Of a stretch of DNA of 41,574 nucleotides, positions 1 to 41,574 are shown piece by piece (position 1 is the first letter of the stretch; the number at the start of each line of letters is the position of its first letter). The stretch is from assembly GCA_025062155.1 (NCBI GenBank), contig JANXAM010000022.1, positions 1 to 41,574 of the forward strand, written 5' to 3'. A program made the translations under genes and the position numbers. Under the pieces are notes generated by a model. It saw only the letters and a program-made list of their open reading frames with translations. It was not told where the DNA came from and made no database searches. The DNA is from Gloeomargarita sp. SKYB120. Lineage in GTDB: Bacteria; Cyanobacteriota; Cyanobacteriia; Gloeomargaritales; Gloeomargaritaceae.

Positions 1-2
1 CC

Positions 3-653
3 CGGGAGGCGCATCACGTGCTCCAGGTTGGGCGTTTGCGTCCCGAGGACTTTCCCCCAGCCCTGAAGACTGATTTCAGCCCTCCGGTAGATTACAGCGA
101 AGCCCACTACCAAACCATCCGGCAGCAATTGGAAGAACGTATCCACCAGCGGCGGCGCTTTGCGATTGCCTATCGCCCGCTCCAGGGGGATGAGCGCCTC
201 TGGGACTGCGATTGTTCGGAGCTACGGCTACACAACGGGGTTTTGTACTTGTTTACGTGGGTGCCGACGCCACCGATTTTCCTGCCGCGGCGCTTGCCTT
301 CCCCCAGTGTCGAGGAGAACTTCACCTTGCGGGTGGACCGGATTGTTTACGTGGGTCCAGCATCCGGTACTCCCTGGCAACGGCGCCATTTCCCCACCCT
401 CACCGTGCGCTATCGCCTGAAAGGTGAATTAGCCCGCTACCAACCCCGGCGCGCCTACGAGCAGGTGGTCGTGCAAGACCCAGATGGTCAGTTTGTGGAA
501 ATCAAGGCCAGTGTGGATTGCCTGTTTTGGTTTCGCCAACGGTTATTGCAATACGGGGCCAACGCGCAGGTGCTTGAACCGGCCTGGTTAGCCCAAGACT
601 TGCGCCAGGAACTGCAACGGGCTTACCAAAGCTATGGCAATTTGTCGCATTGA
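3..653 (+). CDS. WYL-domain regulator, C-terminal part
   Basis: The frame is already open at the window edge (R-E-A-H-H precede the GTG at 18), so the protein starts outside and its N-terminus, normally a helix-turn-helix, is missing. The visible part looks like a WYL domain: an Arg-rich strand RRRFAIAYRP (residues 45-54 counted from the GTG), a YLFTWVP strand near 77-83 and the typical LRVDRI strand near 104-109, followed by an alpha/beta tail rich in Gln and Leu. WYL domains bind ligands or nucleic acid and control transcription in bacteria. The family call is good. The target is unknown, and mazEF begins 45 bp downstream on the same strand without proof of a link. Confidence 0.75.
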   Translation, partial: REAHHVLQVGRLRPEDFPPALKTDFSPPVDYSEAHYQTIRQQLEERIHQRRRFAIAYRPLQGDERLWDCDCSELRLHNGVLYLFTWVPTPPIFLPRRLPSPSVEENFTLRVDRIVYVGPASGTPWQRRHFPTLTVRYRLKGELARYQPRRAYEQVVVQDPDGQFVEIKASVDCLFWFRQRLLQYGANAQVLEPAWLAQDLRQELQRAYQSYGNLSH

Positions 654-698
654 CCAGGTCGAGGTATCCTTGTTACAGAGATCTTCAAGAGCTGTGTG

Positions 699-941
699 AT
701 GCGTGCAAAAGTTCAGCGCTGGGGCCGTAGTCTAGCCCTCCGAATCCCCAAAACCACAGCTGCTCAGCTCCGGTTAGCGCCCAAGACGCTTGTGGATATG
801 CGGGTGGCAAATGGTTCTTTGGTGGTCACACCCCTAGTCCAATCGGATTGGACCTTGGCGGAGCTACTGGCAGGTGTGACTTCCGAGAATCGGCACGATG
901 AAGTTGATATGGGTTCGCCTGTCGGTAAGGAAGTTTGGTGA
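699..941 (+). CDS. mazE: MazE-type antitoxin (AbrB/SpoVT fold)
   Basis: An 80-residue protein with the MazE layout. An N-terminal swapped-hairpin DNA-binding segment (VQRWGRSLALRIPK) is followed by an acidic C-terminal tail ending in DEVDMGSPVGKEVW, the conserved toxin-binding end of MazE. The ATG at 699 is preferred over the GTG at 696. The last codons overlap the start of mazF (GTGA at 938-941), as expected for a translationally coupled pair. The antitoxin should bind and neutralise MazF and repress its own promoter; that role comes from the family. Confidence 0.88.
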   Translation: MRAKVQRWGRSLALRIPKTTAAQLRLAPKTLVDMRVANGSLVVTPLVQSDWTLAELLAGVTSENRHDEVDMGSPVGKEVW

Positions 942-1279
942 CAAGCTATGTACCAGACCGAAGAGATATTGTGTGGATTACGTTCAATCCTCAGGCGGGA
1001 CATGAGCAGGCAGGGCGACGGCCAGCGTTAGTGATATCACCCAAAGCGTACAATGCCAAAGTAGGTTTAGCGTTACTTTGCCCTATTACCAACCAGGTTA
1101 AGGGATATCCATTTGAGGTGCAAATTCCAGCCGGGCTAAAGGTATCGGGTGTCGTGCTATCAGATCAAGTCAGAAGTCTGGATTGGCGCGTTCGACAAGC
1201 AGTGTTCAGTTGTAAGCTGCCTATCAAACCCTTCAACGAAGTCATTGCCAAACTGCAAACGCTCATTCGCGCTTTGTAA
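938..1279 (+). CDS. mazF: MazF-type endoribonuclease toxin
   Basis: A protein of about 113 residues with the MazF/PemK fold. The RRDIVWITFNP start, the GHEQAGRRPALVIS segment with its conserved Arg-Pro, the LLCPIT strand, and the GVVLSDQVRSLDWR segment near 75-90 are all typical. These toxins are ribosome-independent, sequence-specific mRNA interferases. The GTG at 938 overlaps the mazE stop; a TTG at 935 is the other possible start. The 3' 120 bp overlap a convergent Trp-rich gene on the minus strand, an odd arrangement discussed in the findings. No frameshift is seen, so the toxin looks intact. Confidence 0.88.
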   Translation: MTSYVPDRRDIVWITFNPQAGHEQAGRRPALVISPKAYNAKVGLALLCPITNQVKGYPFEVQIPAGLKVSGVVLSDQVRSLDWRVRQAVFSCKLPIKPFNEVIAKLQTLIRAL

Positions 1280-1471
1280 CGATTGCCACCCCGGTTGCCA
1301 CAGGTTCCGGTCGCGCAATTGCTGGGCATTGACCCAAAACCGCACCTGGGGGTCGCACACCGCCACCAGCTCTACAAAGGTAAAACGCCCCTGGCGCTTG
1401 CAATTTTTCACCTGAAAATGTCGCCATCCCCACATCGGCTGCTGCGCCGTCCAAGCTGACCCGACCCTCAC
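1160..1471 (-). CDS. Trp-rich small protein, TIGR02450 family
   Basis: The core (GWRHFQVKN, FVELVAVCDPQVRFWVNA, LRDRNLWQPGWQSL) matches a short tryptophan-rich protein family known from cyanobacteria and marine bacteria, function unknown. A GTG at 1471 overlaps the stop of the upstream gene (GTGA on the minus strand) and gives a normal N-terminus RVGSAWTAQQP; an ATG at 1492 is the alternative. The conserved core ends near position 1273. The remaining 37 codons lie antisense to mazF and look like read-through rather than family sequence. The gene is the last of a three-gene minus-strand operon with the BioD-like and MBL-fold genes. Confidence 0.75.
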   Translation of the reverse strand: MRVGSAWTAQQPMWGWRHFQVKNCKRQGRFTFVELVAVCDPQVRFWVNAQQLRDRNLWQPGWQSLQSANERLQFGNDFVEGFDRQLTTEHCLSNAPIQTSDLI

Positions 1472-2538
1472 GCTGGACAAACCGCGTCCCATAAATTCAG
1501 CAATCGCTCTAAGTTCAGATGCTGGGCAATCATTTGTTGGACATATTGAATCTTCACGGGTTCTTGCAGCCGCACCCGCTCAAACGCCTGTTCGATAATC
1601 TCCACTGCCGTCAGGGTATCCATATCCACCCGCAAAATTGGCACCTCCATTTCTTCGGCGCGGGCGAGCACCATAGGGTCAGGGTCATTAGGACCTGTCA
1701 ACACCAAACATTGCGTTGATGCCTCTAACGCTGCCATTTGAATATCGGTACGGCCACTGCCGGTCACCACCACCATATTTACTCCCTGGCGGAAATAATC
1801 CAGCGCGGCGTTGACGCTCATGGCCCCGATGGACAGATGTTCCACCAGTAAATCTAGTCGTTCTGCACAACATAGCACTTGCGCCTGCAACCGCTCCGCC
1901 AGTTCCCCCACCCGTACACTGCGTAACAACCGGCTGCGCGGCAATATCCCTAGCACTGGAATTCCCCGTTGTTCCAGCATCGGCACCAGAATTTCCGGTA
2001 CGGATGGTTGGTCAGCCGGGACAGCATTCAGCAACACACCGATTAGGCGCGAACCCAGTTGTTCTTGGGCCATCAGCAACTCATCTACCACCATTAACGA
2101 TTCCACCCGCACCACCAGCAGCACGGCCCCATTGAGCACGTTCACCAGGCTTTTGAACCCTAGCCCAAAGCAATACCCCTCATAGAAATTCGCCGGCGCT
2201 TCCACCAGTAGGGCATCTGGGGTGGTCAGGTTTTGATAATCTGCCAACGCCGATGTCAAAGGCTGCACCTGCAACAAGCGCTCCGGTTGTTTGAGCCAAT
2301 CCTGGAGAAAAACTAGCGTTGGGGCAATGCAGTCAGCCGACAAACGTAAAACCTGCGCGGCTAACTGCCCATCCATATCCAGGGGAACCGGGTCCGTCGT
2401 CACTTGACTGTGACCAACCGGTTTGCCATAGCCAATCCGCCAGTGCCGGGCCTGTAGCTGTTGGGCAATACCTAAGATGGCCGTGGACTTGCCACTGTAT
2501 GCCTGAGTGGAACCGACGAATAGAAAGCGACGAGTCAC
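1468..2538 (-). CDS. BioD-like P-loop protein with DRTGG domain
   Basis: A 356-residue protein with an N-terminal dethiobiotin-synthetase-like P-loop domain (GSTQAYSGKST, residues 9-19; LLVEAPANFYEG near 111-122) and a C-terminal DRTGG domain from about 215 to 325. This is the layout of COG0857, the BioD-like domain otherwise found at the N-terminus of some phosphotransacetylases, here free-standing as usual in cyanobacteria. DRTGG domains are thought to be regulatory. The GTG start shares one base with the TAG of the upstream MBL-fold gene, so the two are co-translated. Substrate unknown; a role in biotin synthesis should not be assumed. Confidence 0.82.
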   Translation of the reverse strand: MTRRFLFVGSTQAYSGKSTAILGIAQQLQARHWRIGYGKPVGHSQVTTDPVPLDMDGQLAAQVLRLSADCIAPTLVFLQDWLKQPERLLQVQPLTSALADYQNLTTPDALLVEAPANFYEGYCFGLGFKSLVNVLNGAVLLVVRVESLMVVDELLMAQEQLGSRLIGVLLNAVPADQPSVPEILVPMLEQRGIPVLGILPRSRLLRSVRVGELAERLQAQVLCCAERLDLLVEHLSIGAMSVNAALDYFRQGVNMVVVTGSGRTDIQMAALEASTQCLVLTGPNDPDPMVLARAEEMEVPILRVDMDTLTAVEIIEQAFERVRLQEPVKIQYVQQMIAQHLNLERLLNLWDAVCPA

Positions 2539-3209
2539 TACCTCACCTGTGGAACGCCAGTCATCAGACGCTCCCTGACCTGATCATACCAATCTGTTGG
2601 GGAATTGACCGCTAGATAGCCGCGCCCCCGCAAAAATCCCGTGTGCGCCCCCGGACAAATATATTGCACAGGTCGAGCGCCGAGCCAGTTTCTGAGCGTC
2701 TCCAAACTGCGTTGTTGCCGGGGCCAGTGAAAGGTTTTGCGCGTGCGATACAGTCTCAGTTCGCCCTGAGAATCAGGTAACAAATGCCGCCCAGTAAACA
2801 AAACACCCCCTAGCCGCTCTAGATAAATACAACTGCTGCCAGGACTATAACCCGGTGTCCAGATCAGGTTTAGGCCCGGTGCAACTTCAGCCGTTGCAGC
2901 AAACGGACGCACCCACACGCCGGGGTAGAGATAGGCTTCGTACTGCTGGGTGTAAACAGGGCACTGAAACCGCTGCTGCCAGCGCTCCACCCGGTCAGCC
3001 CCATCCCGTTGCGTGAGCAATAGATACTGAATCCCGCCTTGGGCCTGGCACCAGTCCTGAAACTCTGCCGCTGGACAATCCACCAGGACATTACCCGGTA
3101 AGTTCAGCGCTGCCCCCGCCATAAAATAGCTAGTACCACCGAGGGTGTGCCGGTTAGGGGGAAACGCCCAAATACCCTCAAGAATGAGCCTAGGAGAAGC
3201 CGATGACAT
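2538..3209 (-). CDS. MBL-fold protein with degenerate metal site
   Basis: A 223-residue protein related to metallo-beta-lactamase-fold hydrolases: LGGTSYFM and NVLVDCP near the N-terminus, then WTPGYSPGSS, GGVLFTGRHLL and ICPGAHTGF where the fold normally carries metal ligands. The HxHxDH motif is missing: LLLTQRDGADRV stands in its place. The usual GHTPGS histidine is Tyr, and the GD aspartate is Arg. Zinc hydrolysis is therefore doubtful. ATG 3209 is chosen because an AAGG lies about 7 bases upstream; a TTG at 3233 is possible. The start lies inside the divergent gene at 3203. First gene of the operon with the BioD-like gene. Confidence 0.75.
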   Translation of the reverse strand: MSSASPRLILEGIWAFPPNRHTLGGTSYFMAGAALNLPGNVLVDCPAAEFQDWCQAQGGIQYLLLTQRDGADRVERWQQRFQCPVYTQQYEAYLYPGVWVRPFAATAEVAPGLNLIWTPGYSPGSSCIYLERLGGVLFTGRHLLPDSQGELRLYRTRKTFHWPRQQRSLETLRNWLGARPVQYICPGAHTGFLRGRGYLAVNSPTDWYDQVRERLMTGVPQVR

Positions 3210-4540
3210 GGGTTGCCTTGGGATTGCTAGCAATGATGACCTTTCTCCTAGTCTGGCATTACGTCCGTCCCGTCAGCCGCACGCCCTGGTGGTTGCTGTG
3301 GTTGGTGTTAATGCTGCCGGGGCTGGTGGTGGGATGGTGGGTGTATCTCTACGGCCATCAACGGCCCCTGCCCTCTGTACTGGTCGCTGGCCCGTTTATC
3401 CTCAGCGGCTTACTCTATCTACTGCTGATGCAGCAAAACGGTCGCTTGCAATCAATAATTCCTTCCTCACTAACCCCCTCCCTATGGCAGCCAGAGGATT
3501 TAGCTGGTCTGCGGCAATGTTTTCCATCAGATGTGTACGCCTTACAACGACTGGAACCGCAGGGGGACATCGTGATTTGCCGGGGTCGCCTGCGTATGGA
3601 TGCGGCTCAGGCCTACCGGGTGGTGCAGCAACAAGTGGAAGCCCGCTGGGGACAACGGTTCTGGTTGCTGCTGGAATGCCTGTCCAACCATCAACCGGTC
3701 TTTATGGTGATACCCCGCCAGCCGGTGCGGCCCTCCACCTCTGTTTGGTTCATTGGCACCGCCAGTTGGGGGTTGGGGATAGTGCTACTGGGAATTATGC
3801 CGGCGCCTTGGCCCAAGGTTGAACCAATCCTATACACAGCCGGTATGGTGAGCATTCTGCTGGCGCGAGAAATTGGTCAACGCTGGGTGCTTCGTCGCTA
3901 CGGGGTGCCGGTGGCGTGGCCCTGGTGCCTACCGTTACTGTTCTGGCCGGGTGTGGTCGGCACCTACAGTCAAATGCAAGCGCTACTCCCCCACCGGCAA
4001 GCGGCAGTGGACCGAACGTTGGCAGGGGTAGCTGGGAGCCTGGCAGTGGCGCTACCGTTGCTGGCTTGGGGACTTGCCCATTCCCACTGGGCATCAGGGG
4101 GTCTCTCGCCGGAGTATTCTTTACTGCTGTGGGGCATGTGTCGCCTGGTCTGGGGGCGGGAATGGCCGCTGGACATGGGTTTACATCTACACCCACTGGC
4201 GGCTGCGGCTCTGACTGGCTTGGGACTGGTGGCCTTGCAACTGGTGCCGGTGGGTCGGTTGGACGGGGGACGCCTGCTCCAAGGGCTACTAGGACGACGC
4301 GCGGCTGGGATGGGGGGATGGGTCGCTAAGGGATTGCTACTGCTGGTGGCGTGGCGTCTGCAACCTTGGCTGTGGGGATGGGCTATCTTGTTATGTTTTA
4401 TCCCAACGCTGCCGCCGCCAGTCTTGAACGACCTGACAGAACCCAATCACTGGCGGGATGGCTTCGCGATTGCGACCTGGGGATTGGCACTCGCCATTAT
4501 CCTACCGGCGCCGTTTGGGGGGGCCATGCCTGGGTGGTAG
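3203..4540 (+). CDS. Site-2 protease-like membrane protein without HExxH
   Basis: A 445-residue multi-pass membrane protein of the M50/EGY-like group. Two N-terminal membrane segments (about 4-20 and 29-49) precede a soluble domain (about 95-175, with CFPSDVYALQRLE and VICRGRLR as in EGY-type proteins), then a membrane core. At the HELGH site it reads AREIGQ, so both zinc-binding histidines are gone while the Glu stays. The NPDG-like site reads PVGRLDGG and keeps its Asp. The rest of the core (TYSQMQALLPHRQAAVD, LAGVAGSLAVALPLLAWGL) fits well. ATG 3203 has a GGAGA six bases upstream. Probably a non-proteolytic homologue, like plant EGY3. Its 3' end overlaps gldA by 44 bp. Confidence 0.82.
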   Translation: MTWVALGLLAMMTFLLVWHYVRPVSRTPWWLLWLVLMLPGLVVGWWVYLYGHQRPLPSVLVAGPFILSGLLYLLLMQQNGRLQSIIPSSLTPSLWQPEDLAGLRQCFPSDVYALQRLEPQGDIVICRGRLRMDAAQAYRVVQQQVEARWGQRFWLLLECLSNHQPVFMVIPRQPVRPSTSVWFIGTASWGLGIVLLGIMPAPWPKVEPILYTAGMVSILLAREIGQRWVLRRYGVPVAWPWCLPLLFWPGVVGTYSQMQALLPHRQAAVDRTLAGVAGSLAVALPLLAWGLAHSHWASGGLSPEYSLLLWGMCRLVWGREWPLDMGLHLHPLAAAALTGLGLVALQLVPVGRLDGGRLLQGLLGRRAAGMGGWVAKGLLLLVAWRLQPWLWGWAILLCFIPTLPPPVLNDLTEPNHWRDGFAIATWGLALAIILPAPFGGAMPGW

Positions 4541-5588
4541 TCCCTAGTGCCTGCATCACCTGAGCGGTGGTCACTGGAAAGGGCAAACGGTGGATGTCGC
4601 TAGCGGGTTGACAAATCCGTTCGGCAAGGACCCGGAGTTCGTCCGTGGGTAAATCACCCAAACCCAATTCTGCCAGTGTGCAGGGCAACCCAATTTGTTT
4701 GTACAACGTTAGTAATTGCCCCCGAGCAATGCCCGCCAACCGATACCCCTGCATTTCCTCTAAACGCAATTGCACCAGGATACCAAAGGCCACCTTTTCC
4801 CCGTGCAACCAGCGATGGGTCGCTGGCCAATAGGTCAACCCGTTGTGCACAGCATGAGCCGCCACTGTACGACAGGGAGCGCCACCGAGGCCCCCAACCA
4901 AGCCCGCCATTAACACTGTGGCATCCACCACCTGTTCCCACACGTCGCTGCCCGGTGCTGTCAAGGCTGCCGTCGCTTTTTGCAAGAGGATGTCCCGCAG
5001 TACCCGCGCCTGCTGAACCGCCATCACCACTGGTGTTTCGGCTGATTGCCCCGCACTGACGGACGCCTCGTACCACTTGGCCAGTGCATCTCCAATGCCG
5101 GCGACTAAAGTCCGTTGGGGAGCCGTTTGCACTAGGTCGTAGTCCAGGAGCAACCAAATTGGACACCGGCGCAGCGGTACATCGTACTGGAAAGCTCCCA
5201 TTTCGGAATAGATGTTGCTGAGGGCTGTCCAGGCCGCACAAGTTGCCCCTGACGTGGGGATGGTCACCACTGGTAAATCACAGTCATGGGCCACCAGTTT
5301 TCCCATATCCAAGGCTTTGCCGCCGCCGCAGGCCAACACGCCATCAATTCGCTCAGTCGTTACTCGTTGTCCCAAAGTACGGCGCAGGTTCTCCGTGCAT
5401 TCCTTAACGGCGACCGCCTGCACCGGATAAATCCCTGCGGCCTGTAACTGGGGTTGCACCAGCGATAGCGCCGTTTGGCCCCCCACTAGTAACCAGCGTT
5501 GGCCAAGAGAGCGCAACTGGTGGCCGTATTGACTGAGTAACTGCCGTCCCCGCAACACTCGCCAGGGCGCTACCAGTAATTCCGACAT
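4497..5588 (-). CDS. Glycerol dehydrogenase-like iron/zinc alcohol dehydrogenase
   Basis: A 363-residue protein of the GldA branch of group III metal-dependent alcohol dehydrogenases. The NAD-binding GGGKALDMGK loop is at 88-97. The metal ligands are visible: Asp in GIGDALAKWYEA (D167), His in AAHAVHNGL (H245/H248) and His in LHGEKVAFG (H262). The family oxidises glycerol or related polyols with NAD, or reduces aldehydes; the real substrate here is not shown. It lies 11 bp downstream of the ycf51-type gene on the same strand and probably shares its transcript. It converges with the protease-like gene, with 44 bp shared. Confidence 0.82.
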   Translation of the reverse strand: MSELLVAPWRVLRGRQLLSQYGHQLRSLGQRWLLVGGQTALSLVQPQLQAAGIYPVQAVAVKECTENLRRTLGQRVTTERIDGVLACGGGKALDMGKLVAHDCDLPVVTIPTSGATCAAWTALSNIYSEMGAFQYDVPLRRCPIWLLLDYDLVQTAPQRTLVAGIGDALAKWYEASVSAGQSAETPVVMAVQQARVLRDILLQKATAALTAPGSDVWEQVVDATVLMAGLVGGLGGAPCRTVAAHAVHNGLTYWPATHRWLHGEKVAFGILVQLRLEEMQGYRLAGIARGQLLTLYKQIGLPCTLAELGLGDLPTDELRVLAERICQPASDIHRLPFPVTTAQVMQALGTTTQAWPPQTAPVG

Positions 5589-5599
5589 GGACGAACCTA

Positions 5600-6139
5600 C
5601 TAGGAACCCGAGTGGTTGGCTGCGACCCGCGCTAGGGCCTGAGTATCCAATTCTATCACCATGGCTGGGTCTTCTCGCTGGCGCAACGACCGCCGGACGT
5701 AGCCCAAATACACCGGTTCCGTCACGCCTGGTTCGGGATGCAGCAATGTCCGCGCTCGGATAGTCAGCACGGGTTCTCCTTTTGCCAAGCGCCCGTAGGA
5801 AAACAAATCGTTAGCGGCCTGTTGCAGGGTGGCATGCAATTGGGTAGGGGTGATGTCGCGGGGCACTGCAATCACGGCCTGCGTACCGCCATTGTCATAC
5901 ACTGTGGTATAGCGAACGGCATCTGGCAAAACGGTACGGGTCACAGGTGTTAACCCCAGAGCAAAAAGGCCGCCGGTCAACACCAGCATAAACGCGGTGA
6001 TCCCCACCAGGCGAAAGCGAATCCCCCACTGGGCGATAAACGCCACTGCCGTCACAACACCCATGAACAGGGTCAGTCCCCCTAGCCAGCGAGCTGCCTG
6101 GGCAAATTCAGCAGGTGTGGGAATGGTGACGGCCAGCAT
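5600..6139 (-). CDS. Ycf51 family membrane protein (DUF2518)
   Basis: A 179-residue protein with two hydrophobic segments near 18-40 and 43-65, then a conserved soluble domain containing VRYTTVYDNGGTQAVIAVP, LQQAANDLFSYGRL, LTIRARTLLHPEPGV and PVYLGYVRRSLRQRED. This matches the Ycf51/DUF2518 family of cyanobacteria and some red-lineage plastids, whose function is unknown. It is full length and precedes the GldA-like gene with an 11-bp gap, probably forming a two-gene operon. No regulation site is evident. Confidence 0.8.
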   Translation of the reverse strand: MLAVTIPTPAEFAQAARWLGGLTLFMGVVTAVAFIAQWGIRFRLVGITAFMLVLTGGLFALGLTPVTRTVLPDAVRYTTVYDNGGTQAVIAVPRDITPTQLHATLQQAANDLFSYGRLAKGEPVLTIRARTLLHPEPGVTEPVYLGYVRRSLRQREDPAMVIELDTQALARVAANHSGS

Positions 6140-6172
6140 CCAGCGATTTTCCAGCGCTACTATGAGCTTAAC

Positions 6173-6838
6173 TCAGTAGCGAATCTCCAGACGTACTTGC
6201 GCTCGCACCACTTGCTCACCGCCGAGGATGGGGGTACTCAGGCGCTGCTGGGCAAAGGCCACCGGTTCGGGCACCGGTAGAGTGGTACTGAGAATTTGGA
6301 CATTGATCACCTCTTTAGGCGCCAGCTGCAGGGCTGCTAACACCGTTTGGGCTTGTCGTTGAGCATCTTGGGCGGCTAGTTGCAGGGCTTGAGTGCGTCC
6401 CTGTTCGAGGGCTGTATCGCTGGCAATGAATTGCAGCCGAGCAATTTGATTCGCACCTTGGGCAATCAGTTCATCCACCACAGCGCCGGCCTGGGAGATG
6501 GGTAGGCGAAATTCGACAGCGCTGCGACCAAGAAACCCCAGGAGTTGCTGACGTTCGCCGTAAAGCGGGCTTAAACTCAAGGCCGTGGTGTTAATTTTTT
6601 CAGCCTGGCGTTGCTGGAGCGTCCGCACCAGACGATTCATGCGCTGGGCGATTTCCGTTTGGACTTGGTTAGCGCTGTTGCCGCGAATTTCCACTCCCAC
6701 TTCCACTTCCGCTAGTTGGGTGGGCAACGTCACCATTCCCTGACCCGTTACTTGCAAAACCCGTTCTTTCATTTCTGCCCAGGCCACCGGTTGCCACAAC
6801 CCTACCAGCAAAACACTCAATCCCAGCCATCGCTTCAT
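6173..6838 (-). CDS. SIMPL-domain (DUF541) periplasmic protein
   Basis: A 221-residue exported protein. The ATG at 6838 is chosen over an upstream start at 6919 because it has AGGAGA seven bases before it and opens a clean signal peptide (MKRWLGLSVLLVGLWQPVAWA, cleavage before EMKE). The mature part is a SIMPL/DUF541 domain (VTGQGMVTLPTQLAEVEVGVE start, NTTALSLSPLY, DELIAQGANQIARLQF). Members form oligomers in the bacterial envelope, and their role is poorly known, with links to oxidative stress. The gene stands alone, divergent from queG with an 86-bp gap. Confidence 0.82.
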   Translation of the reverse strand: MKRWLGLSVLLVGLWQPVAWAEMKERVLQVTGQGMVTLPTQLAEVEVGVEIRGNSANQVQTEIAQRMNRLVRTLQQRQAEKINTTALSLSPLYGERQQLLGFLGRSAVEFRLPISQAGAVVDELIAQGANQIARLQFIASDTALEQGRTQALQLAAQDAQRQAQTVLAALQLAPKEVINVQILSTTLPVPEPVAFAQQRLSTPILGGEQVVRAQVRLEIRY

Positions 6839-6924
6839 GTCCGTCTCTCCTACACCACCGTTTTTCCAGACCGCCAGCCCTAGCAGGGAGTTCCGTAGAA
6901 TAGGGACAGCGGGAGCCAACGCCG

Positions 6925-7845
6925 ATGATAAACGCCCAGCAAGTCAAAGAACAAGCGCGGCGATTAGGGTTTCATCGGGTAGGGATTGCCGCGGTTGAAC
7001 CAGCACCCCAATCGCACCTGGCTGAGTGGTTAGCGGCAGGCTACCACGCCGACATGGACTGGTTAACCGATGCGCGGCGGCAACGGATTGAAAAGGTATT
7101 GCCCGGGGTGAAGTCGGTAATTGCCGTGGCGATGAACTACTACTGGCCAGGGGAGCAACCCCAGGTTGGGAAAATCGCTCGCTACGCCTGGGGCCGGGAC
7201 TATCACCGGGTGGTGGGGCGACGACTGAAAGCGCTGGCGCAATGGCTCAAACAACAAGTCCCCGACTGTGAAACCCGTATTTATGTTGATACGGGGCCGG
7301 TGGAAGACAAACTCTGGGCAGAATGGGCCGGTGTAGGCTGGGTAGGGAAAAATGCCAATCTCATCACGCGGCAGTACGGTTCCTGGGTGGTGCTGGGGGA
7401 AGTGTTGACCACGTTGGCACTGACACCCGACCCACCTCACACGGAACACTGCGGCACCTGCACCCGCTGTTTAGAGGCTTGCCCAACCGGAGCCATTGTC
7501 CGTCCCTTCGTGGTGGATAGCCGTCGTTGTATCGCCTATCACACGATTGAAAACCGGCAACCGGAACTGCCTGCAGAAATCGTCCCCCGTTTAGAAGGGT
7601 GGTTGGCAGGTTGTGACATTTGCCAGGAAGTTTGTCCCTGGAACCAGCGTTTTGCCCAACCTACTGATGTAGACGAATTCCAACCCCGCTTACCCCCCTT
7701 ATCCCTCAAGGCATGGGCGGAAATGGATACCGACACCTGGGACCGCACGTTAAGGGGGTCGGCCCTGCGACGGATTAAACCGGCCATGTGGCGACGGAAT
7801 GCACGGGCGTTGTTAAGTCGTTGTGCGAGCGCTACGCCGCCTTAA
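6925..7845 (+). CDS. queG: Epoxyqueuosine reductase
   Basis: A 306-residue enzyme for the last step of queuosine synthesis, reducing epoxyqueuosine to queuosine in the tRNA wobble position using cobalamin and two 4Fe-4S clusters. The cluster ligands are clear: C176-x2-C179-x2-C182-x3-C186 followed by Pro, and C202, C230-x2-C233-x3-C237. The conserved [10 protein letters not shown] (Asp122 near the active site) and GVGWVGKN are present. ATG 6925 has a GGGAG about 10 bases upstream. Length is slightly short, since the HEAT tail of longer homologues is absent. A dispersed repeat copy lies just after the stop. Confidence 0.93.
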
Positions 7846-7868
7846 AAGATACTGGAAAACCCCAGAAC

Positions 7869-7912
7869 GGGGCTGCGCCCTGCAACCTCATGACAAGCAT
7901 CAATGACTTAAC
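7869..7912 (+). repeat. Dispersed repeat copy A (CCCTGCAACC family)
   Basis: A GGGGCTGCGCCCTGCAACC core is followed by TGACAAGCATCAATGACTTA. It resembles copies at 25312-25363, 32346-32397, 32991-33030 (partial) and, inverted, inside the MITE at 11736-11830. This copy lacks a clear TATA end. It fills most of the 79-bp gap between queG and the convergent znuC-type gene, which otherwise holds nothing recognisable. Confidence 0.6.
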
Positions 7913-7924
7913 GCCAAGGCTTTC

Positions 7925-8641
7925 TTAACAAAACGACGACCAGTGCTGATAGGCAACATCAGTCTCCTGGCTGGTGGCGTAAGTCCTATCCAGATAAGCC
8001 GGTGTCATCACGTCCTCGGGATGCCCCACCGCAATTAACCGCTGGTTGAGCAACATCACCCGGTTCATGTGCTGGAGTAGTTGCCCCCAGTGGTGGGTGC
8101 TCACCAAAATCATGGCCCCCTGCCGTTGCCAATGCCGCAGCACGTCGAGAATGACCCGTTCCGCCTGGGCATCAATCCCGGTCAGGGGTTCATCCAGCAG
8201 AAATACATCGGCGCCCTGCACTAAAGCCCGCGCTAAAAACACCCGCTGCTGCTGTCCCCCCGATAAGTCGCCAATGCGCCGCCGCCGTAGATGTTCCAAC
8301 CCCAATTGCCCGAGCGCTTGCTGCACCCGCTCAGAGCACCGCCCGTTGCACCCCAAGCGCACCACCTGTTCCACCGTAATCGGGTAATCCCAGTCCACCT
8401 GCGACCGCTGGGGCACATAGGCGACCCGCCGCCGCTGTTGCAATAACGGCTGGGCATCCAACTGCACTCGCCCCCGCCACCGGGGTACCAGCCCCAACAA
8501 GGCTTTGAGCAACGTGCTCTTTCCCGCCCCGTTCGGCCCCACAATCCCCACCATCTCCTGCGGCGCTACGGTAAAACTTACATCCCGTAGTACCCACCGC
8601 TCTGAATACCCCGCTGCTAAGCCTTCAACCGCCAGCACCAA
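7925..8641 (-). CDS. znuC: Zinc-type ABC transporter ATP-binding protein
   Basis: A 238-residue ABC ATPase with Walker A GPNGAGKST (about 35-43), Q-loop YVPQRSQVDWDYP, signature LSGGQQQR (about 124-131), Walker B VFLLDEPLTGID and switch His in STHHW. The QRSQVDWDYPITV stretch is typical of the zinc/manganese (ZnuC/MntB) branch. It should power metal import through a ZnuB permease, which is not in this window. The gene is divergent from znuA, with Zur-like boxes in the gap, so both are probably induced when zinc is short. The metal (Zn or Mn) cannot be fixed from the ATPase alone; the His-rich partner favours Zn. Confidence 0.87.
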   Translation of the reverse strand: MVLAVEGLAAGYSERWVLRDVSFTVAPQEMVGIVGPNGAGKSTLLKALLGLVPRWRGRVQLDAQPLLQQRRRVAYVPQRSQVDWDYPITVEQVVRLGCNGRCSERVQQALGQLGLEHLRRRRIGDLSGGQQQRVFLARALVQGADVFLLDEPLTGIDAQAERVILDVLRHWQRQGAMILVSTHHWGQLLQHMNRVMLLNQRLIAVGHPEDVMTPAYLDRTYATSQETDVAYQHWSSFC

Positions 8642-8650
8642 TCAACCCCG

Positions 8651-8692
8651 CGAAAATGATTCTCATCATCGCAAAAGTGATTATTATTCTAT
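8651..8692. promoter_or_regulatory. Two Zur-like boxes between znuC and znuA
   Basis: Read on the minus strand, 8651-8665 gives TGAGAATCATTTTCG, 12 of 15 matches to the cyanobacterial Zur consensus TGATAATNATTATCA. A weaker one, TGATTATTATTCTAT, lies at 8678-8692. Both sit in the divergent control region, where a zinc-loaded Fur-family repressor would be expected. A Fur box cannot be excluded from sequence alone. Confidence 0.6.
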
Positions 8693-8719
8693 AGCATGGG
8701 GGGTTTTGAGAAACGGTGT

Positions 8720-9757
8720 ATGAAGGCGCATGGTTGGCTAGTGGGTTTGGTGGTGATGGCAACAGGGTGCGGTGGTATCCTTTCCCAGACCCGAACGGAA
8801 CAACTGCCCACACCGGCTCCTGATGCGCCCAAGGTCGTCGCCACGTCATCTGTCATCTGCGACCTGACGCGCCAGATTGCCCAAACGCGGGTGCATTTGA
8901 CCTGTTTGGTGCCCCCCGGTGTGGATGCCCACACCTATCAGCCAACGCCAGCAAACCGCCAAGCTCTAGAAACGGCCCAGGTTGTGTTCTATAACGGCTA
9001 CAACTTGGAACCAGCGGTGGAAAAACTCATTGCGGCGTTGCCGGCAAGCGTCACTCGTGTCCCAGTGGGGGAATTGGCGGTGCCTAAACCGTTGATGGGG
9101 ATACACGCGCATCCCGGTCACGGCCATGACCACGGGCACGACTACCACCATCACGGGGATGAGAAAAAGGCTCAGAAAGTCCCTGACCCCCATGTGTTCC
9201 ACACTGGCGTCAACGCGGCGAATATGGCCAAGGTCATCGGGGACAAACTGGCCCAAATCTACCCGGCCCAAGCGGCGGCCATCCAGACCAAGGCGGGTCA
9301 GGTGGTGGGCGAGCTGCAACAGATTGACCAGTGGATTCGCCAGCAAGTGCAAACCATTCCCCCGCGCCAGCGCAAGTTGGTGACGACGCACGAAGCGTTG
9401 GGGTATTTTGCGCAGGCCTATGGTCTGGAACTCATGGGCGCGCTCCAGGGCATCAGCACCCAGGAGCAACCCAGCCCGGCCCGTTTGGCGCAACTTGTCC
9501 GCGACATCAAACAGGCCCAAGTCCCCACCATCTTTGCTGAGGTGAGCATCAATCCCAAATTGCTCAACACCGTGGCTCAGGAAGCGGGGGTGAAAATTGC
9601 CGCCACACCCCTGTACACCGATGGTTTAGGGCCGCCAGGGAGTCCCGCTGCGACGGTGCAAGGAATGTTGATCACCAATACCTGTACGGTGGTGCAGGGG
9701 TTGGGGGGAACCTGTACGCCCTTTAACGCGCGCCAAACCCCGTCAAAATCGTCTTGA
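8720..9757 (+). CDS. znuA: Zinc ABC transporter substrate-binding lipoprotein
   Basis: The ATG at 8720 opens a lipoprotein signal (MKAHGWLVGLVVMATGC); an upstream ATG at 8696 adds eight residues and is less likely. The mature protein is a cluster 9 solute-binding protein. Counted from 8696, likely metal ligands are H79 (DAHTYQP), H166 (DPHVF), H232 (THEALGYF), and E282 or D309. A His/Asp-rich loop at 137-153 (HAHPGHGHDHGHDYHHH) between the first two is the hallmark of zinc-specific members. It captures periplasmic zinc for a ZnuB/ZnuC importer. Divergent from znuC; the last 35 bp overlap the convergent sugar transferase gene. Confidence 0.92.
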   Translation: MKAHGWLVGLVVMATGCGGILSQTRTEQLPTPAPDAPKVVATSSVICDLTRQIAQTRVHLTCLVPPGVDAHTYQPTPANRQALETAQVVFYNGYNLEPAVEKLIAALPASVTRVPVGELAVPKPLMGIHAHPGHGHDHGHDYHHHGDEKKAQKVPDPHVFHTGVNAANMAKVIGDKLAQIYPAQAAAIQTKAGQVVGELQQIDQWIRQQVQTIPPRQRKLVTTHEALGYFAQAYGLELMGALQGISTQEQPSPARLAQLVRDIKQAQVPTIFAEVSINPKLLNTVAQEAGVKIAATPLYTDGLGPPGSPAATVQGMLITNTCTVVQGLGGTCTPFNARQTPSKSS

Positions 9758-10976
9758 CCGTTTTGGCCAGGATGAGTCCATCTAACCAGAGCGACAGGTA
9801 CTTGACGTAATACAGGTCGTACTCCAGCTTTAAGCGGGTTTCTTCCACGCCGGCAGCATAGCCCTGGTTGACTTGCGCCCAGCCCGTAATGCCCGGCTTG
9901 ACCAGGTGGCGGCACATGTAGTAGGGAATGCGGCGGCTGAATTCTTCGGCAAAGGGAACTTGCTCGGGGCGCGGGCCAATCAAACTCATTTCCCCGGTGA
10001 GCACGTGCCAGAGCTGGGGCAATTCATCCAAGCGAAACCGGCGAATCCATTTCCCAACGCGGGTCAGGCGCTGGTCGCCCGGACGAGCAAACTGGGCCTT
10101 TCCCGTCCCTGCCCGCATACTCCGAAACTTCACCATGCGAAACGGGCGTCCCCCTTGTCCCATGCGTTCTTGCCAGAACAGCACCGGCCCCGGCGAGTCC
10201 CACCACACTGCCAGCGCTACCAACCCGGCCAAGGGCAATAGCACCGGCGACAGCAGCAGGATGAGAGCCGTTTCCGCCAGCCGCTTGATGAGCAAGTAGC
10301 CTTGATCCGCAGGTGTTGGCAACAGTTCTTCTCGCCAGTGCGCTAGGGACACGCGCCCGGTGAGGCCTTCCCACACCGTCGCTGCATGATGCACGGGTAT
10401 CCCTTGCAACCGGCAATTGGCCAAAAACCGCAACCAGTTCGCGGATAAGGGCGCGTGTAGGTCCACCACCACCCCATCTAACCCCACGCCAGAGGTGAGT
10501 TCTTCGTTGAGCCAGCACCATTGCACGCCCGGCACTTGACTGAGCGCTAGCGTCAATTCCCCCGGCACCAGTCCCAGGCGCAACGGGCGTCGCCATCCCG
10601 CCAACCCTGATTGCCAGAGCAACGTTAGGAGATAGCTCAACCCCACAAACGTGCGGGAGTAGTACCAGCGGGTCATCCCCACCAGCCCCAGCAACCCCAA
10701 GAAACACAAGCTCACGCTTACCAGCACGACCCGCGACCGCTGCACCCTGGGGAAATCGCTCACCTGCGTCGCCAACCCTAGCGCCATCCCGTAAGTCGCC
10801 GCCACCAGCAGCGCCAGGCGGAAATAGGGCCAGTGCAACCAAAACCGTCCATCGCCCCAGGTGATTTGAGCCGACAGCAGCAGCATTCCTACTAGCCCGA
10901 CCAGATGGGCCACCCACCGCCAGCCGCTCCACCGGCGTGCCGCTTGTGCTTGCCAGGTTACTGCCGTCATTCCCAC
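9723..10976 (-). CDS. Polyprenyl-phosphate sugar-1-phosphate transferase
   Basis: A 417-residue membrane protein of the WbaP/ExoY family. Four N-terminal hydrophobic segments (about 20-130) and a degenerate middle domain precede the conserved catalytic part (about 228-417): KRLAETALILLLSP, DSPGPVLFWQERMG, FRMVKFRSM, RFRLDELPQLW, GEMSLIGPRPE and KPGITGWAQVNQGYA. Such enzymes place the first sugar phosphate on undecaprenyl phosphate at the inner membrane for exopolysaccharide or O-antigen synthesis. The sugar is unknown, and no polysaccharide gene cluster surrounds it. Convergent with znuA (35 bp shared). Confidence 0.88.
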   Translation of the reverse strand: MGMTAVTWQAQAARRWSGWRWVAHLVGLVGMLLLSAQITWGDGRFWLHWPYFRLALLVAATYGMALGLATQVSDFPRVQRSRVVLVSVSLCFLGLLGLVGMTRWYYSRTFVGLSYLLTLLWQSGLAGWRRPLRLGLVPGELTLALSQVPGVQWCWLNEELTSGVGLDGVVVDLHAPLSANWLRFLANCRLQGIPVHHAATVWEGLTGRVSLAHWREELLPTPADQGYLLIKRLAETALILLLSPVLLPLAGLVALAVWWDSPGPVLFWQERMGQGGRPFRMVKFRSMRAGTGKAQFARPGDQRLTRVGKWIRRFRLDELPQLWHVLTGEMSLIGPRPEQVPFAEEFSRRIPYYMCRHLVKPGITGWAQVNQGYAAGVEETRLKLEYDLYYVKYLSLWLDGLILAKTVKTILTGFGAR

Positions 10977-11019
10977 GCTGCTCGTACGCTCCCCTAACTA
11001 TTCAATCGCAAAACGCCCA

Positions 11020-11048
11020 TTGTGCATTCCTGGCTAAACCGCTATCGT
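11020..11048 (+). promoter_or_regulatory. Likely promoter of the secreted protein gene
   Basis: TTGTGC at 11020-11025 and TATCGT at 11043-11048 are separated by 17 bp in the divergent gap ahead of the gene at 11101, which also has GAGGAG about 8 bases before its ATG. A reasonable but unproven sigma-70-type promoter. Confidence 0.4.
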
Positions 11049-11100
11049 AGTAGAAACAAGGCTTTACACAGCCGGTTTTCTGCTAACGAGGAGTGAAAAA

Positions 11101-11625
11101 ATGGTGTCCATCAAAAGTTTTGTTTCTGTATCCTTAGCGACAGCTTGCACAGTTCTTTTGGGAATGGGGGTAGCCCATGCCAGTCCCAAGCTGGAAACCG
11201 TGACCGAGGAAGGGGAAGTGTCGCCCAGCTTTATGATGCCGGGGGGTGGGATTCCCATTTCTTTCCCGCCGGAAGCGCCCTACATGTACCCCGCCAATTT
11301 GAACTACGAAACCCGCACGTTTATCTTAGGGGTGAACCAAAACACCGCTATCCGCACCAACACGGTTCTGACAGACAGATTTACCATTACGCCGTTTCGG
11401 GATTATACGGGGGATGGGGTCCAAAACTTAGATGACCTGCCCGCCCACCAAAAGCAGTACAACCAAGCCTTGGCCGGATGGGTTAGCCGGGTGCAAGCCT
11501 GTTTAGCGGACCGGCCCAATATGTTCCGGGTGGTCGGGGAAAATACCAAAGTCCCCATTAAAGTGAATGGTCAAGCGGGCAAAATCTTCCTGAACGCTAA
11601 CAAAAAACCGGTCTGCCCGAGCTAA
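11101..11625 (+). CDS. Secreted protein with calcium-loop-like motif
   Basis: A 174-residue protein with a clear signal peptide (hydrophobic 8-25, cleavage after AHA near 27). I do not recognise the family. Visible features are a Pro/Gly-rich stretch SFMMPGGGIPISFPPEAP near 43-60 and a DYTGDGVQNLDDLP segment near 101-114, which resembles the DxDGxxNxxDxxP calcium loop of thrombospondin-3/dockerin-type repeats. The C-terminal part has a conserved-looking Cys pair (one near 138, one near 172). A strong Shine-Dalgarno (GAGGAG) suggests good expression. Probably periplasmic or extracellular. Confidence 0.65.
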   Translation: MVSIKSFVSVSLATACTVLLGMGVAHASPKLETVTEEGEVSPSFMMPGGGIPISFPPEAPYMYPANLNYETRTFILGVNQNTAIRTNTVLTDRFTITPFRDYTGDGVQNLDDLPAHQKQYNQALAGWVSRVQACLADRPNMFRVVGENTKVPIKVNGQAGKIFLNANKKPVCPS

Positions 11626-11735
11626 CAGCAACTGGTAAAACGCTTTGCCCTGTCCCACCTGCGGGCGCCAAGTCGGCGTCTAGATAGCTGGAGAAGGTGA
11701 TACCTGGGGTTGCGGGGCAGGGTTCTTTTTTCTGC
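11626..11735. other. Intergenic stretch with 13-bp direct repeat and T-run
   Basis: No gene is seen. GGGTTGCGGGGCA occurs at 11707-11719 and again at 11768-11780 inside the MITE. A T-rich run (TTCTTTTTT, 11722-11730) after a weak ACCTG/CAGGGT stem may terminate transcription of the secreted-protein gene. Confidence 0.4.
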
Positions 11736-11830
11736 TATAGCCAAGTCATCTATGCTTGTCGTCCAGCGGGTTGCGGGGCAAAGCGCCATTCCTGGTTTTC
11801 ACTCTGACAAACGAAAGTGGCTTGGCTATA
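11736..11830. mobile_element. 95-bp MITE with TATAGCCAAG terminal inverted repeats
   Basis: The left end TATAGCCAAG (11736-11745) and right end CTTGGCTATA (11821-11830) are perfect 10-bp inverted repeats. The similarity continues to about 25 bp (19 of 25 match). Outer TA dinucleotides fit the IS630/Tc1-mariner target. The ends resemble the IS630 element at 24110 (TATAGCTAAGC). The inside carries, inverted, the CCC-GCAACC repeat core found elsewhere. Too short to code for a protein, so it would need a transposase in trans. Confidence 0.65.
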
Positions 11831-11840
11831 AATCGGCTTT

Positions 11841-12791
11841 TTATTCAGCCAGCAGCGCTGGGTCTTGGAATAGAGGAGTGCTGAGGTAGCGCTCGCCAAA
11901 ACTGGGCTGCACCATGACGATCAACTTGCCGGCGTTTTCTGGGCGTTGGGCGACTTTGATGGCTGCTGCGAGAGCCGCGCCGCTGGAAATTCCTGACAGC
12001 AAGGCTTCTTCCCGCGCCAGTTTCCGGCCCCAGAAAATGGCTTCTTCATCCGTCACAGTTATCACTTCGTCAATCAAATCCATCTGCAAGACGGCTGGGA
12101 TAAAACCGGCGCCGATGCCCTGGATTTTGTGGGGTCCAGGTTGCCCGCCTGAGAGCACTGGGCTGGCTGCCGGTTCTACCGCAATCGCTTGGAAACTGGG
12201 TTTACGGGGTTTTAGCGCCCGCGCCACGCCGGTGATTGTGCCGCCTGTCCCCACCCCCGCCACTAGTATATCAATCTGACCATCGGTGTCCTGCCAGAGT
12301 TCTTCCGCCGTTGTCAGTTGGTGAATTTCCGGGTTGGCGGGGTTCTGGAATTGCTGGAGCATGTAGGCGTTGGGTAGGGTCGCCACCAACTCCTGGGCTT
12401 TGCGAATCGCCCCCCCCATCCCTTCTATCCCCGGTGTCAGAACCAATTGCGCCCCGTAGGCCCGTAGCATGGCTCGGCGCTCCAGGCTCATGGTCTCCGG
12501 CATGGTCAGGATCAGGTCATAGCCCCGCGCCGCCGCCACCATCGCCAGGGCAATCCCCGTGTTGCCAGAGGTGGGTTCCACCAGCACAGTTTTTCCCGGC
12601 GCAATCAACCCGGCCCGTTCCGCCGCTACCACCATGTGTAAGCCAATCCGGTCCTTGACTGAGGCGGCGGGGTTCATGCTCTCCAGTTTCACCACAATAT
12701 CCGCCACACAGCCATAGGCTCGGGGAATCCGATTTAACCGCACCAGCGGCGTCCGACCAATTAACTCGGTAATGCTATTGGCAATCCGCAT
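11841..12791 (-). CDS. cysK: Cysteine synthase (O-acetylserine sulfhydrylase)
   Basis: A 316-residue PLP enzyme that makes cysteine from O-acetylserine and sulfide. The PLP lysine is K46 in [11 protein letters not shown]. The substrate loop TSGNTG is at 74-79, the phosphate loop [10 protein letters not shown] near 174-183, and SGISSGAA near 263-270. The end [18 protein letters not shown] is family-typical. It begins 8 bp after the Rrf2 regulator gene, so the two form an operon. In Bacillus an Rrf2 protein (CymR) is controlled by CysK, which makes this pairing of interest. Length is normal. Confidence 0.94.
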
Positions 12792-12799
12792 AGGCCTGG

Positions 12800-13228
12800 C
12801 TAGATGTAATACATCAAATCGCGCTGGCGCAAGCTATCCCGCTTTTGGCACAGGTCTTTGAGGGTGTATTTTTGCCAGATGGCGTGGGTGGCCTGCTGGA
12901 CTTCCTGCCAGATGTGGTGAATGACCGCCCGCTCAGGGGTCGTCGCGGCTGGCTGGGTGACTGGCGTTGTGCCTTCTAAACACGCCCACACGTCCAGCAG
13001 GTTGATTTGCCAGGGCGACCGGGCTAGGAAATAACCGCCTTTGGCCCCCCGTTGACTGCGCACCAGATTGCCCCGGCGCAACGTGGCCAGCAATTGTTCC
13101 AGATAGCGGTCGGGAATCCCCTGTTCTTGAGCAATCTGACTAATCTGCACTGGCTCGTCGCGACCATAACCATCCGCCAGCGCCATTAAGGCCAAGAGCG
13201 CATACTCCGTCTTGCAGGACAATTCCAC
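12800..13228 (-). CDS. Rrf2-family transcriptional regulator
   Basis: A 142-residue regulator. The GTG at 13228 gives the family-typical start [18 protein letters not shown]; longer upstream frames add unrelated residues. The winged helix follows ([24 protein letters not shown], then [16 protein letters not shown] near 55-70). The IscR three-cysteine cluster motif is absent; only C83 lies in that region, with C5 and C127 elsewhere, so an IscR-type Fe-S cluster is unlikely and a CymR-like mode is more plausible. It sits 8 bp upstream of cysK on the same strand. The call to Rrf2 is firm; the regulon is inference. Confidence 0.88.
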
Positions 13229-13289
13229 AACCGGCCCCCAAACACTTACCCTAGTATATACCGGTTTTCCCCTGGATTTTGCAGGGTTT

Positions 13290-13643
13290 CTAGCTGGCGA
13301 CCAGGTCCAGTAATTCCCAGTTGTGGTTGTCGCTAATGGCGGTGCGGATTTTCTCAAAGACTTGCTGACAGTGATTGTGCCGGTGGAGGGGAAGCTCTTC
13401 GTTTTTGACCACTACCTGGAGCCGTACTTGACCTGGTTGCGGGTGTTGTTCTAGCAGGATTTCTGCGGTGACCAGACGATTGAAGCGCGAGGGGGGCACA
13501 GAGCCGGGGGTCTCGCGGGCCATGAGATAATCGTCCGACCGATAGACTACATTCAGGTCACACTGTTGGAGCGTTTCCGCTAGCAGGGGTAGGGGGTTGC
13601 GCGCTTGGACACCCAGAACAAACCAGCCAGTGTATCGAGACAT
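13290..13643 (-). CDS. Conserved cyanobacterial protein, unknown function
   Basis: A 117-residue protein with no signal or membrane segment. It reads as a small alpha/beta domain (VVYRSDDYLMARE, RLVTAEILLEQ, VRLQVVVKNEELPLHRHNHCQQVFEKI). I believe it is a conserved cyanobacterial family, but I cannot name a function. It ends 61 bp before the start of the Rrf2 gene on the same strand and may share its upstream promoter. The 141-bp gap before it carries a TATAGT box (minus strand, about 13728-13733) that could be its -10. Confidence 0.6.
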   Translation of the reverse strand: MSRYTGWFVLGVQARNPLPLLAETLQQCDLNVVYRSDDYLMARETPGSVPPSRFNRLVTAEILLEQHPQPGQVRLQVVVKNEELPLHRHNHCQQVFEKIRTAISDNHNWELLDLVAS

Positions 13644-13784
13644 AAGACCTTTCCCAAAAACGTAACCCTAAAGAATCCAGCGCACTCTATCAACCCTGAA
13701 TTGGCTTGCCGGTTGACCCCGCCTTTACTATACACGAATCATTTTTGTTTGCCTATCGCTCATACCCCAAGATGCAGAATTTTT

Positions 13785-14234
13785 TTAGCGCGGTTGCCGG
13801 AGATAGTGCCAGAACAGGCAAATTAACCCCAGATTGATCCAGGTGTCGGCCAGGTTAAAAATGGGGAATCCAATCGCCCGGACGTCAATGAAATCAATCA
13901 CAGCCCCCAACCGAAACCGGTCAATCCCATTGCCCACGGCACCGGCCAGGATGAACCCGTAGCCCCACTGCTCCAGACGGGATAAGCGCGGCCCAGCCAC
14001 AGCCAGCACCATGAGCGCCCCGCTGACTGCCACTGACAACCACCGCAACCAGATGGTTCCCTGCCCAAATAAACTAAAGGCTGCCCCCGTATTCAGCACA
14101 TAAGTAACATGCAACACCCCCGTCCATAGCGGCCACGATTCCCCCAAACCGAATTGCTGCACAACCCATTGTTTACTGAGTTGGTCGAGGAGCAGGCCCA
14201 GCCCGGCCACCACCCAAAAGGTCCGATGTTTCAC
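13785..14234 (-). CDS. lspA: Signal peptidase II (prolipoprotein peptidase)
   Basis: A 149-residue inner-membrane aspartyl protease that removes lipoprotein signal peptides. The GTG at 14234 overlaps the bioY stop (GTGA) and opens KHRTFWVVAGLGLLLDQLSKQ. The catalytic aspartates are visible in VGNGIDRFRLG (D105) and FNLADTWI (D130), and the NTGAAFS motif is at 48-54. Four membrane segments are expected. The same frame stays open upstream through bioY in another frame; that part is a shadow. Last gene of a long minus-strand run. Confidence 0.92.
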   Translation of the reverse strand: MKHRTFWVVAGLGLLLDQLSKQWVVQQFGLGESWPLWTGVLHVTYVLNTGAAFSLFGQGTIWLRWLSVAVSGALMVLAVAGPRLSRLEQWGYGFILAGAVGNGIDRFRLGAVIDFIDVRAIGFPIFNLADTWINLGLICLFWHYLRQPR

Positions 14235-14806
14235 CACCGCACCGCAATGCCTAACCGCCGCGCCCCGTAGGCCAGCACCACCACCGCGCACATCGCCAGC
14301 AACTGCCCCGCCAGCGGCGTCCCGCTGTAATGCCCTACCCAAGACCACCACTCCGGCCAGTGGGGATAGTGCAGCGCTAAACCCACCCAGCCCACCAGGT
14401 GCATCGTCAGTAGCCCCAGCAGCGCCGCCAAGGCTAGATGCTCCAGCGTCACCGGCCAGCGAAACGCCAGGTCGCCGCAGACCCACGCACCAGGGATCAT
14501 CCCCACGAGGTAACCAAACCCCGGCTGATAAACATACGTCCAGCCCCCCGCCGCGGTAAACACCGGCCAGCCCATCAGCCCCAGCGTTAAATAGGCCACC
14601 ACTGCCACCGTTGCCACCGACCGCCCCCCCAAGCAAGCGGTTAGCACCATCGCGCCAACCTGCCAACTGCTCACCATCGGCCACAGCCAAATCCCCTGGG
14701 TTGCCCATTGCCACGGCGGACTGACGACATATACCCCCACAAACGTTCCCAGCACGAGCAGAAAAACGCCCGTAACCGCCCACAAACCCTGCCGGAGCCA
14801 GATCAT
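14231..14806 (-). CDS. bioY: Biotin transporter S component BioY
   Basis: A 191-residue membrane protein with about six hydrophobic helices. The BioY signature is clear: YLTLGLMGWPVFTAAGGW near 72-89 and PGFGYLVGMIPGAW near 95-108. It binds biotin as the substrate-specific subunit of an ECF transporter, or works alone in some bacteria. The ECF ATPases and EcfT are not in the window. It overlaps the upstream membrane protein by ATGA and lspA by GTGA, so translation is coupled. A cell able to import biotin need not lack synthesis. Confidence 0.85.
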   Translation of the reverse strand: MIWLRQGLWAVTGVFLLVLGTFVGVYVVSPPWQWATQGIWLWPMVSSWQVGAMVLTACLGGRSVATVAVVAYLTLGLMGWPVFTAAGGWTYVYQPGFGYLVGMIPGAWVCGDLAFRWPVTLEHLALAALLGLLTMHLVGWVGLALHYPHWPEWWSWVGHYSGTPLAGQLLAMCAVVVLAYGARRLGIAVRW

Positions 14807-15294
14807 CGGGTTTCCAGAACGTTCAGGGCTTGGGGTTGGTAGCGCAGGAGAATGTTACGGGCCTTGGGAATCATCCCCGACCCCTGCACCACGAGCAGAT
14901 ATTTACCCTGGGCCACGGCCTGGGCGTAGTTCGGCAACCCCCATTGCGCCCATTGTCCCAGCCCGCCCCCTACCAAAAAACTGCCCAGCGCGCCGGCCAT
15001 AGCCCCCAGTAGCCCGCCCAGCAGGTGATTGCCCCAGGGGCCGACCCAAGCCGTGAAGGTCTCTAGCCCCGTGAGCACGCTAAACCCAACGCCCGCCACA
15101 AACCCGAAGGGCACCAGCCAGTAGGTCAACAGCGGCGGTCGCCACCCCCCCTGCCCAAACGGGTAGTCCTGCACATCGCGATAGCCCCGCCCCACCAGCG
15201 CGACGGTTTCCAGGGGAATGCCGGCGGCTTCCAGGGCTGAATAGGCAGCTTCTGCCTGTAAACGGTCAGGTAACAGCGCAACCAAGTACTGCAT
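14803..15294 (-). CDS. Membrane protein, possibly general-stress 17M-like
   Basis: A 163-residue protein. The N-terminal 40 residues (VALLPDRLQAEAAYSALEAAGIPLETVALVGR) look like the small alpha/beta general stress protein 17M-type domain. Two glycine-rich hydrophobic segments follow (about 57-77 and 88-113, the latter with GGLLGAMAGALGSFLVGGG, a glycine zipper). The end (KYLLVVQGSGMIPKARNILL) resembles the second half of the same domain, so the membrane hairpin is inserted in it. Function unknown. Sits 9 bp after der and overlaps bioY by 4 bp. Confidence 0.6.
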   Translation of the reverse strand: MQYLVALLPDRLQAEAAYSALEAAGIPLETVALVGRGYRDVQDYPFGQGGWRPPLLTYWLVPFGFVAGVGFSVLTGLETFTAWVGPWGNHLLGGLLGAMAGALGSFLVGGGLGQWAQWGLPNYAQAVAQGKYLLVVQGSGMIPKARNILLRYQPQALNVLETR

Positions 15295-15303
15295 GGCTGT
15301 GGG

Positions 15304-16668
15304 TCACTTTGCCCCCATTGTACCGTTGGCCTGGCGCTGCGCCTGTCGCTCCGTCTTGCCCCGCCAGAGAAATTGCAGCGGCGTTCCCCGGAACCCCAAA
15401 TGCTGCCGAAACTGGTGGTCAAGGTAGCGCCGGTAGTTCTCTTTGAACAACTTGGGGTCGTTGACGAATAGGGCGATGGTGGGGGGTTGCGTCTGCACTT
15501 GGGTGCCGTAGTAAATGCGTCCCTGGCGTCCCTGGCGATTGGCGGGGGGCGATTGCCAAGCCGTGGCTTCCTGAAGGACTTCATTGATGACTGACGTGCT
15601 CACCCGCCGCCGGTGGGATTGGGCCGCCGTTTGCACCAGTTCCCAGATTTTGTCCACCCGCTGGCCGGTTTTAGCGCTGATAAATAGCACATCCGCCCAG
15701 TCCATAAAGTACATCCGCCGGCGCAATTCCTGCTCCAGGCGCGGCATGGTATGGCTGTCTTTGTCGGGAATCGCGTCCCACTTGTTGGCCAGCACTACGC
15801 ACGCCCGACCTTCTTTGATCACCCGCCCAGCCAGTTTCAAATCCTGGTCGGTGACGCCTTCGGTGATGTCTAGCACCAGCAGCACCACGTCTGCCCGGCG
15901 AATGGCCTTGAACGCCCGGTTGATGCCGAAAAATTCCGGGCCATACTCCACATACTTCTTGCGCCGAATGCCCGCCGTGTCAATCAAACAATAACTTTGG
16001 CCGTCCCGTTCCACCCAGGTGTCCACGCTGTCGCGGGTTGTGCCCGGAATCGGACTGACAATCGCCCGTTCTTCCCCCACCAGGGCATTGAGCAAGCTGG
16101 ATTTACCGACGTTGGGGCGGCCCACGATGGCGATGTGAATCGGGTCAGGCACTTCTGTGGCAGTTGCTGCGGGGAGATGGGGCACCAGCGCATCCAGCAA
16201 ATCCCCCACGCCAATCCCGTGCCCCGCGGAAATCGCATAGGGTTCCCCCAGCCCCAATTCCCAAAACTGGGCCGCCTGGATCAGACCGTGAGTGACGGAC
16301 TCGCACTTGTTGACAGCTAACAGGACGGGCCGGGGTTGTCGCCGCAACCACTCGGCAATTTCGGCATCGCCAGCAGTCGGCCCGGTTTGTCCATCCACCA
16401 CAAAAATCACTGCTTGGGCTTCCTGCACAGCGGTCATGGCCTGTTGGCGAATCTGGGGCAAGAATTCCGTGTCGTCGTCAAACACCAGCCCGCCCGTGTC
16501 CACCACTAGAAATTCCCGGTCCCGCCAGAACGCCTGCCGGTAGAGACGGTCGCGGGTCATGCCCGGCTGGTCAAACACAATGGCATCCCGTCCCCCGGCG
16601 ATGCGGTTCACCAGGGTAGATTTGCCCACGTTCGGACGACCGACCACTGCCACAATCGGTAACGCCAT
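15304..16668 (-). CDS. der: Ribosome-assembly GTPase Der (EngA)
   Basis: A 454-residue double GTPase. The first G domain has [10 protein letters not shown] (about 8-17), DTGGLV and NKCE (in place of NKxD). The second has [11 protein letters not shown] (about 181-191), [12 protein letters not shown] and SAKTG. A KH-like C-terminal domain follows ([25 protein letters not shown]). Der matures the 50S ribosomal subunit and is essential in most bacteria. Length is normal. It lies in the middle of the minus-strand run from 18686 to 13785. Confidence 0.95.
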
Positions 16669-16724
16669 GTTGGGTTACGCCCCATCCCACGCACGCTATT
16701 TCCAGCATATCCAGCCGGCGGCGG

Positions 16725-17153
16725 CTATTGGGGGGGAGATTCCGGCAAGGACTGGCGTTGTTCCGGAGCCAAGCGGTAAGGTGGTTGGGGCGGTTGTCGC
16801 CAAGTTTGCCAAGCGGCTTTCACGCCCACCCACACACTCCGGGTGGAAATTTGGGTGCGCCGCAGGGTCTGCTTGGTGCTTTCTACACCTTGATTGACCT
16901 GTTCTACGAGGCGGCTAGCGCTTTGGACCCCTTGACTCACGTCGTCGGTCAGGTCGCTAATTTCCATCCCCGTCAGGCGAATGGCGTCGAGAGTAGGCGG
17001 CAAATCCCGGTTTAACGTATCGGCCAGCTTTTCGATGCTGCGGGCGGCGCGGGCAATTTCCTGGACGGCGGGGATCAGGGCAATCAAGACGGCTGTGAGG
17101 GAAACCGCCACCAGCGCCAACGACAGTCCCAGAAAAAAGATTGCTTCAGCCAC
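16725..17153 (-). CDS. DUF948-like membrane-anchored coiled-coil protein
   Basis: A protein of about 142 residues started at the GTG 17153, which overlaps the end of the YtxH gene by 8 bp. One N-terminal membrane helix (IFFLGLSLALVAVSLTAVLIALI, broken here at residue 5) leads to a long amphipathic helix (IARAARSIEKLADTLNRDL, then DDVSQGVQSASRLVEQVNQG), typical of DUF948 proteins. Such proteins are thought to scaffold at the membrane; function unknown. Upstream in-frame codons to 17297 belong to the overlapping YtxH gene. Confidence 0.65.
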   Translation of the reverse strand: MAEAIFFLGLSLALVAVSLTAVLIALIPAVQEIARAARSIEKLADTLNRDLPPTLDAIRLTGMEISDLTDDVSQGVQSASRLVEQVNQGVESTKQTLRRTQISTRSVWVGVKAAWQTWRQPPQPPYRLAPEQRQSLPESPPQ

Positions 17154-17451
17154 GGTTTTGTTGCCGCTGATGTTCCTGTCGTCCCGCTTCCCACCCCGCC
17201 TGCACCGCCAATTGGAAGCGAATCCAGTGGTCTTGCCACTGTTGCTGGAGCACGGCTGTCCACCGCTGGGCTTGGAGTTGCAAATTTCCGGAGACATCCG
17301 CCGTGAGTTCGGGGAGGGCTGCCGCCGCCTTGCGCAAGAGTCGCCGGGTTTCCTGGCCGGAGCGCGGCGCTAACACCATGCCCGCCACTAGGCCGGTGAC
17401 ACCCCCAATCACCAACCCCCCTAAGAATGCGCCGGTTGGATTGCGACTCAT
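17146..17451 (-). CDS. YtxH-domain protein
   Basis: A 101-residue protein whose glycine-rich membrane start (GAFLGGLVIGGVTGLVAGMV) and APRSGQETRRLLRK segment match the YtxH/gas-vesicle-like family. The helical tail is rich in Gln, Trp and Ala. Function unknown; members are stress-linked in Bacillus. It is 20 bp downstream of the DUF697 GTPase gene and overlaps the DUF948-type gene by 8 bp, so the three are likely one operon of envelope proteins. Confidence 0.75.
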   Translation of the reverse strand: MSRNPTGAFLGGLVIGGVTGLVAGMVLAPRSGQETRRLLRKAAAALPELTADVSGNLQLQAQRWTAVLQQQWQDHWIRFQLAVQAGWEAGRQEHQRQQNRG

Positions 17452-17471
17452 ACCATATCCCCACTCTGGCT

Positions 17472-18686
17472 TTACTGTAGCCCATGGGCGGGGGGGGAAT
17501 GCAAATACCGGCGTAAACGGGTTAACACCGCCCCCTGGTCAATCTCACCGAGCCATTGCTGAATTGTTGCGGCTGGACTGCCCGGCCCCCAGGTCTTGTC
17601 CTGCATCAAGTACTGCCATCCCAACCGCCCCACCAGGTACGTCGCCAGACCTGCTAGCGCGCCTTGCCCTGCGGCAACCGCGATGTAGGGAAGCCAGGTC
17701 AGGCCAGACCCCACGGCGAAACTGCTTTTGAGTACACTGGCGCCGATCCCTAGCCCGCCCAAACTCCCCGCCATCAACTGGAGAAATTGCATGGCTTCCC
17801 CAGCGCTTAGAGACACGCCCGCCCGGCGCGCCAATCGCAGCAACAAGGCCCCATCCATCAGCGCCCCGACCAGCAAATCCACCCCAAATACCGGGTTAAC
17901 AGCCACCGCCAGCGCTTTCCGGGTACTGGCTCGCCAGATCAGCGCTTCGATTTGGGCTGGAGGCGCACTCAAAGGCGGTGCTTGCGCGGTGGTGTGCAGG
18001 GCGTTCAAGGCTAAAAGTGCCGGCGCCAGTTGGGTTAATTCCTGGACCAAGCGCTGGCGTAAGGGTTCGACCTGGGGAGGCGCGGGTTGCCGGACGACAG
18101 TGCCCTGGGGCGTGCGTTGCCAGGTGGTCGGTTGCGCGGCGACGGGAATCACATCTTTGGGGTCCACCCAGCGAGCTAATTGACCGGATTGCCAGCGGGA
18201 CAGCAACAGGGCTTGGGCGTCCGGGGGATATTGGTCCATTTTGTTGAGAACGACCATGACGGGTTTTCCCGCCCGCACCAGGCGCGACAGGATACCCAAT
18301 TCTTCCCGGTTGGGGTCGCCGCTGAGCACCAGGAGGACCAGTTCCGCTCCCAAGGCCAAGGCCCACACCTGCTCGGCGGTTGTTTGCCCCACTTCGTCCA
18401 AGCCCGGCGTATCCACCAACTCGACCCTGACGTTTCCCAAGGACCATTGCACGGCTTGCGCCCCCTGGGTCACCCCATGCACCGCCCCTGTCGCAAACAC
18501 CGGCTCTCCCACCAGAGCGTTGAGCAAGCTGGATTTGCCCCGCCCCACCAACCCCAGCACCACCACTTGTACCAATCCCTGGTCCAACCGCTGCCGGGCT
18601 GACCCGCTGCTGAGCGCCTGCGCCTGGGCATAACACCACGCCCCCTTTAACGCCGCCCAGTCCTGTATCGCTGTCACCGTCGCCAT
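17472..18686 (-). CDS. Membrane-associated GTPase with DUF697 domain
   Basis: A 404-residue Era/dynamin-like GTPase. Counted from ATG 18686, the G domain has [16 protein letters not shown] (about 43-58), a DTPGLDE G3 motif near 94-100 and NKMD (about 148-151). The C-terminal half is a DUF697 region with hydrophobic, Gly-rich helices (VNPVFGVDLLVGALMDGALLLRLARRAG; LPYIAVAAGQGALAGLATYLVG, quoted in parts). ATG 18686 is chosen because GGGGGAAGG precedes it; an ATG at 18734 adds 16 residues but has no ribosome site. Likely acts on the inner or thylakoid membrane; role unknown. First gene of the long minus-strand run. Confidence 0.82.
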   Translation of the reverse strand: MATVTAIQDWAALKGAWCYAQAQALSSGSARQRLDQGLVQVVVLGLVGRGKSSLLNALVGEPVFATGAVHGVTQGAQAVQWSLGNVRVELVDTPGLDEVGQTTAEQVWALALGAELVLLVLSGDPNREELGILSRLVRAGKPVMVVLNKMDQYPPDAQALLLSRWQSGQLARWVDPKDVIPVAAQPTTWQRTPQGTVVRQPAPPQVEPLRQRLVQELTQLAPALLALNALHTTAQAPPLSAPPAQIEALIWRASTRKALAVAVNPVFGVDLLVGALMDGALLLRLARRAGVSLSAGEAMQFLQLMAGSLGGLGIGASVLKSSFAVGSGLTWLPYIAVAAGQGALAGLATYLVGRLGWQYLMQDKTWGPGSPAATIQQWLGEIDQGAVLTRLRRYLHSPPAHGLQ

Positions 18687-18698
18687 CGGCCTTCCCCC

Positions 18699-18717
18699 AC
18701 AAAATGTAAAATTTTGT
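18699..18717. promoter_or_regulatory. 7-bp perfect inverted repeat in GTPase leader
   Basis: ACAAAAT, five bases, ATTTTGT lies directly before the ribosome site of the GTPase gene on the minus strand. It could be a regulator operator or a small RNA hairpin. No regulator is identified. Confidence 0.4.
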
Positions 18718-18727
18718 TGCCGTTTGT

Positions 18728-18745
18728 CGGACATTTAGTTACATT
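18728..18745 (+). promoter_or_regulatory. HLR1-like element upstream of hli
   Basis: CGGACATT, a TA spacer and GTTACATT form two octamers with the 2-bp spacing of the HLR1 motif (G/T)TTACA(T/A)(T/A), 13 of 16 positions matching. HLR1 is the known binding site of the response regulator RpaB at high-light genes. It lies 30 bp before the hli start codon, where such a site is expected. Confidence 0.6.
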
Positions 18746-18774
18746 TGTTAATGTCAGCCTTGTTGGAGGTGGTT

Positions 18775-18921
18775 ATGCAAGAGCAGCAAGCGCCCAAGTT
18801 TGGTTTTACCAATTTTGCGGAAACCTGGAACGGTCGGTTGGCCATGTTGGGGTTTGTGATTGGCGTGGCGACCGAGTTGCTGACCGGCAAGGGGATTTTG
18901 GCCCAGTTGGGTTTGATGTAA
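18775..18921 (+). CDS. High-light-inducible protein (one-helix CAB-like)
   Basis: A 48-residue protein with the chlorophyll-binding motif of the light-harvesting superfamily: E16-x2-N19-G-R21-x-A-M in AETWNGRLAMLGF, followed by a single membrane helix through VIGVATELLTGKG. These proteins bind chlorophyll and carotenoid in the thylakoid and protect photosystem II assembly intermediates from excess light. TGGAGG about 7 bases before the ATG is a good ribosome site, an HLR1-like element lies upstream and a terminator downstream, so it is probably a single-gene transcript induced by strong light. Confidence 0.93.
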   Translation: MQEQQAPKFGFTNFAETWNGRLAMLGFVIGVATELLTGKGILAQLGLM

Positions 18922-18966
18922 TTCCTGTTCCGTCAGTCCCGTTTTGATCTTCTCATAGACTTGAGC

Positions 18967-18991
18967 AGCCTGGGGTTTTCCTAGGCTTTTT
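18967..18991 (+). terminator. Rho-independent terminator of hli
   Basis: AGCCTGGG pairs with CCTAGGCT (one G-T wobble) around a GTTTT loop and is followed by a run of five T. It lies 45 bp after the hli stop and before the next ribosome site. Confidence 0.75.
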
Positions 18992-19034
18992 CATGTTTTA
19001 TCTTGGAAGTGAAGAAGCGGGTGCGGAGAGGAGT

Positions 19035-19322
19035 ATGGCCCTGATTCGCGTCGGTAGCCAGGTGTTCAACACGGACTACATCGTGCGGGTGCGCCTGTAC
19101 GACAGCAATTCCTTTAGCAATAACTGTGTGACGCTGCTGGTGGACGAGGGCGCGGGGGAATTCAACGGCGATGTCAACGGCATGAGCGGGCACTGGGGCT
19201 TGCAGTCCTATTCTTTTTACAACGAGCAGGCGGACATGCTGCGGGGGTTTTTCACCAGTCCCGATTACGTGATTGACTTAACGGTGCCCCAACCGGTGCA
19301 AACGACAACGGGAGCGGAGTAG
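19035..19322 (+). CDS. Conserved small protein, unknown function
   Basis: A 95-residue soluble protein. ATG 19035 has AGAGGAG one base upstream of the start region and gives MALIRVGSQVFNTDYIVRVR; an earlier start at 18993 lies in the terminator of hli and is unlikely. The middle (SNNCVTLLVDEGAGEFNGDVN) and C-terminus (ADMLRGFF, YVIDLTVPQP) look folded, beta-rich. I do not recognise the family. Its stop codon abuts the ycf37-type gene, so it is the first gene of the run ycf37-crr7-plsY. Confidence 0.65.
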   Translation: MALIRVGSQVFNTDYIVRVRLYDSNSFSNNCVTLLVDEGAGEFNGDVNGMSGHWGLQSYSFYNEQADMLRGFFTSPDYVIDLTVPQPVQTTTGAE

Positions 19323-19856
19323 GTGGACCTGGCGCTGCAAATTACCTATCTATTGGGCTTGTTGACGCTGCTGGGGGTGTCGGCGGTCCTGGTGGCGCGA
19401 CAAGTGCTGAAAACGCGGGCGACGGAAACCCGGCTGACCGAATTGCAGCGGAAAGTGACAGCCGGCGAAGCCACCGCAGCGGACTACTATGAATTGGGGA
19501 GCATTTATCTGCGCAAAAAGCTCTACGTCCAATGCGTTAACCAGTTGCAAAAAGCCCTGAAAAACTGGGACGAAAATGACCTGGCGGGCTTGGCCAAAGT
19601 CTATAACGCGCTGGGGTTTGCCTATTTCAGTCAAGAACAATACGACCTAGCGATTCGCCAGTACCGGGAGGCGCTTAAATTGCAGCCGGATTACGTGACA
19701 GCGTTGAATAACCTGGGCCATGCCTATGAGAAAAAGAATTTGACCGCCCAGGCGCTGGAAGTCTATGAGCAGGTGTTGCAAATCGCGCCGGATAACCCAA
19801 CGGCCAAGCAACGGGCGGCTTCCTTACGCAAACGTTTGACACCCACGCCGAGTTGA
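19323..19856 (+). CDS. ycf37: TPR protein, Ycf37-like (photosystem I assembly)
   Basis: A 177-residue protein with one N-terminal membrane helix (about 5-26), a short coiled linker (ETRLTELQRKVTAGEAT), and three TPR units from about 54 to 160 (DYYELGSIYLRKKLY, KVYNALGFAYFSQEQYDLAI, TALNNLGHAYEKKNLTAQAL). Length and layout match Ycf37, which helps assemble or stabilise photosystem I in Synechocystis. Other membrane TPR proteins are possible, so the symbol is moderate confidence. The GTG start directly follows the stop of the previous gene; crr7 follows after 7 bp. Confidence 0.72.
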   Translation: MDLALQITYLLGLLTLLGVSAVLVARQVLKTRATETRLTELQRKVTAGEATAADYYELGSIYLRKKLYVQCVNQLQKALKNWDENDLAGLAKVYNALGFAYFSQEQYDLAIRQYREALKLQPDYVTALNNLGHAYEKKNLTAQALEVYEQVLQIAPDNPTAKQRAASLRKRLTPTPS

Positions 19857-19863
19857 ACTTGCC

Positions 19864-20124
19864 ATGGCGGACCCCTTGCTGTACGAAGGTGAACATTACG
19901 TGGTGTTGACCCCCACCGCCCCCGAGGAACTGTGTACGGAAGCCGAGTTGCGGGAGCGGCTCCAGCGGGTTCTCGAGCAGATGCCGGAATTGACGCCGGA
20001 ACTGGCGGTCTACCCAACCGTGGCCGAACGGGTGCAATATTTGTTGGACCGGGCCTGCCGGTTGGAGTGGGGCGAGGGGGAATTTATGGAATGGTATCTG
20101 GTGCGGTTGGAGAAGCGACGGTGA
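19864..20124 (+). CDS. CRR7-family protein
   Basis: An 86-residue soluble protein: DPLLYEGEHYVVL, TEAELRERLQRVL, AERVQYLLDRACRLEWGEGEF and EWYLVRLEKR. This matches the chlororespiratory reduction 7 family. In plants CRR7 is needed to assemble the NDH-1 complex; cyanobacterial members are less studied. The stop shares one base with the plsY ATG (TGATG), and ycf37 lies 7 bp upstream, so the genes are co-transcribed. Confidence 0.72.
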   Translation: MADPLLYEGEHYVVLTPTAPEELCTEAELRERLQRVLEQMPELTPELAVYPTVAERVQYLLDRACRLEWGEGEFMEWYLVRLEKRR

Positions 20125-20759
20125 TGGCGGTTAACCTGCTACTGCTGGTGCTGGCGTACCTGTGGGGGTCGTTGCCGCCAGGGTATATCGCCGGGCGCCT
20201 AGCCGGAATTGACATTCGCCAGGTGGGGTCTGGTTCAACGGGAGCAACCAACGTTTTGCGCACGCTCGGGAAAGGACCAGCCCTGGTCGTGTTTGCAATT
20301 GACCTGCTCAAGGGTGTGGCGGCGATTCTCTGCGCTCGGTGGGTTTGGCAAACCTGGCCTGGATGGAACCCCGGCGATACGCGCCTGTGGTGGGAATTGG
20401 CTTATGCCCTGGCGGCCCTAGTCGGTCACAGCAAGTCTATCTGGATCAACTGGCAAGGTGGGAAATCGGTGGCGACAGGATTAGGGTTGCTTTTGTTATT
20501 TGCCTGGCCGGTGGCCCTAGGGGCGCTGGCGGTGTTTGTCCTGCTGGTGGCGACCGTGCGGATTGTCTCGCTCGGCTCCATCGCGGCCTGTTTGACGGCC
20601 AGTGGGTTGGCGTTGGTGCTGCCGATACCGTTGCCCTACCAACTCTATGTCTTGCTGGGGAGCGCTTACATCATCTGGTGTCACCGCAGCAATATCCAAC
20701 GGTTGCGCCAGGGCACCGAACCCCGCTTGGGAGCCGCTAAGCCGTCGGGAGGCGGGTGA
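20124..20759 (+). CDS. plsY: Acyl-phosphate:glycerol-3-phosphate acyltransferase
   Basis: A 211-residue membrane enzyme that makes lysophosphatidate from acyl-phosphate and glycerol-3-phosphate at the start of phospholipid synthesis. The conserved motifs are GSLPPGYIAGRLAGIDIRQVGSGSTGATN (about 13-41, in parts), DLLKG, GHSKSIWINWQGGKSVATG and the HRSNIQRL end. ATG 20124 overlaps the crr7 stop; an open frame further upstream is a shadow of crr7. Converges with the glutaredoxin-like gene (23 bp shared). Confidence 0.93.
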   Translation: MAVNLLLLVLAYLWGSLPPGYIAGRLAGIDIRQVGSGSTGATNVLRTLGKGPALVVFAIDLLKGVAAILCARWVWQTWPGWNPGDTRLWWELAYALAALVGHSKSIWINWQGGKSVATGLGLLLLFAWPVALGALAVFVLLVATVRIVSLGSIAACLTASGLALVLPIPLPYQLYVLLGSAYIIWCHRSNIQRLRQGTEPRLGAAKPSGGG

Positions 20760-21018
20760 ACCACTGCTGTAGGTAGGCTTGGCACTGAGCCGCAGAGAGA
20801 CGGGGGGACAGGCGGGGTAACCGCACTTCTCGGTCACCGTTGACCAAGGCCAGTACCGGGATTTCGTACTGATAGCGTTCCCACCAAGTAGGGTTGGTCG
20901 TGATGTCGCGTTCTTCCAGGTGAAACCAGCCCGGCGCAATGGCGGTCAATTTCTCTCGTAGTCCTGCGCACAGGTGGCAACCCGGTTTACTATAAAGCAC
21001 GAGATGGGGCAATGTCAT
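20737..21018 (-). CDS. Glutaredoxin-like thioredoxin-fold protein
   Basis: A 93-residue protein of the glutaredoxin-like DUF836 type. The ATG at 21018 opens MTLPHLVLYSKPGCHLC, with a CxxC at C14 and C17. EIPVLALVNGDREVRLPRLS supplies the usual cis-Pro strand (the Pro of IPV). A longer start at 21063 is possible. Likely a small thiol-disulfide protein in the cytosol; partner unknown. Divergent from pyrB with a 56-bp gap and convergent with plsY. Confidence 0.78.
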   Translation of the reverse strand: MTLPHLVLYSKPGCHLCAGLREKLTAIAPGWFHLEERDITTNPTWWERYQYEIPVLALVNGDREVRLPRLSPRLSAAQCQAYLQQWFTRLPTA

Positions 21019-21074
21019 GGCGATCCGGTCAACGATAACCCATTTGGTATTGTACGGGCGCACCCGGCGACAAT

Positions 21075-22049
21075 ATGACCCTTAACCAATGGCAACGCCG
21101 GCATTTGCTGTCACTGGCGGATTTGGCCCCCTGGGAATACGACATCATTTTGCAAACCAGCGCCAGTTTTGCCGAAGTGCTCACCCGTCCCACCCCCAAA
21201 GTGCCGACATTGCAGGGGAAAGTGGTGGCACTGATGTTTTTCGAGTCATCCACCCGCACCCGCAACAGCTTTGAACTGGCCGCCAAGCGCCTGTCTGCCG
21301 ATACGCTGAATTTCTCTCCTGGCACATCAGCGCTCAACAAGGGGGAGACCATCCTGGACACGGCCAAAACCCTGCTGGCCATGAACACCAACCTGATGGT
21401 GATCCGGCATGCGGCTAGTGGCGTCCCCCAGCAAATTGCCCAGGAGTGCGACCGCCTGGGAACGAATGTGGGCGTGATCAACGCTGGCGATGGTCAACAC
21501 GAGCATCCCACCCAAGCGCTACTGGATTTATTCACCCTGTGCCAGCAATTGTCCGGTTCATCCCCGCAGCTGCAGGCGTTACAAAACCGCAAGGTCGTAA
21601 TTGTGGGCGACATTCTCCATTCACGGGTGGCCCGTTCCAACATTTACAGCTTGCGCGCTGCTGGTGCGGATGTGCATTTGGCTGGCCCCCCCACGCTGGT
21701 GCCCCGAGAACTGGAAGCTCTGGGAGTCCACGTGCATTGGGAATTGGCCCCTGCCTTAAAAGACGCTGATTTTGTCATGGCCTTGCGGTTACAGACCGAA
21801 CGGATGCAGCAGCATTTTTTGCCGACCTTGCGGGAGTATCATCGGGAGTATGGCATCACCCGTGAACGGTTAGCGCTCTGTCGTCCCCACGTCAAACTGC
21901 TGCATCCTGGCCCAGTGAATCGAGGTGTGGAAGTCACGTCGGATTTGGTCGATGACCCGCAGATCAGTTTGGTGCCGCACCAAGTGCAAAACGGCGTTGC
22001 CGTGCGCATGGCGGTTTTGTATTTGCTTGGCACAGCGAAAATAACCTGA
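21075..22049 (+). CDS. pyrB: Aspartate carbamoyltransferase catalytic chain
   Basis: A 324-residue enzyme of pyrimidine synthesis joining carbamoyl phosphate and aspartate. The carbamoyl phosphate loop is S58-S-T-R-T-R63 in [38 protein letters not shown] and [10 protein letters not shown] are all present. The length is that of a catalytic chain without a fused regulatory part. No pyr operon surrounds it. After the stop, about 110 bp hold no gene. Confidence 0.95.
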
Positions 22050-22142
22050 AGTTGGTCAGGGAAATGCCAGGAATTAACCCAGGGGATAACCAACCGAGAG
22101 AGAATCTCAGGAAATTGCGCACAACCACAACCGGAGCGTGAC

Positions 22143-22170
22143 TGGACGTGCAGCAATCGCGTAGTATAAT
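22143..22170 (+). promoter_or_regulatory. Likely promoter of the 60-residue membrane protein gene
   Basis: A perfect TATAAT at 22165-22170 with TGGACG at 22143-22148 (16-bp spacer), about 75 bp ahead of the start codon at 22247. Confidence 0.45.
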
Positions 22171-22246
22171 GCCTTTACAGATACAGAACATTTCACGATT
22201 TCCAAAAGGGCAACAGGTCAGTTGCTGGTCAAAGGGGGGAGGGTCT

Positions 22247-22429
22247 ATGAATATTGCAGCAACCCTTTTGTTAGTGATTTATCTCCTGGGGGCCTGGCGG
22301 TTTCTTGCTGGCTTTGATAAGACTTTCTACTCCAGCAATCGTTTTTGGTTAACCGTTCTGTGGCCCATCTTTTTTGCGTTTAGTGGCCGCTACCGCCAGG
22401 AATTTTTCAAGGCCCTGAAGGGTTCATAA
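22247..22429 (+). CDS. Small membrane protein, conserved, unknown function
   Basis: A 60-residue protein started at ATG 22247, with a strong GGGGGGAGGG just upstream; the in-frame start at 22148 lies before the promoter-like TATAAT and is rejected. It has two hydrophobic stretches (AATLLLVIYLLGAWRFL and FWLTVLWPIFFAFS) and a basic tail SGRYRQEFFKALKG. I believe similar short proteins occur widely in cyanobacteria, but no function is known to me. Confidence 0.65.
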   Translation: MNIAATLLLVIYLLGAWRFLAGFDKTFYSSNRFWLTVLWPIFFAFSGRYRQEFFKALKGS

Positions 22430-22758
22430 CTCAACGGCACCTTCTTTTTATCAACAAATATGCCATGGCTTGTTTCTTTGGGGCCGTTTACTCACCTGCT
22501 GTAGCTGAATGACTTTGGTTGTCCAGAGGGATAATCAAATAAGCACAGGGCTTTAGACTACAACCTAACAAAAATTGCCAACTAGCGGTCGCAGGGGGTA
22601 CCCCTTCATCATCTCTGCATTCTCACTAGGAAATTCTCTACCAGCTTGCATAAATAGAAGTATCAGATGACCGGCCTAGAGATTGGGCTGTAAAACCATT
22701 TTTATGGAATGCCATTGCTCGCTACAATGCGATATAAACTTGCGGCATCTATTCACTC
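22430..22758. other. Gene-free stretch before the recombinase
   Basis: No reading frame longer than about 20 codons with a ribosome site was noticed on either strand. It is more AT-rich than its surroundings. GGGGGTACCCC (22596-22606) forms a short palindrome. TACAAT at 22723-22728, followed by GATATAAAC, could be the -10 region of the recombinase gene. No tRNA was recognised. Confidence 0.4.
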
Positions 22759-23700
22759 ATGTCTCCCACTTTGCTGCCGGCCCATCCCGAACCATTGACT
22801 CCAGCAACAGCCCATCCCGTCTGGGTGTATTTGAGCCGTCTCAGCCCGGGGTCGCGGCGCACGCTGCTGGAAGCGCTGGAATTGATGGCCCGCTGGATGA
22901 GTCAAGCCCAGTGGGGGGCGCTGGAATTTCCCTGGTGGCAATTGCGATATCCCCACACGACGGCGTTGCGGGCTTGGTTGGTGGAGCGGTACGCCCCGGC
23001 GACGGTCAATAAACAACTAGCAGCACTACGCGGGGTCCTGCGGGAATGCTGGCGCTTGGGGTTGCTCTCGGCGGAAGACTATCACCGTACTGTAGATGTG
23101 CCGACGGTCAGGGGGCAACGGCTTTTGCGGGGACGGGTGGTCAGCGACGCCGAAATTAACGCCATTTTAACCCTATGCCAGCAAGAAAACAGTCCAGCGG
23201 GGTACCGGGATGCGGCATTGTTTGCGCTACTGGTGGGGTCGGGAGTGCGGCGGGCGGAAGTCGTAGCGTTGGAACTGTCGGATTACGAACCGGCTACCCA
23301 TCGTTTGCATGTGCGAGCCGGCAAGGGCAACAAAGACCGCTGGGTGTACCTAGCACCAGGAGCAGAGGTGTGGCTGCAACGCTGGTTAGCGGTACGGGGA
23401 CGGGAAGTGGGGCCGCTGTTGTGCCCGGTGAATCGCTGGGGCCAGGTGATTGTGCGCCGGATGACGGACCAGGCGGTGTTGCATATCCTGAGCAAACGGG
23501 CGCACCAGGCCGGTCTAGCAGCGTTTAGCCCCCACGATTTACGCCGGACATTTATTTCTAACTTGCTGGATGCAGGCGTGGATGTGGCCACTGTACAGAA
23601 ACTGGCGGGTCATGCCCAGGTGCAAACGACGATTCGCTACGACCGGCGCGAGGAACAAACCAAGCAACTGGCGGTTGCTCGCCTGCGTATTCATCATTGA
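22759..23700 (+). CDS. Tyrosine recombinase (XerC/D-like)
   Basis: A 313-residue site-specific recombinase. An N-terminal core-binding domain (about 20-110) is followed by the catalytic domain with all key residues: R164 in SGVRRAEV, K189 in RAGKGNKDR, H259-x2-R262 in SPHDLRRTF, H285 in AGHAQVQTT and the nucleophile Y294 in TIRYDRR. It could be the chromosome dimer resolvase or an integrase of a lost element; it borders a patch of insertion sequences. No dif or att site was recognised beside it. The frame is intact. Confidence 0.87.
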   Translation: MSPTLLPAHPEPLTPATAHPVWVYLSRLSPGSRRTLLEALELMARWMSQAQWGALEFPWWQLRYPHTTALRAWLVERYAPATVNKQLAALRGVLRECWRLGLLSAEDYHRTVDVPTVRGQRLLRGRVVSDAEINAILTLCQQENSPAGYRDAALFALLVGSGVRRAEVVALELSDYEPATHRLHVRAGKGNKDRWVYLAPGAEVWLQRWLAVRGREVGPLLCPVNRWGQVIVRRMTDQAVLHILSKRAHQAGLAAFSPHDLRRTFISNLLDAGVDVATVQKLAGHAQVQTTIRYDRREEQTKQLAVARLRIHH

Positions 23701-23750
23701 CTTATACTTATATCAACCTGATAGATGAGTATTGGGCGAGAGGGTTGGCA

Positions 23751-24140
23751 ATGGCGTTGGTGCTACCGGCAGACCGGCGGTCGTTCGGTCAGATTGAGCA
23801 GTTTTTGCAACAGGATGAAATTGTGGCCTTGCCCATGGCAACAGTCTATGGCTTAGTGGCGAAGGGAACGTCTCCGACAGCCGTAGCGAAATTGCGAGCT
23901 GTAAGGCATTTGCCTGCTCCCCAACCGTTAACCATTTTGACCAACAGTGTTGCTCATGCCGAAACCGTCGCCGCATTGACACCCCCAGCCCGGCAAATGC
24001 TCAGTCATTTTCCTTATCCCGTGACGATGATTGTGCCGGCAAAACCCCATCTCGACCCCCTGATTACGGATGGTTTTGCATCAGTTTTTCTCGCTTGCCC
24101 AGATGCTTTTATAGCTAAGCTGACAAAGGTTGACATATAA
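23751..24140 (+). pseudogene. YrdC/Sua5-type gene truncated by IS630 insertion
   Basis: The first 120 residues match the YrdC/Sua5/TsaC family, which makes threonylcarbamoyl-AMP for tRNA t6A: IVALPMATVYGLVAKG near 24-39, AVRHLPAPQPLTIL near 50-63 and PYPVTMIVPA near 88-97. At 24110 the IS630 terminal repeat begins; nine codons of it then run to a stop, removing the C-terminal third including the usual SxN region. The KxR motif reads RHL, so it may already have been a divergent paralogue. ATG 23751 has GAGAGGG upstream; an open frame back to 23697 is less likely. tsaD, of the same pathway, lies 1.2 kb downstream. A second intact tsaC elsewhere is assumed, not seen. Confidence 0.72.
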
Positions 24141-24907
24141 GACAGACAGCTTCATCCACGAGAGAACGTAGGTTCCGTTTGGTTATTGATCCACCGTTTT
24201 AGCCAAGACCACACCTGCTCAATTGGATTTAAATCAGGTGAATATCTCGGTAAATAAACCAAGCGAAACCCAGCCGCTTCCACGACCTGTCTCACCGCCG
24301 CATGGCTTTCCCAGGACCTATCGCTGGTAAAAGTCTCTCACTTAACCACCAGATGACTACCTGAGTGTCGCCATAGCCTATCCAAGTAAATGGTTCTATC
24401 ACACGCCCTGATGGGTAAGCCACCATCATGCTAACTCGTTCTCCACGATTAAACTCTCTCTCCTTATTCATCAATATCCCGGTAATCCACGCCAGATTGG
24501 TCCATCTAGACCACCTGCTCTGGTGGTATCTGCTCGATTAACTCACAGTAAGCCTGTCGCTCTTAGAAATACGCTTTTTTGTGGGTATAGCCTATCTTTT
24601 GCAGGGCCTTAGCTCACACCGAAGTGAGCGGCCATCTCCCGTTAATCCACAAACTACTGGAATTCTTCTAGGTCTTTTAGCTTATGACAATGGCCTTTTT
24701 GATAGCCTTCCTTGGGGTGGACATCTCTTGTTTCTAACCCTTGTCTGAGCCAGCGTTTACCGTTCGATAGCTGACGTTTAGGAACTGACTGACTTCCACG
24801 ATGGCCTCTACCGCCTTCTTGCGCAAATCATAGTTATATAGTCTAGGCATTTTCTCACTCCCTAGCAACACGTTCATTATATGACAACCTTAAAAAGCTT
24901 AGCTGTA
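24110..24907 (-). mobile_element. IS630-family insertion sequence, decayed
   Basis: A 798-bp element bounded by 31-bp inverted repeats at 24110-24140 and 24877-24907 (25 of 31 match, TATAGCTAAGC versus TACAGCTAAGC outermost). Outer TA dinucleotides fit the IS630 target. Inside, on the minus strand, is a broken transposase. It is inserted into the YrdC-type gene on the left and abuts IS1-family sequence on the right. It is therefore nested among older debris, or a deletion removed the original right flank. Confidence 0.8.
24141..24850 (-). pseudogene. IS630 transposase pseudogene
   Basis: Translation of the minus strand in pieces gives MPRLYNYDLRKKAVEAI at the start, LQKIGYTHKKAYF, VVxMDQSGVDYRD (first catalytic Asp region), FNRGERVSMM, WLSERLLPAIGPGKAM and, in another frame, LVYLPRYSPDLNPIEQVW with the catalytic Glu. 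Several in-frame stops and frame changes break the gene. The stretch with the second Asp (normally MDNxxxH after GPGKA) is deleted. The enzyme is dead. Confidence 0.78.
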
Positions 24908-24911
24908 ATGC

Positions 24912-25309
24912 GACGAGATATGGTCGTTTTGCGACTCGAAAAAGCATCTCCAATGGCGCTGGCTGGTTCTAGCGAGAAAGACACGGATGATTGTCACGAC
25001 CTGTGTAGGGGATAGAAGTGTAGAGATGGCAAAAAGTTATGGAAGAGAGTGCCGCTTATTTGGCGAAAGCGGGCAAAATTTTATACTGATTGTTGGTCAG
25101 TTTATCGGAAGGTAATTCCGCAATCTCAACATGCAGCCAGTGCCAAAGGGAGTGGTAGGACGTCCCTGATTGAGTGCTTTAACAACACGCTTCGACAGCG
25201 AGTGAGTCACTTGACTATGGGAACTCCGTCCTTTTCTAAAAACCTAGAAAATCACATCGAAATTATATTCAACTTCATCCACCACTATAATGCATCATTA
25301 CTTACATAG
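24912..25309 (+). pseudogene. IS1-family transposase remnant, frameshifted
   Basis: The sequence reads DEIWSFCDSKKHLQW, then LARKTRMIV and GDRSVEMAK. After a one-base frame change near 25028 it continues LWKRVPLIWRKRAKFYTDCWSVY, IECFNNTLRQRVSHL, FSKNLENHI and YNASLLT to a stop at 25309. The IS1 catalytic D (DEIW), D (TDCW) and E (IECFNN) are all present, but the zinc-finger N-terminus is missing and the frame is broken. The left edge coincides with the end of the IS630 element. Confidence 0.75.
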
Positions 25310-25311
25310 CA

Positions 25312-25363
25312 CCACCCTGTAACCTAAGGAATGACCAGCATCAGCGACTTGGCCCTACTATAG
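25312..25363 (+). repeat. Dispersed repeat copy C before tsaD
   Basis: CCACCCTGTAACCTAAGG, then ATGACCAGCATCAGCGACTT and GGCCCTACTATAG. It closely matches copy D at 32346-32397, and the preceding TTACATAGCAC is shared by both. It ends three bases before the tsaD ATG, so it now forms the tsaD leader. Confidence 0.65.
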
Positions 25364-25365
25364 AG

Positions 25366-26427
25366 ATGCAGGCTCTGTTAGCAACCTTGACTGTGACCAC
25401 TGTTTTAGCCATCGAAACCAGTTGTGACGAAACGGCTGTCGCTCTGGTGCAAGACCGGCAGGTGCTCGCCGAAGCCGTGGCTTCCCAAATTCCCCAGCAT
25501 CAGGTGTACGGGGGGGTCGTTCCAGAAATCGCCTCGCGCCAGCATCTAGAGGTGATCAATTTTCTGATGGCCCAAGTGCAGGCCGAAACAGGCATTCGCT
25601 GGACGGATGTGGACGGCATCGCTGCGACCTGTGCGCCAGGGCTGGTGGGGGCCTTAAACGTGGGATTAACGGTGGCCAAAACCCTGGCAATCCTGCATCG
25701 GCGACCGTTGGTGGGCATTCACCATTTAGAAGGCCATATCTGCGCGGCATACCTAACGGAACCCGACCTGACGCCGCCTTTTTTGTGCCTGTTGGTTTCG
25801 GGGGGACATACGAGCTTGGTCGCAGTGCGGGACTGGCAGACCTACGAACCGTTGGGACAAACGCGGGATGATGCCGTTGGGGAAGCCTTTGACAAGGTGG
25901 CGCGGTTACTAGGGTTAGGCTATCCGGGCGGGCCGGCCATTGACCGCTTGGCTCAAACTGGGAACCCGCACGCCTTTGGGCTTCCAGAGGGCAAAATTTC
26001 CCTGCCCCAGGGCGGTTATCATCCCTACGACATGAGTTTCAGTGGGTTGAAAACTGCGGTCCGGCGTCTGGTGGAGCAACTCCCCCAGCCTTTACCGGTT
26101 GCAGATTTGGCCGCCAGTTTTCAGTACACTGTCGTGCAAACCCTGACCCGCCGTGCCATTCGGTGCGCCCTCGACCAGGACCTCAAAACCCTGGTGGTGG
26201 CTGGGGGTGTGGCCGCGAACCGGGAATTGCGGGCGACGATAACCGCAGCAGCGGCCCAGCACGGGATTCGCGTGGTGATTCCCCCCATGCGCTACTGCAC
26301 CGACAATGCCGCGATGATTGGGTGCGCCGGCGTCATTCGTCTATCCCAAGGGCAACAATCGCCGTTGAGTCTGGTCAGTCAATCGCGCTTGCCCTTGACC
26401 GCCGTGGCCAGTCTCTACGCGGCTTAG
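25366..26427 (+). CDS. tsaD: tRNA t6A transferase subunit TsaD
   Basis: A 353-residue ASKHA-fold protein that transfers the threonylcarbamoyl group to A37 of tRNAs reading ANN codons. Metal ligands H120-x3-H124 in [21 protein letters not shown] near 16-24, LVSGGHTSL near 143-151, [19 protein letters not shown] and the end motif [10 protein letters not shown] are present. Homologues usually begin just before [10 protein letters not shown], so the GTG at 25393 may be the real start and the ATG at 25366 an extension. Its upstream region has been replaced by IS1 debris and a repeat. Meets speA convergently, sharing 4 bp. Confidence 0.94.
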
Positions 26428-28373
26428 GACGTGGTATCGCTCAGGTAGGTGTAGCGATTCAGGCTGTGTTCGTAGTGGGAGAGCAACCGTTGCGCTTCCT
26501 CCAATGTAATGCGTTTGGCCTGCAAAGCCGCTTCACTCTGGCGACGCAGCTGCTCGAGCAAATCCTCCGCGTTGTACTGGACGTAACCCAGCACCTCCTG
26601 CAGCGTATCGCCCTTGACAACGTGCTCAATCTGATAGCCGTTGGGGGACAGCCGGATATGCACCACGTTGGTATCGCCAAACAGGTTGTGCAAATTGCCC
26701 ATGATTTCCTGATAAGCGCCACCGAGAAACAACCCTAGGTAGTAGGGTTCGCCCGGACGGTAGGGGTGCAATTCCAGCCACGATTTCACATCCCGCAGGT
26801 CAATAAACCGGTCAATTTTGCCATCGCTATCACAGGTCAGATCCGCCAGTATCCCCCGGCAACTCGGTCGTTCATTCAACCGGTGAATCGGCATGATGGG
26901 GAACAGTTGGTCAATCGCCCACGTGTCTGGCGCCGACTGGAAAACCGACAAGTTGATGTAGTAAATGGACGTCATGTTTTTGGGCAAGTCTTCCAGGTCA
27001 TCCGGCACGTAGTCCTGTTGCTGGGTAATGTCCAGGATTTTTTGACAGCAAGCCCAGTACAATTGTTCTGCTTCCGCCCGTTCTTTCAGGCTCAAGTACC
27101 CCAGGTTGAAAAGACTAATGGCTTCTTCCTTGAACTGGTTCGCGTCGTGGTAGGCTTCCTGGTAGTTTTCTGGACGAATCGTGACATAGGTTTCGTAGAG
27201 ATTTTTCAGCACCAGGTGGGCTGATTCGGACGGCGGTGTGGGTGTCCCTTGCCAGACTTCGCTGGTTCCTAGCACATTGAACACCAGCACCGATTGATGG
27301 GCTGTTAAGGCCCGGCCACTCTCACTGATGATGGTTGGCACAGGCAAGTTTTTCTGCATGCAGGCATCTTTAATCGCCGCCACCACATCGTTGGCGTAGT
27401 TCTGCATGGTGTAGTTCACCGACGCATAGAAATTGGTTTTCGACCCATCGTAATCAACGCCGAGACCGCCCCCCACATCCAGATAGCCCATCGGCGCGCC
27501 CAACGCCATCAATTCCGTGTAAATTTGCCCCGCTTCCTTCAGGGCGTCCTTGAGCACGCTAATGGCGGAAATTTGCGAACCAATATGGAAATGCAACAGT
27601 CGTAAACAGTCCAACAAATCTTCACTGCGCAAGCGCTCGACTGTCTCCAGAATTTCCGGTATTGTCAGCCCAAATTTCGCCCGTTCCCCGGTCGAATTGC
27701 CCCAGCGTCCCACCCCTTTCGTACTGAGTTTGGCACGCACCCCTAACACCGGTCGAATCCCCAATTGCCGGCTGGCTTGAATGACGAGTTCCAATTCCGC
27801 TAGTTGCTCCAGGACAATAATAGTTTGGTGTCCCAAGCGCCGGCTGAGCATCGCCGTTTCAATGTATTCCCGGTCCTTATAGCCATTGCAAATCAACAGG
27901 GGTGCATCGGCGTCTTGACGAGTCGGCAGCATCGATAAAGCAATTAACAATTCCGGTTTGGAACCCGCCTCTAATCCGAAGTGGTAGGGTTCACCAAAGC
28001 GCACCAATGCTTCCACTAGATGACGTTGTTGATTGCATTTGACTGGAAACACGCCCCGATAGATGCCGTTGTAGTTGTAACGGGCAATGGCTTTGGCAAA
28101 ACAGGCATTCAGGCGCTCAATCCGGTTTTGCAAGATGTCTGGAAAGCGAATCAACAAGGGCAACTGGATGTTGCGTTTTTGCAGGGCTTGCACCAGTTCA
28201 AACAAGTCCAACGACCCGCCCCGTTCACCCATGGGCGAAACCGTCACGTGCCCAGCGGCGTTGATGGAAAAATAGGGTTCCCCCCAGCCACGAATGCGGT
28301 AGAGTTCTTCGCTATCCTCGATGCTCCAATCAGACGCAACCGCCGCAACCGTCAACGCCCCTGCTGTACTCAT
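26424..28373 (-). CDS. speA: Biosynthetic arginine decarboxylase
   Basis: A 649-residue PLP enzyme making agmatine from arginine, the first step to polyamines. ATG 28373 (MSTAGALTV) has GGGGAG upstream; an ATG at 28397 is less likely. The PLP lysine is near 112 in [50 protein letters not shown] and the C-terminal [25 protein letters not shown] (in parts) are typical of the long SpeA type. Divergent from the NTF2-like gene. Confidence 0.95.
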
Positions 28374-28396
28374 GGGTGACTCCCCTGCGCTCAACA

Positions 28397-28426
28397 TGAC
28401 AAATTGTACCGATTCGTCGCTACAAT
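28397..28426 (+). promoter_or_regulatory. Likely promoter of the NTF2-like/minCDE run
   Basis: TGACAA at 28397-28402 and TACAAT at 28421-28426 with an 18-bp spacer, about 30 bp before the start codon at 28457. No other promoter is obvious before minE, so it may drive the whole run. Confidence 0.45.
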
Positions 28427-28456
28427 GAAGAGCAACTTTTCCGTCGGGTGTGGCCT

Positions 28457-29224
28457 ATGCGTTGGTACGCCAAGTGGTTGGGGGGCTGGGCGTTGAGTTT
28501 TTGCTTGTGGAGTGGTGTGGCTCAGGCGCTACCCCCAGAGACAGCTCCCGAACCAGTAAAAACCTTTGTCCGGCGCTTGGAAGAAACCCTCAACCAGCGC
28601 AGCGCCGATGCGGTTTTGCAACTCTATAGTCCCAATTTCACCCATGCCGACGGCTTGAACCGGGATGTCCTGGCGCAATCCCTGACCCGGTTGTGGCAGC
28701 GCTTTCCCAACTTAACCTACCGGGCGGAATTGCTGGACTGGCAACCCCGCGAGCAGGGGTTTGTTGCGGATGTGCAGATGACCTTGCGGGGGACAGAGAC
28801 CCAGAAGAATCGCCAGTTTGACCTGACCAGTGTGTTGAAAACCCGCCAAACCGTAGTCCAGGGGCAAATCCAGCGCCAGGAAATTCTCAGCGAACAGACG
28901 CAGTTGACTTCCGGTAAAGAACCGCCCCAGGTGACCGTTACGCTTCCTGAGGTGGTTGCTCCCAGCCAAACCTATGAATTCGACGTCATCGTGCAGGAAC
29001 CCTTACAGGACGACCAAATTTTGGGGACGGCGGTGGCAACCCCGGTGCAGCCCGAACAACTGCTGGAAAATCCCCGCCTCAAGTTAGAAGTGCTGTCATC
29101 CGGTGGTTTGTTCAAGATGGGACAAGCGCCAGCGACGCCAGGCAGCCAGTGGCTATCAGCGGTACTCGTGCGCCAGGGCGGCATTACCATCATCACGCGG
29201 CGGTTGCGCGTAGCAACACCATGA
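28457..29224 (+). CDS. Exported NTF2-like protein
   Basis: A 255-residue protein. ATG 28457 opens a signal peptide (MRWYAKWLGGWALSFCLWSG, cleavage after AQA near 25). Residues about 35-130 look like an NTF2/SnoaL-type cone fold (VKTFVRRLEETLNQRSADAV, LYSPNFTHADG, QSLTRLWQRFPNL). The C-terminal part is beta-rich (VTVTLPEVVAPSQTYEFDVIV). Function unknown. Its stop overlaps the minC start (ATGA), so it is translated with the division-site genes. Confidence 0.7.
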   Translation: MRWYAKWLGGWALSFCLWSGVAQALPPETAPEPVKTFVRRLEETLNQRSADAVLQLYSPNFTHADGLNRDVLAQSLTRLWQRFPNLTYRAELLDWQPREQGFVADVQMTLRGTETQKNRQFDLTSVLKTRQTVVQGQIQRQEILSEQTQLTSGKEPPQVTVTLPEVVAPSQTYEFDVIVQEPLQDDQILGTAVATPVQPEQLLENPRLKLEVLSSGGLFKMGQAPATPGSQWLSAVLVRQGGITIITRRLRVATP

Positions 29225-29898
29225 CCTTCCCCTTGGTGCAACCCGGCGCTGAAGGCCTTGACCTGGTGTTGCCTCCTGAACCGGATTGGCCCTACCTGCA
29301 AGAACTGCTACAAGCCTACTTCCAACTCACTGAACCCTGGTGGTCGCCCCACAGTCTGGTGCGGGTACTGGCCGGAGAACGCATTATCACAACTGAACAA
29401 TGGCAATGGTTAGCGGCGTTACTCCAGCAGCAACAGTTGGTCTTGACGACCGTGCAATCAACCGTGCGGGCGACAGCGGTAGCAGCGGCCATGGCCGGGT
29501 TGTCTGTAGAGCAAAATTCTCTGGATACGGCACCAGCAATTTACGCATCGCCGCCCCTGTATGTCGTGCAGCCAGTGCGGTCGGGGATAGAGATTCGGCA
29601 TCACGGCACGGTGGTTGTGGTGGGAGATGTGAATCCGGGCGGGTGTATCGTGGCCGATGGAGATATTTTGGTGTGGGGACGGTTGCGGGGCGTGGCTCAT
29701 GCGGGCGCGAACGGTGATAACCGTCGGCTCATCATGGCTCTGGAAATGGCGGCGACCCAATTACGGATTGGCGACCGGGTGGCGCGGATGCCGGACCAGC
29801 CAGCGTTTTATCCCGAAGTTGCCTGCGTCCAGGGAGATGAGATTCTTTTACAGCCAGCGCGAGATTTTGGCAGAACCGCCCTTGGGGGAGTATTCTGA
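29221..29898 (+). CDS. minC: Septum-site-determining protein MinC
   Basis: A 225-residue inhibitor of FtsZ polymerisation. The C-terminal beta-helix domain is clear: PVRSGIEIRHHGTVVVVGDV, NPGGCIVADGDILVWGRLRG and AHAGANGDNRRLIMALEM, ending in ILLQPA. The N-terminal half is a divergent MinC_N domain. ATG 29221 overlaps the previous stop. It works with MinD, encoded 30 bp downstream, to keep Z-rings away from the poles. Confidence 0.93.
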   Translation: MTFPLVQPGAEGLDLVLPPEPDWPYLQELLQAYFQLTEPWWSPHSLVRVLAGERIITTEQWQWLAALLQQQQLVLTTVQSTVRATAVAAAMAGLSVEQNSLDTAPAIYASPPLYVVQPVRSGIEIRHHGTVVVVGDVNPGGCIVADGDILVWGRLRGVAHAGANGDNRRLIMALEMAATQLRIGDRVARMPDQPAFYPEVACVQGDEILLQPARDFGRTALGGVF

Positions 29899-29928
29899 TA
29901 GAAAAATCAGGCGCGATTGGAAACGCAC

Positions 29929-30726
29929 ATGGGGCGGGTGATTGTCATTACCTCTGGCAAGGGGGGTGTCGGTAAGACCACAACCACAGCCAATCTAGGA
30001 ATGGCTTTGGCACGCATGGGGCGAACAGTGGCCCTGATAGACGCTGACTTTGGCCTGCGGAACCTGGACTTGCTATTGGGACTGGAAAACCGCGTGGTTT
30101 ACACTGCGCTGGACGTGCTGGCCGGAGATTGCCGGTTAGAACAGGCGCTGGTGCGGGACAAACGCCAGCCCAATTTGGCCCTGTTACCGGCGGCCCAAAA
30201 TCGCAACAAGGACGCCATCACCCCCGAGCAGATGCGCCATCTGGCCGGACTGCTGAGCGAAAAGTTTGACTACGTGCTGATTGATTGCCCAGCGGGGATT
30301 GAAGCCGGATTTAAAAATGCCATCGCCCCCGCCCAGGAAGCCCTGCTGGTGACCACGCCAGAAATTGCCGCCGTGCGGGATGCCGACCGGGTGATTGGGT
30401 TACTCGAAGCCCATGGGATTCGCAAAATTGGTTTGATTGTCAATCGCATTCGGCCCCAGATGGTCCAGAGCAACCACATGATGTCGGTTAGCGATGTGCA
30501 GGAAATTCTAGCGATTCCGCTGGCAGGACTGGTCCCGGATGACGAACGGGTAATTATCTCCACCAATCGCGGCGAGCCATTGGTTCTGGACACCAAACTG
30601 TCCTTACCGGGAATAGCATTCCAGAACATTGCCCGGCGCCTGGAAGGTGAAAAAGTCCCATTTTTAGACCTGGATGCCCCCTACAATACGCTTATGGGTC
30701 GTTTACGCCGTTTCTTCAGTCGTTGA
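29929..30726 (+). CDS. minD: Septum-site-determining ATPase MinD
   Basis: A 265-residue deviant-Walker ATPase. ATG 29929 gives [20 protein letters not shown], with the signature Lys K11 and Walker Lys K16. [26 protein letters not shown] and VNRIRPQMV follow. The end [11 protein letters not shown] is the amphipathic membrane-targeting helix. It binds the membrane with ATP and recruits MinC. A TTG at 29917 would add only four residues. Confidence 0.96.
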
Positions 30727-30727
30727 T

Positions 30728-31018
30728 ATGCCGGTGTTGCAAGCGATTCGGGAGTTATTCGAGCGTTGGTTTCCCCGTTCTAGCGGCAGTCGGGATGAAG
30801 TGAAACGGCGGTTACAATTGGTCTTGGCCCACGACCGCGCCGATTTAACGCCGGAAATGCTGGAAAAAATGCGGCAGGAAATTGTGGAAGTGATTGGCCG
30901 GTACGTGGAATTTGACGCGGAAGGCATGGAATTTTCCTTAGAAATAGATGAGCGCGTAACGGCCCTGATTGCCAATGTTCCTATTCGCCGGGTGCGGCGG
31001 GAGTTGCTTGAATCCTAA
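30728..31018 (+). CDS. minE: Cell division topological factor MinE
   Basis: A 96-residue protein starting one base after the minD stop. The [21 protein letters not shown]-terminus, [18 protein letters not shown] (anti-MinCD helix region) and the dimerisation domain with [15 protein letters not shown] are typical. It stimulates MinD ATPase and gives the Min system its spatial pattern. Confidence 0.94.
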
Positions 31019-31021
31019 ATC

Positions 31022-31969
31022 ATGGTGCGCTATTCGCTGGTCGTACCTGTCTATAACGAAGCTCCCAATCTCCCGCATCTCTATCAACGTTTGCGACCCA
31101 TCATGGACGGTCTCGATGGCCCAGCCGAATTGATTTTAGTAGACGACGGCAGTCGGGATGAGTCCTTAACCTTGATGCGGGAATTACACCAGAAAGACTG
31201 GCGAGTTTGTTATATCTCTTTAGCGCGAAATTTTGGCCATCAGATTGCGGTGAGCGCCGGATTACAGTTTGCACGGGGACAAGCGGTGGTGATTTTGGAT
31301 GCCGATTTACAGGACCCACCCGAATTGATCCCTGACATGATTGCTCTTTGGAAACAGGGATATCAAGTGGTTTATGGGCAACGGGTACAACGGCAGGAGC
31401 ACTGGTTAAAGCGTGTATGCGCTCACATTTTTTATCGAGTACTGGCTTACCTATCCAGTGTGGAAATTCCGCGAGATAGCGGCGACTTTTGTTTGTTGGA
31501 CCGCCAGGTCGTCAATATCCTGAATGCAATGCCGGAGCGCAACCGGTATGTGCGGGGTTTACGGGCGTGGGTCGGTTTTCGCCAGACGCCGATTTTGTAT
31601 CACCGTCCGCCCCGTTACGCCGGTCAACCCAAATACACCTGGCTCAAAAGTTTTGCCCTAGCGATGAATGCCTTAGTGTCCTTCTCGTGGGTGCCGTTGC
31701 GCTTAGCGACCTATCTTGGTTTTTTGGCTGGATTGATGGCAGTGGTGATGCTGTTTTTGGTGTTGTATTGGCGGTTATTTGTGCCCGATTCCCCCCTGGC
31801 TGGCTACACGTTAATCATCATGGCGGTTTTGTTTTTAAGTGCTGCTCAACTCATCACCATTGGCATTTTGGGCGAATATATCGGGCGCATCTACGACGAA
31901 GTCAAAGCCCGCCCCCTATTTACGATTGCCGAGGTGTGTGGTTTTGAAACGAACCCAACCCACTTTTGA
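31022..31969 (+). CDS. Family 2 membrane glycosyltransferase (GtrB/DPM-like)
   Basis: A 315-residue protein starting 3 bp after minE. The GT-A domain has [37 protein letters not shown] and [11 protein letters not shown] (the metal-binding DxD). [14 protein letters not shown] and an amphipathic segment lead to two membrane helices (about 228-250 and 262-290), with [15 protein letters not shown] at the end. This group transfers a sugar to polyprenyl phosphate for cell-surface glycans. Acceptor and sugar unknown. Confidence 0.9.
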
Positions 31970-32042
31970 GCGCATCTATGGCTAAAAACATTTAGTCTGA
32001 CGTAGAATAAGGTGGATAGGTTAAGGGGTTACATCTATGCCT

Positions 32043-32233
32043 TATGTCACGGATCTATGTCGGGAAGCCACTGATGGATAGGGAGCTTTAACTTGGTTGC
32101 ATGAGTAGTTATTACTAGCAATTGGGCCTGGCAAAAAGATGGTGATGGACAATTTAGCGGTGGTAAGCTGATATGTTTGCCTAGATATGCGCCAGATTTG
32201 AATCCGATTGATTAAGCAAAAGATGCATAAGTT
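32043..32233 (+). pseudogene. IS630 transposase fragment
   Basis: Piecewise translation gives AIGPGKKMVMDNLAV, holding the second catalytic Asp, then after a frame break ICLPRYAPDLNPID, where the third acidic residue (normally Glu) reads Asp and a stop follows. Further stops lie upstream. The YSPDLNPIE-type motif makes the family assignment clear. Complementary to the minus-strand copy at 24141, which lost exactly the MDN segment kept here. Confidence 0.7.
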
Positions 32234-32345
32234 ACAGGTGAGTGCAATCGAAATCTGCAATCTTTGGCCAACGAAACTATCCGTAGCTGATGTCAAGTTT
32301 CTTAATTTTAGCTGTATAATGTAATTACATAGCACTACTGGGATA

Positions 32346-32397
32346 GGGCTGCGTTCTGCAACCTAAGGAGTGACGAGCATAGATAACTTAGCTATAA
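32346..32397 (+). repeat. Dispersed repeat copy D overlapping folK end
   Basis: GGGCTGCGTTCTGCAACC, then TAAGGAGTGACGAGCATAGA and TAACTTAGCTATAA. Its right end provides the last two codons and the stop of the convergent folK gene (32388-32396). Confidence 0.65.
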
Positions 32398-32933
32398 CGG
32401 TCCTCCAGCATCCTAATCCCGGAACAATCCACCTGTTGCATCCATTCCCGAACTGTTACGTCACTGCGTGGGTCGCGCCATTCGGGGGCAATTTCCGCCA
32501 GGGGCACTAACACAAACGCTCGCCGGTGGTATTCAGGATGGGGAACCGTTAAAGTGGGGGTATGAATGATGTGTTGACCGTAAAAAATCAAATCTAAATC
32601 CAGGGTGCGGGGTTGCCATTTCCCAGTGCGAGTCCGACCGAAATGTTGCTCTGTTGCTAAAAGAATGTGGAGCAATTTTTCGGGGGGGTGATAGGTATGG
32701 AAAAGGGCGCAACCATTCAGATAGTCGGGTTGAGGCGGCCCCAAAGGTGGTGTGCGATACCAGTGGGAACGGCGAATCAACCGGAGTCCTTCGGTGTTGG
32801 CCAAATGCGCTAACGCCCGTTGCAGGGTCACTAGGGAATTCCCTAAATTACTCCCGAAGGCAATCACGACCGGCGTCACAAGATTGGTTGAGTCAGGGTC
32901 AGCCGTTCTATCTGCGAACACGGGTACACGCAT
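32388..32933 (-). CDS. folK: HPPK, folate pyrophosphokinase
   Basis: A 181-residue enzyme that adds pyrophosphate to 6-hydroxymethyl-dihydropterin in folate synthesis. The motifs are AFGSNLGN near the start, YRTPPLGPPQPDYLNG, LATEQHFGRTR, PRTLDLDLIFYG and PHPEYHRRAFVLVPL. ATG 32933 adds about 18 residues before the family-typical start; the GTG at 32879 (TPVVIAFGSN) is a good alternative. The final residues and stop come from an IS630-type repeat, so the native C-terminus may have been replaced. Confidence 0.93.
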   Translation of the reverse strand: MRVPVFADRTADPDSTNLVTPVVIAFGSNLGNSLVTLQRALAHLANTEGLRLIRRSHWYRTPPLGPPQPDYLNGCALFHTYHPPEKLLHILLATEQHFGRTRTGKWQPRTLDLDLIFYGQHIIHTPTLTVPHPEYHRRAFVLVPLAEIAPEWRDPRSDVTVREWMQQVDCSGIRMLEDRYS

Positions 32934-32990
32934 TCCCCTAATGCGTCGTTTAAGACTTTTATTCTAAACTTCAGGGAAAAGGACGGGATC

Positions 32991-33030
32991 GCGCCCTGCA
33001 ACCCGAAAGATGACACGCTGAGGTGATAGG
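32991..33030 (+). repeat. Partial dispersed repeat copy E
   Basis: GCGCCCTGCAACC is identical over 13 bp to copy A, and TGACACGCTGAGGTGATAGG is a diverged tail. It lies between folK and the divergent serine hydrolase gene, in a 117-bp gap that must also hold their promoters. Confidence 0.45.
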
Positions 33031-33050
33031 TGAGCCGCTAGCGGGATACA

Positions 33051-34244
33051 ATGACCAGCAAATCCAGCGGGTTTGAGCTGATGGGCAAAAACTACCGCCG
33101 AACCAACCTGCAGACTCAGCCAGCGCCCACGCGTCCACCGATGCGGCGCTCCCAACCCTGGTGGCAGGTATTTGTCCTGAACACTTTGCGCTTGGGGATT
33201 TTGGGAGTGGGGTTGGGCGTGTTAACGGGCACGGGATTGCACCTCTGGTTGAGCCAGGGGTACGACCGCATTGGCCCGTTTCCCTTGCGCCCGCAAGACC
33301 AGCCACCCACCTGGCAAAGTTTTTTTTGGCCTCCAACGCCGGAGCAGCCGGCTTTGATGCCCCAACCGGTGCGCCCGACGACGCTGGAGGCGCTCATTCC
33401 CCGCCGAGGCGAGATGTCCACCCTGCAACAGCAGCTTTTATCACTCATCCAGCGCCAGCCCCAGATGCAGGTGAGCCTGTACGCGGTGGACTTGGACAGC
33501 GGTGAATACCTGGATATCAACGGTACCCGGACGGTTTCAGCGGCCAGCACAATCAAGTTGCCCCTGCTGCTGGCGGTGTTTCAGGCGTGGGACCAGGGCC
33601 AGGTCCGCCTGGAGGAACGCTTGACCATGACCAAAGCCTTGCTGGCTGGTGGGTCGGGGGATATGCAGTTCCAGCCGGTGGGGACGACGTTCACCTTGCT
33701 GGATACGGCCACCCGCATGATTGTCATCAGCGACAATACGGCGACCAACTTGATCCTGGAGCGTTTGGGGGGCAAGGACGTGGTCAACCGGCTGTTTGCC
33801 AGCTGGGGGTTGCAAACCACGGTGATTCGCAATTGGTTGCCCGACCTAAAAGGCACGAACACCACTAGCGCCGCCGATTTGGTGCATACCCTGGCGCTGA
33901 TCGAGCGGGGGGAATCCCTGTCGCGCCGCAGCCGCGATTGGGTTTTGCACATCCTGCGCAGTACGCAGAACCGGAGTCTGTTGCCGGCGGGTCTAGGGCC
34001 AGGGGCGGTGATTGGTCATAAAACGGGCGATATCGGTTTCATCATTGGGGATGCGGGGGTGGTGGATACAGCGACCGGCCAGCGCTATTTAGTCGCCATC
34101 TTCGTCCAGAGCGCCTACAACGACCCCCGCGCTGTGCAATTGCTCCAGGAATTGTCCCGGCACATCTATCGCTACCTGAACCGGGTCAGGTCACCTGGCA
34201 CACCCAGCCCTTCAGATAGGCCCCCTCCGGCACCCACAGGTTGA
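33051..34244 (+). CDS. Membrane-anchored class A beta-lactamase-like hydrolase
   Basis: A 397-residue protein with a cytosolic start, one membrane helix (about 44-66), a Pro-rich linker and a penicillin-recognising domain. The three serine-enzyme motifs are present: S166-x2-K169 (AASTIK), S227-D-N229 and K324-T-G326. The omega-loop Glu that activates deacylating water in class A beta-lactamases is not evident (region NWLPDLKGTN), so it may act on peptidoglycan or other substrates rather than give resistance. A start at ATG 33081 is possible. Its end overlaps rlmI by 59 bp. Confidence 0.82.
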   Translation: MTSKSSGFELMGKNYRRTNLQTQPAPTRPPMRRSQPWWQVFVLNTLRLGILGVGLGVLTGTGLHLWLSQGYDRIGPFPLRPQDQPPTWQSFFWPPTPEQPALMPQPVRPTTLEALIPRRGEMSTLQQQLLSLIQRQPQMQVSLYAVDLDSGEYLDINGTRTVSAASTIKLPLLLAVFQAWDQGQVRLEERLTMTKALLAGGSGDMQFQPVGTTFTLLDTATRMIVISDNTATNLILERLGGKDVVNRLFASWGLQTTVIRNWLPDLKGTNTTSAADLVHTLALIERGESLSRRSRDWVLHILRSTQNRSLLPAGLGPGAVIGHKTGDIGFIIGDAGVVDTATGQRYLVAIFVQSAYNDPRAVQLLQELSRHIYRYLNRVRSPGTPSPSDRPPPAPTG

Positions 34245-35379
34245 TGGGGTGGTCCCAGGGTTGCCCCAGCGGTTGCAGCAAATGCACCGTGCGCCCACTG
34301 TCTATGGCCGCCGCCGCTAGGATTTTTTGGAACAAGTCGGCGTTTACCAACCCCGAACAGGAAAAGGTCACCAGCAAACCCCCAGGTTTGAGCAATTTCA
34401 TCGCCAAAAGATTGATGTCCTTGTAACCACGGGCGGCTTTGGGGACTTGGGCCTGGGCATCGGCAAACTTGGGTGGGTCCAGGATGATGTGGTCAAAGGT
34501 GCGGCCCTCATCCCGGTAGCGGCGCAACAGTTGAAACACATCGCCCACTACGCTTGTGACGCAGCGGTTGTCGAACCCGTTAAGGGCCACGTTTTTCAGG
34601 GCAATATCCAAAGCGCGGGCCGAGCTATCAATTTGGGTCACGTGCTGGCATCCGGCCCGCAGCAGGCTCACCGTAAACCCGCCGGTGTAGGCAAAGCAAT
34701 TGAGGGCTTCCCCACCCCGACAGTAGGTTTGCACCACCCGCCGGTTCTCGCGCTGGTCTAAGTAAAACCCAGTTTTATGCCCCTGCCGAACATCTACCCA
34801 AAACCGGTTGTGGTACTCCTGGATGGGCACGAGTTCCGGTGGTTCGGGGCCGTGGATCAAACCAGCGCGCAGCGGCAAACCCTCTTTGGTGCGACTCTCG
34901 GCGTCCGACCGCTCATAAATCGTGGCCCTTGGATAGCGTTCGCGCAACGCCTCAACCAGCGTTTCCCGCCAGTACTCGGCGCCCCAACTGAGCAGTTGCA
35001 GAACGAGCACCTCCCCATAGCGGTCCAGAATGACCCCCGGTAGCCCATCGGCTTCGGCATAAATCAGGCGGTAGCTGTCCAGGTCGGGCTGCTGGGCAAA
35101 CGGTTCCCGTCGCGCCAGGGCTTGGTGAATCCGAGTGCGCCACCATTGGCGGTCCAGGCGGTCGTCCGGCTGAAAGCTCCACACTCGCACCGCAATCTGG
35201 GACTGGGGCGACCAAGCTCCCCAGGCCAACCATTCCCCGCTGTGGGCGTAAACCCCAACGGTTTCTCCCGGCGACGGTTGGCCTCGCACCCGCGCAATCG
35301 CGCCCGAGAATACCCAGGGGTGATAGCGGTACAGGGACTTTTCCCGCCCTGGCTTCAGGACAACCTGGGGAATGTCCAC
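34186..35379 (-). CDS. rlmI: 23S rRNA m5C methyltransferase, RlmI type
   Basis: A 397-residue SAM-dependent methyltransferase. A PUA domain (VVLKPGREKSLYRYHPWVFSGAI to about 70, in parts) and a central EEHEE-type domain precede the Rossmann domain with NCFAYTGGFTVSLLRAG, ILDPPKFADAQ and the TFSCSG motif carrying the likely catalytic Cys. It should methylate C1962 of 23S rRNA, as in E. coli. The GTG start directly follows the sigma factor stop, so both share a transcript. Confidence 0.88.
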   Translation of the reverse strand: MDIPQVVLKPGREKSLYRYHPWVFSGAIARVRGQPSPGETVGVYAHSGEWLAWGAWSPQSQIAVRVWSFQPDDRLDRQWWRTRIHQALARREPFAQQPDLDSYRLIYAEADGLPGVILDRYGEVLVLQLLSWGAEYWRETLVEALRERYPRATIYERSDAESRTKEGLPLRAGLIHGPEPPELVPIQEYHNRFWVDVRQGHKTGFYLDQRENRRVVQTYCRGGEALNCFAYTGGFTVSLLRAGCQHVTQIDSSARALDIALKNVALNGFDNRCVTSVVGDVFQLLRRYRDEGRTFDHIILDPPKFADAQAQVPKAARGYKDINLLAMKLLKPGGLLVTFSCSGLVNADLFQKILAAAAIDSGRTVHLLQPLGQPWDHPINLWVPEGAYLKGWVCQVT

Positions 35380-36411
35380 CTAGCTGGCCAGGTACTCCCG
35401 GATGTTCACCCGCCGGCGGCGCAGGTGTTCCAGGGCCTGTTGCTCCAATTGCCGCACCCGCTCCCGCGACAGGTTCAAGCGCTTGCCCACCTTGGATAGG
35501 GAGAGTTCCTTGCCATCCTGCAGCCCAAACCGCAGGCTGATGACTTCCCGTTGCTGGGGCGTCAGTTCCGCCATCAACCGCTCCAAGTCGCCTCGCAGCG
35601 CCTCCCGCGTGGTAAAGTCCTCCGGCGACATCCCCTTGTCTTCCAGGAGTTCCCCCAGTTCTGTGTCTTGGTTATCGCCGATGCGTAGGTCCATCGAGAT
35701 GGGTTGCCGCGCCATCGTCAAGTACTCGCGAATCTGGGCCGGGTCCAACTCCAGGGCCTGGGCAATTTCCGACGGTGTGGGTGAGCGCCCCAACTGCTGG
35801 GACAACTCCCGCTGGGTCTTTTTGATTTTGTTCAGCTTTTCCGTGATGTGGATCGGCAAGCGAATCGTACGGGCCTGCTGGGCAATGGCGCGGGTAATCG
35901 CCTGGCGGATCCACCAGTAGGCATAGGTAGAGAACTTGTAGCCCCGCGTGGGGTCAAACTTCTCGACGCCCCGCTCCAGCCCCAAGGTGCCCTCCTGAAT
36001 CAGGTCCAGCAGTTCCAGGTTGCGCTTTTGGTACTTCTTGGCGATGGAGACCACCAGCCGCAAATTCGCTTCAATCATCCGTTGCTTGGCCCGCTGGCCC
36101 CGCCGTAGTGTCTGGCGCAATTCCTCTACCGACAACCCCGCCCGCTTGGCCCAAGTTTCCTCATCGGGAGGTTGCCCTGTTTCCGCCGCCATCCGGTCGC
36201 GCAGCTCCAGGAGCCGCATCATCTGCTGCACCTGCTTGCCGTAAACAATTTCCTCCTCGTGGGTCAGCAGGGGCACCCGGCCAATCTCCTGCAAATAGGT
36301 GCGCACCATGTCCGGCGTCACCGCCGCCCGTCGCCCGCTCTCCAAGTCACTGGGGGCAGTCCAACTGTTTTCCAGCTCGTCGGTGGGGAGTTCAGTGTAG
36401 TCGTGCATCAT
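35380..36411 (-). CDS. sigC: Group 2 RNA polymerase sigma factor, SigC-like
   Basis: A 343-residue sigma-70 protein without the long N-terminal region 1.1 of the primary factor. Region 1.2 ([27 protein letters not shown], in parts), region 2 ([21 protein letters not shown] and [17 protein letters not shown]), 2.4/3.0 ([18 protein letters not shown]), and the region 4.2 helix ([19 protein letters not shown]) are complete. [17 protein letters not shown] favours SigC over SigB, SigD or SigE, at moderate confidence. Such factors adjust transcription to nutrient, heat or stationary conditions. ATG 36411 or the adjacent 36408 may be used. Confidence 0.83.
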
Positions 36412-36715
36412 GGGCTTGTTCCTAGGGTGGAAAAAATGAAAACTTCGTCGCTGTGGACCTTAGGCTGTCCAGAATAAAGGTTGCGTCAGGGTCTTATCCG
36501 CCCCTGTACCCTTGGTCGCTCATTTGTCTCTCCTGCGTCAAACCCTAACCAAGGTATGCTTCGTAACCCAACCGTTACCTGTTCCGCCCGCCTACAGCGC
36601 CGCTTGACATTAACCTCATGTTTAATATGATAAACCAAATGTATCCTTCTGTAAATTCATAGGCCGCGCCGCAAACACTGGATTGGCAAGACGGATGCCC
36701 GGACGCGGAAGTTCC
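36412..36715. other. 304-bp gap with a plus-strand promoter-like site
   Basis: No gene is seen. On the plus strand TTGACA (36604-36609) and TATGAT (36626-36631) have a 16-bp spacer, a good sigma-70 promoter shape. No plus-strand gene follows, so any transcript would run antisense into the HerA-like gene or be a small RNA. On the minus strand the region must also hold the sigma factor promoter, not recognised with confidence. Confidence 0.4.
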
Positions 36716-38359
36716 TTAAAACCCCAAATCTTGCCGAGCAGAACGGGCACGGGCCAACACCTTCTCCCGCTGCTGGGTACTGTCCAGGTAGCCTAGGGAC
36801 TGGTAAAACGCCTGGTCGTAGGGACGGGTCTGGATCACCACTGGCATGGGCACCGCATGACCCAGCACCAGGGCTTGTTGTTTGGAGTCCAGTTTCGCCA
36901 GCACCGACCGCAGCCCTTGACTGCCCGCCACGCCGGTAAAGATGGCCTCGATGTCCTTTTCATCGTTGAGCAGGGCGGTAATCCGGGTGCCAATTTGGGA
37001 CATCACCTCGTTGTCAATCCCTGACGGGCGCTGGTCTACCACCAACAGCGTCACAAAGTATTTGCGCATCTCCCGCGCAATCGTCCCAAAGATGGTCTGG
37101 TGGGCCACGGCGGGGTTCAAAAACCGGTGCGCCTCCTCAATCGTGATCACCAGTTGCCGGGGCCGGTCGCTGGGGTCTTTGGATTGCAAAAATTTCTCGG
37201 CCTTTTTCACGTAGGAACTGTGGATCCGGCGGGTGATGATGTTGGTGGCAAGCATATAGGCCAGCAGGTTGGATTGGGAGCCAAATTCAATCACCACGTG
37301 TTTCCCTGCATCCAAGTCCCGCAGGATTTGCTGGACGTAGTTGTTGGCCGACGCTGAGCGAATGTAGGACAGGTTTTCCAGGCGCTGGAGCTTGCGTTGC
37401 AGGGCCATGATGGCAGCGGGACTTCCCCGCCGGGTCTGGCAGAATTCCTGAATGTCATCGTTGGACAACTGCAACAGTTGAGCGATCCACTGGTTGCCGT
37501 ACTCCGCCCGCAGGATGTTGGCGTTTTCGATGCTGGCTTCCGAGAGATTCAACACTTCCCGCAGCAACTCCAGGTCTTCCACCTCAATTTGGTCCAGGCT
37601 AATCCACAGCTCTTGGGCCTGGGGGACGCCCCGCCGCTTGGTCGAGGCCGGGTCGAGGGTATAAATCTGCACCTGGTCGGGAAACAACTGTTTCAACCCC
37701 TTGACCATTGAGACGTCGCGCCCCTCTTTCATCGCCTCCCAGCCGTACTCCGAGTGCATGTCAAAGATCAAATTCACCGCCGCCTGCTTGTGAATGATCC
37801 CGCACAGGAGCAGCCGGGTGAGAAACGATTTACCCGTCCCCGATTTCCCGAAAATGCCGTTGCTGCGCTCCACAAACCGGTCCAGGTCAATACAGATGGG
37901 CACGTCCATGTCCAGGGGCCGCCCGATGGCGAAGTTGCGCCGGTGCGGGTCGTCCTCCCAACCGAACACTGAGCGAAAATCCTGTTCCGACGCCTCGTAC
38001 ACCTGGCTGAAATGACTTGGCACCGTTTTGACCGGCAGGAGTTCCATGGGCTGGTCGCCATCGCCCGTGACCAAAACCAACATGGGGTTGAGCGTAATCG
38101 TGGAATAGGTGCCGGTACCCGCCAACACTTGGGTAAGAAAGTGGTTGTGGGGCGCGGGGGGGTCCGCCAGGATCCGAGGGCTCGCAGTTCCCAATGCCAC
38201 ATCCGTCAACATACAAAAAAAGCGAGCACGCCGTCCCTGCACCACCAAAAATTTCCCTACCCGCAAATCCTCCACCGAGACATCGGGATGCAACCGCACC
38301 TCCAAACCTTGGGTGAGAGACCCTTGAATCACCAGACCGAGGGGGGCTGTATTGGTCAT
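36716..38359 (-). CDS. HerA-like hexameric ATPase (DUF87)
   Basis: A protein of about 547 residues. ATG 38359 (MTNTAPLGL) is preferred to GTG/ATG codons upstream. An N-terminal HAS-barrel (LGLVIQGSL, LRVGKFLVVQG) precedes a RecA/FtsK-type domain with Walker A FGKSGTGKSF (about 171-179), an LIFDMHSEYGW segment, Walker B LVITIEEAHRF near 410 and an RQMRK-like arginine region (IAREMRKYFVTLLVVDQRPSG, in parts). HerA translocates DNA, paired in archaea with the NurA nuclease; no NurA gene is adjacent here. This cyanobacterial form is widespread and its role is unclear. Confidence 0.85.
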   Translation of the reverse strand: MTNTAPLGLVIQGSLTQGLEVRLHPDVSVEDLRVGKFLVVQGRRARFFCMLTDVALGTASPRILADPPAPHNHFLTQVLAGTGTYSTITLNPMLVLVTGDGDQPMELLPVKTVPSHFSQVYEASEQDFRSVFGWEDDPHRRNFAIGRPLDMDVPICIDLDRFVERSNGIFGKSGTGKSFLTRLLLCGIIHKQAAVNLIFDMHSEYGWEAMKEGRDVSMVKGLKQLFPDQVQIYTLDPASTKRRGVPQAQELWISLDQIEVEDLELLREVLNLSEASIENANILRAEYGNQWIAQLLQLSNDDIQEFCQTRRGSPAAIMALQRKLQRLENLSYIRSASANNYVQQILRDLDAGKHVVIEFGSQSNLLAYMLATNIITRRIHSSYVKKAEKFLQSKDPSDRPRQLVITIEEAHRFLNPAVAHQTIFGTIAREMRKYFVTLLVVDQRPSGIDNEVMSQIGTRITALLNDEKDIEAIFTGVAGSQGLRSVLAKLDSKQQALVLGHAVPMPVVIQTRPYDQAFYQSLGYLDSTQQREKVLARARSARQDLGF

Positions 38360-38503
38360 AAATCCCGTCCGTACCACCATTAAATTGGTTCTATCCTACA
38401 TCCGAATGAGCGACAACGGGGGAGAAACTAGACTAGAAGCCAGAAATTAGATAGAAAACGGTTGAACTGGACCAGCTCAGATACGCGGTCAGCAAAGAAA
38501 ATA

Positions 38504-38542
38504 CCCCCCAGCTGGGGGGCAAACTACATCTCCTATGGAGAT
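38504..38542 (-). terminator. Double hairpin terminator after psbA
   Basis: On the minus strand, 18 bp after the psbA stop, ATCTCC-ATA-GGAGAT (38528-38542) forms a small hairpin. A perfect 16-bp palindrome CCCCCCAGCTGGGGGG (38504-38519) follows, then TATTTTCTTT. This is a strong transcription terminator and may stabilise the mRNA end. Confidence 0.75.
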
Positions 38543-38559
38543 TGCGAATTGGTCTGGAA

Positions 38560-39630
38560 TTAGCCGTTGATCGCTGGCGCTACCACCGGTTCAGCAGACG
38601 CCAAATCCAAGGGGAAGTTGTGCGCGTTGCGTTCGTGCATCACTTCGATCCCCAGGTTGGCCCGGTTGATCACATCCGCCCAGGTGTTAATCACCCGACC
38701 TTGGCTGTCCACGATGGACTGGTTGAAGTTGAACCCGTTCAGGTTAAAGGCCATCGTGCTGATCCCCAGCGAGGTGAACCAGATGCCCACCACCGGCCAA
38801 GCCGCCAGGAAGAAGTGCAGCGAGCGGCTGTTGTTGAAGCTGGCGTACTGGAAGATCAACCGGCCAAAGTAGCCGTGGGCTGCGACAATGCTGTAGGTTT
38901 CTTCCGTTTGGCCAAACTTGTAGCCGTAGTTTTGAGACTCCTCCTCAGTAGTCTCCCGGATCAGGGAAGAGGTCACCAGCGAACCATGCATGGCGCAGAA
39001 CAGGGCACCGCCAAACACACCCGCCACCCCCAGCATGTGGAAGGGGTGCATCAGGATGTTGTGCTCCGCTTGGAACACCAGCATGAAGTTGAAGGTACCA
39101 GAAATCCCCAAGGGCATCCCATCCGAGAAGGAGCCTTGGCCAATCGGGTAAATCAGGAACACGGCAGTCGCCGCCGCCACCGGTGCCGAGTAGGCCACGC
39201 AGATCCAAGGCCGCATCCCCAACCGGTAGGACAGCTCCCACTCGCGACCCATGTAGCAGAACACCCCAATCAGGAAGTGCAGCACGATCAACTGGTAGGG
39301 GCCGCCATTGTAGAGCCACTCATCCATCGAAGCTGCTTCCCAGATGGGGTACAGGTGCAGCCCAATCGCGTTGGAGGTGGGCACCACCGCAGCCGTGATG
39401 ATGTTGTTGCCATACAGCAGCGAACCCGACACCGGCTCACGAATCCCGTCAATGTCCACCGGCGGAGCCGCAATAAACGCAATGATGAAGCAAGCCGTGG
39501 CAGTCAGCAGGGTGGGGATCATCAACACGCCAAACCAGCCCACATACAGCCGGTTGTCCGTGCTGGTCACCCACTGGCAAAACTGTTCCCACAGGCTCAC
39601 GCTCGAACGACGTTCCAGGGTTACAGTCAT
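38560..39630 (-). CDS. psbA: Photosystem II D1 protein
   Basis: A 356-residue reaction-centre protein of the thylakoid, binding P680, pheophytin, QB and the Mn4Ca cluster. Key residues are in place: Y161, D170, E189, H190, H198, H215, S264, H272, H332, E333, H337, D342 and A344 (processing site). Residue 130 is Glu, as in high-light D1 forms. The C-terminal extension after A344 is 12 residues ([12 protein letters not shown]) rather than the usual 16. An HLR1-like site overlaps its promoter. Other psbA copies are likely elsewhere in the genome. Single-gene transcript with its own terminator. Confidence 0.98.
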
Positions 39631-39680
39631 AGTCCTATAAGTCCAGTGAACGACAACAGTAGGGAAAACTCCCTGGCAGT

Positions 39681-39719
39681 ATATTAGCCCAAACCCTGGG
39701 TTTTGTGAAGGACTGTTAC
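39681..39719 (-). promoter_or_regulatory. psbA promoter with HLR1-like element
   Basis: On the minus strand, TTCACA (39704-39709) and TAATAT (39681-39686) are spaced 17 bp, about 50 bp before the psbA ATG. GTAACAGT-CC-TTCACAAA (39702-39719) matches the tandem HLR1 octamer at 13 of 16 positions with the correct 2-bp gap and overlaps the -35, a position fitting RpaB control. An A/T-rich stretch lies just upstream. Confidence 0.6.
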
Positions 39720-39737
39720 AGGTTTTTTATATTTTTG

Positions 39738-40112
<375 letters not shown>

Positions 40113-40170
40113 TCAGTTTCTCAGAATCCGGTAAGCTAAAGGGGGAAATTTTAGGAAAATTGCCGACTCC

Positions 40171-41049
40171 ATGCTCACCAATCAAGACCGCGTCCAGGTG
40201 CTGAGCGAAGCGTTGCCCTATATCCAGAAGTTCACGGGGCGGACGATGGTCATCAAGTACGGCGGAGCGGCGATGAAAGATGAATCCTTAAAGCAGCAGG
40301 TGATTAGCGATGTGGTGTTCATGTCCTGTGTCGGGATTCGCCCGATCCTGGTGCATGGGGGCGGGCCGGAGATCAATGCTTGGCTGGATAAGTTGGGTAT
40401 CGCGCCCCAGTTCAAAAACGGGTTGCGGGTCACGGATGCCGCCACGATGGCGGTGGTGGAAATGGTGCTGGTGGGGCGGGTGAATAAGGAAATTGTGCGT
40501 TTGATTAACCAAGCAGGGGGCAGAGCAGTGGGAGTGGCCGGTGTGGATGGTCATCTGATCCAAGCGCGGCCCGAAGGTTCAGACGACATCGGTTTTGTGG
40601 GGGAAGTCAAAAGCGTGGAAACCCATTTATTAGAGACCCTGATCCAGGCAGGCTATATCCCTGTGGTGTCCAGCGTCGCCGCTGATGAAACTGGCCAAGC
40701 CTACAACATCAACGCCGATACGGTCGCTGGAGAAATTGCCGCTGCACTAGGGGCTGAGAAGTTAATTTTGCTCACCGACACCCCTGGCATTCTCCAGGAC
40801 CCCAAAGACCCCAGCACCCTATACCATTTCTTAAATATCCAGCAAGCCCGAGAACTGATTGAGCAAGGGGTAATCCGGGGCGGCATGATCCCCAAGGTAA
40901 ACTGCTGCGTGCGGTCGCTGGCCCAGGGCGTAAAAGCAGCGCACATTCTCGATGGCCGGTTGCCCCACGCGCTCTTGCTAGAAATTTTTACCGACACCGG
41001 CATCGGCTCAATGATTGTGGCTTCAGGGATGGGGAGCCTCAACAGTTAG
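40171..41049 (+). CDS. argB: Acetylglutamate kinase
   Basis: A 292-residue kinase for the second step of arginine synthesis. VIKYGGAAM near 27-35, [44 protein letters not shown] and [10 protein letters not shown] are family motifs. The N-terminal helix ([16 protein letters not shown]) is that of the hexameric, arginine-inhibited type, which in cyanobacteria is relieved by PII binding under nitrogen sufficiency. Length is normal and no arg operon surrounds it. Confidence 0.96.
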
Positions 41050-41090
41050 GTTGTTTCTCAAGGTGAGCCGCATAAAATGGGAGCGGACTC

Positions 41091-41525
41091 GTGGCTCGCC
41101 GCGTTATGCGCAAGTTGCTGTTTCTGGACTTTGACGGGGTGTTGCACGCGGAGGGGGAAGAACCTTTGACTCGCTTGCCCTTCGTGGAACAGTGCTTACT
41201 AACCCTCCCCTACCTGGACATTGTGATCAGTTCAGCATGGCGGCATGGGCATCCCTTTGAAGCGTTACGGTCGTTGTTTAGCCCGCCCTTACGGCCCCGT
41301 GTTGTGGGCATGACACCAATTCTCCCCGATGGGCTGTGCCCTGGGGGCCGTCGCCGGGAAATCGAAGCCTTTCTTGCCAGTGAACGAGCCTGTAGTTGGG
41401 TGGCTCTGGACGACATGCCGGAGTTGTTCGCCCCTGCTGACCCGCATCTGATCTGGGTGGACCCCTTGGCCGGCTTTACTGACCGGGAAGGAGATGCCCT
41501 GCGGACTTGGTATCACAGCAACTAG
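41091..41525 (+). CDS. HAD-like protein (SAK-type HAD domain)
   Basis: A 144-residue protein with HAD motif I LFLDFDGVLH (nucleophile Asp near 14), IVISSAWRHG as motif II, GGRRREIEAFL and WVALDDMPELF as motif IV. It resembles the compact HAD domain found in Swiss-army-knife RNA-repair proteins and in many stand-alone bacterial proteins; substrate unknown. The GTG at 41091 has GGGAG upstream; ATG 41106 is an alternative. It follows argB by 41 bp. The last 49 bp of the window hold no recognisable gene. Confidence 0.75.
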   Translation: MARRVMRKLLFLDFDGVLHAEGEEPLTRLPFVEQCLLTLPYLDIVISSAWRHGHPFEALRSLFSPPLRPRVVGMTPILPDGLCPGGRRREIEAFLASERACSWVALDDMPELFAPADPHLIWVDPLAGFTDREGDALRTWYHSN

Positions 41526-41574
41526 GCCCCGAAACCTTTATATTCCCTGTAAACAGTGCAATTTTTGCCGCAGG

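Follow-up and report, generated by a model that had tools for sequence, protein, structure and literature searches.

The window analysed here, a stretch of 41,574 nucleotides that constitutes contig C22 of the genome of Gloeomargarita sp. SKYB120 (G000), a cyanobacterium of the hot-spring type, carries the 5' part of a YrdC-like gene that ends in an IS630-family element and lies 1.25 kb away from tsaD. With a probability of about 85%, this stump represents a YrdC-fold paralogue, and not TsaC, that was broken by the IS630-family element and placed next to tsaD by an exchange between IS630 copies. The initial annotation had seen in the same arrangement an ancestral t6A cluster that is being dismantled. 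This view is contradicted by the gene order in related genomes, in which the intact gene follows an xerC-like gene while tsaD is located elsewhere, and by the neighbourhood in the window, which is a junction of insertion sequences. A false lead on the decay of a t6A cluster thereby gives way to a testable one.

Structure of the truncated gene and of the adjacent elements

The interval 23751-24140 of the window is a single open frame of 129 amino acids. Its first 121 codons (23751..24113, forward strand) were recognized as the 5' part of a YrdC-like gene of a clade devoid of the KxR/SxN tetrad by means of the Pfam model PF01300, the identity to the gene of Gloeomargarita sp. SKYG116 (G006, JANWVM010000002.1) and a phylogenetic tree, whereas the last nine codons are derived from the insertion sequence. 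Residues 18-118 matched the Sua5/YciO/YrdC superfamily model PF01300 with 64.1 bits (cut-off 25.1), and a profile search of the whole genome returned the stump with 63.6 bits, covering positions 2-110 of the 178 in the profile; this match is far above chance. At the DNA level, the stump is 98.75% identical to the intact gene of G006 up to position 24115, where the identity ends, and the corresponding protein identity is 97%. About 90 codons were lost from the 3' side. The missing part would encode residues 122-211 of the intact orthologue; a DNA search across the assembly did not detect it, and neither did tblastn against the loci retrieved from the own genome (best E 0.15). The initial annotation had described a YrdC frame that runs into an IS630 end, with the remainder missing before tsaD and with RHL at the position of the KxR motif. 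All three observations were confirmed, the last in the alignment, and the absence of the remainder extends to the rest of the assembly. The TsaC equivalog model TIGR00057 assigned 50.8 bits to the truncated protein, compared with a cut-off of 123.2, and a scan for promoters and terminators yielded signals at chance level.

The IS630-type terminal repeat starts at about position 24113, and the element extends to about 24904 on the reverse strand, bounded by AGCTAAGC and GCTTAGCT. G000 contains 55 matching pieces of this element, and its naming as IS630 relies on a reading of the repeats and of the DDE motif and not on a family model. No open reading frame of 80 amino acids or more is present between 24140 and 25049, indicating that the transposase gene of this copy is decayed. 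A TA dinucleotide is readable at the left flank of the element (TTTTA) and ahead of the adjoining IS1 part (TAATGCG); the original right flank is gone. The IS1 part, detected with the Pfam model DDE_Tnp_IS1 at about 24905-25316 on the forward strand, corresponds to the 3' half of an element of the IS1 family and lies between the stump and tsaD. The tsaD gene itself (25366..26427, forward strand) is intact and matched TIGR03723 with 420.3 bits (cut-off 296.1); according to an alignment with relatives, the GTG codon at 25393 is the more likely start. Over 1032 nucleotides, tsaD of the window differs from that of G006 by 24 nucleotides and one amino acid.

Gene order in relatives and the probable rearrangement at tsaD

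The original locus of the truncated gene is marked on its left side by a conserved pyrB-like carbamoyltransferase gene (21075..22049, forward strand; Pfam OTCace_N/OTCace) and by an xerC-like tyrosine recombinase gene (22759..23700, forward strand; Pfam Phage_integrase), which is the true conserved neighbour. The latter was found in eight of the 20 genomes searched, all eight from the same family, and the pyrB-like gene likewise precedes xerC in G001, G003, G006 and others. In G006, the segment 14586-24115 of the window is collinear at 98.75% identity and runs on into the intact gene encoding 211 amino acids, and G002 displays the same order at 74-80% identity. These two strains are the only other members of the genus with the gene, which follows xerC in both of them, with tsaD on a different contig. 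Within the genus, the gene is consequently present in three of seven genomes, one copy being broken; the remaining four (G001, G003, G004 and G005, the last only 83% complete) are without a YrdC gene after xerC. Relatives lacking any YrdC gene at this place had been named in the initial annotation as evidence against its view, and this situation applies to the four genomes, whereas two of the seven possess the intact gene there. A dispersed repeat of ~70 bases (L090:9840-9910) was observed directly after the intact gene of G006 and has about 20 related places in G000.

The region directly upstream of tsaD is occupied by a conserved block in G006 and G002. In G000, this block was found on another contig (C10:65775-70531), where it is followed by the 5' half of an IS1 element and then by an IS630 copy, while the order in the window is stump, IS630, 3' half of IS1 and tsaD. 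A full-length IS1 copy on contig C6 served to relate the two pieces: the one in the window corresponds to its positions 367-726 and the one on C10 (~330 bases) to positions 25-355, so that both are complementary halves. Their outer flanks, AGAACGGGACTA on C10 and CTGTAACCTAAGG in the window, are only a few bases apart in the tsaD upstream region of G006, with the exact placing rendered uncertain by a short tandem repeat in that region. A target-site duplication of IS1 was not found at the flanks compared with this region. The neighbourhood of tsaD in the window is thus an IS rearrangement junction.

The ancestral order at the locus was pyrB, a small gene, xerC and the YrdC-like gene, as the two relatives show. 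In the lineage of SKYB120, an IS1 element was located just upstream of tsaD, as the complementary halves on the two contigs show, and IS630 copies would have been present both at the YrdC-like gene and upstream of tsaD. An exchange between these copies may then have joined xerC and the stump to the IS630 element, the 3' half of IS1 and tsaD, which is the course of events suggested by both sides of the tsaD breakpoint. Such an exchange is the simplest route to the present arrangement. The partner product carrying the 3' end of the YrdC-like gene was not found in the assembly. A simple reciprocal crossover therefore does not account for everything, and one has to postulate an additional deletion or rearrangement. 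The arrangement resembles known IS630-mediated disruptions and rearrangements with respect to the IS end in the coding frame, the large number of copies and the location of breakpoints at IS ends, but differs from them by the decayed transposase of the window copy and the missing reciprocal product. The contig illustrates how an exchange between insertion sequences can produce misleading, operon-like neighbours; the position of the stump beside tsaD appears to be a matter of chance, the outcome of a common type of genome reshuffling that brought a poorly known family of proteins to light.

The intact t6A genes of the genome

The search with PF01300 across the genome detected two matches, namely the stump in the window and a gene on another contig (C34:9703-10212). 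The latter encodes a TsaC protein of 186 amino acids without internal stops (145.2 bits), carries KRR and SAN (in the context TTSAN) and falls into a cyanobacterial TsaC clade comprising 13 rows; this intact copy fits a role in the synthesis of TC-AMP from threonine, bicarbonate and ATP. TsaB was found on contig C21 with 94.3 bits (cut-off 69.3). Since TsaC, TsaB and TsaD are intact, the synthesis of t6A is unaffected by the truncation. The initial annotation had reasoned that either a second, intact copy must exist or the interrupted gene was a divergent paralogue. Both turned out to apply: the genome search returned the canonical copy, and the interrupted gene belongs to a different clade.

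A separate clade of YrdC-like proteins in cyanobacteria

A profile built from the window, G006 and G002 proteins was searched over 386 genomes of the phylum and revealed clear relatives, followed by a gap in the scores and then by ordinary TsaC, Sua5 and YciO proteins. In a tree of 54 rows, from which a partial sequence (G348) and a split one (G028) were left out, the interrupted gene fell into a separate clade of 18 rows beside TsaC and YciO, with a support of 100/100. The KxR/SxN tetrad is absent from all 17 full rows of this clade, neither motif being complete, whereas both motifs are present in each of the 13 members of the cyanobacterial TsaC clade. The arginine of KxR is replaced by L, F, W or G in each of the 17 rows, with the lysine retained in 16; the two intact orthologues display KHL and RRL at this position and SAQ in place of SxN. 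Moreover, the segment CPDxF stands where VRxPDH would be expected, and the C-terminus reads LPSH[LM]xK in 16 of the 17 full rows and LASHLMK in the remaining one. Application of TIGR00057 to six full members yielded 76.6-117.7 bits, in all six cases below the TsaC cut-off.

A second profile, generated from seven members of the clade, was used to search 388 genomes of the class, 22 of which contained the clade (20 full genes, the fragment in the window and the split copy of G028); this count leaves out G016, G027 and G434 with 99-108 bits, since the next scores are 173, that of the fragment in the window, and then values from 189 upwards. The sequences from G016 and G027 were located outside the clade in the 54-row tree, and that from G434 was set aside by its score. 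A conserved neighbourhood that could hint at a pathway was not seen in the 18 loci inspected, in which most shared clusters came from pairs of close relatives. The member in G028, from a distant cyanobacterial family, is split by about 1.1 kb (L209:6695-8514), and the insert encodes an open frame of 390 residues that was assigned to an IS630-type transposase by motif reading and not by a family search. The clade gene is intact in G098 and G232, which belong to the same genus as G028. Another member, assigned by eye and by identity outside the 54-row tree, is encoded on plasmid pSTA7437.01 of Stanieria cyanosphaera PCC 7437 (L210:4989-5624) and shares 47.6% identity with the G006 protein. The plasmid is typed as conjugative, and the protein (WP_015212053.1) is publicly annotated as L-threonylcarbamoyladenylate synthase (TsaC) even though it has no tetrad.

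Two other views of the family were rejected. A first tree with a branch of length 4.23 gave the appearance of a fast-evolving orphan limited to the genus, but the phylum-wide profile search and the second tree showed a wider clade. An origin from phages or plasmids was likewise discarded, with clade-like sequences, judged by identity, in none of nine phage records and in a single one, that of Stanieria, among the ten plasmid matches listed (of 55).

Comparison with TsaC/Sua5 and YciO

A published study uses the KxR/SxN tetrad to select orthologues of TsaC/Sua5 and regards YciO as a paralogue of TsaC without activity (PMC10321239). A paper from 2025 reports a TC-AMP activity of Escherichia coli YciO that is weaker by more than four orders of magnitude, argues for a role related to rRNA and describes the over-annotation of paralogues as a problem for YciO (PMC12506659). 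The new clade shares with TsaC/Sua5 (L-threonylcarbamoyladenylate synthase, COG0009, TIGR00057) a YrdC domain spanning the whole protein and a match to TIGR00057, but departs from it by the scores below the cut-off, the missing tetrad and the clade-specific CPDxF and LPSHxxK segments. With YciO, a putative RNA-binding protein, it has in common the status of a paralogue beside TsaC and the replaced arginine of KxR, but it forms a clade of its own, and YciO retains a segment of the IRVPDH type where the clade has CPDxF. A name for such a clade was not seen among the titles and abstract openings listed from an open-access library for YciO, TsaC/Sua5, YrdC and cyanobacteria.

For the intact gene, a dN/dS ratio of 0.107 (dS 1.26) was calculated between G006 and G002, close to the value of 0.09 for TsaC of the same pair, and the gene was under purifying selection before its disruption. 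Between the window and G006, the 121 codons of the stump differ by four synonymous and four non-synonymous changes (ratio 0.33), which are so few that the loss cannot be dated. The clade gene is dispensable, as four of the seven genus members are without it and the copy of G028 is interrupted by an IS630-like transposase frame. By analogy with YciO, the protein probably has a role other than TC-AMP synthesis; an accessory role in binding RNA or nucleotides, as proposed for YciO, is a tentative suggestion that we consider somewhat doubtful. E. coli YciO is devoid of the KxR arginine in the alignment and yet weakly active in TC-AMP formation according to that paper (PMC12506659), and the loss of the tetrad is therefore no proof of total inactivity. 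The protein lost from SKYB120 would be a non-essential accessory factor that kept the YrdC domain without the tetrad. An AlphaFold model of the intact protein had a mean pLDDT of 38.6 and was not used. We regard it as an even chance that the TsaC/Sua5/YciO superfamily of cyanobacteria includes a third functional class and that the stump is one of its dead members. This conserved class would serve a purpose other than t6A synthesis and would be characterized by a fixed C-terminal LPSH[LM]xK and by CPDxF; it would have been gained and lost repeatedly, hit by IS630-type elements in at least two lineages and mis-annotated as L-threonylcarbamoyladenylate synthase by current pipelines. A clade with a YrdC fold that has no tetrad, is kept by selection in scattered cyanobacteria and carries the TsaC label amounts to an over-annotation of the kind described for YciO.

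Alternative explanations

The short distance between stump and tsaD and the affiliation of its domain to the TsaC superfamily are what speaks for a dismantled tsaC-tsaD cluster with a t6A gene as the lost component. An ancestral cluster of this kind was rejected on the gene order in relatives: adjacency to tsaD is conserved in neither of the two genus members with the intact gene, tsaD is not among the clade neighbours in the 18 loci, and in a set of 39 genomes, a count limited by draft contigs, no relative carries tsaD and a member of the YrdC family less than 5 kb apart on the same contig, the TsaC-type copy of G031 being 6.7 kb away. As the interrupted gene has no tetrad and canonical TsaC is intact elsewhere, the combined explanation is extremely improbable. 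The assumption that the gene is a divergent YciO and not a member of a separate clade draws on the absence of the KxR arginine from all 19 YciO rows and on a weak profile match to YciO structures (E 0.004), but the clade stands outside that of YciO with maximal support, one genome (G147, L201) contains both a clade member and YciO, and the scores against PDB entries favour Sua5/TsaC (72.7 and 29.2 bits) over YciO (20.2 bits), all of which makes this assumption very unlikely.

The assignment as a YrdC-fold paralogue relocated by insertion sequences also has to be weighed against an artefact of assembly or binning, in which C22 would come from a co-occurring SKYG116-like population or would be a chimera formed through IS repeats. 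The assembly of SKYB120 is a draft of 91 contigs, 96.4% complete and 1.58% contaminated, and the join through ~1.2 kb of IS sequence rests on this draft. Over positions 1-31123, C22 shares 97-99% identity with G006, compared with about 77-80% for C34, C10 and C17, so that its place in this genome might be questioned; in addition, C6 holds a second copy, about 80% identical, of window region 1239-7814, and the same IS630 ends terminate several other contigs. On the other hand, the split IS1 element is shared by C10 (80% identity to G006) and C22 (97%) and ties both contigs to one genome, tsaD, the clade gene and the xerC homologue (the last at E <= 1e-60) are single-copy in G000, and tracts of high identity are also present inside C2, C9, C10 and C12. 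The longest exact word common to the IS region of the window and the other copies examined comprises 62 bases, so that a misjoin driven by repeats is less likely. Taken as a whole, an artefact is unlikely.

Mosaic identity to SKYG116

In comparison with G006, the synonymous divergence of G000 amounts to 0.034-0.045 in xerC and in the stump, but to 1.03 in TsaC. A comparison of 33 own loci and the window with 24 G006 loci, some of them overlapping, revealed a bimodal identity to SKYG116, with tracts at 96-99% amid 75-82% and switches inside contigs of both genomes; the tracts in C2, C9, C10 and C12 range from 96 to 98%. This mosaic looks like introgression between species or like chimeric MAGs, and it resembles the hybridization between species that has been reported for hot-spring cyanobacteria (PMC12755884). 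The second copies, about 80% identical, of genes from window region 1239-7814 are located at C6:27755-33007 and C35:20532-21529, with broken ends and flanking IS1 elements, and the duplicated genes include those for a QueG-like protein and a DRTGG-domain protein. Positions 31976-32321 of the window, where the near-identity to G006 ends, are occupied by a dispersed repeat, to which about 25 other sites of G000 are related.
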